From Thermoplasmata archaeon (GTDB taxonomy: Archaea > Thermoplasmatota > E2 > DHVEG-1), in the NCBI GenBank assembly GCA_014894395.1, contig JADBLO010000119.1:1-64000 (forward strand): a stretch of DNA of 64,000 nt. The letters run 5' to 3'. Under the pieces are notes generated by a model that was not told the origin of the DNA, searched no databases, and saw only the letters and a list, made by a program, of their open reading frames with translations. The number at the start of each line of letters is the position of its first letter. Position 1 is the stretch's first letter. A program made the position numbers and the translations under genes. This document shows, in pieces, positions 1 through 64,000 of this stretch.

Positions 1-241
1 ATTCACCTCTAAGTTTCTCTGCTTGTATCTTTGATAACTTGACAACAGATTTCCCAATCGTTCCATCAGGTTTGTATTCCAAGACGGTAATCGAAACAGT
101 GTTTTCTTTTTCAGGGATTGAAAATGATTTGGATACTATCGTATTATTTTGTGCATTGATGATTGGTGAAAATGTCATTGCAACAAACAAAAGAATAATA
201 CAAACCGCTAAACTTTTCCTCAATAGTGAATGTTTATTCAT
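1..241 (-). CDS. secreted protein, N-terminal part only (runs off window start)
   Basis: Reverse-strand ATG at 241 opens MNKHSLLRKSLAVCIILLFVAMTFSPIINAQNN..., a signal peptide, followed by SITVLEYKPDGTIGKSVVKLS; open to window edge. Confidence 0.65.
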   Translation of the reverse strand, partial: MNKHSLLRKSLAVCIILLFVAMTFSPIINAQNNTIVSKSFSIPEKENTVSITVLEYKPDGTIGKSVVKLSKIQAEKLRGE

Positions 242-666
242 GACTTTCCGCCCCTTTACAATTTTATAACACTGTTCTCCTATAATAAGATTGTTAATGA
301 AGGAAATTCCCTCGGCTTAAGGTAAAAAGGTTTCCCAGCGTCACTTTCAGCTCGTTTTAAGGTGTGGCAAACATATCAGTGATATCATTCATCCTTTTCA
401 CAATCGGATTAGGTTTACGACGATAAAAAACAGGTTAAATCGAATGTTTCAAGCAGTCTCATACTCGGTTGATTGAATTAAGCTGATATCGCACGTTTTT
501 GATGCGATAAAACGAAGAGAATCAATGCTACAATATCTAATAAAAAAAGAAGAGGGCAGTTGAGAGAGGAGATTTGGGAGGTAATCTACAATTTCATACT
601 TTCTCTTTTCATTCTATAATTGAATTTTTATACAGAGCGTATTCTAGTCCAAGAGCTGAAGCATTC

Positions 667-1344
667 TTATTCACTTTTTTTCCCCGTTTTCTTCGAAGCT
701 GATTTCCGTTTACTGACAGGTTTTTCCTTCTCATCTTTCTTTGTTGACGTTGATTTCTTTGCCGCTGTTTTCGATTTTTTTGCTCCCTTTGATTCTTCTT
801 TTTTCTCAGCTTCTTCTTCAGGTGCTTTTTCTTCTGATTTTATTGGTTTTTCTTTCTTCTCCGCGGGCTCTTCTTCCTTTGGGGCTTTCTCTTTCTTCTT
901 CTTCTTGATTTTTACTTCACCCTTACCAGTTGGAGTAATATCGTATCCTTCAGCACCAGGTACTGCTTCCTCAGCCTTTTCTTCCTCTCGTCGGAGAATC
1001 GGAGCCTTCTTCTCTTTTTCCTCTTTTAAAAATTCTCGTCGTGATTTCTTCTCACCGAGCTCCGGTAACGTTGCCTCAACAACACCGTCTTCAAATTTCA
1101 CGGCACGCACACGTATCTTGCTTGGAACCCAGAATTTCCCGTGCGCCCAGATTTCTTTGTTTAAAGAATCATCGATCCAGACGTTTTTCTGCTCGACTTT
1201 CATGTGTTTCATGAGAAAATGACGAATATCATCAACCGCCCGGGGGGCGGCTCTGGATGTTGGTCCGATTTTTGCTCGTCTAAGCGGGATTATGTAAATC
1301 CGTTCAAGTTCTTTTCCAGAATCTTTCTCAGCCATACGCATCAA
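667..1344 (-). CDS. rpl31e: 50S ribosomal protein L31e with ~130-aa Lys/Glu-rich C-terminal extension
   Basis: [39 protein letters not shown]...[37 protein letters not shown] is L31e. Confidence 0.92.
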
Positions 1345-1499
1345 CCTATTTTGAGTTTATTTCTCCGCCAGTGGCGTGTTTTCGGATGTCGAGTAAATCG
1401 CCGGTTTGTACGAATCATGACCCACGCTGGTACTCGTCGATTGCTTTTCGTTGCTCTGCATAATCGGAGTTTTCTTCCTAACGATTTATGACTTGACAT
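1341..1499 (-). CDS. rpl39e: 50S ribosomal protein L39e
   Basis: Not in ORF track; reverse strand gives [52 protein letters not shown]. Confidence 0.93.
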
Positions 1500-1832
1500 T
1501 TATATTCCTCTTCTGCGAATCGTTATATCGCGTTTCTTCGGGAGTATCTTTGAGAGTAGCTCCCGTAACTGTTCATCATTTATTTTATTTTTGAGTCGCC
1601 CAGATTGTGCAAGCATGATGAGTTGGTTCTCCAGGTTTTCTGCCATTTCTGGACGCGCAGCTTTAATTCGTCCAAGGCGTTCTCGTGCGTCATCAGTAAG
1701 GATTGCTCGCAGGATGAGTTTCTTCTCTTCAAACTCTTTCTGTTGTATCTCTTCGAAGTCTTCTTGTGAGAACGTCTGTTGTTGTTGAAGGTCACGCAAT
1801 TTCTTCTTCCTGATAGCTTCGATATCATCCAT
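1500..1832 (-). CDS. PDCD5/TFAR19-family DNA-binding protein
   Basis: ORF; DDIEAIRKKKLRDLQQQQ...RLGRIKAARPEMAENLENQLIMLAQSGRLKNKINDEQLRELLSKI. Confidence 0.92.
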   Translation of the reverse strand: MDDIEAIRKKKLRDLQQQQTFSQEDFEEIQQKEFEEKKLILRAILTDDARERLGRIKAARPEMAENLENQLIMLAQSGRLKNKINDEQLRELLSKILPKKRDITIRRRGI

Positions 1833-1875
1833 AGTGATTCCAAAACCTCAAGACGAACCTATTGCATTCACCTAT

Positions 1876-2376
1876 TTAATATTTTTTCAATTCAGGAAAT
1901 GCTTCAATGAGGGATTTCTTTACTTCAAAGGATGTGTTATCTAGGAATTTAACTCCTTTCGGGCTAAGCATGCGGCCTCTGCCTTTCATCTTTGTGACAT
2001 ACCCAGCGGTCTCCAACTGTTGAAGGGCATGACGGACAATCGCGCCGCTTCCTGCTTCCGCTTTATTGGGTTTTGATCCACGATTTCGTTTTCCACCATA
2101 TTCTGCTCGCAGACGCTCCACACCCATATTTTTATTGACATAGAGTTTCCGAAGAATTGATGCACACCGGGTGTGCCACCAGTCTTTTGTCTCTGGCGGA
2201 TTCTCCTTAGAGACACCTGTGCGAACATATTTACTCCAATCTGGTGGAGCAACCGCAGATTCATTTTGTAATTTTTTTGTTAACGCAGTGATTAACTCTT
2301 TTGCAGGGACATCATACGCTGTTGTCATAGGAATTCTCTTCCTTTCTCGTGAAATTGGGTATCGGTAATAAACCAT
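1876..2376 (-). CDS. rps19e: 30S ribosomal protein S19e (start probably at internal Met, MTTAYDVPAKELI...)
   Basis: ORF; TAYDVPAKELITALTKKL...WWHTRCASILRKLYVNKNMGVERLRAEYGG. Confidence 0.93.
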   Translation of the reverse strand: MVYYRYPISRERKRIPMTTAYDVPAKELITALTKKLQNESAVAPPDWSKYVRTGVSKENPPETKDWWHTRCASILRKLYVNKNMGVERLRAEYGGKRNRGSKPNKAEAGSGAIVRHALQQLETAGYVTKMKGRGRMLSPKGVKFLDNTSFEVKKSLIEAFPELKKY

Positions 2377-2443
2377 ATGTTATTTAAGCATATTGGATGC
2401 TAAATTAGCTATTCTGACCCCCTAAAAACGCATTATTATTTAT

Positions 2444-2806
2444 TCATGGTTTACGAGTTGCTGAGGAACGGTCACGTAATGGAATCCGACTATACTTCTT
2501 GCATTTACTACAGTAGGTGATAATCATCCCGCGATGGATGCGGACCCGGCAGGTCAACGGTGGAAGCAGATAGCAGTAGCAGTGTTTACAAAATCGGCGT
2601 GCATGCTCTGCAGGGATAGGAACAAGGTATTTCATAGAAATCTTTCGTGCTAATGCGACGTACCGATCAGACAAGGGTAGTTTCCCCTCAAGGGCACATT
2701 CTTCCGCAAGGGAAAAAAGATAATGAATCCGATGGCGTGCAATGTTTTTTTGCACCTTCTTTTTTTCACCGTGTTTCCGGTTCATACTGAAACGAGGAAG
2801 AAACAC
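2444..2806 (-). CDS. rnp4: Ribonuclease P protein component 4 (Rpp21 family)
   Basis: ORF; AEHARRFCKHCYCYLLPPLTCRVRIHRGMIITYCSKCKKYSRIPL zinc ribbon. Confidence 0.88.
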   Translation of the reverse strand: MFLPRFSMNRKHGEKKKVQKNIARHRIHYLFSLAEECALEGKLPLSDRYVALARKISMKYLVPIPAEHARRFCKHCYCYLLPPLTCRVRIHRGMIITYCSKCKKYSRIPLRDRSSATRKP

Positions 2807-2891
2807 CAGTTATAAAACCCTTATGTAAAAAAAGAATGCACAAAAGAACAATAATGATAAAGAAAAAGAAAAAATGAAGAAAGAAGTAAAT

Positions 2892-3077
2892 TTACTTCTT
2901 CTTCAGATATGGAAGACCGGTTCTCTTATTGACACCGACAATGTACCCATTTGGTAAATCGCAGGTCGTTCCACTCTTTGGTGATCTCTTGCTGAAGAAA
3001 TAGATTGTTTGATTTCTTCCGCCTTTAAGCTTTACGTCTCGTGTGTATAAGGTCCAACCCTCGTGTTTGTATGTCAT
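2892..3077 (-). CDS. small conserved archaeal protein, 61 aa
   Basis: C-terminal part of ORF 2892..3248 from Met at 3077: MTYKHEGWTLYTRDVKLKGGRNQTIYFFSKRSPKSGTTCDLPNGYIVGVNKRTGLPYLKKK. Confidence 0.75.
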   Translation of the reverse strand: MTYKHEGWTLYTRDVKLKGGRNQTIYFFSKRSPKSGTTCDLPNGYIVGVNKRTGLPYLKKK

Positions 3078-3331
3078 AAAACACCTCCTGCCAGGAATAC
3101 GTCTCCTGGAATTTAAACCTTTCTTTATTTTTCTCCTGGTACACTGATAACACGTGCGAGGTTGACACGTTCGAAAAAAACATGCGAGACGTGTGTAACA
3201 GAAGCAAATAAAAAGAGCCGGTAGTTGTCGCCCACATTTATGAATCACATAGGTGTTTTAAATGTTTTCGAAATTTATAAACGCAGGGAATAAGATTTTT
3301 GAACGTCAAGATCATGAATGGTTGTGAAAAA

Positions 3332-4141
3332 ATGGTAAAAGGACGACTGGTCTTTGTTGGTTTAGGGTTGTATGATGAGGCAGATGTTTCATTAAAAGGT
3401 TTGCGGGAACTTAAACAGTGCGACGAGGTGTTCGCGGAGTTTTATACAACAAAACTAGGACAGTTCGATAAAAAGGCTTTTGAGAAACTCATTGGGAAAA
3501 AAATCGAGGTGTTGTCGCGAGAAGAAACTGAGAAAGGGGATAGAATCATTGACGCTGCCGTACAGAATCATGTCGTGTTTCTCACGGGCGGGGATCCGAT
3601 GATCGCAACCACGCATGTTGATCTGCGGCTGCGTGCGATGAAACAAGGAATCACGACAAAGATTATTCATAGCAGTAGTATTGTAACCGCCGTTCCTGGG
3701 CTCCTTGGTCTGCAGAACTACAAATTCGGCAGGACGACCACGCTTGCATTTGGCGAGAAAGAGTATTTTCCGACAAGCCCGTATACTGTAATATATAATA
3801 ATAAGGAGATGGGACTGCATACGCTCGTGTTGCTTGACATCCAGGTGGAGAAAAACCGGTATATGACGGCGAATGAAGGACTTGAATTACTCTTGAAAAT
3901 GGAGGATACACTCAGGAAGTGTCTCTTCACCGATGACACCATCGCGTGTGTCGTTGCCCGCGCTGGTGCTCCTGATCCAGTGGTTGCTGCAAACACGATA
4001 AACGTTCTCAGAAAGAAGGATTTTGGTCCACCATTACATACTCTCGTAATTCCGGGGAATCTGCATTTCATGGAAGTAGAAGCACTTGAACTGTGTGCGG
4101 GCTTACCACCTGAAGTAGGGAAAAAAATACAAAAACTATAA
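3332..4141 (+). CDS. dphB: diphthine synthase (start likely MVKGRLVFVGLGL)
   Basis: ORF 3299..4141; LVFVGLGLYDEADVSLKGL..., GGDPMIATTH, tetrapyrrole-methylase fold motifs. Confidence 0.92.
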   Translation: MVKGRLVFVGLGLYDEADVSLKGLRELKQCDEVFAEFYTTKLGQFDKKAFEKLIGKKIEVLSREETEKGDRIIDAAVQNHVVFLTGGDPMIATTHVDLRLRAMKQGITTKIIHSSSIVTAVPGLLGLQNYKFGRTTTLAFGEKEYFPTSPYTVIYNNKEMGLHTLVLLDIQVEKNRYMTANEGLELLLKMEDTLRKCLFTDDTIACVVARAGAPDPVVAANTINVLRKKDFGPPLHTLVIPGNLHFMEVEALELCAGLPPEVGKKIQKL

Positions 4142-4186
4142 TAACCCTGCATAATATTCCGCACACAGACAACAAAAGGGGTATGG

Positions 4187-6073
4187 ATGCAACAACAGAA
4201 AAACGACTTCGTCGGTCTTATCTATGGTGATGTTGGTTCAACAAAATTTAACTTTACGGTTGATGCTCATAATCTCCGGAAGTTTGATTACGTTGCCGCA
4301 CCACATGAAGAAGGCTATGTGCTCGCGCAGGTCATGGATATCAAAGGGTACTCTGATTTGAAATTTGAGGATGCCATTACCATCAAGAGCAATGGGTCTG
4401 TTCCTCCAATTAAGAGTGATGTTTCTGCATACGCTGAGGTGATCGGCTTCCGAGATAAAGAAGGCCGTTTGCAGGCACCGCGCAGTCCGTTTGAGGCAGG
4501 TGCCCAAATAACCCTAGCTCATGAGGATCTCATACGCCACGTCCTTGGGCTGCAAGCAGAGAAACAAAACGGTGCGTACCTTGGTCTTCTCAAAGGTCAT
4601 GACCTTCCTGTGTATCTTAATATTGATTCATTGGTCCAGAAACATATCTGTATTCTTGCGAAAACCGGCGGTGGGAAAAGCTATGCATGCGGTGTTCTTA
4701 TCGAAGAACTTTTAAAGAAGAAAATCCCGTTGGTTATCATCGATACCCATGGCGAATATATCTCCCTTGGAAAACCGAACAAGGACAAGAAAGATCAAAA
4801 GAACATGGAGAAATTCGGGGTAAAAGCAAATGATTACAGCAGTCAAATTGTTACGTTTTCACCACTTACCGGCGGGGAAGCAACGACTCATTTAACATTG
4901 AATGGAATGAATCTTGAAGGACGAGAGATCCTTGAGCTTCTACGAGCGAAACTGTCTGGTCCCCAGATAGCGGTCTTGTATCAGACCATCAAAGAACTCA
5001 AGGAGTTCAAACAGGTCTATAGTATTAGAGATATTATAGAAGCAGCGGAACGCACGAAGAGCAATGCTCGATGGAACGTGATAGCCTCATTAGAGTCCTT
5101 AGATTCTATAGGTGTTTTTTCCGAGAAAGGAACCTCAACAGAGGAGCTTGTGCAGAAAGGAAAATGTTCGATTATTAACATGCGTGGAGTCCCGCCTGAT
5201 ATCCAGGATGTGGTGGTAGCACGGTTAACCGAGGAGTTATTTAAGGATCGGAAAGCAGGGAAGATTCCTCCATTCCTCTTTGTTGTAGAAGAAGCGCATA
5301 ATTACTGCCCGGAGCATGGGATTGGTCATGCGGTTTCCTCCAGCATGCTTCGTACGGTTGCTTCTGAAGGGCGAAAATTTGGCATGGGGCTGTGTGTAGT
5401 CAGTCAGCGTCCTGCGAAGATCGATAAGAATATCATTTCTCAGTGTAACACGAATATTATTTTAAAGGTGACAAACCCTAATGATCTAAAAGCGATTATT
5501 CAGTCTGTTGAAGGTCTCACGAGTCAGACCTATGACGAGATTCAGCGGCTGCCAATTGGTGTTGCGTTGATTTCTGGTGCTTCAATCCAAATCCCGATTC
5601 TCGTTGAAATCAGGACCAGAGAGACGGATCATGGGGGAAAATCAGTCACCGTCTTCAAAGATATTGACCCATCTGATTATAAAGTAAAGATGCCAAAGAT
5701 GCCGCCACCACCATCAAGACAAGAGGCAACCCCGGTGCAGAAACCAGGAAACATTCAGAACAATGTCACTGAGAAAGCAATAATGGTGAATCGTGTTGCA
5801 AAAAGACTTGGCTGGGTAACCACCAATGACCCTGATGAAACCATTAGATTCCTTAGTCAAGAAGCAGAGGAAATGAAAGAGAATGTGTATAAGTATCTTG
5901 AGTCACTCGCGCAGCTTGGGGGTAACTTCTGCCATAAGGATAATCCAAGCTGTCTCCAATGTCCAATGAGTAACGGCTGTCGGTACCAAATTGCTCATAG
6001 TAAGAAGTCTCAGCCTCAACCGCACAAGCACGGGTTAGGGCTATTTAAAAGAGATAAACCCAGGATCGTATGA
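4187..6073 (+). CDS. herA: HerA-like bipolar DNA translocase/ATPase with C-terminal Cys cluster
   Basis: ORF; Walker A ILAKTGGGKSYACGVLIEELL, Walker B PFLFVVEEAHNYCPE; C-terminal CX6CX2CX5C. Confidence 0.88.
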   Translation: MQQQKNDFVGLIYGDVGSTKFNFTVDAHNLRKFDYVAAPHEEGYVLAQVMDIKGYSDLKFEDAITIKSNGSVPPIKSDVSAYAEVIGFRDKEGRLQAPRSPFEAGAQITLAHEDLIRHVLGLQAEKQNGAYLGLLKGHDLPVYLNIDSLVQKHICILAKTGGGKSYACGVLIEELLKKKIPLVIIDTHGEYISLGKPNKDKKDQKNMEKFGVKANDYSSQIVTFSPLTGGEATTHLTLNGMNLEGREILELLRAKLSGPQIAVLYQTIKELKEFKQVYSIRDIIEAAERTKSNARWNVIASLESLDSIGVFSEKGTSTEELVQKGKCSIINMRGVPPDIQDVVVARLTEELFKDRKAGKIPPFLFVVEEAHNYCPEHGIGHAVSSSMLRTVASEGRKFGMGLCVVSQRPAKIDKNIISQCNTNIILKVTNPNDLKAIIQSVEGLTSQTYDEIQRLPIGVALISGASIQIPILVEIRTRETDHGGKSVTVFKDIDPSDYKVKMPKMPPPPSRQEATPVQKPGNIQNNVTEKAIMVNRVAKRLGWVTTNDPDETIRFLSQEAEEMKENVYKYLESLAQLGGNFCHKDNPSCLQCPMSNGCRYQIAHSKKSQPQPHKHGLGLFKRDKPRIV

Positions 6074-7164
6074 AGAAAAACACCTGGTGTCTCTTCGTTG
6101 CTGGCATGCTTGTTCTGGTAGTTGTATTATCTGGTTGTGAGGTGATTTTTCCTCCGACCACGTACGAGCCTAGTCCTACAAAGGTCAGGTATGATATTTC
6201 CTATGGGTATCGTGTGAACTGCACAGGTACTGGACGCTATGAAATCACCTATGTATGTAACCCTCCTTCTGTTCTTGTTGGAACAGTTACCTATGATCGT
6301 TTGTATAACCATGAATATGAAACGAAAACCTTAGTGAATAACACATTTATTCGTTGGAATGTCTCTGGAACAGAGCAGCAAACCTATGAATTAGGGATTA
6401 CTGCTCATATCATTGCCAATAATTACCTGGTTCCTGATCTGAACGGAGAAGATGCCGTAACAATCCAAGCACTGCAGGAGAAGTATCCTGCGATAGAAAG
6501 ACAATATACCCAACCACAGGCAAATGAGACAATCTGGTTTATTAACCCGACTGATCCAAATATCACTGCAATTGTAAGAACTGTTGTAGAAAACGCAGGG
6601 ACAAACAATTCGTTTCTGCTGGCACAATCACTCTTCAGCTGGTTAAAGAAAAATATCCAATATCAAACCCATGCTGGTGAAGAAGGGGTACGACCAGCGG
6701 CAATCACCTTACAGATGGGCAATGGGGACTGTGATGATTTATCGTTCCTATATATCTCCCTGTGTCGATCTGTTGGCATCCCCGCGCGATTCATCCGAGG
6801 GTACCTTCTAACGGTTTATGAGAATGGAACAGCGATTACCACGGCTCATGCATGGACCGAAGTATTTGTTGGTGGATCAATGGGAATTAATGGCTGGATT
6901 CCTGTGGAATGCGCCTGTGTTACGACCTCCATTAAGACCGACATCCAGCAGAATTTCGGAGTCGAGAATGCATTTCATCTCAGACTCTTCGTCGATGACG
7001 GAAGTAACCAGTCACTAGCGTACTCTCTTTTGGGTCTCTCATATGTGAAATATGGATCCAATAGAAACATTGAACGTCAGCCATTTGCAGAGATTCAAAA
7101 CTACCAGGAGCTTAAAGCACAAAAACTCGTAGTAACTTCAGAGAACACTCGATATTACGAATAA
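6070..7164 (+). CDS. lipoprotein with transglutaminase-like domain
   Basis: ORF; lipobox VVVLSGCEV; NGDCDDLSFLYISLCRSVGIPARFIRGYL...HAWTEVFV; ATGA overlap with herA. Confidence 0.82.
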   Translation: MKKNTWCLFVAGMLVLVVVLSGCEVIFPPTTYEPSPTKVRYDISYGYRVNCTGTGRYEITYVCNPPSVLVGTVTYDRLYNHEYETKTLVNNTFIRWNVSGTEQQTYELGITAHIIANNYLVPDLNGEDAVTIQALQEKYPAIERQYTQPQANETIWFINPTDPNITAIVRTVVENAGTNNSFLLAQSLFSWLKKNIQYQTHAGEEGVRPAAITLQMGNGDCDDLSFLYISLCRSVGIPARFIRGYLLTVYENGTAITTAHAWTEVFVGGSMGINGWIPVECACVTTSIKTDIQQNFGVENAFHLRLFVDDGSNQSLAYSLLGLSYVKYGSNRNIERQPFAEIQNYQELKAQKLVVTSENTRYYE

Positions 7165-7227
7165 TTCTTAAAAAACAAAAACATTATTTCTGAGTACGAG
7201 TTTCAGAGAACAGGTGGTTGTGAGTTT

Positions 7228-7869
7228 TTGGTCGATGACAAAACCGCAGAAGAATTTGCAGTATACATGAAGAAATTCAATGATTTATATGAATATCTCG
7301 CGTCTCTTGTTCAAAGACATTCGTCATCATCTCATCCGTTCATCCTTGACCTGGGGGCGGGGCCAGGTTTACTCTCGGTTGAGATTTTTCGAAAGATACC
7401 ACAGGCAACAATCATAGGTATTGATCCATTAATCAAAATGCTTAAGTTAGCAAATGGAAACGTAAAAAACGCTGATTTTCAAACATTTGAACCGGTCGTT
7501 GGCGTCTCTGAAAACATCCCTTTGAAAAATAATACAGTTGATATGATCGTAAGCAGGTTTAGTCTGCCGTATTGGACCCAACCAAAGAAGAGTTTTCAAG
7601 AGATGATGAGAGTTTTAAAACCCGGTGGGAAGGTTGTCTTTGAAGCGTTGAACCGTGATTTTCCAACATGGAAACTCTCGTTAATCAAAATTCGTATGTT
7701 GTTCAACCGGGCAGGACGAGACGTCACTAGATACCATGTCGATGCATACAAGCTAGCACATACAGTAAATCAGGTTGAACAATTTTTTACCGACGCTGGG
7801 TTCACTATATCTGAAAAAGAAGGGAAGAAAAGCGAGTGGAGATTTATTATCGTTGCAGAGAAAAAATAG
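7228..7869 (+). CDS. class I SAM-dependent methyltransferase
   Basis: ORF; ILDLGAGPGLLSVEIFRKIPQATIIGIDP...MMRVLKPGGKVVFE. Confidence 0.85.
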   Translation: MVDDKTAEEFAVYMKKFNDLYEYLASLVQRHSSSSHPFILDLGAGPGLLSVEIFRKIPQATIIGIDPLIKMLKLANGNVKNADFQTFEPVVGVSENIPLKNNTVDMIVSRFSLPYWTQPKKSFQEMMRVLKPGGKVVFEALNRDFPTWKLSLIKIRMLFNRAGRDVTRYHVDAYKLAHTVNQVEQFFTDAGFTISEKEGKKSEWRFIIVAEKK

Positions 7870-7968
7870 TTCTTCATTCAACACCTATTTTTCTCCATTA
7901 TTCTTCTAGTTAAAGCATTTCCTACAAAAGATATAAATAGTGTACAAGGGGAATATTATAGTAGATAT

Positions 7969-9282
7969 ATGAAAATCCCTTCAGATGCAACGCCGCTCTC
8001 GAAGAAATTGCTAGCAATTAGTATTATTCTTCTTTTTAGTGTAACTGCAGTTTCACCCTTGGCAACGAGCAAACAAAGCTATCAAGAAAATATCAGTATT
8101 GCGTCAAATGTAGAACAAGAACAAGAACTTGATTTACTGCGTGTAGAACACTATTTATATGTCAATGCATCAGAGGATGTCGGGATGTTTCATATAAGAT
8201 TCTCTTTTCCACCAGATTATGAGTATCAAGTTCCCCTCATGTTAGAATTCTACAATGATAGTACTGTTTCAAAGATATTACAGTATCATATCGAGAACGA
8301 TACATTGGTGCCGAATAAAATCATCAATTTTACTATAGGCTCCATGAAAAAAGATGAAAGTGTATTGCTCCATTTTTCTTGTTGGGTTCTGGTAAAAAAT
8401 CACGACTTTAGCGACCTCCCACCCTATGTTAAAATCCCTAAAAAATACCAGCTACCGGAAGATACCAAGATCTGGCTTGCATCAACGAAAGAGGTCCAAC
8501 TACACAGTCTTCTTATCAGACATAAAGCAAGACAATTACATGGTATGAGTGATAACCTTATTCGATATGCAAAGAGAATAGCACCATTTATCAGAAATCA
8601 TCGATTAGTCTTGTTTGTGCTAGAACTCAACTTAGGGCTTTTGTTATCTCAAGACGCCAGAACAACGCTATTGATAAATGGGGAGAATGTTGGACGGTCT
8701 CATTTGGCATGTGCTTTTTTTAGGCTCTATAACATCCCCGCACGAGTTCTCCTCGTGAATAATGATCAAGGATTCTGGACACAGATGCATTACATGGTGG
8801 AATACTATTGCCCAGGTTATGGATGGGTTTTGGTTGAAACAACTAGAGGGGAAACACCGTACGCGACGAAAAGGCAAATCGTCAATCGTGTGTGCTATCC
8901 ACAAGACGAGGAAGACACAAAAAATGATTATATTTTTCCTTTTATGACTGGAGAAGAACGGTGGTTGTGGATCGATAATGACCATATTTCTCCATATTAT
9001 GTCGATTGTAAAACGGGAAGTAAAGCCCAAATGTTCAGCGAGACAAACGTCTCTATAGATCAACTCACCGCAAATTATGCTTTTGTATTAACGCAGATAG
9101 TGTTTCGTCAATATCAGAAATATCTGGGACTAAACTTTACCGGTGAAAACCTACTGCATTTCCAAAACGCTATCGCCTATCAAAAAAAAGCGATCCTAGC
9201 ACTCAAACAATCGCAGGAACCTGATGGATATCTTGACTTTATGAATCTGGCATACACTGAATACGAAGAAATTTCCATTTAA
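7969..9282 (+). CDS. secreted transglutaminase-like protein, catalytic Cys apparently absent
   Basis: ORF; N-terminal signal; NGENVGRSHLACAFFRLYNIPARVLLV...HYMVEYYCPGYGWVLVETT; upstream TATA atataaatag. Confidence 0.65.
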   Translation: MKIPSDATPLSKKLLAISIILLFSVTAVSPLATSKQSYQENISIASNVEQEQELDLLRVEHYLYVNASEDVGMFHIRFSFPPDYEYQVPLMLEFYNDSTVSKILQYHIENDTLVPNKIINFTIGSMKKDESVLLHFSCWVLVKNHDFSDLPPYVKIPKKYQLPEDTKIWLASTKEVQLHSLLIRHKARQLHGMSDNLIRYAKRIAPFIRNHRLVLFVLELNLGLLLSQDARTTLLINGENVGRSHLACAFFRLYNIPARVLLVNNDQGFWTQMHYMVEYYCPGYGWVLVETTRGETPYATKRQIVNRVCYPQDEEDTKNDYIFPFMTGEERWLWIDNDHISPYYVDCKTGSKAQMFSETNVSIDQLTANYAFVLTQIVFRQYQKYLGLNFTGENLLHFQNAIAYQKKAILALKQSQEPDGYLDFMNLAYTEYEEISI

Positions 9283-9287
9283 GAAAA

Positions 9288-9300
9288 TGTTTTTTTTTTT
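9288..9300 (+). terminator. poly-T tract following 7969..9282
   Basis: tgttttttttttt immediately after the stop codon. Confidence 0.5.
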
Positions 9301-9418
9301 AATACTCACCAACAAGGAAACCGAATGCATAATGCCTCTGTCGTTTCTCAGAATACTGGATTTTTCTTACGTCCTGTTCTTTTAGGTGAGTCTGTTTTTT
9401 AAGAGGTTTCTTTCCCAT
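9299..9418 (-). CDS. candidate basic microprotein, 39 aa
   Basis: Reverse strand MGKKPLKKQTHLKEQDVRKIQYSEKRQRHYAFGFLVGEY*, preceded by GGAG SD-like site and TATA-like tttaaatata. Confidence 0.5.
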   Translation of the reverse strand: MGKKPLKKQTHLKEQDVRKIQYSEKRQRHYAFGFLVGEY

Positions 9419-9534
9419 ATCGATAGTCTCCTACCCTCTGTTGTGACTGTGATTATATTTAAAGACGCGGTGGTAAACTGTCAAAATGAAAAATAGATTC
9501 ATCATTACATTTATTAGTCTCTGAAAGTATTGTT

Positions 9535-10281
9535 GTGCTTATGCCTGAACACGTACAGAAACCGAAAAAATCAAAACGGCCGCTTTGGTCTTACTTTTTC
9601 ACAGTGATACCATCATTCATCTTTATCGTAGGGCTTATCCCGGTAATTGTTGGTTTCTATGTTCTTCAACAGTATTTCCATTATTTTGCGTTTTCCACTC
9701 TTTTGCATTTCATTGTGCTTCCCATCGCCATTTTCGTCGGGGCTGTTCTTTTTTTCATTTCAGAGTTATATATCACTGGTGGTATAATCCGTCTGTTCCG
9801 CATTACCTACCATCCGGGCACTTATGAGTATTCATTCAGGAATAAAAATACATTCAAATGGACCCTTATTTGCGTCCTTTATACCCCTTTCCGTAAATTT
9901 CTTGAAATTGTCCCACTGGGAAAAATAAAACAATCCTACTTTCGACTGCTTGGGATGAAGATAGGTAAAAACTCACTGGTTGGTGGTGTGATAAAAGACC
10001 CGTGCCTCACCGAATTTGGTGATAACGTAACAATGGGGGAGTACGCAATCATCTACGGGCATATTCATAACATGCAGTATGAAACCATTTTCATGGATAG
10101 GATTCGAGTGGGAAACAACTGTGTGATTGGTGCTGGTGCGATCATCATGCCTGGTGCGGTCCTAGAAGACGATGTGGTGGTTGCTGCTGGTGCTCTGGTA
10201 ACGAAAGGTCAAGTCCTTACCAAAGGGAAGATCTATGGTGGTATCCCGGCAAAAGAACTTCCTATAAAACCGAAAGAATAA
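9535..10281 (+). CDS. membrane-associated hexapeptide-repeat acyltransferase
   Basis: ORF; N-terminal TM segments, then left-handed beta-helix repeats VGNNCVIGAGAIIMPGAVLEDDVVVAAGALVTKG. Confidence 0.8.
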   Translation: MLMPEHVQKPKKSKRPLWSYFFTVIPSFIFIVGLIPVIVGFYVLQQYFHYFAFSTLLHFIVLPIAIFVGAVLFFISELYITGGIIRLFRITYHPGTYEYSFRNKNTFKWTLICVLYTPFRKFLEIVPLGKIKQSYFRLLGMKIGKNSLVGGVIKDPCLTEFGDNVTMGEYAIIYGHIHNMQYETIFMDRIRVGNNCVIGAGAIIMPGAVLEDDVVVAAGALVTKGQVLTKGKIYGGIPAKELPIKPKE

Positions 10282-10332
10282 ATATTTAAATAGTAAAGCT
10301 TCATATATAAGTAGAACAAATTAGGGGATCAT

Positions 10333-11172
10333 ATGAAAAAAATGATATTATTTGCAGTCACGGCGGTACTTCTTATTTCGCCGTTTGTAGCAGCTACAAC
10401 CATGACAGCCTCAGAGAAAACACAGTCTCAGAGAACCATGCCGAGTACAACTTCGGAGTTCACCCATAACGTTTTTATCGAAGAAGGAACTACGACCTGG
10501 TGCCCAAACTGTCCAAATGCCGCTGAGGCACTCTATTCTCTGTATAACAACTCAGAGTATCCCTTCTATTTTGTTGCGTTAGTCACCGATCAGAACCCAA
10601 TCGCACAAAACCGTTTTTGGGGACATTATCGAGGAATGGCAATCCCAACTATTTTTATTGATGGCGGATTCAATCAGACAGTAGGCTCAGGGACAACCCC
10701 ACAACAAACCGAGCAGCTCTATCGTCCATACATTGAAGGAGCTGGTGCAAGAACCGTGCATCCTTTAGAACTTACCACGAATGTTACGGGCCATGGGGAC
10801 GCAACGTTGGATATTACGGTGACGGTGAAAAACACCGGTTCTAAACCATACCTTGGGTATGTCAGATCGTATGTTACAGAGATCAGTTCACGATGGATCA
10901 ACAATCACGGAGATCCCTACCATTTCGGGTTCCTTGATTATGCGATAAAAAAAGTAGTACTCCTCGCACCACAGAAATCACGAACATTTACTATGACCTG
11001 GGATGGCGCAGCACAACATGGAAACCTCACATTCCCAGATATCGTAGACGACAACATTATGGTGATTACAACGGTCGCTCATTGGCAGCCCCATCTTGTC
11101 GCAAAAGTGGAATACATTGGCACGCATTTTGCGTTCTACGTTGATCAAACAGTCGGAGCATCGGTAGAATAA
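10333..11172 (+). CDS. secreted thioredoxin-like protein
   Basis: ORF; signal peptide; FIEEGTTTWCPNCPNAAEALYSLY (CXXC) and cis-Pro region AIPTIFIDGG. Confidence 0.75.
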   Translation: MKKMILFAVTAVLLISPFVAATTMTASEKTQSQRTMPSTTSEFTHNVFIEEGTTTWCPNCPNAAEALYSLYNNSEYPFYFVALVTDQNPIAQNRFWGHYRGMAIPTIFIDGGFNQTVGSGTTPQQTEQLYRPYIEGAGARTVHPLELTTNVTGHGDATLDITVTVKNTGSKPYLGYVRSYVTEISSRWINNHGDPYHFGFLDYAIKKVVLLAPQKSRTFTMTWDGAAQHGNLTFPDIVDDNIMVITTVAHWQPHLVAKVEYIGTHFAFYVDQTVGASVE

Positions 11173-11291
11173 ACCAGGCTATTTGCGTACGACCACAAGA
11201 GTGTATTTATCAACAGATACGAGAGGGAATGTATTTATAATCCATCTTTATTTTTGCACACATAGCAGTAGCTAGAATCTCGGGTGGAATT

Positions 11292-12014
11292 ATGAGTACA
11301 GACCGATACAGAAGACAAACCCTAGTTAAAGAGTTAGGTCAGAAAGGCCAAGAGCTGCTAGCAACAAAACATGCGATTGTCATCGGTGGTGGAGGACTAG
11401 GGAGCCACAGTGCAAATCTGCTCGTACGTATGGGTATCGGAAGCCTTGATATCGTTGACAATGATACGGTGGATATCACGAACCTCCATCGAACATCACT
11501 GTTTACACAAGAGGATCTTGGAAAATCAAAAGCGTTTGTTCTTCAGGAGAAATTACGGGCGATTAACACAGAGGTACGGGTGAGGGGAATCAACCAAAAA
11601 GTAACCAAAGAAAATATTGAATCGCTTGTGAAAAATGCTGACGTGATTGTCGATGGTACCGATAGTATGTCACTTCGATTTATCATCAACGAGGTGTCAA
11701 TAAAATATAATATTCCCTGGGTTTACGCAGGAGTCTATGAGACTGTCGGGATGGTGATGGGAATTCTCCCTAAAAAAACACCATGTTTGCAGTGCATCTC
11801 TCAGAATATCCCAGAATCAATTTCTGGCGAGATTCCGGTACTCGGGAGTCTTCCTGCAATAATCGCATCGATTCAATGTACTGAGACGATAAAACTGTTA
11901 CTCGGCAAACCACTTGCCGGGTTACTTATCTATGATGTCTGGAACCAATGTTTTGACACGATGGACATTAAGAGAAATCCACGTTGTCCGATTTGTGGAA
12001 TAAAAAAACTGTAG
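11292..12014 (+). CDS. ThiF/MoeB/E1-like adenylyltransferase
   Basis: ORF; VIGGGGLGSHSANLLVRMGIGSLDIVDNDTVDITNLHR...C-terminal CPICG. Confidence 0.9.
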   Translation: MSTDRYRRQTLVKELGQKGQELLATKHAIVIGGGGLGSHSANLLVRMGIGSLDIVDNDTVDITNLHRTSLFTQEDLGKSKAFVLQEKLRAINTEVRVRGINQKVTKENIESLVKNADVIVDGTDSMSLRFIINEVSIKYNIPWVYAGVYETVGMVMGILPKKTPCLQCISQNIPESISGEIPVLGSLPAIIASIQCTETIKLLLGKPLAGLLIYDVWNQCFDTMDIKRNPRCPICGIKKL

Positions 12015-12035
12015 TTTGGCTAGAGGACGTATCAT

Positions 12036-12284
12036 ATGAAGATCACGGTTAGGCTGTTTGGACGATACAAAGACATCACTGGAAAAGACCAAATAAAACT
12101 TGACATCTCAGCGGGAAACACTCTCAGAGATGTTGTTGATACCTTTGTGAAACAATACCCTGTCACAGAAAAAGATAAGAGTCGTATGATGGTGTCAAAA
12201 AATAAGATGTATGCCTCATTCGATACCACGATTATTGAGGGAGATGAAATTACTCTTTCTCCACCAGTGGTCTCAGGCGGATAG
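12036..12284 (+). CDS. MoaD/ThiS/SAMP-like ubiquitin-fold protein ending in Gly-Gly
   Basis: ORF; MKITVRLFGRYKDITGKDQIKLDISAGNTLRDVV...LSPPVVSGG*. Confidence 0.88.
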   Translation: MKITVRLFGRYKDITGKDQIKLDISAGNTLRDVVDTFVKQYPVTEKDKSRMMVSKNKMYASFDTTIIEGDEITLSPPVVSGG

Positions 12285-12289
12285 AATAC

Positions 12290-13549
12290 ATGAAAAAGAA
12301 TCGATATTTTACGCTCCTCATAGTCTTTGTTGTTTTACTCCTTAGTGTTACCTCTGTTATTGCGGAAAACCAGGTGATTGTAGATTTCTATTATTCTGAA
12401 TCCTGCGGTTCCTGCAAACCAGCTATTACTATCATCGATAATATAACAACTCACTATGCGGAGAATTACTCAGGAAAAGTAATTATCCAAAAAAAAGAAG
12501 TGGGTTCCAATGCAACCAATCGCAATGAAATGCATGCTCGGGGGCTCAGCTTTCCATCCGTGATAATCAACAATGAAACAAAAATCCCTAAAGCAAATCT
12601 GACGTACAAGGAGTTAACTCAGAGAATCGATGAGTACATCGCGAATCTTGATGTTCATAAAAAATATGACCAGAACGTGATTTACCTTCCGTGGATCGGA
12701 CCGGTGAATCTTACAAGTCTTTCTCTGCCGGTGTTGACGATTGTGTTAGGGGGGCTGGATAGTTTTAATCCGTGTTCCTTTTTCATCCTTATCTTTCTTC
12801 TGAATTTATTGTTGTATCTTCAATCGAGACGAAGGATGTTACTGGTTGGTGGTATCTTCATCTTTTTTTCAGGGTTTTTCTACTTCCTGTTCATGTTTGT
12901 GATGTTTAATACACTCTTGATCACGGTATCGTTCATCAGTATGATCTCCTTAGCCGTAGGAATCGTTGCTGTTGGTATCGGTCTCCTTAACATCAAGGAT
13001 TTCTTCTCTTTGAAAAAAGGGCCTAGCCTGAGCATCCCTGAAGAAAAACGATCAAAAACATTTAAACAGATACGAAAACTCGTAAAATCACCCTCGCTCC
13101 TCGCGATGCTTGGAGGGACCGTTTTCTTAGCGGTGAGTGTGAATTTCTATGAATTACTTTGTACGCTTGGGTTTCCTCTTATTTATACTACTCGACTGAC
13201 TGAAGCCCAACTTCCCCTTTTTGATTATTATCTATATATCTTCTTTTACAACGTTGTCTATGTCATCCCGCTTATCATCATTCTTGTGTTGTTCACTTTT
13301 ACTCTTGGAACCACGAAAATGACTGAATGGCAGATTCAGAGACTTAAATTGTTCTCTGGCATTATGATCTTCTCCTTTGGTTTGTTTTTCATCATTGATT
13401 ACATGTTGTTAGAAAATGTTTTGATTGCGATTGCGTTACCTTGCGTAAGTATTTTTTTAACAGTATGTATTTCCTACATCTGGAAAAAATACAAGAAAGA
13501 ACCAGAGGGGAAGTCAGATGAAGAACAGCCATCTAAAGAGAAAGTGTAA
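12290..13549 (+). CDS. thioredoxin-like domain fused to CcdA/DsbD-like membrane domain
   Basis: ORF; YYSESCGSCKPAI then multiple TM helices with DSFNPCSFFILIF. Confidence 0.75.
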   Translation: MKKNRYFTLLIVFVVLLLSVTSVIAENQVIVDFYYSESCGSCKPAITIIDNITTHYAENYSGKVIIQKKEVGSNATNRNEMHARGLSFPSVIINNETKIPKANLTYKELTQRIDEYIANLDVHKKYDQNVIYLPWIGPVNLTSLSLPVLTIVLGGLDSFNPCSFFILIFLLNLLLYLQSRRRMLLVGGIFIFFSGFFYFLFMFVMFNTLLITVSFISMISLAVGIVAVGIGLLNIKDFFSLKKGPSLSIPEEKRSKTFKQIRKLVKSPSLLAMLGGTVFLAVSVNFYELLCTLGFPLIYTTRLTEAQLPLFDYYLYIFFYNVVYVIPLIIILVLFTFTLGTTKMTEWQIQRLKLFSGIMIFSFGLFFIIDYMLLENVLIAIALPCVSIFLTVCISYIWKKYKKEPEGKSDEEQPSKEKV

Positions 13550-13627
13550 TTAGAGTATTCGTATTGGAGAACCGAATTTTTTTTAATATATCGACGGTGC
13601 TGGGTATAGGCCGTAAACCTCTTTCCG

Positions 13628-14098
13628 TTACCTAACAAAATCTTGTATTTCTTTTTGGAGTTTCAAGTACAGATCATCAAGAACCGTTTCTATTTCTTTT
13701 GACAATCCCATTCCATGCGAAACGTCTCGTGGTTGCACCCCAAAAATAACGAGTGTCTCAGGAAGCTCTTTGAGTTCTTGTGATAAACGAAGAAGGTTTA
13801 AAAAATCAGGGTCATGGGTTGACATCATCACCGGTTTTTTCTGACTTTGAATATCTTTCAAACTAAACACTCGGGCCTCACCAGGTCGTCCCTTGAAATC
13901 AACAGCATCAATAAGCAGAACGGTATCAAATTGTGCAAGGAGATGAAGCAGGTTCATCCCGCCTGTGCCGCCATCAATGAATTCAATGTTTTTCGGTAAC
14001 TCTTTTTTTTGTTTTTGTAAGCGCTCAAGCAGAACAATTCCAACCCCATCATCTTTCCGCAGGAGGTTCCCGATGCCAATGACCCCTATCTTCTTCAT
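13628..14098 (-). CDS. NiFe-hydrogenase maturation endopeptidase (HyaD/HycI family)
   Basis: ORF; GIGNLLRKDDGVGIVLLERL...EFIDGGTGGMNLLHLL. Confidence 0.9.
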   Translation of the reverse strand: MKKIGVIGIGNLLRKDDGVGIVLLERLQKQKKELPKNIEFIDGGTGGMNLLHLLAQFDTVLLIDAVDFKGRPGEARVFSLKDIQSQKKPVMMSTHDPDFLNLLRLSQELKELPETLVIFGVQPRDVSHGMGLSKEIETVLDDLYLKLQKEIQDFVR

Positions 14099-14107
14099 AC
14101 GGTTGAA

Positions 14108-15412
14108 TCAGACGAAGGTGACGTCAAGATAGTGCGTAGAGCAGGAGATGCACGGATCGTACGCCCGTACCAGCATCTCTAAGGTGAGCTCTATTTCTTT
14201 CTCAGGTCTAGAAAGAATCTCCGGGACGAGCTGCTCCATATCTTTCTGGATGTTCGCATGGTTCTGATTCGTGGGAATAATACAGTTAGCTTTAGTGCAA
14301 TATCCTTTCGAGTTCAGGGTATAATCATGAACGAGGATCCCCCGGGGTACCTCAACGATGCCGACGCCTCGTCCTGCCTTGGGTTTGATCTTCGCCGGTT
14401 TTTCATCCCGGACACCATTCTCCAGCAACACGTCAATCCAATGAAGAGAGTCCTCAATGTTATGAGCAAACTCAACGAGCTGTGCAATCGTATTCATGAA
14501 CGGGTTGTAATTCATGGGTTTTAACCCAAACATAGACGCGACTTCTTTAGCAGCAGGATGGAGTTGCGAGCTATTCAGGTTGAATCGCGCAAGCGCACCC
14601 ACCATGTAAGAGTCACGCGCATGTTTCGCATATTTCGCGGTGGAGTGAGGAACAACGTATTCTTTCATAATGGATTGATACTCTTTGTAATCAGGGTGTT
14701 TTCCGGTATCTGTTGACGTTATTACTCCATCATACAGTGCATACTCATTCTCAGTGCTTAACGCAATATATTCAGTCTCTCGGGTAAAAGCAGGGAGTCT
14801 GTCAGCAACACTATGTACTGTTCCAGCGACCGTGCTTGTAAGAGTTCTTGCTTCTTCAAGTCGTTCCCGTAACCTTAGAAGTTGTTTTTCCGTGGGAACC
14901 ATTGAGAAACCGCCGACTATGAGTCGAATCGGATGAATAGTCCTGCCACACACCAAATCAGACATCTCGTTAGCGAGGCGATGCAGTTTTACGATAGTCA
15001 GCAACGCATCCGTATGTTTTGTTCCCACAAGGGGAAACACACTACCGACACCAAACAAATCAGGCGCGACAAGATACCCGATATGGAGGATATGGCTTTG
15101 CATGTTTTCTGCGTTAATCGCAAGTCTGCGCAGGATTGCGGTCTGCTCTGTGATGTGAACTCCGAGTGCATCTTCTGTTGCCTTGAGGGATGCAAGAGAA
15201 TGACCAATGGAACAAATCCCACAAATTCTTGAGGTGATCGGGCGAAGTTCATTGTAATTTTGTCCGCGAAGCATCGCCTCAAAGAACCGGGGTGCTTCAA
15301 CAACACGCCATTCCACTTTCTCTATCTTTCCAGCTCTCACATTTACCTCAATATTCCCGTGGCCTTCCACACGAGTGACATGCTCAACATGAATGGAAAA
15401 ATCTTTACTCAT
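14108..15412 (-). CDS. group 3 NiFe hydrogenase large (alpha) subunit
   Basis: ORF 14108..15508; RICGICSIGHSLA and C-terminal DPCISCSTH-YLDVTFV; start chosen at MSKDFSIHVEHVTRVEGHG. Confidence 0.93.
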   Translation of the reverse strand: MSKDFSIHVEHVTRVEGHGNIEVNVRAGKIEKVEWRVVEAPRFFEAMLRGQNYNELRPITSRICGICSIGHSLASLKATEDALGVHITEQTAILRRLAINAENMQSHILHIGYLVAPDLFGVGSVFPLVGTKHTDALLTIVKLHRLANEMSDLVCGRTIHPIRLIVGGFSMVPTEKQLLRLRERLEEARTLTSTVAGTVHSVADRLPAFTRETEYIALSTENEYALYDGVITSTDTGKHPDYKEYQSIMKEYVVPHSTAKYAKHARDSYMVGALARFNLNSSQLHPAAKEVASMFGLKPMNYNPFMNTIAQLVEFAHNIEDSLHWIDVLLENGVRDEKPAKIKPKAGRGVGIVEVPRGILVHDYTLNSKGYCTKANCIIPTNQNHANIQKDMEQLVPEILSRPEKEIELTLEMLVRAYDPCISCSTHYLDVTFV

Positions 15413-16169
15413 CGACACTACACTCCTCTCGACCATAGTTATACATAGTACATCTGCGTCGTATATCCTCATAGGAAAGCTTGTATCGTTCCAGCACTTC
15501 TTTGACACAATCAGCTTCTGCTTTTTTTATTAACCCGCGGCATCCTTCGCAGGTGCTGTTATGAGTTGGACAAATCGCCTTGCATCCCGCCCGGGTAATC
15601 GGACCAAGACAAAATTTCCCTAACTCAAACTGGCAGATATTTTCGTTCTTCTTACATTCCACGCACACGGGGTACGTGGGGATCTCCGGTTTCTTCCCCA
15701 GCACAAGTGCGGTGATCACATGTTTAAACTCATCCCGATCAATCGGGCAACCATGGATGTAATAATCGACAGGGACTACTTCTTTGAGTGCCTTAGTCTT
15801 AAACACATCAAACAGTTCATTGCCCTTGACGTCTGCATTTCCGTACACCTCGTGGAGGACCTCATCAGGCATCCATTGATTTCGTATTTTATTGACCCCA
15901 CCGATCGTCGCGCACGCACCAAGTGCGACCAGAATCTTTGCCTTACTCCGAATGCTGCGCAGGCGTCGCTCATCCATCGGTCGCATAATCGAGCCCTCAA
16001 CAATCGCGATATCATAGGTATCTGAATGTTCTTTCATGACCTCACGGAATGAGACAATATCCACGATCTCAATGAGGTCAAGGATCTCCTCTTCTAAATT
16101 GGCAATCTCCAGTTCGCAGCCTTCACAGTCAGCAAAATCAAACACAGCAACCCGTGGTTTCTGTTTCAT
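15405..16169 (-). CDS. NiFe hydrogenase small (delta) subunit
   Basis: ORF; DCEGCELEIANLEEE..., GACATIGG, Cys-rich C-terminus. Confidence 0.9.
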   Translation of the reverse strand: MKQKPRVAVFDFADCEGCELEIANLEEEILDLIEIVDIVSFREVMKEHSDTYDIAIVEGSIMRPMDERRLRSIRSKAKILVALGACATIGGVNKIRNQWMPDEVLHEVYGNADVKGNELFDVFKTKALKEVVPVDYYIHGCPIDRDEFKHVITALVLGKKPEIPTYPVCVECKKNENICQFELGKFCLGPITRAGCKAICPTHNSTCEGCRGLIKKAEADCVKEVLERYKLSYEDIRRRCTMYNYGREECSVDE

Positions 16170-18109
16170 TCGAACGCCTCCGGTAACGCCTTTATCTCCT
16201 TATAATTGAACACTGGACCTTCTTTGCAGACATACACACCATTAATCTGACAATGACCACATTTGCCAACACCACATTTCATTCGACGCTCTAACGATAC
16301 GATTATATTTTCCTCAGGAATCCCCATGGTGCGCAAACACTGAATCACAAACTTATACATTACCGGGGGGCCAATAACAACGACAATCGTGTTCTGTGAA
16401 TCAAATTTATCCATGCGAACTTTCGGGAACAACGTGGTAATTACCCCAATACAACCACCCCAACATTCATTCGCATCACACTTATCAACAGTCAGTTCAC
16501 ATTGGACGTGCTCAACTTTTTTCCATTGATCAACATCGCTCATGAACAGGATTTCCTTTGGCCGCTTTGCACCATATAAGATAGTGATCTCCTTGAACTT
16601 CCCCCGATTCTTTTTATCAAGTACATAGTTAATGAGAGAACGCATCGGCACCATTCCAGTGCCGCCGGAAGTAAAGATGATGTTTTTTCCCTCAAGTGCT
16701 TTGACATCAAACCCGTTTCCAAGCGGTCCACGGATACCAACCTTATCACCTGGTTTCATTGAAACGAGTTTGGATGTGACGTTACCCACTTTTCGAACCA
16801 TAATTTCAAACGATGGTGTATCACTCGGTGGTGATGACACTCCAAATGGAGCTTCACCATAACCAAACACCGATACTTCGACAAACTGTCCTGCCGCATG
16901 GCCTAAGGGTTTTTTGTCATCAAGTTCAATCTCAAACAGCGTGTCGATCTCACTGCGCACCTCCGCACGTTTTATCGTCGCACTCCTGGGGATATGAATG
17001 ATTCCTTTCTCTGCAGCATCTGTTTTTTGTTTAATGAAGAATCTCCCGGTGTCCTCCTCATGTCCGAAGCTTGCTAGCTCGTTCATCACATCGCACGGGT
17101 CAGCGATATCAGGGAGACATGCGATCCCGCATCGTCCACATCCGACACAGGCGACAAACCCGAATCGTTCAGGGAGATAGTTTCCTTTCCTGTAGAACCG
17201 ATGGCGGTAGCGTTCTTTTGGTTCTTCGCGGAAGACCTCTCCACTGCCGACTTTAGTAAAACCACGGAGCATGCAGCCATCCCATGTACGTATCCGTTGG
17301 CCATTCTTCAGGTTCAATGATACCTCATCGTGGACATCGTAACAGAAACACGTAGGACATACTATCGTGCAAGAGCTGCATTCCATACAGAAATCTGAGC
17401 GTTCTTCCCAGAAAGAATTTGCGTAATTCGCAACAAGAATCGATGACCAGTCTTTCTTATCGACTTTTACTTTTTTCGTATATTTCTTTGCGATGTTGTC
17501 TCGGACGTCTTTAATCTTTTTAATCTCTGCAGAGGTTGCATCCTTGGTGGTTGCATATTTCTTAAGTAAGGTACTTCCTTTTTCAGTGCCCACGGTTACC
17601 GCGTAGGTAGCTCCAAGATCGGTAAGCAACAAATCAAAACCAGTCTCAGTCATGTGTGTTTTCATACTTCCTGCAAAGGATCGCTCTGAGACGTTTTGAA
17701 TATCAACACCTATGATAATGGTGTTATCTCGCCGTTTTTTATAAAAATCATCTTTCGGAGGATCAAGATATTGTGTATCCGTTTGTTGTAGTGCGATGAT
17801 ATCGTAGGGATGCACCCCGATGATTATTCGAGGTTGGTCGTCTATAGTTTCTTTGACTTCAAAGGGTTTCTCAAGCGAGAACTTCATGAGTTGTTCGTAC
17901 TGGGGAAGGAAATATTTTTTTGGCGGAAGAATGGTGACATCGTAGTCTAAAGATAGCTCATCTGCGTCGTTGAGGGTGTCAAAGACATAGCGTTTTCCTT
18001 TTGCTTTCACCCCGACGACATCGTAGGTTTTGTTTTGTAGTAAGGTGTTTACCAATGTTAAAAAATCTTTTTTCGTAATGATTTTTACAGCTTGTTTCAT
18101 CTCAGACAC
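16166..18109 (-). CDS. fused hydrogenase beta (Fe-S) and gamma (FAD/NAD(P)-binding) subunits, sulfhydrogenase/group 3b type
   Basis: Single 647-aa ORF: N-half CMECSSCTIVCPTCFC and CVGCGRCGIACLPDI; C-half ferredoxin reductase-like GPLGNGFDV..FTSGGTGMVPMRSL and CGVGKCGHCQ. Confidence 0.88.
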   Translation of the reverse strand: MSEMKQAVKIITKKDFLTLVNTLLQNKTYDVVGVKAKGKRYVFDTLNDADELSLDYDVTILPPKKYFLPQYEQLMKFSLEKPFEVKETIDDQPRIIIGVHPYDIIALQQTDTQYLDPPKDDFYKKRRDNTIIIGVDIQNVSERSFAGSMKTHMTETGFDLLLTDLGATYAVTVGTEKGSTLLKKYATTKDATSAEIKKIKDVRDNIAKKYTKKVKVDKKDWSSILVANYANSFWEERSDFCMECSSCTIVCPTCFCYDVHDEVSLNLKNGQRIRTWDGCMLRGFTKVGSGEVFREEPKERYRHRFYRKGNYLPERFGFVACVGCGRCGIACLPDIADPCDVMNELASFGHEEDTGRFFIKQKTDAAEKGIIHIPRSATIKRAEVRSEIDTLFEIELDDKKPLGHAAGQFVEVSVFGYGEAPFGVSSPPSDTPSFEIMVRKVGNVTSKLVSMKPGDKVGIRGPLGNGFDVKALEGKNIIFTSGGTGMVPMRSLINYVLDKKNRGKFKEITILYGAKRPKEILFMSDVDQWKKVEHVQCELTVDKCDANECWGGCIGVITTLFPKVRMDKFDSQNTIVVVIGPPVMYKFVIQCLRTMGIPEENIIVSLERRMKCGVGKCGHCQINGVYVCKEGPVFNYKEIKALPEAFE

Positions 18110-18227
18110 CTTTGGCAGTCTCAGGAGAGTAACTCTCTGAATAATCAGATGGCCCCAAGGAACCCCTGAACAGATATTCTGATTTAAGACTTTTCATTTA
18201 CTGAAAATTCCTTCTGTTGGAATATAG

Positions 18228-19577
18228 TTATTCTGGCGCGTTGGCGATATATCCTTCATTCATGAGTGTTTGTGTGATATCTCTGGATTTCTTGATGATA
18301 GCGATAGCGTGATCATAGAGCTCTTGTCGTGAGGGTTTGACACGAGCGATCCCTTGGGAGATTGCTTTCATGCCTACTGCGACTGCTTCTCGGGGGAACA
18401 CTTCCCATGAGTCCATGGTGGGTACAACGTAGGTGTCACTGAGCCCTTTGTCCTCTGCGGTTTTTGCTAGCTCATAGGCTGCTGCGATGCACATGTCATC
18501 GGTGATTGTTTCTGCACGGACATCAAGGGTTCCTCGGAAGATGCCAGGGAATCCGAGGGAGTTGTTAATCTGATTGGGAAAATCTGATCGTCCAGTAGCA
18601 ATGATACGGGCGCCTGCTTCTTTTGCTTCCCAAGGCCAAATCTCAGGAACCGGGTTTGCAGTGGCAAACACGATGGAGTCATCAGCCATAGAACTAACCC
18701 ATTCTTTTTTGATTGTTCCAGGGCCGGGTTTACTGGCAGCAAGACAAATATCGGTATGCTTAAATGCTTCAGCGGGACCACCGGTTCGTCCTTCTGAGTT
18801 TGATTTTTGGCACATCTGCCATTTCTCAGGGTTTTTATCTTTTTCTTTTTCGAGGTCCTTTCGTGAGGTATGTAGAATGCCTTTGCTGTCTACCATGATG
18901 ATGTTTTTTTGTTGTATTCCTGTGGCGATAAGCACGCGTGCGATTGCGATATTTGCGGCTCCTGCACCGACCATACAGACCAGTGCGGTGTTCAGTGGTT
19001 TTCCAACGATTTTTAACGCGTTGATTGCTCCTGCGGTGACAATGGTTGCTGTTCCTTGCTGGTCGTCATGCCAGACCGGGATGTCCATTTCTTTTCGGAG
19101 TCGTTTGAGGATGTAGAAGCATTTTGGTTTTTCGATATCTTCAAGGTTGATTCCACCGAAACTTGGTTTGAGCCATTTGACTGCTTGGATGATCTCGTCA
19201 GGGTTTTTAGTATCGAGGCAAATGGGGTAGGCGTCCACGCCACCGAGATATTTGAACAGTAATGATTTTCCTTCCATAACAGGGAGTCCGGCTTCAGGTC
19301 CGATGTCACCAAGCCCTAAGACGCGGGTGCCATCGCTGACAACAGCAACCGTGTTCCATTTGTTGGTATAATCATAAACTTTGAGCGGGTGTTTTTGGAT
19401 TTCTTTGCATGGTTCTGCGACACCGGGAGTGTACCAGATAGCGAAATCGTTGAAGTCTTTCACACGGCATTTTGGTATGACTTCGATTTTTCCATGGTAA
19501 AACGGATGGAGTCGCATGGCGTCTTTACCTGGTTTGTTGGCTTTTTCGAGAAGTTGTTTTTCATTGATCTGTTTCAT
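18228..19577 (-). CDS. malic enzyme (NAD(P)-dependent, decarboxylating)
   Basis: [50 protein letters not shown]. Confidence 0.93.
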
Positions 19578-19714
19578 AACAAGCCCCCACGTCGAGGGAT
19601 ATCGTGTTTTGCTATATTAATTTACATCATTTTGTATGATGAAATGAGTGGCAGAATTTTATTGATAGTTTTAAATATGATATTCGGATAAACTTTTTGC
19701 AGAGAAGTCGGAAA

Positions 19715-19740
19715 AGTATATATAGTTAACGATTGTTAAT
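19715..19740 (+). promoter_or_regulatory. TATA box (agtatatatag) followed by inverted repeat TTAAC-gatt-GTTAA upstream of hdr operon
   Basis: Sequence inspection; 24-48 nt upstream of ATG at 19764. Confidence 0.5.
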
Positions 19741-19763
19741 TTATGATATAGAGTGAGACAGAA

Positions 19764-20291
19764 ATGAGCATCATCGACTTGACTTCTATGGGGGAACCGC
19801 AATCAGATCTGAGAAAAGAACTCAACGATAGACTCACAAAGCTGCAAGACGAAATCTCAGATTATTGTTTTCAATGCGCGAAATGCACCTCAGGCTGTGA
19901 ATCACACAAACTCCTTGAACTTGAGCCGCACAAAATCGTCGCACTTCTGAAACGAGGATTGATCAACGAACTGGTAAACTCAGATGTCATCTGGACCTGT
20001 ATGACCTGCCTAAAATGTAGAGAACGCTGTCCGCAACGCGTCGCACCGGTTGAAATCTTGTTTGCGTTGAAGAATATGGCGGTAGCAAGCGGGAAACAAA
20101 TCCCGGGAAAATACACAGGGATGCTACAATCAATTCTATCCATGGGACTTATCCAAGATATCCAACAGACCACGACTCGTACGAATAAAACCCTGAAACG
20201 AGACGAACTTGGACTCCCTCCTCTTTCAAAACCAATTGACGTTGTCAAGTTTCAAGCAGGAATCATGAAAATCGCGATGGAAAAGGTATAG
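19764..20291 (+). CDS. hdrC: HdrC-like 4Fe-4S subunit
   Basis: ORF; YCFQCAKCTSGC and WTCMTCLKCRERCPQRV. Confidence 0.9.
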   Translation: MSIIDLTSMGEPQSDLRKELNDRLTKLQDEISDYCFQCAKCTSGCESHKLLELEPHKIVALLKRGLINELVNSDVIWTCMTCLKCRERCPQRVAPVEILFALKNMAVASGKQIPGKYTGMLQSILSMGLIQDIQQTTTRTNKTLKRDELGLPPLSKPIDVVKFQAGIMKIAMEKV

Positions 20292-20296
20292 GCACG

Positions 20297-21175
20297 ATGA
20301 AAAAGAAATATGCGTTGTTTCCCGGTTGTTTGATGCCAACAGAGCAGTACGCCTACGAGCTCTCGATCAGAGAAACACTCCCCTTGTTAGATGTTGAACT
20401 TGTTGATGTGGAGGGTTTTTCATGTTGCGGAGAACCCATGAAAAGTGTGAATCAACTTCTTACAGTGTATCTTTCTGCAAGGAATCTGGCGATCGCTGAG
20501 AAGCATCATCTGGACGTTTTTGCCCCCTGTGCGATGTGTCATCTCGCGCTTTCTGAATGTCAGCATATCCTTGAAGAAAATCCAGCGATGAAAGAACGAA
20601 TCAACGGCATGCTTGCTGCTGAGGGTTTAAATTATACCGTGAAACGACAGGTTGTTCATACGGTTGACCTGCTCTATGATCAGGTGGGGATCGAAAAGAT
20701 AAAAGAACATGTGAAAAAACCATTGAACGGGTTAAAGATCGCAGCACATTACGGGTGTCATATCCTTCGTCCCAGTGAAATCGGTCGTCCTGACGATTCT
20801 GAAAACCCGCAGAAAATCGAAGCAATCCTGAAGGCATTGGGTGCTGAACCAGTGGATTATCCTCAGAAACTTGATTGTTGTGGCGCGCCCTTGCTTGCGA
20901 ATCTGCCTGAGTCTGCGTTAACAAAAACAGGGCAGAAACTCCAAGCGATACAAGAACAAGGAATCCAAGGGATGGTTGATGTCTGTCCGTGGTGTCATAA
21001 GATGTTTGATAGCAGACAAACCAAAGCAGGGGAGACCGTGGCTGCAAAACTCGATGTTCCCGTGTTGTATCTGACGCAGTTACTCGGATTAGCGATGGGG
21101 ATAAGTGGTGAGAAACTCGGACTTGAACTGAATCTTAGTCCTGTAGAAAAACTCCAACTTGGAGATGTGAAATAA
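20297..21175 (+). CDS. hdrB: HdrB-like subunit with two CCG domains
   Basis: ORF; FSCCGEPMKS...CAMCHLAL and YGCH...LDCCGAPLL...CPWCH. Confidence 0.92.
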   Translation: MKKKYALFPGCLMPTEQYAYELSIRETLPLLDVELVDVEGFSCCGEPMKSVNQLLTVYLSARNLAIAEKHHLDVFAPCAMCHLALSECQHILEENPAMKERINGMLAAEGLNYTVKRQVVHTVDLLYDQVGIEKIKEHVKKPLNGLKIAAHYGCHILRPSEIGRPDDSENPQKIEAILKALGAEPVDYPQKLDCCGAPLLANLPESALTKTGQKLQAIQEQGIQGMVDVCPWCHKMFDSRQTKAGETVAAKLDVPVLYLTQLLGLAMGISGEKLGLELNLSPVEKLQLGDVK

Positions 21176-23134
21176 ATGCGTCGCATCGGAGTGTTTGTCT
21201 GTCATTGCGGAATCAACATCGCACAAACCGTTGACGTCGAAGCACTTTCCGAGTACGCAAGTCATCTGAACGGTGTGGTAGTCACAAAACATTACAAGTA
21301 TATGTGTTCTGATGTGGGTGCAACACTGATCAAAGACACGATTAAAGAATTCAAACTCGATGGTGTCGTAATCGCGTCATGTTCTCCTCGTATGCATGAA
21401 CAAACATTCCGACGGGTTGCAAATGACGGCGGTGTGAACCCCTATAGGGTTGAGATTTCTAATATTCGTGAGCAATGCTCCTGGGTGCATAGCAATAAAG
21501 AACAAGCAACGGAGAAAGCGAAGTTTTTAGTTCGGAGTGCGGTGTCTAAAGCACTGTCGCTTGAACCATTGAAACCATCAACATTGAAGGTTATTCCAGA
21601 GGCGTTAGTGATTGGCGGAGGAATCGCAGGGATCCAGACATCCCTTGATCTCGCCAACGATGGATTCAAAGTTCACCTCGTGGAACGAGAACCAAGTATC
21701 GGCGGCCATATGGCGCAACTGGATAAAACCTTCCCAACCCTTGATTGTTCCTCCTGTATTCTTACTCCTAAGATGATGGAAGTTGCAAACCATAAGAACA
21801 TCGAACTATTAAGTTACTCGGAAGTTGCCAGTATCGAAGGAAGCATCGGGAATTACACGGTGAAAATAAGGAAGAAACCACGATATATTGATGTTGACAA
21901 GTGTACAGGATGCGGTGATTGTGCCACCGCTTGTCGACTCAAAGATCGAATTGTCAGTGAATTTAATCAAGGGATGGGGAAACGAGGCGCAGCCTACATG
22001 CCGTTCCCTCAAGCGGTACCATTGAAATATGTTATTGACGACAAGAAATGTCTGTTTTTAACGAAAGGGAAATGCGGGGATGAACCTCTCTGTAAAAAAG
22101 CATGTGCACAAGATGCCATTAACTTTGATCAGAAAGAAGAAATAGTGGAACGTAAGGTCGGTGCTATCGTGGTTGCAACCGGGTATGACGTCATGGATCC
22201 CACCGCGGTTTACGAGTATGGCTACGATGTCTCTCCTGATGTTATTACCACCTTGGAGCTGGAACGATTGATCAGCTCCTCAGGACCAACCAAAGGGGAA
22301 ATCTTGCGACCATCAAACCAGCAGAAACCAAAGAGTGTCACCTTCATTCTCTGTGTCGGCTCTCGTGATGAGACCCAGTGTACCTGGTGCTGCCGAATCG
22401 GGTGTATGACCGCATTAAAACAAGTCTATCTGCTTCGCGAGAAACTCGGGGAAGACGTTGAGATTAACCTCTGCTACAATGACCTACGCTCCTTTGGAAA
22501 AGGCTATGAGGAATTCTACCGTAAAGTCCGAGGTCTCCATACGAACATGTTCCGTGGCCGTCCCTCTGAAGTACGGACTATGAAAGAGTATCTAAAGATT
22601 GATATTTTTGATACGACAACCAATAAGTTGTTTGAAATAAAAACCGATATGGTTGTTCTTGTTCCCGCGATGATGCCACGAACCGATGCTACTGAGTTTG
22701 CACGACTCCTCCATTTGACCTTAAGTGGTGACGGGTTTTTCCTTGAGGCCCACCCGAAGCTTCGCCCGGTTGACACGTTTGTCAACGGTATATTTATCGC
22801 AGGATGCTGCCAAGCACCAAAAGATATTCAAGACACTGTTTCCCAGGCAAGTGCGGCTGCATCACGTGCAGCAACAATTTTGTCCCAAGAAGAACTGGAG
22901 ATAGACCCGTTAATTGCGATGGTTGATGAGGATGTATGCACCGGGTGTGGTATCTGCGTGGAAGTCTGTCCGTACGAGGCACGTACGTTGAATGAAAGGA
23001 AACGGATCGCTGAGGTGAATGACGCCTTGTGCACTGGTTGTGGCGGCTGTATCGCCGCCTGTCCCAGCAATGCGTCGATTCATAAGAATTTCACTAAGAA
23101 ACAATTACTGAATATGGTTGACGACATCATGTGA
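21176..23134 (+). CDS. hdrA: HdrA-like FAD/4Fe-4S subunit (single unit)
   Basis: [42 protein letters not shown], two C-terminal ferredoxin motifs. Confidence 0.93.
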
Positions 23135-23144
23135 GTGTTACAAA

Positions 23145-24074
23145 ATGAATGATGAAAAGAACCCTTCGATGACCTCTGCGAAACATGGCTCCGTGTTGGT
23201 CCTCGGTGGTGGTATTGCCGGCATTCAATCAGCATTGGATCTTGCCGATGCAGGATTTAAAGTCTACCTCGTTGAAAAACAACCAAGCATCGGTGGGACT
23301 ATGCCCCAGTTAGATAAAACATTCCCAACCAATGACTGTGCCATGTGCATTCTCGCCCCAAAACTCGTTGCTACGGGCCGACATCCAAATATCGAACTCA
23401 TTACCTACTCTGACCTGAAAAAAATAGAAGGTGTGCCTGGTAACTTTACCGTTACCATCAACAAAAAAGCACGATCTGTTGATGAGGTTCTCTGCAATGG
23501 GTGCGGGTTGTGCGTAGAACACTGTCTCGTCCGATTCAAACCACAGAAACCAAAGCACTATGATGCAAAAAAAGCAGTTGAGAAAAACGACCTTAGGACA
23601 GTAGACGACATCATAAACACCTATGGGAAAACATCTGATGCGCTCATCCCTATTATGCAGGCGATAAACGAACATTATAATCACCTTCCTAAGAACATTC
23701 TTTGTTATGTGGCTCAAGAGTTAGATGTTCCTCTTGCACAGGTGTACCATGTCGCAACCTTCTATACCTCGTTTTCTTTGAAACCACGGGGAAAGCACAC
23801 CATAAAAGTGTGTATGGGTACTGCCTGTCATGTGCGTGGGAGCCCTAGAGTACTTGATGAGATACAGCGTCTTCTTAAGATAGAGCCTGGTGAGACGACT
23901 GATGATGATATGTTTACTTTGGAGACCGTGAACTGCCTTGGTGCCTGTGCATTAGGGCCTGTGGTGGTTGTTGATGAGAAATATTACATGGTAAAACCTG
24001 GTGAGTTTGGCAAGATTCTTAATACTATCACCCTTGAGAAGAGTTCTCCTCTTGTCGCAGAGGTGAAGCAATGA
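23145..24074 (+). CDS. HdrA N-terminal FAD half fused to NuoE-like [2Fe-2S] thioredoxin-fold domain
   Basis: ORF 23118..24074; [20 protein letters not shown]...[12 protein letters not shown] then NuoE ...[32 protein letters not shown]...[12 protein letters not shown]. Confidence 0.88.
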
Positions 24075-26005
24075 GCAGGAAGGATGCAGCTTCATCGAAG
24101 ACTACCTTCTCACCTGATGAGATTATACAGAAGTTAAAACTGAACCCGCTTCACTCGCTACAAGAACTAGAGGATCTCATTCATAAACTCATAAAAGAAA
24201 GAGAGAACGATAAAAGAAGGACGGTGGTGGTTGCTGGTGGCACCTGTGGTCGTGCTCGTGGATCACAGGATATCTTGCATACGGTGCGAGATGAACTTGA
24301 TAAAGCAGGGTTAGAGAAAAGTGTTACTCTCAGAGCCAGTGGTTGTCTCGGGTATTGTGATCAGGAGCCTCTCATCCTTATCCTCCCTGAACGAATATTT
24401 TACCCAAGAGTTGCTCCTTCCCAAGTTTCAGAAATTGTCACAAAGACAGCGAAAAATGGTACGGTCATAGAAGATCTCTTGTGGAAGGATCCTGGGAGTG
24501 GGAAGCGTATTTCCTGCATTGATGACCTTCCTTTTTATAAAAAACAAGTGCGTGTTATTTCTGGGAATAACGAGTATATTGATCCTGGTAATATTCTTGA
24601 TTATCTTGCGATGGGTGGATATTCTGCGTTAATGAACATATTACGGCAGCAGACACACCCGGAAGACATTGTTGGGATGGTTACAAAATCAGGCTTGAGA
24701 GGTCGTGGTGGCGCTGGTTTTTCCACAGGGAAGAAATGGGAGTCAGCACGGAAAGCTCCTTCGATAGACGGGATAAAATATGTGATCTGTAATGCTGATG
24801 AGGGGGATCCTGGGGCATATGCGAATCGTAGTCTTCTCGAGGCGAATCCCCATAGCGTCTTAGAGGGCATGATTATTGGTGCGTATGCGGTGGGTTCAAA
24901 CCAAGGGTATATCTATGTGCGAGCAGAATATCCGTTGGCCATCCAATATTTTGATCTTGCAATACGAAGCGCGGAAGCACTGGGGCTGCTGGGAGAGAAC
25001 ATATTGAACTCCGGATTCTCTTTTCATGCGAAAATCGCGAAGGGTGGAGGAGCATTTGTTTGTGGAGAATCCACGGCGCTTATGGCATCTATTGAAGGTA
25101 AAGCTGGTGAGCCGCGGGTTAAGCACATTCATAGTACGACACGAGGGTTATTTGAACGACCGACCGTGCTGAATAATGTAGAGACATGGGCAAACGTTCC
25201 TCTCATTGTCAACAGGGGTGCTGAGTGGTATAAAGAAATAGGTACCGAGGGAAGCAAAGGAACCAAAATATTTTCTATTGTTGGGAAGGTCAACAACACC
25301 GGTCTTGTTGAAGTTCCTATGGGAGCAACGATTCGAGAGATAGTCTATGAGATGGGTGGTGGGATAAAAGAAGGCAAGAAATTTAAGGCAGTACAAATCG
25401 GTGGGCCTTCCGGTGGCTGTATCCCAGAGCAACATCTCAATCTTCCCATTGACTACGACAGTCTTAGCGAGTCAGGAGCGATGATGGGCTCTGGCGGTAT
25501 GATTGTGATGGATGAGAACACCTGCATGGTGGATGTCGCAAAATATTTTGTGAATTTCTTAAAAAATGAATCCTGTGGGAAATGCACCTCCTGCCGTGAG
25601 GGCCTTGTTCAGATGCATGGGATGTTGACCGATATCACGGAAGGCAGAGGTCGAAAAGAAGATATCGAACTGTTAGAAGAACTAGCAGAGATCGTAAAGG
25701 ACGCATCACTATGCCAATTAGGAATCACTGCTCCAAATCCGATCCTGACGACCCTGCGGTATTTCAGAGATGAATATGAGGCACACATCAGAGACAAGAA
25801 ATGTCCTGCTCATGTATGCAAACCCTTGATTACATTTACTGTTGATGCAAAAAAATGCGTCGGCTGCCAATTGTGCGCCAAGAAATGCCCCGTAGGAGCA
25901 GTGTCAGGTAAACCGAAACAGGCTCATGCCATTGATCAGAAGACCTGTATTAAATGCGGTATTTGTCATGATGCCTGCAAGTTTGATGCGCTGGAGGTGC
26001 AGTAA
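24071..26005 (+). CDS. NuoF/HndC-like NAD(P)/FMN/Fe-S subunit with C-terminal 2x[4Fe-4S]
   Basis: [47 protein letters not shown]-terminal [23 protein letters not shown]. Confidence 0.92.
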
Positions 26006-29000
26006 ATGGTTCTTGTGACCATTGATTCGAAAGAATACGAAGCAGCTCCAGATGAGACTGTGCTAGAGGTATGCAAGAAAAATAATATCTTCATACCAAC
26101 GTTGTGTCACCATCCGTCCATTACACCATATAGTTCATGCAGACTCTGCATCGTGGAGGTTACTCAGAAAGGCTGGGCGAAGCTGACCGCATCATGCAGT
26201 TTACCCGTAAAAGATGGAATGGTCATTGCGACAAACTCCCCACGCGTTCAAAGCGGAAGAAAAATTCTTATGGAACTCTACCTCGCCCGCTGTCCCACAT
26301 CAGAACAGATCAAAGAACTCGCCAGTAAACTAGGAGTACAGAAAACCAGGTTTAAAACCTACACTGATCCAGACAATAAGTGTATTTTATGCGGGTTGTG
26401 TATGCGGGTCTGCGATGAAGTAATGAAGGTGAAAGCGTTAGGGTTTGCTCACCGTGGTGCAAAGAGAGAAATCGCGGTCCCCTTTCAAGAGTTTTCGCAC
26501 GTCTGTATGACCTGTGGAGCATGTGCGTTTGTATGCCCGACACAATGTATTAACCTCTCTAAGTTAAGTCCGAACAAACCTGAGCCTCTCACCAGTGACT
26601 TTGATGCAGGGATGGCGCAACGAGGAGCCATTTACACTCAATTCCCTCAGGCGATACCAAACGTCCCGGTTATCGATAAAGAAGCATGCATGTACGCACT
26701 GAACGGTACGTGCAAATCCTGTGAGAACTTCTGTGATAAAGGGGCCCTGAAATACGACCAGGAGGACAAAGAAATCAAGGTCGATGTTGGCGCCGTGATT
26801 ATCTCCCCTGGATTTGACAAATATGTGCCGCCAAAGGGAGATAGTTACGGATATCAGGTTTATCCAAATGTGTTCACTAGTATTGAATTTGAACGGATGC
26901 TTTCCTCATCAGGACCATACCAGGGGCATTTAGCCCGTATTTCCGATGGACAACCCCCGAAAAAAATCGCATGGCTGCAGTGCATTGGCTCCCGTGATGA
27001 AAGCTGCGACCGACGGTATTGCTCTTCAGTCTGCTGCATGTATGCAACCAAGGAAGCAATCATCGCAAAGGAACACCTCCCCGGGGTTGATACCCATATC
27101 TATTTCATGGACATGCGTTCGTTTGGGAAGGATTTTGAAAAATACTATGAACGGGCAAAAGACGAGTACGGGGTCGTCTATCGAAGATGCCGGATCCCCC
27201 AAGTTGAACAAGACAGAAAGACAAAACACCTTAACATTAGATACGTGGATGACGTTGGTACCTTACAGAAAGAATCCTACGATATGGTTGTCCTCTCTGT
27301 GGGTTTACAACCCTGTAAAGAACTTGCTGAGATGAGTAACATTCTTGAGGTGAATCTGAATCGTTATGGATTCATTGAAACCGATCCATACGACCAAGTC
27401 AGAACATCACGAAAAGGTATCTACGCGTCAGGGACAGTAACCGAACCAAAAGACATCCCAGAGAGCGTTACTCAAGCCTCGGCTGCCGCTGTCGAAGCGG
27501 CAAAGGATATCGCTGCGCTACGAGGAACTGAGATCACCGAGAAGGTATACCCTGATGAAAAAAATGTGAGCAACGAACTTCCACGAATCGGCGTGTTTGT
27601 CTGTCACTGTGGTATAAATATCAGCGGCGTTGTTGATGTGAAAAAGGTCGTCGCGGATGCAAAGGCATTACCATATGTTGTATACGCGGACGATAGCCTC
27701 TATACCTGTTCCCAGGATTCCAATGAAAAAATAAAGGAGAAAATCAAAGAACTTGGACTGAATCGCATTGTAATTGCATCATGTACACCGCGAACCCATG
27801 AGCCATTGTTTCAGGATACACTCCGTGAAGGAGGGCTCAATCCTCATCTTTTCGAGATGGCTAATATTCGTGATCAGAATTCATGGGTGCATAAAAACAA
27901 TCCACAGAGTTCGACAGAAAAAGCTATTGATGCGGTGCGGATGGCGGTTGCAAAAGCATCGGATTTGTCCCCTATCCACCATTCGAAAATCCCTGTTGTT
28001 AACCATGCACTTATTATTGGTGGCGGGATCGCAGGGATGCATGCAGCATTGTCCATTGCAGACCAAGGATATGAAACAACCCTTGTGGAAAAAGAACCAA
28101 TACTCGGTGGTCATCTAAGAGACATTTATCTTGGCATCAATGGGGAGAAACCACAAGAGCATCTGAACGAGACAATTGCACGAGTAAAGAGCCATTCGAA
28201 AATCCACGTGTTCACCGATACGACGGTTACGAACATTTCTGGGTACGTCGGGAATTTTAAGTCCCAGTTGCTAACAAAAGAGAAAAAGACACCTACCGAA
28301 GTTGAACATGGAGTAACTGTGGTAGCAACCGGCGGTCTTCCCTACAAACCTGTTGAATATCAGTACGAAAAAAGCGATGATATCATCACCCAGATCGAGT
28401 TTGAAAAAGACCTCTATGAGGAAAAACCGTATCTTAAAAATCTAAAGGAAGTCGCGATGATTCAATGTGTCGGCTCACGAAACGATGATCATCCGTATTG
28501 TAGCCGGGTGTGCTGCTCGCAGGCGCTGAAAAACGCACTTCGCTTCAAAGAGCTGAATCCTGATGCAACTGTCTATGTGTTGTACCGCGATATTCGGACC
28601 TACGGGTTCCGTGAAGACCTGCTGTATCAAAAGGCTCGGAAGAACGGGATTTTATTTATCCGATATAACGATGATGATGAGCCAAAAGTGACGCTTGAGG
28701 AGGGAAAACCTTTAGTGAAAACAAAGGAACATATCCTCAATAGAGAGCTGCATTTGCATCCCGATAAACTCGTGCTTAGCACCGGGATCATCCCGCAGGA
28801 TAACACTCCGCTTGCGCAGCAATTGAAGGTACCATTAAACGAGGACTTGTTCTACTCGGAAGCTCATGTGAAGTTACGTCCGATTGATTTCTCTGCTGAC
28901 GGGATTTTCCTCTGCGGCCTTGCGCATTCACCACGATTCATCGAAGAATCTATTCTTCAAGCAAAGGCAGCTGGCGCCCATGCAGCAACAATTCTTTCGA

Positions 29001-29251
29001 AGAAGTATCTTGAGACCAAAGGTAACATCGCTCGAGTGATATCCCGGAATTGTGCTGGGTGCCAACTCTGCGTGGAGATGTGCCCGTATGACGCGATCAC
29101 ATTTGATGAAGAAAAGAAAGTGGTGGTTATTAATGAAATTCTGTGTCAGGGGTGTGGCGCGTGTTGTGTTGTATGCCCAAGTGGTGTTTCGCAGCAGAAT
29201 ACGTTTACGAAACGTCAGATTGTTTCTATGATTGATGCGTGTCTGGAGTAA
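26006..29251 (+). CDS. NuoG-like N-terminal domain fused to HdrA C-half and a second HdrA unit
   Basis: 1081-aa ORF; N-term 2Fe-2S SSCRLCIVEV + CILCGLCMRVC; then DAGMAQRGAIYTQFPQAIP..CIGSRDE; then [12 protein letters not shown] and LIIGGGIAGMHAALS, CAGCQLCVEMCPY. Confidence 0.9.
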   Translation: MVLVTIDSKEYEAAPDETVLEVCKKNNIFIPTLCHHPSITPYSSCRLCIVEVTQKGWAKLTASCSLPVKDGMVIATNSPRVQSGRKILMELYLARCPTSEQIKELASKLGVQKTRFKTYTDPDNKCILCGLCMRVCDEVMKVKALGFAHRGAKREIAVPFQEFSHVCMTCGACAFVCPTQCINLSKLSPNKPEPLTSDFDAGMAQRGAIYTQFPQAIPNVPVIDKEACMYALNGTCKSCENFCDKGALKYDQEDKEIKVDVGAVIISPGFDKYVPPKGDSYGYQVYPNVFTSIEFERMLSSSGPYQGHLARISDGQPPKKIAWLQCIGSRDESCDRRYCSSVCCMYATKEAIIAKEHLPGVDTHIYFMDMRSFGKDFEKYYERAKDEYGVVYRRCRIPQVEQDRKTKHLNIRYVDDVGTLQKESYDMVVLSVGLQPCKELAEMSNILEVNLNRYGFIETDPYDQVRTSRKGIYASGTVTEPKDIPESVTQASAAAVEAAKDIAALRGTEITEKVYPDEKNVSNELPRIGVFVCHCGINISGVVDVKKVVADAKALPYVVYADDSLYTCSQDSNEKIKEKIKELGLNRIVIASCTPRTHEPLFQDTLREGGLNPHLFEMANIRDQNSWVHKNNPQSSTEKAIDAVRMAVAKASDLSPIHHSKIPVVNHALIIGGGIAGMHAALSIADQGYETTLVEKEPILGGHLRDIYLGINGEKPQEHLNETIARVKSHSKIHVFTDTTVTNISGYVGNFKSQLLTKEKKTPTEVEHGVTVVATGGLPYKPVEYQYEKSDDIITQIEFEKDLYEEKPYLKNLKEVAMIQCVGSRNDDHPYCSRVCCSQALKNALRFKELNPDATVYVLYRDIRTYGFREDLLYQKARKNGILFIRYNDDDEPKVTLEEGKPLVKTKEHILNRELHLHPDKLVLSTGIIPQDNTPLAQQLKVPLNEDLFYSEAHVKLRPIDFSADGIFLCGLAHSPRFIEESILQAKAAGAHAATILSKKYLETKGNIARVISRNCAGCQLCVEMCPYDAITFDEEKKVVVINEILCQGCGACCVVCPSGVSQQNTFTKRQIVSMIDACLE

Positions 29252-29257
29252 GAGAAT

Positions 29258-29707
29258 ATGAGTGAAGAAAAAAAGGACCATAAGAAGGAAGACTTCGAAC
29301 CAAAGATCGTCGGGTTCCTCTGCAACTGGTGTAGTTACGCGGGTGCTGACCTTGCTGGGACGAGCCGTATCCAGTATCCGCCGAACGTCAGGATTATCCG
29401 AGTCATGTGCTCAGGGTCTGTTGATTCTATGTACATTCTGCGTGCATTGCTCGAGGGTGCTGACGGCGTGTTTGTCGGCGGCTGTCACCCGGGTGATTGT
29501 CATTACATTGATGGGAATTACAAGGCGCGACGACGTATGGTGTTACTCGAAAATATCCTCGGTACATTAGGCTTAGAGAAAGAGCGAGTGTGGCTGCGAT
29601 GGATCTCTGCATCTGAAGGTCAGAAGTTTGCTGATACAATGAAAGAAATGGCTGAGGCGGTGAGGAAACTAGGACCCAGTCCAATCGCTAAACACTGGAA
29701 TCTTTAA
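29258..29707 (+). CDS. mvhD: MvhD-like [2Fe-2S] electron-transfer subunit
   Basis: [42 protein letters not shown]...[10 protein letters not shown]. Confidence 0.92.
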
Positions 29708-29723
29708 TGGAGGATGAAAAAAA

Positions 29724-30845
29724 ATGACGCACAAAGTAATCAAGGTCAAGGACAATGACGTAGTAGGATCAACCAATGATTTCTTGAGAAATCTCCTTTC
29801 ATCAGGGAAAATCCAGGCGTTATTGGTCCCGCAAAATACTCCATCGAAAAAAGTTGCATTTCCTGTGCTGATTTCTGATCCGAAGAAGCTTCACGCTGAT
29901 ATTGTTGCCCCGATTCTTCCTGCGTCTACCGCTACAATTGTGTCGAAGATGACCAAGGTGCAGCCACCATCAAAACCCATCGGGGTTGTCATGCGGTCTT
30001 GTCAGATCCGAGCCCTTATCGAACTGGTAAAGTTGAATCAAGCGAGCCTTACGAACATCGTGATCATCGGAGTCGATTGCCCTGGTACGTTTCCAACAAA
30101 CACGTATACCGAGTTCCCTGAAAAGAAAACACCAACGCAGTTCCTACTTGAAGCCTGGACGAAGAAATCCGATGAAGCAGAAAAATATTTCCGTTCGGCC
30201 TGCCGTGTCTGCAAAGACCCGATTCCGACAAACGCAGATATTATTCTTGGATTCTATGGTGCCGATATTGAAAAAGAAATTATAGTTGAGGCACACTCCG
30301 AGGTAGGAAAGAACATTCTGAAAGAATTACCCCTCGAGGATGAAGAAGAAGGGAAAAGTCGGGAGAAAGCAGTCAAAGAACTCCGTGAAGAAAAGGCCAA
30401 GAAACGTGCGGTATTCCTCAAAGAAAAAGAGGGACTCAAAGGAATTGATAAGGTCTCTGAGTTTTTTGATAAATGCGTCAACTGTCATAACTGCCGGCAG
30501 GCATGTCCGATTTGTTACTGTAAAGAGTGTTTGTTTGACTCATCAGTGTTTGACGCGGAGGCGTACAAGTTCCTTCGCAGAGCAGAAATCAAAGGGTTGT
30601 TTAAAATGCCGAACGATGCGTTGTTATTCCAGCTCGGACGAATGAACCATATGATTCTTTCTTGTGTGGAGTGTGGGTTATGTGAACAGGCATGCCCCAA
30701 TAATATTCCGCTCATGGATGTGTTTATCCCCGCTGCAGAGAACGCGCAGAAAGAATTCGACTATCAGCCCGGGAAGGATACCAAAGAGAAGATCCCGATG
30801 ATTGTGTATCGGGAGGATGAGTTCTTGGAGGTAGGAGAAAAATAA
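29724..30845 (+). CDS. FrhB/FdhB-like (coenzyme F420 hydrogenase/dehydrogenase beta) Fe-S subunit
   Basis: ORF; GVVMRSCQIRALIELVKL..., CVNCHNCRQACPICYC, CVECGLCEQACPN. Confidence 0.8.
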   Translation: MTHKVIKVKDNDVVGSTNDFLRNLLSSGKIQALLVPQNTPSKKVAFPVLISDPKKLHADIVAPILPASTATIVSKMTKVQPPSKPIGVVMRSCQIRALIELVKLNQASLTNIVIIGVDCPGTFPTNTYTEFPEKKTPTQFLLEAWTKKSDEAEKYFRSACRVCKDPIPTNADIILGFYGADIEKEIIVEAHSEVGKNILKELPLEDEEEGKSREKAVKELREEKAKKRAVFLKEKEGLKGIDKVSEFFDKCVNCHNCRQACPICYCKECLFDSSVFDAEAYKFLRRAEIKGLFKMPNDALLFQLGRMNHMILSCVECGLCEQACPNNIPLMDVFIPAAENAQKEFDYQPGKDTKEKIPMIVYREDEFLEVGEK

Positions 30846-30846
30846 T

Positions 30847-31512
30847 ATGGATGTCATTGATTCCCGCAAGGTTGACCCGAGTTTCAAGTTTCAGATAGCA
30901 AAAGAAGAGGGCGGCGAAGGTATTCTGAAATGCTTTGCGTGTGGTGCCTGTACCGCTCGTTGCCCGGAGATGGACGTCAAACCAGAGTGGAACGCACGAG
31001 TCGTCATCCGGAAAGCACTGCTTGGCCTGAAAGAAGAAGTGCTGACAAGTGAATTTTTCTGGATCTGCAGCGCCCATTATCGTTGTTTGGAGAAATGTCC
31101 GCAAAAGGTGAATGTCAAAGAGGTGATGAATGCGGTGCGGGACGCCCGGCTTCTTGAGGAACAAACCGAGGACGTCACAGGGAAAAAGACGAAGAAGTAC
31201 CTTGATTTGGATTTCAAATACACAATTACGCAGAGCAAGGCTGGGAAAGACCTCTATGAGTGTTTCTCCTGCGGTACGTGTACAGCAGGATGTCCGGAGC
31301 GGGAGCTTGATTCGCTTTATTCACCACGCAAAGTGATCAAGAATGTGTTACTTGGGATGAAGGACCCTGTGTTCTGTAATAAGTTTGTTGAAATTTGTTC
31401 GTCTCATCATCGGTGTTTCACTCAATGTCCACAAGGGGTGGAGATCCCGAAGTTGATGAATGCGATTAAAAACATTGCGATGAAAGAAGGATATTCTCGA
31501 ACAACAAAATAG
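30847..31512 (+). CDS. tandem double HdrC-like protein
   Basis: ORF; two HdrC units: CFACGACTARCPE..CSAHYRCLEKCPQKV and CFSCGTCTAGCPE..CSSHHRCFTQCPQGV. Confidence 0.85.
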   Translation: MDVIDSRKVDPSFKFQIAKEEGGEGILKCFACGACTARCPEMDVKPEWNARVVIRKALLGLKEEVLTSEFFWICSAHYRCLEKCPQKVNVKEVMNAVRDARLLEEQTEDVTGKKTKKYLDLDFKYTITQSKAGKDLYECFSCGTCTAGCPERELDSLYSPRKVIKNVLLGMKDPVFCNKFVEICSSHHRCFTQCPQGVEIPKLMNAIKNIAMKEGYSRTTK

Positions 31513-31519
31513 AAGGCCT

Positions 31520-34500
31520 ATGGTAAAAAAATCTGATACGATCGGAGCTGTTGCTGTTGTCGGCGGTGGCATCGCCGGGGTACAGGCAGCTCTCGATCTC
31601 GCTGACATGGGATACAAAGTCTATGTGCTCGAGAAATCACCGACTATCGGTGGTGTCATGGCCCAGCTCGATAAGACATTCCCGACAAATGATTGTTCGA
31701 TGTGTATTCTGTCCCCAAAGCTTGTCGATTGTGCTCGTCATCAAAATATTGAGATTCTTACGAACGCGGTGGTAGAAGGTATCGAAGGGAGCCCAGGGAA
31801 TTTTACTGTAAAGGTCCTGAAGAAACCGCGATATATTGACCTGGAGAAATGTACCTCGTGCGGGAGCTGTGAGGCGGTCTGTCCGGTTTTGCTGCCGAAT
31901 GCGTTTGAGTATGGTCTTGTGAAACGCAAGGCTATCTACAAGCCGTTCCCGCAGGCGATTCCGAATGCGTATGTGATCGATAAGGAAGGCGATGGGAAGC
32001 ATCGCGGCTGTGTTGATTGCATGCGGTGTGTGACAGAGTGTAAGTCTGGTGCGATTAACCATGAACAGAAACCAGAGCAACTCACCTTTCAAGTTGGCGC
32101 GGTGATTATCGCTGCTGGTTCTCCACCGTTTGACCCGGTGGTGAAACCAGAGTTTGGGTACAAAAAATACAAGAATGTGCTGACGAGTGTGGAGTTTGAA
32201 CGAATCTTATCAGCATCGGGGCCAACGCAGGGGAAGATTCTGCGACCGAGCGACCAGAAGCATCCGACGAAGGTCGCCTGGGTGCATTGTGTTGGCTCCC
32301 GTGACGCCTCCGTGAACCACGAGTATTGTTCTGCGATGTGCTGTATGTATACCGCAAAGGAAGCAATCATTGCCAAGGAGCATGCTTCCGATATTGAGCC
32401 GACGGTGTTCTACATCGATATCCGTTCGTATGGCAAGGATTTTGATAAATACATTAATCGAGCAAAAAAAGACTACGGACTTCGTTATGTTCGGTCACGG
32501 ATCTCTGAGATTACTGAAGACCCGAAAACAAGGGACCTTTTCATAAAATACGAGGATGATAAAGGAGACTTCAAAGAAGAAACATATCATCTGGTGGTAC
32601 TATCAGTCGGGTTGTGTGGCGCTGGTGAACGACGCAACGAGTTAATGGACACCCTCGGGTTTGATGCCAATGAGTTCAAATATGTGCGGACGAGTGCGGA
32701 CGATCCAGTGGTTATCAAACCAGGGATTTTTGTCGCAGGCTCGTTCCTGGAACCGCAGGCGATCCCTGAGTCGGTGATGCAGGCATCTGCGGCAGCGGCC
32801 AACGCAGCTGCGTTGTTGAAGGATTCACGGGGCACGTTGGTAAAAGAAAAAAAGTATCCCGCGGAGAAGGATGTGTCTGCTGAGACGCCTCGTATTGGGG
32901 TGTTTCTCTGTCACTGCGGCATTAATATTGGTGGATATGTGGATGTCCCTGCAGTGGCTGAATATGTAAAATCACTAGAGGATGTCACCTTTGTCGAGGC
33001 GAACATTTACACCTGTTCTGAGGATACGCAGAAGAAGATTGTCGATGCGATTAAGAAATACGATTTGAACCGGATTTTAGTTGCTGCCTGTACTCCTCGG
33101 ACGCATGAGCCGTTGTTCCAGAAAAGCTTACGGGATGCGGGGTTGAATCCGTATTTGTTGGAGATGACGAATATTCGGGAGCAGTGTTCCTGGGTGCATA
33201 TGGATGAGCCAGCCAAGGCAACGGAAAAAGCAAAGCAGTTAATCGCAATGACGGTTGCAAAGACTCGGTTTTTACAACCGATTCAAGAAGCTGAGATCCC
33301 AGTTGTACAGAAGGCGTTGGTCATTGGTGGCGGGATCGCAGGCATGACTGCGGCCTTGTCTCTTGCAGATCAAGGATATGAGACTGTTTTGGTAGAAAAA
33401 GAACGCCAGCTTGGTGGGTACTTACATAAGGTGTACTATACCGTTGATGGTCTTGACATCCCACGATTACTAAAGAAGATGACAGAGAAGGTTCAGAAAC
33501 ATCCTCTTATAAAAGTGCATACCGGCTCACAGGTGAAATCCTTAAAAGGGTATGTGGGAAGCTACGAATCTGAGATTCAAACACCGACAGAGGTCGTACC
33601 CTTTTCTCATGGCGTGATCATTGTGACTATTGGTGCTGACGAATACAAACCACACACGTATCATTACGGGAAAGACCCCCGGGTGTCAACGCAATCAGAG
33701 CTGGAAAAGGACCTTAGTGAAAGCACAAAAGAAGATATCCATGATGGGGAGACATTCGTCATGATCCAGTGCGTGGAATCCCGTGATGAGAAACGGCCGT
33801 ACTGTAGCAGGATTTGTTGCATGCAGGCGGTAAAGAACGCCCTGAAGATCAAGGAGTTGAACCCACGAGCTGAAGTGTTTCTTTTGTATCGCGATTTAAT
33901 GACCTACGGGTTTAAAGAAAAATTCTATAAAGACGCACGGGAAAAAGGTGTGATGTTCCTGCAGTATGATCCTGAGAAAAAACCAGAGGTTGAAGCGAAG
34001 AATGGGCTTGTCGTGAAGATTCATGAACCGATGCTGGGAGAACTGTTAAAGATACCGACTGATCATCTTATTCTTTCGACCGGACTACAGCCGAATCCTG
34101 ACAACCCGGTGATAGGCAAGCTCCTCAAGGTCCCGGTGAACGACGACGGATTCTTCCTTGAGGCACATGTGAAACTGCGACCTGTCGATTTTTCAACGCG
34201 TGGTGTGTTTGTCGCGGGGAACTGCCATGTGCCGAAGTTTATCAGTGAATCGATTTATCAGGCGCAGGCTGCTGCAGCGCGTGCAGCAACGATTCTGTGT
34301 AAACCTACTTTGAAGGCAGAGCCGAATGTCGCGTTTGTTGATGATGATCTCTGCAGCGGGTGCAGTATCTGTATTTCAGTATGTCCCTATAACGCGATTG
34401 AGCGTGTCGAAGAAGAAATCAACGGCAAAAAAGTGATACATGCGAAGGTCAACGAAGGGTTGTGCCAAGGATGCGGGACATGTGTGAGCGCGTGTCCAAG

Positions 34501-34570
34501 CAGTGCGATTCAGCAGCGTGGATTTAAGGATAAACAACTGCTTCCAATGATTGATGAAATCTCGTGTTGA
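31520..34570 (+). CDS. tandem HdrA-HdrA fusion protein
   Basis: 1016-aa ORF; VVGGGIAGVQAALDLADMGY..CTSCGSCEAVCP..FPQAIP then [32 protein letters not shown]-terminal ferredoxin motifs. Confidence 0.9.
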   Translation: MVKKSDTIGAVAVVGGGIAGVQAALDLADMGYKVYVLEKSPTIGGVMAQLDKTFPTNDCSMCILSPKLVDCARHQNIEILTNAVVEGIEGSPGNFTVKVLKKPRYIDLEKCTSCGSCEAVCPVLLPNAFEYGLVKRKAIYKPFPQAIPNAYVIDKEGDGKHRGCVDCMRCVTECKSGAINHEQKPEQLTFQVGAVIIAAGSPPFDPVVKPEFGYKKYKNVLTSVEFERILSASGPTQGKILRPSDQKHPTKVAWVHCVGSRDASVNHEYCSAMCCMYTAKEAIIAKEHASDIEPTVFYIDIRSYGKDFDKYINRAKKDYGLRYVRSRISEITEDPKTRDLFIKYEDDKGDFKEETYHLVVLSVGLCGAGERRNELMDTLGFDANEFKYVRTSADDPVVIKPGIFVAGSFLEPQAIPESVMQASAAAANAAALLKDSRGTLVKEKKYPAEKDVSAETPRIGVFLCHCGINIGGYVDVPAVAEYVKSLEDVTFVEANIYTCSEDTQKKIVDAIKKYDLNRILVAACTPRTHEPLFQKSLRDAGLNPYLLEMTNIREQCSWVHMDEPAKATEKAKQLIAMTVAKTRFLQPIQEAEIPVVQKALVIGGGIAGMTAALSLADQGYETVLVEKERQLGGYLHKVYYTVDGLDIPRLLKKMTEKVQKHPLIKVHTGSQVKSLKGYVGSYESEIQTPTEVVPFSHGVIIVTIGADEYKPHTYHYGKDPRVSTQSELEKDLSESTKEDIHDGETFVMIQCVESRDEKRPYCSRICCMQAVKNALKIKELNPRAEVFLLYRDLMTYGFKEKFYKDAREKGVMFLQYDPEKKPEVEAKNGLVVKIHEPMLGELLKIPTDHLILSTGLQPNPDNPVIGKLLKVPVNDDGFFLEAHVKLRPVDFSTRGVFVAGNCHVPKFISESIYQAQAAAARAATILCKPTLKAEPNVAFVDDDLCSGCSICISVCPYNAIERVEEEINGKKVIHAKVNEGLCQGCGTCVSACPSSAIQQRGFKDKQLLPMIDEISC

Positions 34571-34660
34571 AATCCCTTTTTAGTAGAGGTTTTCGAAAAA
34601 GTTGATAATCCTTCAGGATATGTTGATTACAGAAGAATCACTGGAAAAGAGGTATATCGT

Positions 34661-35056
34661 ATGGACATGGAGATTACGTTTCCTGGTGGGAAAAGAGTTG
34701 AAGCACACTATGGTGGTTTTACGATAAAAACCGATCAACCAGTTACTGAAGGAGGGTCTGGGACTGCCCCGTCACCGTTCGATTTGTTTCTGGCATCAAT
34801 TGGTACATGTACAGGATATTACGTGCTGAGTTTTTGTCAGAAGAATAACATTCCGACGGAGAATATGAGGCTGACTGCAAGCATACAGAGGAATCCAGGG
34901 ACGCATCTGGTGGAGAACATTCGTCTTGACATTCATGTTCCAAAGGAGTTTCCTGAGAAATACAAAAACGCGGTGGTGAAAGCAGCAGACGTTTGTGCGG
35001 TGAAACGACATTTGAATAAACCACCAAAGATACATATCATCATAGCATCCCACTAG
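34661..35056 (+). CDS. OsmC family protein
   Basis: ORF; GGSGTAPSPFDLFLASIGTCTGYYVLSFCQKNN. Confidence 0.88.
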   Translation: MDMEITFPGGKRVEAHYGGFTIKTDQPVTEGGSGTAPSPFDLFLASIGTCTGYYVLSFCQKNNIPTENMRLTASIQRNPGTHLVENIRLDIHVPKEFPEKYKNAVVKAADVCAVKRHLNKPPKIHIIIASH

Positions 35057-35103
35057 TCATTATCTTTATCTATCTCTTTTCCATTGCCAGGTGAGGGAAG
35101 ACC

Positions 35104-36369
35104 ATGACCGTAACGTTAGTGATCGGTACTCAGTGGGGCGATGAAGGAAAAGGAAAGGTTGTTGATTACTACGCAAAACATGCGGATTACGTGGTACGTT
35201 TTCAAGGCGGAAATAATGCAGGTCATACCATCAAAGTCGGAGAGGAAGTCTATAAACTCCACGTGGTACCCTCCGGCGTCATTCAGGGAAAAACAGGAAT
35301 CATCGGCAATGGTGTGGTTATTGATCCGGGGATTCTTCTCCAAGAAATTGACGAATTAATTCAACGAGGAAAAAAACCAAAGCTGCTCATCAGTGACCGT
35401 GCCAACATCATCATGCCCTATCATAAAATCTTAGATGGTGCCGAAGAACAATACTTAGGTGATAAGAAAATCGGGACCACAAAACGTGGCATCGGACCCT
35501 GTTATAGCGATAAGGTAGCGCGCAATGGCATCAGAGCAATAGATCTTACCAACAAAGAAACATTACAGAAATTATTAGCCCGAATTCTTCCTCTTAAACA
35601 AAAATTAATCGATATCTACGGCATCAAGACGACACTTGATAGAAAAGAAATCCTGGAGGACTATTACGCATACGGGAAACGGTTAAAAGAATACATTACA
35701 ACAACTCACATTGAACTGAACAAAGCAATCCAGAAAAAGAAAAACATACTGTTAGAGGGTGCCCAGGGGACCATGCTTGATGTTGAATTTGGCACCTACC
35801 CCTATACAACCTCGTCACATACGATTGCTGGCGGATCTACAATCGGCGCGGGAATCGGACCGAAAACCATTGATGAAATCATCGGAATTGTCAAAGCGTA
35901 CACAACAAGAGTCGGCGAAGGACCACTCCCAACCGAACTGCTTGATAAAACCGGGAAGCATCTTCAACAAGTTGGTCATGAATTCGGGACGACAACAAGC
36001 AGACCACGACGATGTGGCTGGCTTGACCTAGTCGTTCTGAAACATTCTTGCATGATTTCGGGGATTACGAAACTAGCTATCACGAAACTTGATGTCTTAA
36101 ATGGATTACCAGAAATCAATGTCTGCACCCAGTATCGTCTCAACGGGAAAAAGATCGACTATTTCCCTGCAAGCATCGAAGACGTCTCAGCCTGCAAACC
36201 AGTCTATAAAACATTCAAAGGCTGGACAACGATGAATCCTGCTTCTTCGAAATTTTCAGACTTACCGAAAGAAGCACAGACCTACCTGAGATTCATCGAA
36301 AAAGAAACAGACGTCCCCATAGCACTTATCTCTATTGGACCAGGACGAGACGAAACAATAGAGGTTTAA
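35104..36369 (+). CDS. purA: adenylosuccinate synthetase
   Basis: ORF; VIGTQWGDEGKGKVVDYYAKHADYVVRFQGGNNAGHTI. Confidence 0.96.
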   Translation: MTVTLVIGTQWGDEGKGKVVDYYAKHADYVVRFQGGNNAGHTIKVGEEVYKLHVVPSGVIQGKTGIIGNGVVIDPGILLQEIDELIQRGKKPKLLISDRANIIMPYHKILDGAEEQYLGDKKIGTTKRGIGPCYSDKVARNGIRAIDLTNKETLQKLLARILPLKQKLIDIYGIKTTLDRKEILEDYYAYGKRLKEYITTTHIELNKAIQKKKNILLEGAQGTMLDVEFGTYPYTTSSHTIAGGSTIGAGIGPKTIDEIIGIVKAYTTRVGEGPLPTELLDKTGKHLQQVGHEFGTTTSRPRRCGWLDLVVLKHSCMISGITKLAITKLDVLNGLPEINVCTQYRLNGKKIDYFPASIEDVSACKPVYKTFKGWTTMNPASSKFSDLPKEAQTYLRFIEKETDVPIALISIGPGRDETIEV

Positions 36370-36605
36370 ACAAGTTGTTTTACCGAAAGAGCAGTCGAAA
36401 TCCACCGTAAATACGAGTTACACGCTGCCCTCAGAGAACTGACATCCTCAGACTCAATGGTGACCTTAAGGGTCTTTTTATCAACAGAAAAAGAGACAGT
36501 TGCTTTAGGTATCCTGTGCTGTATCTCCGGGGAAAGCGATTGTGCAATGACACAAGCATCCTGAGAAGAAGGAAAATGAAAAAGGAATCGTGCTTTGTTC
36601 GTCAT
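36366..36605 (-). CDS. KEOPS complex Pcc1-like subunit
   Basis: ORF; VIAQSLSPEIQHRIPKATVSFSVDKKTLKVTIESEDVSSLRAACNSYLRWI. Confidence 0.78.
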   Translation of the reverse strand: MTNKARFLFHFPSSQDACVIAQSLSPEIQHRIPKATVSFSVDKKTLKVTIESEDVSSLRAACNSYLRWISTALSVKQLV

Positions 36606-36742
36606 ACGCCTTTGATGCGTTTTGCGACAGTCGGCCGCTCTTTATAGAATACCTTGCTTCCGCAATACGGACATTGCATCCCGATGTTTTTCACATCGAA
36701 CTGCACTGCTTTTTTACACAAACCACACTTATACCTGGTCAC
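36602..36742 (-). CDS. rpoP: DNA-directed RNA polymerase subunit P (GTG start)
   Basis: Not in ORF track; (M)TRYKCGLCKKAVQFDVKNIGMQCPYCGSKVFYKERPTVAKRIKGV*. Confidence 0.9.
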   Translation of the reverse strand: MTRYKCGLCKKAVQFDVKNIGMQCPYCGSKVFYKERPTVAKRIKGV

Positions 36743-37032
36743 TTAGACTCCTCTTCAGTAGGTAACTCGACAGGAAGTCCCCTGAGGATTCGTTCTGCGG
36801 TCACACCGGCGGGTGTGGATGGCATATAGGCACCACCAGCAAAGATATTGCCGCATTTCTTGCATTCCCAAATACTTGTGCTCGTTCGTTGCACTGCTTT
36901 CTGACCGCACCGGGGGCACTCGTGACGGAGTTTCTGCTGGCTTTCCACTTCTCTGATCATGGTTCGTGATCGTACACCGTATCGCTCTGCGAAGCGACCG
37001 GACGTGCCAACTTTCTTTGTACGTTTTGACAT
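36739..37032 (-). CDS. rpl37ae: 50S ribosomal protein L37Ae
   Basis: ORF; KKVGTSGRFAERYGVRSRTMIREVESQQ...CPRCGQKAVQRTSTSIWECKKCGNIFAGGAY. Confidence 0.94.
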   Translation of the reverse strand: MSKRTKKVGTSGRFAERYGVRSRTMIREVESQQKLRHECPRCGQKAVQRTSTSIWECKKCGNIFAGGAYMPSTPAGVTAERILRGLPVELPTEEESK

Positions 37033-37047
37033 GATATTTCCCTGTAC

Positions 37048-37851
37048 TTACGATGAAGTAACTTCTTTTAACTTCTTTCGTATTTCTTTCCCGTTATCCA
37101 GAGCTCCTTTTATAACTTTTTGTATCTCTTCCTTGGAAAAACTGCCGGAAAGCCCCTTCTGCATCGCCCGAATATCACCGTTATGGTCTGTTGCAACCGT
37201 TAACCGCGCGTCTGCGATGACTTCTTCATCAAAACAAGGGTCAAAGAGGACAAAATCATTGATTTTAACTGCGGTACAAGAAATCGGTGGCTCTGACATA
37301 GGCAAGGGGAAATCTTCTTTTTGATGCCCCTCAGGGAGTTGATCCTCAAACCGCTTCGCAGGAACAATCGTCGTTGACAATGCAGCAAGAGCACCCAAGG
37401 ACGCTGCATCAAAAAGATTCCCGTCGTAATCAAGGACATGGATATCGATGAAGACCAACCAGACCAGCTCACCGGGAGTTACAACAAGTTTTTGAACATC
37501 AACGACCTCTGATTCACGCACCCCACGGTCGACGACCCTGGCTAACTCAATGGCATCTTCTCGTGGTGGACCTGACTCAAAATCAGGGGATGCCAAAGGA
37601 ACAAGCTCAGCAGCAGTGCTTAACACTCCCATGTTTGGGGTATCTGGGAATGGTTCACCCAGGCCCATTTTGATACCAACAAGAACTTGGGTATTCCCAA
37701 TTTTTACTCGCGCTGATCCCTCTGCCTTGTTGACCACCTTTGTTTCAATCTCAATTTTCCGGTAATGATCAAAGTTCCGCCCGTCAATACGTTTCCCTTG
37801 CGCCGCAAGGTTTGTAATATAATCGCGCTTAATAATAGGGACAATGGTCAT
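37048..37851 (-). CDS. rrp42: exosome complex component Rrp42
   Basis: [47 protein letters not shown]. Confidence 0.93.
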
Positions 37852-38582
37852 TCTTGCACCTCCGCAGCAATAGTTTGATACTTATGTATGACCGCTTTTT
37901 TCTGAATCTCAGAAACCGCATGACATCCTTTCACGGCGAGGTCAAACGCCTGGTTAAACTCATCAACGGTGAGATGTCCATCCATCTGTAATAAGAGTAT
38001 TTCACCGGTTCGTGGTGAAATTGCGACAGGCAGGTCAGCATCACCAAAGTTATCCTCCTCTTTTCCCAGGTCTAGGACAACCTGACCATTGATTTTTCCG
38101 GCAGCAATTGCAACCGGGATGTCTCTCATGGGGATCCCTGCATCGATGAGGGCGACACCGGCAGCGGTTAACCCGGCACAGCGTGTTCCTGCCTCTGCAT
38201 CCAGCACCTCGATGTTCACATTCACGGTTGCCCGGGGGAACTGCTCGGTAAGGATCACTTTTTCCAGGGCTTCTGAGATAACTTTTGAAATCTCGACGCT
38301 TCGTCGGTCAGGACCTGGACGTTTACGATCTTCGACGCTGAACGCAGCCATATTATACCGCGCTTGCACAATCGCTCTGAGCGGATTCTGCGTGTGTCGT
38401 GGTACTGCCTCTCGAGGGCCATACACGGCTACGAGGACTTTGTTGCCACCCCATTCTAGGTAACATGAGCCGTCTGCTCGATGAAGCACGCCAGCCTCGA
38501 TTTTGATTTTCCGTATATCTTCTGGACCTCGTCCATCTAATCGTTTTCCTTCACTGGTTATTAACTTAATATCTGATTTCAT
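37848..38582 (-). CDS. rrp41: exosome complex exonuclease Rrp41
   Basis: [51 protein letters not shown]. Confidence 0.94.
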
Positions 38583-39262
38583 TATCTTACATCCTTTGCA
38601 TCTTTTTTCAAGAGTTCTTCTATTCTATCAGTGAGCCCGAACGTAGCAGCCTCACTTTCTATCTTAGAGATCGCTTGTAGCACCTTTGCGATGCCTTCCG
38701 CATCTCCATCTAGCCAAATACGACCGTTCTTACCGACTTTGATTCGGCAGCGGGTGTATTTTTGTATTATCTCTATCATCGAATATTGTTTTCCCATAAT
38801 GCGGCGATAAATTGAGGGTTCAAATTCAATGATATGACCGCCTTTGAGTTTAAACAGGTTACGATCATTCAGTGTTATCTGAAGTTTCTTTGATTCATCA
38901 ACCGAGAGAACCTTTGCCAGTATGGCATCACCGGTGTTTAAATATTTTTCTGTATCGGCGAATTCGATCTCCCAGGGCACCTCGTGTACATGTAAGAGTG
39001 CCGGGTACGGGGCGTTGATATCAACCATCCAGTTCGATGTTGATGCTTCTTCCACGACACCGATGACAACATCACCGACAATCGGCTCATATCGTCCTTT
39101 TAACGGAATGACGTTAATGAAATTATCTTGTATGTTCATTACTCCAAGTCGCTCTGCGTAGATTTTTTTGTTTTCTACAAACGTTCCCCGACCAGGCTTG
39201 AAGGCAGGCATATCACCGAGAATCTGACCAGGAATTACAATTTGACGTCCTTCATTTGGCAT
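38582..39262 (-). CDS. rrp4: exosome RNA-binding protein Rrp4 (S1/KH)
   Basis: [36 protein letters not shown]...[10 protein letters not shown]. Confidence 0.93.
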
Positions 39263-39288
39263 AAAATCAATTATCCTTTTTCACAAAC

Positions 39289-39984
39289 CTACTTCAAAAT
39301 TCTTGTTTCAACATTTCCTTTCGTAAGTGTATTTAACCGATCATAAAAATCCGTTTGCATTCCTGCAGGAAGTTTCACAATGCCGATCCAGGTTCCATCT
39401 GACTGCCATTCCTCCCGCTCGAGTGTACCAAAGCTGCGGACCGCACCGTACGCTTTCCCAACATGTTCAGGGGGGATTTTCACAGAGACCCGTGTCTGAT
39501 CCATCGAGATAGGGAGAAGAGGTCGGAGCATCTCAATGATGGTTTTCATCTGTTGGTTCACGGACTTAAAGGGATCGATATGCACCTTTGCTTCATCCAT
39601 CGCAAGTTCAATCCGGGTTCTGGGATGTGGCATCTTTGTGTGTGGGTCCATCGCATTCCTCACTATCAAATCAACGATACGTTTCTTCTTCTGCTCCTGC
39701 ATTTCATGACGCTGCTCTGTTGTCAGCTGGATTTCTCCTTTCTGAATGATTTCTTTGGCAATCGTTGAAATATCAGTGGTGTTGAAATGTTTCTGAAGCG
39801 ATTCGATGGGTGCATGGGTCCCTTTCTTTGAATCACTAAAAACCGCATCAATCGCAAGAGCGGAGAGAATATTTTCTGTTTTTCCCTCCAGGATATGCTC
39901 TGCCTCATGAGGATCCACGAGGATCTCGAAACGATCTGCTCCTTTATGCAAACGCGCAATCACTGCGTTTTCTAGACTTACCAA
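39289..39984 (-). CDS. ribosome maturation protein SBDS/SDO1
   Basis: ORF; VIARLHKGADRFEILVDPHEA...; position upstream of rrp4. Confidence 0.92.
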   Translation of the reverse strand: MVSLENAVIARLHKGADRFEILVDPHEAEHILEGKTENILSALAIDAVFSDSKKGTHAPIESLQKHFNTTDISTIAKEIIQKGEIQLTTEQRHEMQEQKKKRIVDLIVRNAMDPHTKMPHPRTRIELAMDEAKVHIDPFKSVNQQMKTIIEMLRPLLPISMDQTRVSVKIPPEHVGKAYGAVRSFGTLEREEWQSDGTWIGIVKLPAGMQTDFYDRLNTLTKGNVETRILK

Positions 39985-39986
39985 CT

Positions 39987-40709
39987 CTACTTACCTCCAA
40001 TCGCCTTGGTCACATACGTCTTTGTTTCCGCAGGTGACATGATATGGAATTTGACTCCTTTTTTCACCACACCAATTTCGATCGCATCAGGATTCAACTT
40101 CCCTTCAGTACCCTTATGTAATGCTTTCACACCCATATCAACAGCCTCTTCCATAGACATGTTTTCTTTATAATGTTCCTCGAAATAGGCCATTGCCCCT
40201 GTGCGTCCGGCGCCTTCACTGGCTGCCTTGTATTCCATGAGGGCACCAGATGGATCCGTGGAAAATAGGCGAGCACCGGTTTGATCCACACCAGCAATCA
40301 ACAATGCAGTTCCAAACGGTCGAACACCACCATACTGGGTGTATGTTTGTTTAAAATCACAAATTCGTTTCACCAGTGTTTCGACCTGAATTTTTTCACC
40401 ATAGGTTATCTCATTGATTTGCGCATCCAGGCGAGCTCTATCAATCAAGCATCGAGCATCGGCAACAAGACCAGATGTTGCGCATCCAATGTGATCATCG
40501 ATAATGAAAATCTTCTCAATGGAATCTGGCTCAATGAGTCGAGATGTAATACGTTTATCAACAATTAAGATAGCGCCTTCTCGGAATTTCATTCCCACTG
40601 TTGTTGTTCCGCGTTTTACTGCTTCTCGTGCGTACTCCACTTGAAACAATCGTCCATCGGGGGAAAAGACGGTAATCGCTCTATCATACGCCATATTTGA
40701 TGGTTGCAT
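39987..40709 (-). CDS. psmA: proteasome alpha subunit
   Basis: ORF; YDRAITVFSPDGRLFQVEYAREAVKRGTTTVGMKF. Confidence 0.96.
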   Translation of the reverse strand: MQPSNMAYDRAITVFSPDGRLFQVEYAREAVKRGTTTVGMKFREGAILIVDKRITSRLIEPDSIEKIFIIDDHIGCATSGLVADARCLIDRARLDAQINEITYGEKIQVETLVKRICDFKQTYTQYGGVRPFGTALLIAGVDQTGARLFSTDPSGALMEYKAASEGAGRTGAMAYFEEHYKENMSMEEAVDMGVKALHKGTEGKLNPDAIEIGVVKKGVKFHIMSPAETKTYVTKAIGGK

Positions 40710-40843
40710 TTTTTATTTCACCTCATATTTTCTTCTGTTTTTCTCTGTTATCTCTCTCAATTTTAACCATGAATGCACTTTTGATGTATATAGTTTGTGT
40801 TCACGTTTCTTCTCTAGAGAAATACGATAAGAATGACAATAAG

Positions 40844-41473
40844 TTATACTCCTCTTTTTGTTCCCCAAATGATTTTATGCAGTTGCAGTGCCAGTCGCAC
40901 CGGTACTCCATCGTTGAGAATCCATGACGCAAGCTTCTTTGGGCTTATGCTCCAAACAGGTTGGAAAAACACGGTGCATGGTGGGTTGTATTTTTTGAGA
41001 ATTTTTTTCGCGTAATCGTAATCTTCTTTGTTTTTAATGATGAATTTAAGTTGGTCCTTTTTTGAAAGATATGATATATTTTTCATGTTCATTTGCTCAT
41101 GCGAACCTGACGATGGGCATTTGATGTCCAGAGAGATCATTAAGGATTTTTTTCCCACAAACTTCTTGATGCTGATGCTTCCGTTTGTTTCAAGACATAT
41201 CTTGTAATTTTTTTGAAGGAGATACTCCATAAGCTTCGGTGTGTCTTTTTGCAGCAGTGGTTCCCCACCCGTGAGACAAACATAGGTGCAAGCAAATTTC
41301 TTAATCTCATCGAGGATCTCTTGTATACTCATCTCGGTTCCTTGTTCGTAGGCATACGTAGTATCGCAGAAGGAACAACGTAAGTTACACCCGGTCAGTC
41401 TCAGAAAAATGCTGGGTACACCAACCAATGTGCCTTCTCCTTGTATTGAGTAAAATATTTCATTTACTTTCAT
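40844..41473 (-). CDS. queE: 7-carboxy-7-deazaguanine synthase (radical SAM)
   Basis: ORF; FYSIQGEGTLVGVPSIFLRLTGCNLRCSFCDTTYAY. Confidence 0.9.
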   Translation of the reverse strand: MKVNEIFYSIQGEGTLVGVPSIFLRLTGCNLRCSFCDTTYAYEQGTEMSIQEILDEIKKFACTYVCLTGGEPLLQKDTPKLMEYLLQKNYKICLETNGSISIKKFVGKKSLMISLDIKCPSSGSHEQMNMKNISYLSKKDQLKFIIKNKEDYDYAKKILKKYNPPCTVFFQPVWSISPKKLASWILNDGVPVRLALQLHKIIWGTKRGV

Positions 41474-41650
41474 TCGTGTGATGTATTTGGGACGTCAATT
41501 AAAATCTTTGCTCGGTAGAAAAAGGAAAACACAGCGGATAGAATGGATGTAAAAATATTTATAGGGGAAGTAATATTACGGGTAAGCCGTTCCAACGTTA
41601 CTTGATATAGCGTATAGTATAAATAGTGAGTGGAACTGTGGCCCGTCCTT

Positions 41651-41724
41651 GGGCCTGTAGCTCAGCTAGGTAGAGCATCTGGCTTTTAACCAGGTGGCCA
41701 AGGGTTCGAATCCCTTCAGGCCCG
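41651..41724 (+). tRNA. tRNA-Lys (TTT)
   Basis: Cloverleaf by eye: acceptor gggcctg/caggccc, anticodon loop cttttaa, T-arm agggttcgaatccct; TATA tataaata at ~41618. Confidence 0.95.
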
Positions 41725-41758
41725 CCTTTCCTCAAAAGGAACGTAGGAGGAATGTAGT

Positions 41759-42079
41759 ATCGCAGCCCCGCCAAAAAAATATTACGACATCTTAGGACAT
41801 AAGCTTGTTCCGGAACATACTATTTTATCTGAGAAAGAGAAAAAGGAGCTGTTGGAGAAATACGATGTCAGACCTGATCAACTGCCACGTATTCTTGCAA
41901 ATGATCCAGCAGTGATTTCCGCGGGAGCCAAACCAGGACAGATTGTGAAGATTATCCGGAAAAGCCCTACTGCGAAATATGCGACCGCGTATCGGTTAGT
42001 TGTTGAGAGTGATACCTCTGAGAGTTTTGTCTTCGCTGAGCCATCTGAAGAGCTCAGCACGGCAAGTGAAGAGATATAG
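41759..42079 (+). CDS. rpoH: DNA-directed RNA polymerase subunit H (RPB5-like); true start uncertain
   Basis: In-frame reading IAAPPKKYYDILGHKLVPEHTILSEKEKKELLEKYDVRPDQLPRILANDPAV; no in-frame ATG/GTG/TTG before 41852. Confidence 0.88.
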   Translation: MAAPPKKYYDILGHKLVPEHTILSEKEKKELLEKYDVRPDQLPRILANDPAVISAGAKPGQIVKIIRKSPTAKYATAYRLVVESDTSESFVFAEPSEELSTASEEI

Positions 42080-42102
42080 AAAGGGGAATATGAGGAGTAG
42101 TT

Positions 42103-45100
42103 ATGAGAGAACTTGTTGATGCGTTTTATAGAGAAAGAAGTATTGTTAACCATCAGATCGCCTCCTACGATGATTTTTTACGACATCGTCTGCAGCGGAT
42201 TGTCGATGGCACGATCATTGGTCAGGAAGAAGAAGGGATGAAGAGAGGGTATATCTACCCGGAGATTGAAGGATATAAAATTAAGTTCGGGAAGATCAAA
42301 GTTGGTCTTCCACAGGTAAAAGAAGCGGATGGAACCGAGCGGCCTTTGACACCGATGGAGGCGCGGTTACGAGATCTTACGTATGAGGCGCCGATTGAGC
42401 TTGAGTTCATTCCTGTGAAAAATGAGGTGGAGTACGAGCCTGAGACGGTTCGCGTTGGTGAACTGCCCATCATGGTGAAGTCTCTGCGATGTAACATCTC
42501 CCAAAAAGTTTTAGAAGAAAAATTAGATCGGCCGTTCTCTGATGAGGATTATCGAAAAGAGCTCCAGCAGTTGCAGGAAGACCCGTTGGATCCTGGTGGG
42601 TATTTCATTAGCAACGGGACAGAACGAGTGTTGATCACGGTTGAGGATCTAGCTCCAAACAGGGTTCTTGTTGAGCGATCAAGCAGATATGGTACCGATG
42701 TTGAGGTTGCTAAAGTTTTTTCCCAACGGGAAGGATATCGTGCGTTAACAGTGGTGGAAAAACGGAAAGACGGCATGCTCATGGTGAGTTTGCCGACAAC
42801 GTATGGTCAGATCCCGCTTATTATCTTATTGCGCGCTCTAGGGATGGAGAACGATAAAGAAATCGTTGATGTCATCTGTGTTGATCCGAAGATGGAGCCG
42901 TATGTGCTTGCGAACATCGAGGAATGCGCGAAGGAATATAGTATCGCAACAAAGGAAGACGCAGTTGCGTATCTTGGGAAGAAGTTCGCTGGTGGGCAGG
43001 CAAAAGAGTACCGTGTGAAACGTGTTGAAACCATCATGGATCGGCATCTTCTGGCTCATCTTGGGAATGACCCTGATGATCGTTTAAAAAAGGCTATTTT
43101 CGTGGCTCGCATGGGGATGGCTGTGTTAGAACTCGCACTCGGGAAACGAGAGCAGGATGACAAAGACCATTACGCAAACAAGCGTTTGAAGCTTGCGGGG
43201 GATCTCATGGAGGATCTTTTCCGAGTCGCGTTCACCGCCTTGTGTAAGGATCTAAAATATCAGATTGAACGCATTCATGCCAAAGGAAAAGAAATCAAGA
43301 TCGCGTCATCACTACGTTCCGATGTTCTCAGTCAACGTATTCATCACGCGCTTGCAACAGGGAACTGGGTTGGTGGACGAGCAGGAGTCTCACAGCTTCT
43401 TGATCGAACCAGCAATTTAGCGGTTCTGAGTCACTTACGACGAGTTACGTCACCGTTGACCAGGTCACAACCACATTTCGAAGCACGAGATTTGCATTCA
43501 ACCCAATGGGGACGACTTTGCCCGAATGAAACGCCAGAAGGACCGAACTGTGGTCTGGTCAAGAACCTTGCACTTACTGTCGAAATCTCAGAAGGTTTCG
43601 GAGAAAAAGAAGTGGAAACAGTCCTGCGAGAACTTGGGATTAAGGAACTGACGAAACACGTCACAGGTGCCCGTGTGTATCTGAACGGGGACCTCATCGG
43701 GATGCATCCGAACGGTGCAGATCTTGTCAAGAAATTGCGAGAACGACGACGAAAGGGAATGCTGAGTACCGAAATCAATGTTACCTATGATATTGAAGGA
43801 AACGATGTAATTGTGAACTGTGATTGTGGACGGTTACGACGACCGCTGCTTGTTGTTGAAAATGGTAAACTCTTGGTAAATCAAAAAAACCTTGCTGAGC
43901 TTAAAGAAGGAAAGAAGAAATGGTCTAATCTTATCAATGAGGGGGCTGTCGAATACATAGATGCTGAAGAAGAAGAAAACGCACTCATTGCGTTACGAGA
44001 AGAAAATCTGACCCCAGATCATACCCATATGGAGCTCGACCCGATGTGCATTCTCGGGATCGGTGCATCCCTTGTTCCCTATCCGGAGCATAACTCATCT
44101 CCAAGAATTACGATGGGCGCAGGAATGGGAAAACAATCGCTCGGGTTCGGTGCATCAAACTACCGTATACGACCGGACACACGGAGTCATCTGCTTCACT
44201 ATCCACAGATGCCGTTAGTGCAGACACATCCGATTAATTATATTCGATTTAGAGAACGACCTGCTGGGCAGAACTATATTGTCGCGGTTGCCTCGTTTCA
44301 GGGATATAACATGGAAGATGCCTTGATCATGAGCAAGTCATCGATCGAACGAGGACTCGGTCGGAGTACATTCATCCGAACATATAGCAGTGAAGAGAAG
44401 CGATATCCTGGTGGTCAAGAGGATCATTTTGAAATCCCGAATCCGGATTGTCGGGGCGTCCGCAGTGAAGACGCGTATAACAATCTAGGTGAAGACGGGT
44501 TGATTTCTCCAGAATGTGGCGCAAACGGCGGAGACGTTTTGATTGGGAAAACATCACCACCGCGTTTCCTTGAAGAACCGACTGATTTTCTTACGCCTCA
44601 GAAACGAAGAGAGACCTCGGTTACGGTTCAACATGGGGAAGGCGGTGTTGTTGACAAAGTCATGTTGTCTGAGTCTGTCAATGGGTCACGAATGGTGAAG
44701 ATAAAAGTCAGAGAACAACGAATCCCTGAACTCGGGGATAAGTTCGCATCAAAACATGGTCAGAAAGGAGTGATTGGATATGTGGTATCTGCGGAAAACA
44801 TGCCGTTCACCCAAGACGGCATGACACCTGATTTAATCATTAACCCACATGCTATCCCATCAAGAATGACGGTTGCGCATGTGCTTGAGATGATCGGTGG
44901 GAAAGTCGGATCACTTGAGGGGCGAATCGTTGATGGAACAGCTTTTAGCGGGGAAGACGAAGATCAACTCCGAGCGGCTTTAGTGAAAAATGGGTTTAAC
45001 CACGCGGGTAAAGAAATCTTCTATGATGGACTCACCGGACGACCATTGGAATGTGATATTTTTGTTGGATGTATCTATTATCAGAAGCTTCATCATATGG

Positions 45101-45468
45101 TCGCAGGTAAGATTCATGCCAGATCACGAGGACCCGTGCAGATTCTCACTCGACAACCAACAGAGGGACGAGCCAGGGAAGGTGGTCTGCGGTTTGGAGA
45201 AATGGAACGTGACTGTCTCATTGGTCATGGTGCCGCCATGGTCATTAAAGATCGATTACTTGATGAATCAGATATCACGATGAAGTATGTCTGTAACACG
45301 TGTGGTCATATCGCGATGATTGATCGTCATGGGCGGTTACATTGTCCGGTCTGTGGTGATAAAGCAGATATCCACCCAGTGGAGATGAGCTACGCGTTCA
45401 AGTTGCTGATTGATGAGTTGAAATCTCTTGTGGTTGTACCACGTATTAAACTGGAGTCGTTGGTGTAG
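42103..45468 (+). CDS. rpoB: DNA-directed RNA polymerase subunit B (unsplit)
   Basis: 1121-aa ORF covering B'' and B' regions; [23 protein letters not shown]. Confidence 0.97.
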
Positions 45469-45480
45469 GGGGTAAAAGAA

Positions 45481-48147
45481 ATGGCAGGACGGAATATCAC
45501 AAAAAAGATTGGGGCGTTGAAGTTTTCAGTGCTTTCGCCAACTGAGATTCGTAAGATGAGCGCTACAAAGGTTATTACTGCTGATACCTACGATGATGAC
45601 GGGTTCCCTATCACCATGGGGCTGATGGATCAGCGTCTTAGTGTCATTGAACCTGGGCTGCGTTGTAAGACGTGCGGATTGAAAGTCGGGAAAGACAAAT
45701 GTCCAGGGCATTTCGGGCATATTGATCTTGCGATGCCGGTGATTCATGTCGGGTTTGTAAAGACGATCAGGAATTCTTTACGAGCGACCTGTCGGAAATG
45801 CGGACGAATCCTTCTCTCCGATAAAGAGTTGGAGGAGTACCGAAAAACTATCATAAAAAACAGCTCAGAGGGACGCGACAACGCATACATGTTCAAGATG
45901 ATTATCAGCAGCGCGGTAAAAACAGACGCATGTCCACGGTGCGGGGCTATTAGTGGGAAAATCGACTTGGATAAACCCACGTCGTTTCGGGAGAACGGAA
46001 AGAAACTCACGCCAACAGAGATTCGAGAGTGGCTCGAGAAAATCCCTGATGAAGACCTTCCTTTATTAGATATTAATGTACATTCAGCGCGACCAGAATG
46101 GATGGTTCTGACCGTTTTACCGGTACCGCCGGTCACGGTACGACCGTCCGTTACCCTTGAGACTGGTGAACGATCAGAAGATGATCTGACCCATAAGCTT
46201 GTTGATGTCATCAGGATTAACCAGCGGTTACAGGAAAACCGGGACGCTGGAGCGCCTCAATTAATCGTCGAGGATCTCTGGGAGCTCTTACAGTACCATG
46301 TGACCACTTATCTGGATAATCAAACCTCTGGTATTCCGCCGGCGCGACATAGGTCCGGAAGACCACTGAAAACCCTTGCGCAACGATTGAAAGGAAAAGA
46401 AGGCAGGTTCAGAAGTAATCTTTCAGGGAAACGAGTGAATTTCTCCGCGCGTACGGTTATTTCACCGGACCCCAATCTGAGTATTAATGAAATTGGTGTA
46501 CCTGCAGAGATCGCCAGAGAACTCACCATACCTGTTCGTGTCACCACCCATAACCTTGAATGGTGTAAGAACCTCATTAAACAAACAGCTCAAGGGGAAA
46601 AGCCTGGTGACAACTACCGACCTCATGTGAACTACGTGAAACGATACCGTGAGGGTGTAGAGCAGCGTATGAAAGTCACAGAGAAAAACTCGGATGATAT
46701 CTCTGATAAACTTGAGCTTGGGTTTATCATCGAACGACAGCTCATGAATGGAGATATCGCGTTGTTCAATCGTCAGCCGTCCTTGCATCGGATGTCGATG
46801 ATGGCGCATCGAATTAAGGTCATGCCGAATCGGTCATTCCGATTCAACCTTTCTGTCTGTCCCCCGTATAACGCTGATTTTGATGGTGATGAAATGAACC
46901 TTCATGTGTTGCAGGGTGAAGAGGCAAAAGCAGAAGCAGAGATTCTCATGAAAGTGCAGGAGAATCTGATGTCACCTCGATTTGGTGGTATCATCATCGG
47001 TGGGCTGCATGATCATATTTCAGGCTGTTTCCTTCTTACCTATCAGGATAAGACGTTTTCAAAAGAGAAAACCTCTGAGATGTTGGCAACGTTCAAGTAT
47101 AAGGGGAAGTTCCCTGAGGTCCATGAAGAAAACGGTGAGAGTGTTGTCTACGGAAAAGATATCTTCAGCGTGTTACTCCCCAAGGACTTAAGCATCGAGT
47201 ATAAAGCAAAAGCATGTTTCCACTGTGAAGTCTGTAAAGCTGCTGAGTGTCCTAATGGTGCGTATGTGATCGTTAAAAACGGTAAACTGAAACAAGGAAT
47301 CGTTGACGAAAACAGCATTGGGGCATTCAAAGGCAGAATCATTGAGCGGATCATCAGAGATCATGGGACGACCGCAGGAAGAATGTTCATTGATGACGTC
47401 ACAAGGCTAGGGATCGCGGTGGTGACTGTTATCGGGTTTACCACGAGTATTGCTGATGAGGATATACCAGCGGAGGCAAAACGACAGATTGAGGAAGGAT
47501 TGCAGAAAGCACAAAACAAGATCAACACCTTAGTCACTGCATATGAACATGGGGAGCTTGAATCCCTCCCTGGTCGAAGCCTGGAAGAAACCTTAGAAAT
47601 GGAGATCATGCGAGTCACTGGTCGAGCAAGAGACATGGCTGGTGAAATCGCGAGTAAATACCTTGGGTTGAACAATAGCGCTGTCATCATGGCAAAATCA
47701 GGCGCCAGGGGATCCATGCTGAACCTGTCTCAGATGTCTGGGTGTGTCGGGCAACAAGCAGTCCGAGGAGAACGAATCTCCCGAGGATACAAGTACCGGA
47801 CTTTGCCGCATTTCAAAAAAGGAGACCTAGGAGCAAGTGCAAAAGGATTCGTTGCCAATAGTTACAAGAGCGGGCTGAACCCCACTGAATATTTCTTCCA
47901 TTCGATGGGAGGTCGAGAGGGTCTTGTTGATACCGCTGTTCGTACCTCCAGGTCAGGGTATATGCAGCGACGTCTCGTCAACGCATTAGAAGACCTTAAA
48001 GTAGAAAGCGACGGGACTGTACGACACACAAGTGGAGAAATCATCCAATTCATGTATGGTGAAGATGGGGTTGACCCTACACGAAGCACCGCAGGAAAAG
48101 CAGTGGATCTTGATCGGATCATTTATGATGTGAAACAGGAGGGATAA
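45481..48147 (+). CDS. rpoA1: DNA-directed RNA polymerase subunit A'
   Basis: [16 protein letters not shown] catalytic motif, [14 protein letters not shown]. Confidence 0.97.
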
Positions 48148-48151
48148 TCAC

Positions 48152-49627
48152 ATGGCAAAACCAGTTCCTAAGAAGAATCGCACACAAAAAAAAGTGGAGA
48201 AGAAAAAGCCTGTGAAATTGGCTAAGCCAAAAATCATCCCTGTTAACATAAAGAAACAACCCGTGAAAACAGTGGTAAAGAGCAAGGTCCTAAAACCTAC
48301 GAAAAAATTACAAAAAGTTGAGACTGTTCTCGAGAAGAAAAAACCAGTAGAAAAGAAAACAAAAAAAGAAACGAAAGCGTCTGAGAAAAAAATTGAGAAG
48401 AAAAAAGAGCCGGAGCGAACGTTCCTTCCCCCGCCAATAAAAACAGTAGAAGAACCGAAAGAATACAAGGTGATACGAGCAGAAATAAACAAACTGCTGA
48501 AAAACCATTTTCTGCCTATTTCTATTATCGATGGTATTGTCGAGCGTGTTGCACGGGATAAAAAATTAGAGGCTAAATTGAAATACATTGTTGAAAAAGC
48601 ACTTGAAGAATACGCGAAAAATCTGATTGACCCGACTGAAGCATGTGGCATAATTGGTGCGCAGAGCATCGGGGAGCCTGGCACACAGATGACCATGAGA
48701 ACGTTCCACTACGCTGGTGTCGCAGAAATTAACGTTACCCTTGGATTACCACGATTAATTGAGATAGTGGATGCCAGATCATCTCCATCAACTCCCATGA
48801 TGAACATTTATCTTCGAGATGAGTATCGGGTGAACCCAGATTTAGCAAAAGAGATCGCTAATAAGATAGAGATAACCCGGCTCACTGATGTTGCTGATAT
48901 CGAAATGGACCTCGTGAACATCACGATATCCATTAAACCAAATAAGAAAACCATGGAGAAAAAAGGAATCGCCATCAATGAACTATTGGAGCGGGTGCAG
49001 TCGGTCCGGAAACTTTCTGCGAAAATCGAAAAAGAAACCGTGAAAGTGACGTTGGATGAGCCTGGTTATAAGATACTTCAGAATACGAACGAGACACTCA
49101 AGAACCTGAAAATCAAGGGAATCGACGGGATCAAACGAGTCATCATCCGAAAGGAGCCGAATGAAGGGTATGTTATCTACAGCGAAGGCAGTAATCTCAA
49201 AGAAGTCTTAGATATCGAAGGCGTTGACCCCTACCGGACAACAACGAATGATATCCATGGGATTGCTAGGGAACTAGGGATTGAAGCAGCACGAAACATG
49301 ATCATCCATGAAGCAAATGCTACCTTGTCAGAACAGGGGTTGAATGTTGATATGAGACATATCATGCTTGTTGCTGATGTGATGACTGCTGATGGGACCG
49401 TCCGGGCGATTGGCCGACATGGTGTCAGTGGTGAGAAAAGTTCAGTTCTTTCACGAGCAGCGTTTGAAATCACGGTGAATCATCTCCTGCTGGCGAGTCA
49501 GCGGGGAGAATCAGACGAGCTCAATGGTGTCGCAGAGAACATTATCGTTGGGCAGCCAGTGAACCTTGGTACTGGTGCGATTGAACTTGTTATGAATACA
49601 AGAAAACCAAAACAGAAGGGGAAATAG
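48152..49627 (+). CDS. rpoA2: DNA-directed RNA polymerase subunit A'' with ~100-aa Lys-rich N-terminal extension
   Basis: [50 protein letters not shown]. Confidence 0.96.
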
Positions 49628-49930
49628 ATGGTAGACGTAAATAAAGCATTAAAAGATGTTTCAAAGAAAGGAAAGATCATTATCGGGGAAAAACAGACGA
49701 AAGCAGCGATCCAGAAGGGTACAGCAAAACTCGTGGTAATGGCAAATAACTGCCCGTACGCCAAAGCTATTACCACCCTTGTAACGGAAAACAAGGTGCC
49801 ACTATACAATTACACCTCCAATGGTGTTGAGCTTGGGTATACCTGCGGGAAGAGCTTTGCGGTTTCCTCCTTTGCAGTGCTTGCTGAAGGGGAATCAAAC
49901 ATCCTGCAGCTCGTGAAGAAAAGGAAATAA
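49628..49930 (+). CDS. rpl30e: 50S ribosomal protein L30e
   Basis: ORF; L7Ae-type GTAKLVVMANNCPYAKAITTLVTENKVPLYNYTSNGVELG. Confidence 0.92.
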   Translation: MVDVNKALKDVSKKGKIIIGEKQTKAAIQKGTAKLVVMANNCPYAKAITTLVTENKVPLYNYTSNGVELGYTCGKSFAVSSFAVLAEGESNILQLVKKRK

Positions 49931-49935
49931 CCAGA

Positions 49936-50361
49936 ATGGCAGAGATAACCCTTTCAAACGAGACCGTTCAGTATATCAACCTTGCATCCATACATTCTGG
50001 GGCAAACATCAGAGACTGTGTCGTTGAGGATGACCGTGTGGTGTTTGTCGTTGAGAAAGGACAACTCGGGATCGCTATAGGAAGCAAAGCGAAGAATCTG
50101 GAGAAGCTCCGGTCTCTTTTTAAGAAAAGTGTGAAGTTCGTTGAATTTGATGAGGATAAAGCCAGGTTTGTACAAAATCTCTGCAAACCCTATGAAGTGA
50201 CCAAGGTCAGCCTTGAAGGAAACGATGATGCAAGCGTGGTGCGAATAGAGGTGAACCCCAGGGATAAGTCAAAATTGATTGGGAAAGGCGGACGAAACAT
50301 CAATATGATCCGGAAGATGGCACAACGTCATCATCCGATAAAGGATGTTCAAATCGTTTAG
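49936..50361 (+). CDS. nusA: NusA-like KH-domain transcription factor
   Basis: ORF; VVEDDRVVFVVEKGQLGIAIGSKAKNLEKLRSLF...GKGGRNINMIRKMA. Confidence 0.92.
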   Translation: MAEITLSNETVQYINLASIHSGANIRDCVVEDDRVVFVVEKGQLGIAIGSKAKNLEKLRSLFKKSVKFVEFDEDKARFVQNLCKPYEVTKVSLEGNDDASVVRIEVNPRDKSKLIGKGGRNINMIRKMAQRHHPIKDVQIV

Positions 50362-50425
50362 GACATCTCTCCTGTAGGTAATACTTTTAAAGGGTGTTGT
50401 ATTCCAGGATGGTAGGGGGTATCGT

Positions 50426-51880
50426 GTGCGCATACGAGCTCATCCCATTATTGATTTTAAGAAACGAGCGGAGCTTCCGTTTTATTTTCAAAAAAAGAAG
50501 ATAGTTGGCGAGGAGGGTGACACGATCGCCGCTGCGTTGCATGCGGCAGGGGTGAGAACGTTGACGACCAGTCTCAAGTACGGGAGTCCTCGAGGGTTTT
50601 TTTGCGGGATTGGGAAATGTTCCTCGTGTCTGATGAGGGTGAACGGTGTTCCGAATGTGCGGACTTGTATCGCGCCTTTGAAAGAAGGAATCCTTGTTGA
50701 AATGCAAGAGAAACTCGCTGAGTTACCAGACGCAGAGTTCTTCGGAGAACCCAAAAAAACTATCGATGTTGATGTGCTGATTGTTGGTGCTGGTCCTGCT
50801 GGCCTGTGCGCAGCAATCGAGAGTGCGGCGCAGGGAGCATCGGTCTTGATTGTTGATGAAAACCAAAGTGTTGGGGGACAGTTGGTTAAACAGACCCATA
50901 AGTTCTTTGGTTCCAAACAAGAACGTGCAGGCACCCGGGGTATTGATATCGCAAAAGAACTGGAAAACGACCTGCGGAGACTGGAGAGTGAAGGGAAAAT
51001 CCAGGTTATGATCGATGCGACCGTTATTGGCTGTTATGAGAGTGACAAAAAGCATCGGTTTGGGGTGGTGGAACGCCGTGAATACACAAGTACATTGTAC
51101 GACGTTCGATGTGACGCAGTGATCCTGGCTTGTGGTGCTATGGAGAACATGCTGTTGTTCCCTGGTAACGACCTGCCCGGGGTGTACGGAGCTGGTGCTG
51201 TTCAGACACTTATGAACGTCTATGGGGTAAAGCCAGGTGAGCGTGTCCTTATGGTTGGCGCAGGTAACGTCGGCTTGATTGTGTCATATCAATTATTACA
51301 GGCCGGTATTGCAGTTGACCGGGTCGTTGAGGCAGCCCCCGTTATAGGCGGGTATAATGTTCATGCAGCGAAACTCCGACGATGCGGCGTGCCGATACAA
51401 ACCTCTCATTCTATCAAAGAAGTTTGCGGCGAGAAGAAAGTGGAAGGCGCGGTTGTCGTACGACTTGATGAGAATTGGAAACCAATCAAAGACTCGGAGG
51501 AATATATCAAATGTGATACGATTTGTCTTGCGGTTGGTTTGACTCCTTCGACTCGATTGCTCTCTCAGATTGGCGTTGATCTTGAGTTTATTCCTGAGGC
51601 AGGTGGGTACGTCGCTCCTCATGATGGGGCGATGCAGACGTCGGTCAAAGGCGTGTATGTGGCAGGGGATGCCTCTGGTATTGAGGAGGCATCAACCGCG
51701 ATGATCGAAGGAAAAATTGCTGGTCTTTCCCCAGCAATCCTTCTAGGTCGTTCTAAGAATAAGAAACTCTTAGCACAGTATCGTGAGGAACTCGCGCAAC
51801 TCCGAGCAGGGCCTTTTGGGGAAAAACCACGGATCGCAAAGCAAAAAATAGCAACACTGGCGGAGGCACACCATGCGTGA
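50426..51880 (+). CDS. FAD-dependent oxidoreductase with N-terminal [2Fe-2S] domain (proline dehydrogenase alpha/HcnA-HcnB/SoxA-like)
   Basis: ORF; FFCGIGKCSSCLMRVNG, VLIVGAGPAGLCAAIESAAQGASVLIVDEN. Confidence 0.82.
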   Translation: MRIRAHPIIDFKKRAELPFYFQKKKIVGEEGDTIAAALHAAGVRTLTTSLKYGSPRGFFCGIGKCSSCLMRVNGVPNVRTCIAPLKEGILVEMQEKLAELPDAEFFGEPKKTIDVDVLIVGAGPAGLCAAIESAAQGASVLIVDENQSVGGQLVKQTHKFFGSKQERAGTRGIDIAKELENDLRRLESEGKIQVMIDATVIGCYESDKKHRFGVVERREYTSTLYDVRCDAVILACGAMENMLLFPGNDLPGVYGAGAVQTLMNVYGVKPGERVLMVGAGNVGLIVSYQLLQAGIAVDRVVEAAPVIGGYNVHAAKLRRCGVPIQTSHSIKEVCGEKKVEGAVVVRLDENWKPIKDSEEYIKCDTICLAVGLTPSTRLLSQIGVDLEFIPEAGGYVAPHDGAMQTSVKGVYVAGDASGIEEASTAMIEGKIAGLSPAILLGRSKNKKLLAQYREELAQLRAGPFGEKPRIAKQKIATLAEAHHA

Positions 51881-52334
51881 GTATGAGAAAACCGGTTTAC
51901 TCTCGATGAAAGAGTTGCAGGTTCCCTCAAAGAAGCAGCTAGCAAAAGGGGTCGCAATCCTTGAGTGTGTTCAGGAGATCCCTTGTAACCCATGCGTGGA
52001 TTCCTGTCCGGTTCATGCGATCTCTATGAAAGATATCAACGCGCCACCAGTGAATGATTTTGAGAAGTGCATTGGGTGTACGAAATGTGTTGGCGTGTGT
52101 CCTGGTTTAGCAATTTTTGTGGTAAAAGTCAAAGACGATAAAGCATGGGTAACGTTACCGTATGAATTTATTACAGTGCCTAAGGTAGGAGACAGTGTAC
52201 AAGCATTGGATAGAACAGGTACGGTACGGAGTAAAGCGTTAGTTAAAAAAATAGTGAAGCATGGGAAAACCATGGTTGTTACGATTGAGGTCGAGAGCTG
52301 TTTGGCAATGGATATTAGGAACATAAAGGTTTGA
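51873..52334 (+). CDS. 4Fe-4S ferredoxin-type subunit
   Basis: ORF; CNPCVDSCPVHAIS and CIGCTKCVGVCPGLA. Confidence 0.82.
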   Translation: MREYEKTGLLSMKELQVPSKKQLAKGVAILECVQEIPCNPCVDSCPVHAISMKDINAPPVNDFEKCIGCTKCVGVCPGLAIFVVKVKDDKAWVTLPYEFITVPKVGDSVQALDRTGTVRSKALVKKIVKHGKTMVVTIEVESCLAMDIRNIKV

Positions 52335-52337
52335 TGC

Positions 52338-52610
52338 ATGAAGCGAAGTATCGTCTGTCGATGTGAAGATATCAGCGAAGAAGATGTAATTCAAGCAATT
52401 GAGGAAGGGTACACGGATATCGAGGAGCTTCGCAAGAAACTACGGATTGGCATGGGTCCTTGTCAGGGTCGTGTCTGTATTCAGCTGGTGGCACGAATCC
52501 TTGAGAGGAAAACCGGCAAGAAGATATCAAAGATTCGGCTTCCGACGGTCCGGCCTCCGTTGGTTCCTGTGTCTCTTGGAACACTGGCAAGTGAGAACGA
52601 TGAAAAGTAA
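52338..52610 (+). CDS. BFD-like [2Fe-2S] subunit
   Basis: ORF; MKRSIVCRCEDISEEDVIQAIEEGYTDIEELRKKLRIGMGPCQGRVC. Confidence 0.85.
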   Translation: MKRSIVCRCEDISEEDVIQAIEEGYTDIEELRKKLRIGMGPCQGRVCIQLVARILERKTGKKISKIRLPTVRPPLVPVSLGTLASENDEK

Positions 52611-53748
52611 GGCGGATGTCGTCATCATTGGCGGTGGAGTGAACGGTTGTTCTCTTGCGTACCGTCTCGCAAAAAAAGGGTTGGATGTCGTCGTTGTTGA
52701 GAAAAGATATCTTTCAGCGGGTGCGACTGGCGCGTGTGGTGCTGGGATTCGGCAGCAGTGGTCCACACGGGAGAACGCGCAACTTGCGATTCAAAGTGTT
52801 AAGATCTTCGAACGGTTAAGTAAGCAGCTTGGTCAGGATATTGAGTTCCGTCAAGGCGGGTATCTGATTGCTGTTCATGATGAAAAAGAGATGAAGCAAG
52901 CAGAAAAGAATGTCGCGATGCAGCGATCCCTTGGGTTAACAGTCAATATCTTGGAACCAGAGGAAATAACCGGTGTTGTCCCCATCCTTGATATCAAGGG
53001 GATGAGGGCGATTGGTGCGACGTTCTGTCCGACCGATGGTCATGCGAACCCTTTTAAAACCACGTTTGCGTATGCGGATGCAGCACGAAAACTTGGTGCT
53101 GAAATCAACACCCATACCACAGTAATTAATGTGAAAACAGCAAAGAAAACAATTCGTGCAGTGGTGACTGATCAGGGGACCATACAGACGGACGTGGTCG
53201 TAAACGCTGCAGGGATTGATTCTAAAACAATAGCTGAGATGGTAAAGGTAAAACTGCCTCTCACCCCGTTCCGTAAGGAGATACTGGCAACAGAGCGGCT
53301 GCAGCCGTTGTTTGAAGCCATGGTGATTTCTTTTAAAGACGGGATTTATTTTAGTCAGCAGAAAGAAGGACAGATCGTTGGTGGCATCCCCATCCCCGAG
53401 GAGAAAGGAGGGTATAAGACGATGCCAACGTTTGCGTTTCTTTCGCATATGGCACAAACATTGACGAGGTATGCTCCGGTGTTAAAACATGTGAATGTGT
53501 TGCGGCATTGGACCGGGTTTTATGATGTGACTCCTGACGCGAGGCCTATCCTTGGTGAGGTAAAAGAGGTGAAAGGCTTCATCCAGTGTAGTGGGTTTAG
53601 TGGTCATGGATTTATGATATCACCGATGGTATCATTCCTCCTTACCGAGTTGATCGCTGAACAAAAGACTTCTGAGGTCCTTGAAAGTCTTAGCCTTGAT
53701 CGATTCAAAGGAAAGAACATCGAAAAGGAGCTCTCAGTCGTTGGCTAG
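52600..53748 (+). CDS. DadA/SoxB/proline dehydrogenase beta-like FAD oxidoreductase
   Basis: C-terminal 382 aa of ORF 52399..53748 from Met: [44 protein letters not shown]. Confidence 0.85.
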   Translation: [382 protein letters not shown]

Positions 53749-53785
53749 TCGTAACCATAATAAATATTGGTTTGGTATCGTGTCG

Positions 53786-55672
53786 ATGTCTATGGATTAT
53801 AAAGCGATTGGTTTTAAGGCCGGATTAGAGATTCATCAGCAACTTGATACCCATAAGTTGTTTTGTCAGTGCCAATCCAAGATTACAGAGAATGCTGAGT
53901 ATACATTTGAAAGACTGCTTCGACCAACGCAAAGTGAACTTGGTGATGTTGACCGGGCTGCACTTGAAGAAGCAGCGCGGAAGAGACGGTTCCTGTATTC
54001 CGCCTCAGGGACATCAACGTGTCTGGTGGAGGCAGATGAGGAGCCGCCACATGCTGCGAACGAAGAAGCAATCGATATCTGTCTAACCATGGCGATGCTT
54101 CTTGGCGCAAAACCGGTAGATGAAATACAGTTCATGAGGAAAATCGTCATTGACGGATCTAACACCACCGGGTTTCAGCGAACCGCCTTGGTTGCGATGG
54201 GTGGGTCACTTACGAACGTGCGGATTTCCAGCCTTGCCTTAGAGGAGGATGCTGCTCGGAAGCTCACCGAGAAAGAGAAACTGGTGAACTACGGTCTTGA
54301 CCGTCTTGGGATACCACTTATTGAGATCACCACCGAGGCAGATATCACCTCTCCAGAGCATGCACAGCAGGTAGTTGAACAGCTTGGGGTGCTGTTGCAG
54401 GCGACAAAAAAGGTGAAACGAGGGTTAGGGACGATACGACAGGATCTGAATATTTCTATCGCGTACGGAGCACGTATCGAGGTCAAAGGGATACAATCGC
54501 TGAGTTCAATTTCAAAGGTAGCGGAAAATGAAGCGCTCCGACAGAAGGGTGTTCTGGAAATCGCAGAAACATTAAGGAGTCGAGCCAAGAAAAGCGATCT
54601 GAAGGGTATTCATAGTATTGACTTGTCCGCTGTGTTTATGAATTCAAAATCGAAACTGATTCAGAATCAGCTAAAAAACAAGGGACTTGTCAAGGGAATC
54701 CGTCTTGCTGGATATCATGGGTTGCTTAAATTGGAGCAGACACGTATCGGGAAAGACCTTGCGGTCTACACAGGTCTTGCCTCAGGTATCGGCGGTATTA
54801 TCCATAGCGATGAGATGCCAGGCTATGGTTTCTCAGAACAAGAGATGCAGGAAGTGAGTAAGCGATTACAACTGGGTAGCCAGGATGCGTTTGTCCTCGC
54901 GCTCGGTAATGAAACCATGGTTGATGCTGCCTTAAATGCTGTTCTGCGAAGGGCAACGATGTTTTTTGATGGAGTTCCTGAAGAGGTCCGCAGAAGCCTT
55001 CCGGATAACACGACTGAGTATATGCGACCGTTACCAGGCGCCGCACGCATGTATCCAGAGACAGATGTGCCTCCAGTGCGAATAACAACAGAACGATTAC
55101 GACGGATACAACTCCCAGAGAAACCTGAGGAGAAACGAAAGCGACTTACCATGCAGTACAACCTGAATGAGGAGCAAATCAATCAGTTGCTCTCCAGCGG
55201 CTATGAAGACGATTTCGAACGGCTGGCGAAGCAATTCCCTGTCCTGGAAAGTGTGATCATGCGGACGTATCTGAATACGTTTTCGGAGCTGCAAAACGAA
55301 GGGATACGACTAGAATTTATCGATGAAAAAATGCTCATCGAGGTGTTTACTGCTTTATTAAAAGGAAGGTATGCAAAAGAAGCAGTCCCTGCTATCTTGA
55401 AATATCTTGTCATGCATCCCGATTCATCTGTGGAGGATGCGATTCAAGGGTGCGGTTTCCAACCCACGGGGGAAAAGGAGATCGTACTGGTTGTACGGAG
55501 AATCGTTGCAGAGCGAAAAGACTTTGTCAAAGAACGAGGGATGAGCGCGCTTGGTCCACTCATGGGTCTGGTGATGAAGGAGCTGCGAGGAAAGGCTGAC
55601 GGCAAGCTGATCAGTACAACCCTTCATGAGGAGATTGTAAAGATTATTTCGTCGACCACTCAAACCAACTAA
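53786..55672 (+). CDS. gatE: Glu-tRNA(Gln) amidotransferase subunit E
   Basis: ORF 53681..55672; MDYKAIGFKAGLEIHQQLDTHKLFCQCQSKI; ARMYPETDVPP. Confidence 0.94.
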   Translation: MSMDYKAIGFKAGLEIHQQLDTHKLFCQCQSKITENAEYTFERLLRPTQSELGDVDRAALEEAARKRRFLYSASGTSTCLVEADEEPPHAANEEAIDICLTMAMLLGAKPVDEIQFMRKIVIDGSNTTGFQRTALVAMGGSLTNVRISSLALEEDAARKLTEKEKLVNYGLDRLGIPLIEITTEADITSPEHAQQVVEQLGVLLQATKKVKRGLGTIRQDLNISIAYGARIEVKGIQSLSSISKVAENEALRQKGVLEIAETLRSRAKKSDLKGIHSIDLSAVFMNSKSKLIQNQLKNKGLVKGIRLAGYHGLLKLEQTRIGKDLAVYTGLASGIGGIIHSDEMPGYGFSEQEMQEVSKRLQLGSQDAFVLALGNETMVDAALNAVLRRATMFFDGVPEEVRRSLPDNTTEYMRPLPGAARMYPETDVPPVRITTERLRRIQLPEKPEEKRKRLTMQYNLNEEQINQLLSSGYEDDFERLAKQFPVLESVIMRTYLNTFSELQNEGIRLEFIDEKMLIEVFTALLKGRYAKEAVPAILKYLVMHPDSSVEDAIQGCGFQPTGEKEIVLVVRRIVAERKDFVKERGMSALGPLMGLVMKELRGKADGKLISTTLHEEIVKIISSTTQTN

Positions 55673-56036
55673 CGTTTCCGTTCTCTAGAATGCTCTTGAT
55701 ATGGTCTTGTTCTGGGGTACGAATTGTTTTTCTTGTTTTAAACCAGACAAAGAGGATTTTATCGTCTTCAAATTGAATTCCATCGATAGGATCCCCAAGA
55801 TACCGGAAATTTTCAGGGTTATAGGGGTACTGTTTCATGAACGTGTGATATTGTTGTGAGGTGAGTTTCCCTATTCTTTGATGTAACGGGGTAATTGCTG
55901 TTCGATAGGAGAGTGCTATTCCTACGATGACTCCGATTATAATACCGATGAAAAATACCCATACCGTCATTAATGAATCCATGGTTTTTTCCTCACGTAA
56001 AAGGGATACAAGAAGAGGTTGAATATGTTTTCTCAT
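55644..56036 (-). CDS. membrane-anchored Holliday-junction-resolvase-related endonuclease-like protein (COG4741-like)
   Basis: ORF; TM helix VWVFFIGIIIGVIVGIAL then FRYLGDPIDGIQFEDDKILFVWFKTRKTIRTPEQDHIKSILENGNVSWFEW. Confidence 0.55.
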   Translation of the reverse strand: MRKHIQPLLVSLLREEKTMDSLMTVWVFFIGIIIGVIVGIALSYRTAITPLHQRIGKLTSQQYHTFMKQYPYNPENFRYLGDPIDGIQFEDDKILFVWFKTRKTIRTPEQDHIKSILENGNVSWFEWSTK

Positions 56037-56740
56037 CAGATTTTTTTAGAAGGGGTTACTCGTTTTTTGAAGAGGAATTTTAGGTTCTTTATGCCGTCTT
56101 TGAAGCTTTCGAGTTTCACCTGGCCTTCTCGTGGGTAGAGGGTTGATGGTATTTCTTTTGCCTTGATGTGTCTATTGGTGAACATTTCTATCTTTATTTC
56201 TTCGGAGAACGGCATGCCGTCGTTGAATGTTTCTAAGGGTTGTATTTTGGAGAGTGCGTCTCGTTTGAAGATCCACATGCCTGATTGGGAGTCTCGGATG
56301 TTGACTAAGAAAAGGATTCGAAGGGTCCAGGCTAAGGTCAGGTTCCCGAACCGGTGTTTGAGAGACATCGAGCCGTGTTTGAGTGCTGCAAAGCGATCCG
56401 TGGTGATGAAATCAAGGTGTGAATCAAGGAGTAGTTGGATGTATTCATGGATGGTATTAAACGGGTAGGTCGCATCTGCATCACCAGTAACGATGATTTC
56501 ACCTGTTGCTTGGGCTAACCCTATTTTATAAGCCCGGCCGTATCCTTTTCGTTTCTCTAGAATAACCTGAGCTCCTTTGCTTGATGCGATTTCCCTTGTT
56601 TTATCCTTGGAATCACCATCGACGATGAGGATCTCAAGATCCCATGTATGTTTCGTTAAATAGTCTCTGTTCACCGCGTCAATGGTTTTGCCAATACCGC
56701 GTTCCTCGTTAACTGCGGGGATAACAATACTGATCTTCAG
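56036..56740 (-). CDS. family 2 glycosyltransferase (dolichyl-phosphate sugar synthase-like); putative CTG start
   Basis: Reading extends ORF 56036..56674 upstream: (L/M)KISIVIPAVNEERGIGKTIDAVNRDYL...ILIVDGDSKDKT...VTGDADATYPF. Confidence 0.82.
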   Translation of the reverse strand: MKISIVIPAVNEERGIGKTIDAVNRDYLTKHTWDLEILIVDGDSKDKTREIASSKGAQVILEKRKGYGRAYKIGLAQATGEIIVTGDADATYPFNTIHEYIQLLLDSHLDFITTDRFAALKHGSMSLKHRFGNLTLAWTLRILFLVNIRDSQSGMWIFKRDALSKIQPLETFNDGMPFSEEIKIEMFTNRHIKAKEIPSTLYPREGQVKLESFKDGIKNLKFLFKKRVTPSKKI

Positions 56741-56791
56741 ATTTACTCACTCCAGGATAGAGTATAAAAACAAGGGGGTTAAAAGGGTTTT

Positions 56792-56837
56792 GAAAAAAAA
56801 GATAAAAAAAGAGATAAAAAAGGGGTAAAACCCCTTT
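56792..56837 (-). terminator. stem-loop AAAGGGG-ttttа-CCCCTTT type hairpin plus U-tracts after S-layer-like gene
   Basis: Plus strand aaaggggtaaaacccctttt-like palindrome at 56819-56837 and A-tracts (U on the minus transcript) to its left. Confidence 0.6.
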
Positions 56838-56847
56838 ATGTTTGCGT

Positions 56848-59800
56848 TTAGTTCCGTCTGCGTCTGAGGAGCAGGAATGCTACTCCGATTGCTGCGACTA
56901 GTGTTAGGAGTTCAAATCCGGGAATTCCGCCGCCTTTCACGACAGTCACTGTGGATGATACCGATCCAAATCCTGGGAAGGTCGCTGAGACTGGATAGCT
57001 GCCTTCAGTTGTAGGCGCAGTTAAAGTGACAACTCCGCCAGCACCAGTGGTGTAGGTTTTTCCTTCAAAGGTGATGGTTGCACCAATGACGGGGTTACCC
57101 ATATCGTTAGCAATGGTCAAGGTGAATGTCTGTCCAGCTTTTACGTCACCAGAGACGGCGATGATAAGTTTCGGAACGTTCAAGACCATAATAGTGCCTG
57201 AAACGCTGGCGTATCCCTCGGTGGTTGCCGTGATTGAGTAGGTTAATGAGGTTTGCACGGAGGGAGCAGTGATTGTTGCGACACCGGTTGTGGTCGGCCA
57301 GGTTTGTCCGTTGAAGGTGAACGTTACTGTCGCATCGGTGATGAGTTCTCCGTTGGTTTTTGCTTCAATGGTGAAGGTCTTCCCTTCGTCAACTGATGGA
57401 TCATTACTGATCGTCATCTGCTTTCGAGCTGTTGCAACGATGACGAATTCGTTATCAGGATCTGTTTCGTTCTCAATGAAGATGGTGACGTTACCACTTG
57501 CTTCTGCGGTGATCGCAAACGTTACTTTACCTTGTGCATCGGTGAATGCATTCGTGGGTAACTTGCTGAGGATGGTCGTGGTACTGTTCAAGTCGATGTC
57601 TAAGCCAACTTCGACACCCTGTAAAGCAGCACCGGTTGCCGGGTGGGTAATGGTAATAGTGACGGAGGTTGCCTCTCCAACATAGATTGTAGCTGGACTG
57701 GGGGTCCCTGTTGCGGTTGTCACACGGAGTAATCCATCAGCAGGCCGATCTTCACCATCTTCTGGGTTATAGGTAAAGGTGACGTTTCCAAGGGTTGTTG
57801 CGTTCACATCATCAAGCGTGCCTACACCATTTTGAATATCGATATCCATGGCTTCACCCACATCGGAGCAGTTCGGTAGGCTTGACATGTTCTCGATTGT
57901 CAACGTACCGTTACCAGCAGGTGTGACCTGGAAAGTCATGTTGACAGATTGATCAATCTTCCATGCAAGTACTGAGGGAGAAGAGGCGACTGTATAGGCA
58001 GTAATGATCAGTGTTGCGTTGTGTCCTGCACTATCATGTGTGTCGTTATGGGCATAGAGGTAGTAGGTTCCTGCTGAAAGGGCTTTTGTTGCTGTAATAT
58101 GGTAAGCGTTTGATTCATGCCATACGTCTTCAACTGCGGTGACAAGGTCACCAGTTGAATTGTACAAGTCTAACATAAGAGTTGCATCTTTGTTTGGATG
58201 TCCACCTTCAACGAGGTTAATATCGACAACGTAATCAGTTGAATCTCCAGCAAAAGCAGTTGTCGATGTGACGTTTACCATCATATTGTGGCCCCGTTCC
58301 ATGATTACTTTAGTGTATCCCCAGAAGCCGGCGTACCACATAGCCGCTATCGTGATGTTCTGTGGAGCTGTAGTAGGATAGTGATCATCATCATTATCAG
58401 GGTTGATCCAGAACGTGTATTCGCCATTGAGACCGTTCCCAACCTTATTATCACCAGTCGTTTTGTTAAGCTCTGTGGAACTGCCTTCCCACATGAGGTA
58501 AACATTAGCGTTTTTCACAGGGTCACCATCCATATCTGTGACGGTGACGGTAAGGTTGTAATCCGCTCCAACAGTGAATTTATCAACTGCTGAGGTGACG
58601 TATGTTCCGTTGACAATCTCAATGGTTTGAGTTGCGGTTCCGTTATCGTCTCCAGGCCAATCGATTGTTATTGTGATTGTTCCACCTGGTTTTGTCGGTG
58701 TTACATGAGTATACCATCTTCCTTTAATTCCAGTGTGTCTAAGGGTGGTTGAATCGACTGGATATAAGATATCGCCTTCCACCGTGATATTCTTCTCGTC
58801 CTCCCAAGAAGTGTTGTCACCATAGTATGCTCTTCCTTTAGCATCGTTAATGCTTGTCCCAAAGATATCGAAGGAGATATTTATTATCGGAGCATGATAA
58901 ACTCCATCGACGTAGACAGGAACATCTACTTTTTTGTCAGTGTAGTTAACAAGTATTAGCTGTACTGGTGGACTTGCACTCTTCACAACGAAACTTGCGG
59001 TACCGTTCCATTCATCAATATCATCGTCGTTGCTATTGTTTGTGAAAACTACTCTCCAGGTACCAGCGGTAGCACCAGCGGTAGCACCAAGGTTTGACCA
59101 ATTCGCCCATGGAGTTGATGGCACACGTGGAATCTCAATAGTATAGTTACCATTTCCAGTTTCGTTTATATAGACATCAGTGTAATCATAATAAGTGCTT
59201 CCGTGTTTTAGTTTAATTGCAGTACAATTTGTTTTTGCTGCACTGTTATTGGTTAATCCTTTTCCATCACTATCAGTGACGTTGACATCAATCCTTGTTT
59301 CGAATCCCCAGTAGATAGTAGTGTTCGTTAAGGTAATAGTTGGTTCTCCGGTGTTTACAGTAAATGTTACGTCTGTGGCGTTCATTTCTGGTGGATCCCA
59401 AGGACCAACATTAGTATAACTATAGTATTCGGCATGTGTGCTTGGAGATGCTGGGAACGTACCACCGCTTCCATAATACGCGCTATAGTTCTGATAATCG
59501 CTAGTTACTACTACATCATGATAGATATTTGTGCCAGTGATTGCATCGAGATCCGCATATGCTTTTATGGTATAATCACCTGCTTTTGTAAAATTATCGA
59601 CACCGATAGGTAGAGTTACTCCTGTGGAACGATATTCATTATAAAACGTATGGTTATCTGGATCCATGATAGCTATGTTGCAACCAACTCCTCCTGTTTC
59701 AACAGAAAATTCCTTAGTCCCTGAATCTCCAAAGTTTATATCTGTGACAGAGTTTATTGTAAAGTTCGTTGTAGCATTCACCCAGATATATCCTGCAAAA

Positions 59801-60270
59801 GTACTTGTGTCATTCCCTTTATGAACAGCAGCAACATCATCAAATATCCACATACCTGATCGGTTAAATTTAATAGCATTACCATTAGTGTTGAGTTTAT
59901 CTTTTCCAGTAAGAAGTGTATTTGCAGTAGTTGCTGTTACTGTTACAGGAAAACCACCTATAGTATAGGGTCCATCCCATGAAAATAGATATGCTTGTGG
60001 TACTGTAGCATTACATTTATAGGTAGGATAGTACACATAATATACTGTTCCATTTGTCCACTTGCCACCTGATGTGTTTATAATAATGCTATCAGATGCA
60101 TACCCTATATTATATTTTAATTCCGTAGTTGCGTTTCCCCACCCAGTTCGGCCAGGTGTTGCTGCACCAGCTTCTCCTATAACGTTAATATTTAACTTAT
60201 TCAATACTACCAGCGTTGATAATACCATTGCGAGTACTACCAAGGTAGCGATTATTTTGTTTCCTTTCAT
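56848..60270 (-). CDS. S-layer-like/surface glycoprotein with Ig-like repeats and PGF-CTERM-type tail
   Basis: 1140-aa ORF; N-terminal signal, many N-X-S/T sequons, C-terminus GGGIPGFELLTLVAAIGVAFLLLRRRRN. Confidence 0.85.
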   Translation of the reverse strand: MKGNKIIATLVVLAMVLSTLVVLNKLNINVIGEAGAATPGRTGWGNATTELKYNIGYASDSIIINTSGGKWTNGTVYYVYYPTYKCNATVPQAYLFSWDGPYTIGGFPVTVTATTANTLLTGKDKLNTNGNAIKFNRSGMWIFDDVAAVHKGNDTSTFAGYIWVNATTNFTINSVTDINFGDSGTKEFSVETGGVGCNIAIMDPDNHTFYNEYRSTGVTLPIGVDNFTKAGDYTIKAYADLDAITGTNIYHDVVVTSDYQNYSAYYGSGGTFPASPSTHAEYYSYTNVGPWDPPEMNATDVTFTVNTGEPTITLTNTTIYWGFETRIDVNVTDSDGKGLTNNSAAKTNCTAIKLKHGSTYYDYTDVYINETGNGNYTIEIPRVPSTPWANWSNLGATAGATAGTWRVVFTNNSNDDDIDEWNGTASFVVKSASPPVQLILVNYTDKKVDVPVYVDGVYHAPIINISFDIFGTSINDAKGRAYYGDNTSWEDEKNITVEGDILYPVDSTTLRHTGIKGRWYTHVTPTKPGGTITITIDWPGDDNGTATQTIEIVNGTYVTSAVDKFTVGADYNLTVTVTDMDGDPVKNANVYLMWEGSSTELNKTTGDNKVGNGLNGEYTFWINPDNDDDHYPTTAPQNITIAAMWYAGFWGYTKVIMERGHNMMVNVTSTTAFAGDSTDYVVDINLVEGGHPNKDATLMLDLYNSTGDLVTAVEDVWHESNAYHITATKALSAGTYYLYAHNDTHDSAGHNATLIITAYTVASSPSVLAWKIDQSVNMTFQVTPAGNGTLTIENMSSLPNCSDVGEAMDIDIQNGVGTLDDVNATTLGNVTFTYNPEDGEDRPADGLLRVTTATGTPSPATIYVGEATSVTITITHPATGAALQGVEVGLDIDLNSTTTILSKLPTNAFTDAQGKVTFAITAEASGNVTIFIENETDPDNEFVIVATARKQMTISNDPSVDEGKTFTIEAKTNGELITDATVTFTFNGQTWPTTTGVATITAPSVQTSLTYSITATTEGYASVSGTIMVLNVPKLIIAVSGDVKAGQTFTLTIANDMGNPVIGATITFEGKTYTTGAGGVVTLTAPTTEGSYPVSATFPGFGSVSSTVTVVKGGGIPGFELLTLVAAIGVAFLLLRRRRN

Positions 60271-60436
60271 TTTTTGTGTCCTCCAAATTTTGTGTATTAT
60301 ATATCATGTTCCGTAAGGCACCGGTACAACACCTGTTAGCTCACACCGTGAACCAACAAATAAGTCCCTCACTATCACAGAGTAGGTAACTTACAGTGGC
60401 GTCCTCACCGGACCTCACCACCTAAATAATTACCTT

Positions 60437-60446
60437 GTTTATATAG
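60437..60446 (-). promoter_or_regulatory. TATA box for the S-layer-like gene
   Basis: Reverse strand ctatataaac; implies ~145-nt 5' leader. Confidence 0.5.
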
Positions 60447-60506
60447 ATTACGATTTTCTTTCCTTATCTTATTAACAACTATTGGTATAAAATTTAGATT
60501 AATCGC

Positions 60507-60758
60507 TTAAATGGTTTTTCGTTTCGATTCGTGTTTATCGTGCAACAATTTCTTGAACATAACGCTTTTCCCATCTAACTCGGCGTTGAGTAGACCGATC
60601 GCCTGCCGTAACTTTTCTTGAGACTCGGTTTCGTAATATATTTTTAACTTTTCCAAGGTAAGTGTTTTTCCGCAGCCAGTACATTTTGTGGTCTTCGAAG
60701 AAAGATTCACTCCTTTCACTTGTTTACACTGCGGACAGACAATCACACCCAGCCTCAT
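60507..60758 (-). CDS. small zinc-ribbon protein (DUF1922-like)
   Basis: ORF; VIVCPQCKQVKGVNLSSKTTKCTGCGKTLTLEKLKIYYETES. Confidence 0.65.
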   Translation of the reverse strand: MRLGVIVCPQCKQVKGVNLSSKTTKCTGCGKTLTLEKLKIYYETESQEKLRQAIGLLNAELDGKSVMFKKLLHDKHESKRKTI

Positions 60759-60828
60759 AAGATACGTTCTTGAGAAACAAACCTTAACTAATAAATATAC
60801 CTATCATTATTTGGGCTTGACAGATTCC

Positions 60829-60917
60829 CCCGCCTTAGCTCAGTCTGGCTGGAGCGGCCGGCTGTAGACTCTATGGCCGTTACCGGCAGGTCCCCGGTTC
60901 AAATCCGGGAGGCGGGA
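60829..60917 (+). tRNA. tRNA-Tyr (GTA) with predicted 14-nt intron (60868..60881)
   Basis: Cloverleaf by eye: acceptor cccgcct/aggcggg, D stem gctc/gagc, anticodon stem gccgg/ccggc interrupted after position 37, T-arm cccggttcaaatccggg. Confidence 0.85.
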
Positions 60918-60956
60918 CTCCTTTCTTTTTTCGCATTCATTCCATAATGTTTATTC

Positions 60957-62027
60957 ATGTATCAGATATATACAATAGATGAGATGGCAACAAAGAAAAC
61001 AAAGGCAGTGTGTGCTCCGCTTACAGAAGCTGAACCCCTCCGGAGATCTCTGCGAGAACGAAATCTTTTACGCGACGATGTCGAGATAGTAAAAGAAGGG
61101 GGATGTATTTATTTTCCTGTCAAAAACATCCCAGATGAGTTATATTCCTATAAGGTTGTCACCAAATCATTTAAGTTGAAAGCTGCAAAACCTCACTGCT
61201 ACAAAGACCGTCTCAAGCTCTCAAAGAAGCTCATGGGGGAGCTTCCGACATCGTATGATGTGGTGGGAGCAATTATTCTGATTAAGTTGCCGAAAACTCT
61301 TTTTCACTATCGAAAGGAAATCGGTAAAGCATTGTTGGAGACACATAAAAATATTCGAACGGTCTGTTTGATTGATCCTGTTTCAGGGGAGTTTCGCACG
61401 CGAAATGTCGCGATTATCGCCGGGGAAAACCAAACCTTCACCACACATATTGAATATGGGTTATCGTTTGATGTTGATGTAGAAACCACGTATTTTTCCC
61501 CACGGCTTGCATCAGAAAGAAAACGAGTTGCTGATCTCGTAAAGCCAGGGGAAATCGTGGTTGATATGTTCGCCGGGGTAGCCCCGTTCTCCATCATGAT
61601 TGCGCGGTATGCGAAACCAAAAATTGTGTATGCGATCGATAAAAACAAAGAAGCGGTACTATTAGCACAACAGAATGTGAAACAGAATCATGTCCTTGAT
61701 ACGGTTGAAATAATTCATGCTGATGCTAACGACGTCGAAAAGGTAGTTCCTAAAAAAGCAGATCGGATTATTATGAACCTTCCGTTTTCAGCCTACAATT
61801 TTTTTTCGTTGGCGTTGTCCATTGCTGCGCAAACGTGTATAGTACATTATTATGATATAATAAAGGAAGAAGACATCGAAGCAAGAATTGATGCGTTGAA
61901 AAAAATCGCTGCAGAACATAGCTATATTCTCGCTGATTTATCGATTCGCAAGATCAAGTCGTATGCGCCAAGAGAATTTTATATAGGAATAGATATTACC
62001 GCTACGAAACACGCCGACGTAGCTTAG
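60957..62027 (+). CDS. trm5: tRNA (guanine37-N1)-methyltransferase Trm5 family
   Basis: ORF; VVDMFAGVAPFSIMIARYAKPKIVYAIDKNKEA, RIIMNLPFSAYNF. Confidence 0.9.
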   Translation: MYQIYTIDEMATKKTKAVCAPLTEAEPLRRSLRERNLLRDDVEIVKEGGCIYFPVKNIPDELYSYKVVTKSFKLKAAKPHCYKDRLKLSKKLMGELPTSYDVVGAIILIKLPKTLFHYRKEIGKALLETHKNIRTVCLIDPVSGEFRTRNVAIIAGENQTFTTHIEYGLSFDVDVETTYFSPRLASERKRVADLVKPGEIVVDMFAGVAPFSIMIARYAKPKIVYAIDKNKEAVLLAQQNVKQNHVLDTVEIIHADANDVEKVVPKKADRIIMNLPFSAYNFFSLALSIAAQTCIVHYYDIIKEEDIEARIDALKKIAAEHSYILADLSIRKIKSYAPREFYIGIDITATKHADVA

Positions 62028-62086
62028 CCCGGTTGAGCGGCTGACTTGTAATCAGCAGGTCGGGGGTCCAAATCCCTCCGTCGGCT
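62013..62086 (+). tRNA. tRNA-Thr (TGT), overlapping the trm5 3' end
   Basis: Cloverleaf by eye: acceptor gccgacg/cgtcggc, anticodon arm gctga-cttgtaa-tcagc, T-arm gggggtccaaatccctc. Confidence 0.93.
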
Positions 62087-62233
62087 TTTCACCTCTTTGT
62101 TTGCCTGTTTTCTTCTGGAGATTGTTTTTTGCATTTTGGCAGTTTGCCACGTTATGTTTAAATATCATCATTGCTAGAAGTTAACACGTTACAGTATATC
62201 AATAACAAGGAGAGATAAGGAGAAGAAAACAAC

Positions 62234-63001
62234 ATGACTCCCAATCAAGAACAACAAGGAGAAAAGGGACAACCGCAACGATTCATTGAATTGGACATCC
62301 TCAGAGGATTTGCTATCCTTTTCATGATCATCCTTCATCTATTCTGGGATCTTGATTACTTCGGAATACTCTCTCTCAATAAAAATTTCTATTCACTCAA
62401 TATCATCGTACCAGTCATGTTCTTCCTGCTCGTCGGAATCTGCCAAGCAGTCAACAACAATAAATACCAGAGCCAACCAAAAAAGATGTACCTTCGAACG
62501 ATACAACGAGGACTCTGGGTCCTCAATCTTGGAATGCTCTTCACCCTACTCACCGCAGTGTTCCTTCCCGATAGACCAATTCTTTTTGGAGTCCTTCATT
62601 GCATCGGATGCTGCATCATCCTCAGTGTGCCATTCCTTAAATTCAAATCTACTAACGTCGTCTTCGCAACACTAATCATCATCGCAGGGATAACTATAGG
62701 AGCTTTTTTTACGGTGGAAAACGCAAATATCTTCCAACTCGCAGCTGGCTTCCACCAATCAGATATTGCAGCACACACCATTGATTATTTCCCAATCCTC
62801 CCCTGGCTTGGCGTCTGCCTCATCGGGATTACACTCGGAAACATCCTCTACAAAGACAACAAAAGGAGATTCCCGCTCCCCGATCTCTCAAAATACAAAC
62901 CAACCAAAATATTCTCCTGGCTGGGCCAACATTCCTTAGCAATCTACCTCGTCCATCAGCCAGTCATCGCAGGTGTCTTATTCCTCGTTGTGATGATCTA
63001 A
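62234..63001 (+). CDS. DUF1624-like (heparan-alpha-glucosaminide N-acetyltransferase-like) membrane protein
   Basis: ORF; RFIELDILRGFAILFMIILHLFWDLDYFG..., multi-TM, LGQHSLAIYLVHQP. Confidence 0.75.
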   Translation: MTPNQEQQGEKGQPQRFIELDILRGFAILFMIILHLFWDLDYFGILSLNKNFYSLNIIVPVMFFLLVGICQAVNNNKYQSQPKKMYLRTIQRGLWVLNLGMLFTLLTAVFLPDRPILFGVLHCIGCCIILSVPFLKFKSTNVVFATLIIIAGITIGAFFTVENANIFQLAAGFHQSDIAAHTIDYFPILPWLGVCLIGITLGNILYKDNKRRFPLPDLSKYKPTKIFSWLGQHSLAIYLVHQPVIAGVLFLVVMI

Positions 63002-63004
63002 AAC

Positions 63005-63586
63005 CTACACGCGGGTCATTTTCACGCCAACGATCAGACACCAGACAAACGCAGGAAAACACGAAAGCGCCTCCGTGATCGCAATACCTTCCAGATGGAA
63101 GAGAAAAAATGTAGAACCCATTGCTATCAACGCAAATACGAAGGCAAGAGACCCCATGCTCCGCTCAAACGGATTCTGTTTTATAGTCAGTCCAATGATC
63201 AGCAAAGCAACCGTAAGAAGCACAAAAAACGATGCCGACGTAATAAAATGAAGAGCAAAGAGCGTTTCTGGAAACAAACCAATTCCGATGAGAGCAACGG
63301 AGCTCAACGCAAGAAGATACGCCCCGATTTTATTGGATAAAATCTTTATCAATCCAAGGGAAAAAACTAAGGTAAGAATACCACCAAGGATCATACCATA
63401 ATTGAATAACGCGGCAGTGTTTGCTTGGATACCGAGGTCACTTAACGCGTGTTGTGTCCAGGTAAACCAGGGGGATGAAGCAATCGAAAGCCCCAGACAC
63501 GTGAAAATAACAACAGGGATGAAAATACCACAAATCCCTGCAACCCGGGTGATTCCAGATTGTCCCCTATCGAAATAATTCCACAT
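63005..63586 (-). CDS. DUF998-family membrane protein
   Basis: ORF; multi-TM with WFTWTQHALSDLGIQANTAALFNYGMILGG. Confidence 0.75.
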   Translation of the reverse strand: MWNYFDRGQSGITRVAGICGIFIPVVIFTCLGLSIASSPWFTWTQHALSDLGIQANTAALFNYGMILGGILTLVFSLGLIKILSNKIGAYLLALSSVALIGIGLFPETLFALHFITSASFFVLLTVALLIIGLTIKQNPFERSMGSLAFVFALIAMGSTFFLFHLEGIAITEALSCFPAFVWCLIVGVKMTRV

Positions 63587-63673
63587 CGATAGGAGAGTGA
63601 GCTTCGAAGGTATTTATAACTTTTCATTTAAATATATAAAAGAGATAGAAGTGTTCCTCTAGCGGCTCAGTCC

Positions 63674-64000
63674 TTATCTTCTTTGCTTGTTGTATATGAG
63701 GAGCCCGACAAGAACAGCAAGCAACACGAGAATGATATCAAACCCAGGGGTTTTCTTCTCCACCGCCTTCACAGCGATAGTGGTTGAAAATGACCCGGTT
63801 GCATCCCCATCATCTTTGACTTCTAAAGTCACAATTGAGGAACCAACAGAAGAAAACGTATTGGTTGTTACTGAGACATTCAGCCAGTCGGTATCAAAGA
63901 TTCCATCGCCATTGAAATCCCAACGATACCCAACAATTGTACCATCGGTATCGTTACTCCCAGAAGCATCGAAGCTTACCTGCTGGTTCACCGAAACCGA
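63674..64000 (-). CDS. C-terminal part of secreted PKD-domain protein with PGF-CTERM-like tail (runs off window)
   Basis: Partial ORF; QVSFDASGSNDTDGTIVGYRWDFNGDGIFD...TPGFDIILVLLAVLVGLLIYNKQRR. Confidence 0.78.
   Translation of the reverse strand, partial: SVSVNQQVSFDASGSNDTDGTIVGYRWDFNGDGIFDTDWLNVSVTTNTFSSVGSSIVTLEVKDDGDATGSFSTTIAVKAVEKKTPGFDIILVLLAVLVGLLIYNKQRR

Follow-up and report, generated by a model that had tools for sequence, protein, structure and literature searches.

The methanogen HdrABC-MvhAGD complex (5ODC) is one of the closest described relatives of the locus analyzed here, which lies in a window of 64,000 nucleotides (the whole stretch of DNA analyzed) from a Thermoplasmata archaeon. 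The HdrA domains, Cys197, Lys409, HdrB, HdrC, and MvhD are shared. PMC9012536 describes the inserted ferredoxin domain of the methanogen HdrA as the route by which low-potential electrons leave for free ferredoxin, with MvhD feeding the C-terminal ferredoxin. In contrast to this complex, no hydrogenase subunits are encoded in the operon of the window, neither MCR nor CofD was found in the source genome (~93% complete), and HdrA is both duplicated and split.

An insertion in the ferredoxin domain of HdrA has already been described, namely the GltD/NfnB domain of ANME-1 (HdrA 9-11) and Bathyarchaeota (PMC9012536) and of the "type III HdrA" (PMC12054007). Here, too, an NAD(P)H-type module occupies the same ferredoxin domain, and in congeners of the source organism the NfnB-inserted HdrA stands in the corresponding slot of the operon. 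However, it is one polypeptide of ~1500 residues with one NfnB domain, whereas the window has a three-gene Bfu module and an HdrA in two chains. Nuo is not mentioned in PMC12054007. Further, the cassette of the window has the BfuC, BfuB, and BfuA parts, the domain set, and the B2 histidine in common with the Bfu (HydABC) family (PMC9304861), but in the window BfuC is joined to one part of HdrA and BfuA to another. The consulted sections of that paper make no mention of an Hdr-split form.

Tandem HdrA, MvhD, and Bfu-like subunits are encoded in one operon both in the window and in Bam-Bfu, the class II benzoyl-CoA reductase complex. In the latter, however, HdrA is whole, the NuoE/F/G-like subunits are separate, and there is an aldehyde-oxidoreductase-like (AOR-like) subunit, which has no counterpart among the operon genes of the window. 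Membership of the window operon in the Bam group was rejected by comparison with a Bam-type operon (L182), which encodes an AOR-like subunit, a CCG protein, a tandem HdrA not split by Bfu genes, MvhD, and separate NuoE, NuoF, and NuoG. No earlier description of an HdrA split by Nuo or Bfu genes was found in the open-access PMC literature, the sole scope of the search.

Anatomy of the operon and of the split HdrA

The operon and the segments of its composite proteins are as follows (positions in the window).

19764..20291, + strand: HdrC-like subunit with two 4Fe-4S motifs; the first gene of the operon, conserved
20297..21175, + strand: HdrB-like subunit with two CCG domains (PF02754)
21176..23134, + strand: single, uninterrupted HdrA, aligned end to end with the 5ODC HdrA (E 3e-214)
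23145..24074, + strand: chain A, a fusion of the HdrA FAD half with NuoE/BfuC; this architecture is shared by 33 aligned sequences
23187..23531, + strand: HdrA segment of chain A with the GGGIAG FAD motif, the Cys194/Cys197 equivalents (TND-C-AM-C), and the first ferredoxin motif
24071..26005, + strand: NuoF/BfuB with a Trx-like 2Fe-2S part, FMN domain, SLBB, NADH_4Fe-4S, and two C-terminal 4Fe-4S motifs
26006..29251, + strand: chain C, NuoG-N/BfuA followed by the remainder of the first HdrA and then by a second HdrA
26006..26560, + strand: BfuA part of chain C with 2Fe-2S (C34, C45, C48, C64) and two 4Fe-4S motifs (C126-136, C167-177)
26594..27520, + strand: remainder of the first HdrA in chain C with the second ferredoxin motif (C228, C236, C239, C243), the Lys409 equivalent K349, and the C-terminal FAD half
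27575..29248, + strand: second HdrA of chain C with the N-terminal cluster domain, FAD domain, and C-terminal ferredoxin
29258..29707, + strand: MvhD/FlpD 2Fe-2S subunit (PF02662, 7e-57)
29724..30845, + strand: FrhB/FdhB-like iron-sulfur flavoprotein (PF04432)
30847..31512, + strand: HdrC-like subunit, duplicated
31520..34570, + strand: uninterrupted tandem HdrA, used as the control

The first gene of the cassette likelier starts at ATG 23145 than at TTG 23118, since the latter overlaps the upstream hdrA. A sequence-only reading of this DNA had described the protein starting at 23118 as an N-terminal HdrA FAD segment followed by NuoE, and the 26006 product as a NuoG that resumes HdrA near residue 195, with breakpoints at ~23.53 and ~26.59 kb. 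All of this was borne out. Residues 24-138 of the 23118 ORF align with residues 9-123 of the 31520 product (62% identity, 1e-44), and residues 163-303 are a NuoE domain (PF01257, 3e-48). In the 26006 product, residues 1-185 are NuoG-like, with Fer2_4 (PF13510) and two 4Fe-4S motifs, and residues 167-1077 align with residues 111-1012 of the control (48%, 818 bits). This alignment begins before HdrA proper because the last NuoG 4Fe-4S motif matches the first ferredoxin motif of HdrA; the true HdrA begins at ~residue 197 and corresponds to residues 130-1012 of the control.

HdrA is thus not one continuous polypeptide here, but is split at 23531/26594, and the cassette separates the two cysteine motifs that make up the inserted ferredoxin domain. 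Together the two chains tile the tandem control, with ~6 control residues uncovered. In the 23118 product the NCBIfam HdrA models match only HdrA positions 139-272, which argues against a complete unrelated domain, while in the first HdrA stretch of the 26006 product they match positions 254-558, with no first Rossmann motif before the restart. Both chain A and the second HdrA of chain C have the FAD-binding motif GGGxAG; the FAD domain of that second HdrA lacks the inserted ferredoxin as well as Cys197. The tiling also supports the earlier proposal that the flavin domain is rebuilt in trans, in the sense that both chains carry sites that would need completion by the other.

Conservation was assessed in 33 chain-A and 21 chain-C sequences, with cysteines and the lysine numbered as in 5ODC. 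In chain A the FAD motif is nearly invariant, and the motif 1 cysteines and the Cys194/Cys197 equivalents are invariant; in chain C, K349, which corresponds to Lys409, and the cysteines of motif 2 are invariant. The spacing of the second motif is C-x7-C-x2-C-x3-C and, given its first interval, one cluster of the ferredoxin domain may differ from that of the methanogen HdrA. In classical 2[4Fe-4S] domains the clusters share cysteines between the two motifs; each of the two clusters would therefore take ligands from chain A and from chain C. Chain A carries the Cys197 equivalent and chain C the N-terminal cluster domain, two elements for which PMC9012536 notes that tandem HdrAs are complementary.

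Identity of the inserted cassette

The cassette had initially been taken for nuoEFG, with a NuoF-like gene at 24071. This gene is indeed NuoF-like, but it encodes a BfuB with extra clusters rather than a plain NuoF. Its domains are PF01512 (51K/FMN), PF10531 (SLBB), PF10589 (NADH_4Fe-4S), and PF00037/PF12838 (ferredoxin-type), which we took as Pfam equivalents of the InterPro set that defines BfuB, and with it the Bfu family, in PMC9304861. According to the same paper, the histidine ligand of the B2 cluster is missing from non-bifurcating homologs. Three of the five B2 ligands were mapped, H572, C578, and C583 (H-x5-C-x4-C), and they are invariant in all BfuB proteins of split loci (19/19). 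The BfuC thioredoxin-like 2Fe-2S domain (PF01257), the BfuA 2Fe-2S domain (PF13510), and the two 4Fe-4S motifs of BfuA are present as well. On the other hand, the histidine-ligated NuoG cluster (N5-type, H-x3-C-x2-C-x5-C) was found in none of the 21 chain-C sequences. Together with the B2 histidine, its absence rules out Complex I NuoEFG, and the cassette is, as judged from its motifs, a BfuABC (HydABC-type) module. By the scheme of PMC9304861, the predicted cluster content of the NuoG-like part resembles Bfu Type 2, the group that holds Bam.

Recurrence and exchange of the module

With the 318-residue HdrA-NuoE fusion as the query, 84,980 species genomes were scanned. Of the 78 loci returned, ~36 carry the fusion (L009-L044), and these belong to Thermoplasmatota, WOR-3, Cloacimonadota, KSB1, Aminicenantes, Sumerlaeota, Spirochaetales, Fibrobacterota, Dehalococcoidia, Desulfobacteraceae, and others. 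The gene order HdrA-NuoE, NuoF, NuoG-HdrA, for which a search had been proposed, is observed wherever the contig is long enough. Relatives of the source genome include Thermoplasmata MAGs. In several bacterial loci, genes for CBS-HATPase, PHP, HATPase, and small proteins stand between nuoF and nuoG-HdrA. The two parts of hdrA are some 5-6 kb apart in these loci, and the additional genes are what the insertion of an entire operon would lead one to expect.

Five Desulfobacteria loci (L183, L184, L185, L190, L192) and one WOR-3 locus (L046) encode the HdrA FAD half as a gene of its own, which is ~136-137 codons long and stops immediately behind the first ferredoxin motif. In the Desulfobacteria genes the codon for Cys197 is replaced by an in-frame TGA, which we read as a putative selenocysteine codon. 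Such a free-standing half makes little sense unless its product joins chain C. No FAD half was located at two further loci, L186 and L191.

The operon HdrC-HdrB-HdrA-[slot]-MvhD-FrhB-HdrC2-tandem HdrA can hold in its slot either the Bfu split or the ~1500-residue NfnB-inserted HdrA. Within the genus of the source organism, the Bfu split is found in three genomes and the NfnB form in five, and one locus is cut by a contig end; no window protein matches the GltD/NfnB domain. The entry points differ slightly, Bfu entering just after motif 1 and NfnB ~20-25 residues further on. One pair of loci, L016 (Bfu) and L072 (NfnB), has ~94% DNA identity on both sides and the change-over inside hdrA, at ~2540 and ~6060 of L016. 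Compared with G046, the window is ~84-86% identical outside and ~54-77% identical over most of 23.2-28.8 kb. With G050, the contig of which ends inside nuoF, the identity is mostly 95-99% at 21.2-23.4 kb and 96.6% from 27.7 kb, versus 44-79% inside most of the cassette. For LFW-68_2 (L009), conversely, the cassette is more alike (92-97%) than the flanks (mostly 80-89%).

In HdrA trees the Bfu-split and NfnB forms are interleaved. A single origin of the cassette was rejected, as the split-form BfuB proteins do not form one clade (AU test, p = 3e-6, for a group not chosen blind and with some long branches). The backbone of the split HdrA is ~69-85% identical by segment to the NfnB-inserted HdrA of relatives and ~45-62% identical to the 31520 type, and the trees agree with this; an insertion made locally, with a duplicate of the 31520 tandem gene as the target, was therefore also rejected. 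Hence, of the initial proposal that a tandem hdrA was opened by nuoEFG, the tandem HdrA with an internal NuoE/F/G-like cassette stands, whereas the cassette proves to be of the Bfu/HydABC type and its arrival was not a local insertion.

The module exchange would be most simply explained by recombination in the flanking hdrA sequence. Individual cases of exchange could be imitated by chimeric contigs, but hardly all of them. The Bfu split is an exchangeable allele in this lineage, with an architecture that is widespread. The arguments seem to us evenly balanced for a wider generalization, in which the ferredoxin domain of HdrA is a general socket where redox modules (NfnB or a multi-gene Bfu operon) were repeatedly inserted and exchanged among genomes by recombination in flanking hdrA, the Bfu form having two bifurcation centers in series and a flavin site and clusters contributed by two polypeptides, the genes of which stand to the left and right of other genes.

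Proposed mechanism and alternative readings

We consider it probable that the genes at 23145-29251 encode one composite enzyme, in which BfuABC is threaded through the ferredoxin domain of the first HdrA, and this HdrA is completed in trans and wired to the Bfu core. The HdrA fold would be rebuilt from two polypeptides: chain A would bring in Cys197 together with the FAD Rossmann motif and ferredoxin motif 1, while chain C would supply the second ferredoxin motif, Lys409, and the other half of the FAD domain. The N-terminal cluster domain, to be completed by Cys197, would come from the second HdrA in chain C. The inserted ferredoxin domain is covalently joined on its two sides to BfuC and BfuA, which suggests that the HdrA flavin trades electrons directly with the Bfu core and its ferredoxin and NAD(H). 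The C-terminal ferredoxin port would be served by MvhD and the FrhB-like subunit, and the port for the disulfide by HdrB/HdrC.

Such an enzyme would most likely carry out a double bifurcation/confurcation that couples a non-methanogenic disulfide to NADH and ferredoxin. It could work in either direction, with the disulfide driving the formation of ferredoxin and NADH, or with NADH and ferredoxin driving disulfide reduction. The sequence-only reading had NAD(P)H oxidation wired into an Hdr bifurcating core, which is only one of the possible directions, since the cassette occupies the low-potential exit port of the methanogen HdrA.

If this is true, a natural multi-gene operon has been inserted within the coding sequence of an enzyme domain, and the enzyme still works from two chains. 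The low-potential port of HdrA could then be re-plugged, the same operon with nearly identical DNA taking either NfnB or Bfu. This makes the role of the inserted ferredoxin domain a testable question, along with the coupling of HdrA and Bfu centers in series, so far proposed only for the Bam complex, with separate subunits (PMC9304861). Many genomes probably have a truncated HdrA and genes of Complex I annotated at this place, an error that would distort the reconstructed metabolism of uncultured archaea and bacteria.

Other readings of the locus assign less to the HdrA-Bfu connection. NuoEFG could be a plain diaphorase feeding NAD(P)H electrons to an HdrA that alone bifurcates, as the NuoE-like part of chain A and the FMN/NADH domain of the NuoF-like gene 2 would allow; NADH has also been proposed to replace ferredoxin as the mid-potential donor in the NfnB-inserted HdrA (PMC12054007). 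We regard this as unlikely, as gene 2 has the whole BfuB domain set with the histidine that non-bifurcating homologs are reported to lack (PMC9304861) and retains its own ferredoxin-type C-terminal clusters. Bfu and Hdr would be still harder to see as two independent enzymes that share an operon by a chance fusion and exchange no electrons. Though tandem HdrA and Bfu-like subunits are separate proteins in Bam operons (L182) and free Bfu operons occur in congeners (L156), both HdrA ends are covalently linked to Bfu subunits by ~20-residue linkers in dozens of lineages, and another NAD(P)H module uses the same HdrA domain; such an arrangement is highly improbable. The chance of an assembly or binning chimera is negligible: nearly all the data are MAGs or draft genomes, with contig breaks such as that of G050, but a chimera is ruled out by the ~36 independent loci, in which the same three-part order comes from many projects, with one copy (L011) on a single-contig chromosome assembly (CP070712.1), and both chains are strongly conserved.

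The first HdrA might also be a relic, chain A and chain C forming no flavin site from it and merely scaffolding Bfu beside the second HdrA. This would agree with the AlphaFold2 models of the single chains (mean pLDDT 75.1 and 73.6), where the junction was not built confidently, residues 120-257 of chain C being mostly below pLDDT 50, and where chain A reached a pTM of 0.47. Such decay is very unlikely given the near-invariant FAD motif, the invariance of the ligand cysteines and the Lys409 equivalent in 21-33 diverse sequences, and the retention of a free-standing FAD half as a gene of its own with an in-frame TGA at the Cys197 position. In Foldseek searches with the same models, chain A matched NuoE-type chains only, among the matches listed, and chain C matched the HdrA structures 5ODC and 8RVU (E ~1e-49).

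A TGA codon at the conserved HdrA cysteine

Free-standing HdrA FAD halves in five loci of Desulfobacteria (L183, L184, L185, L190, and L192) carry an in-frame TGA precisely at the position of Cys197 (5ODC numbering), in the context TNDCAM-U. An in-frame TGA is also found at this position in L188, but there it lies in an unsplit tandem HdrA in a Bam-like context. The codon likely encodes selenocysteine. In the Bam-type operon L182, the reading frame of the tandem HdrA is broken at the Cys197 position.

NfnB fusions and extra genes

The window's own genome (G000) contains a fusion gene:

G000:C47 (L125), about 59.5-62.7 kb: NuoF-NfnB fusion, 1054 residues

It is adjoined by separate NuoE and NuoG genes, and NuoF ORFs of similar length occur in relatives. 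Between nuoF and nuoG-HdrA, within the split hdrA, the loci L022, L023, L025, L027, and L038 carry genes for CBS-HATPase, PHP, and HATPase proteins; in L038, an NfnB domain is also fused to NuoF. L121 and L206 encode further NfnB-inserted HdrAs, about 1660-1670 residues long, that lie outside the operon slot.

Genomic setting

Neither MCR alpha nor CofD had a match in the approximately 93%-complete genome G000, which nevertheless has Hdr, MvhD, and FrhB-like genes. The window also contains a hydrogenase operon:

13628-18109 (-): operon for a sulfhydrogenase-like [NiFe] hydrogenase

It encodes the large and small subunits, an NAD/FAD-binding plus Fe-S subunit, and a maturation protease. A malic enzyme gene separates it from the divergent Hdr operon.
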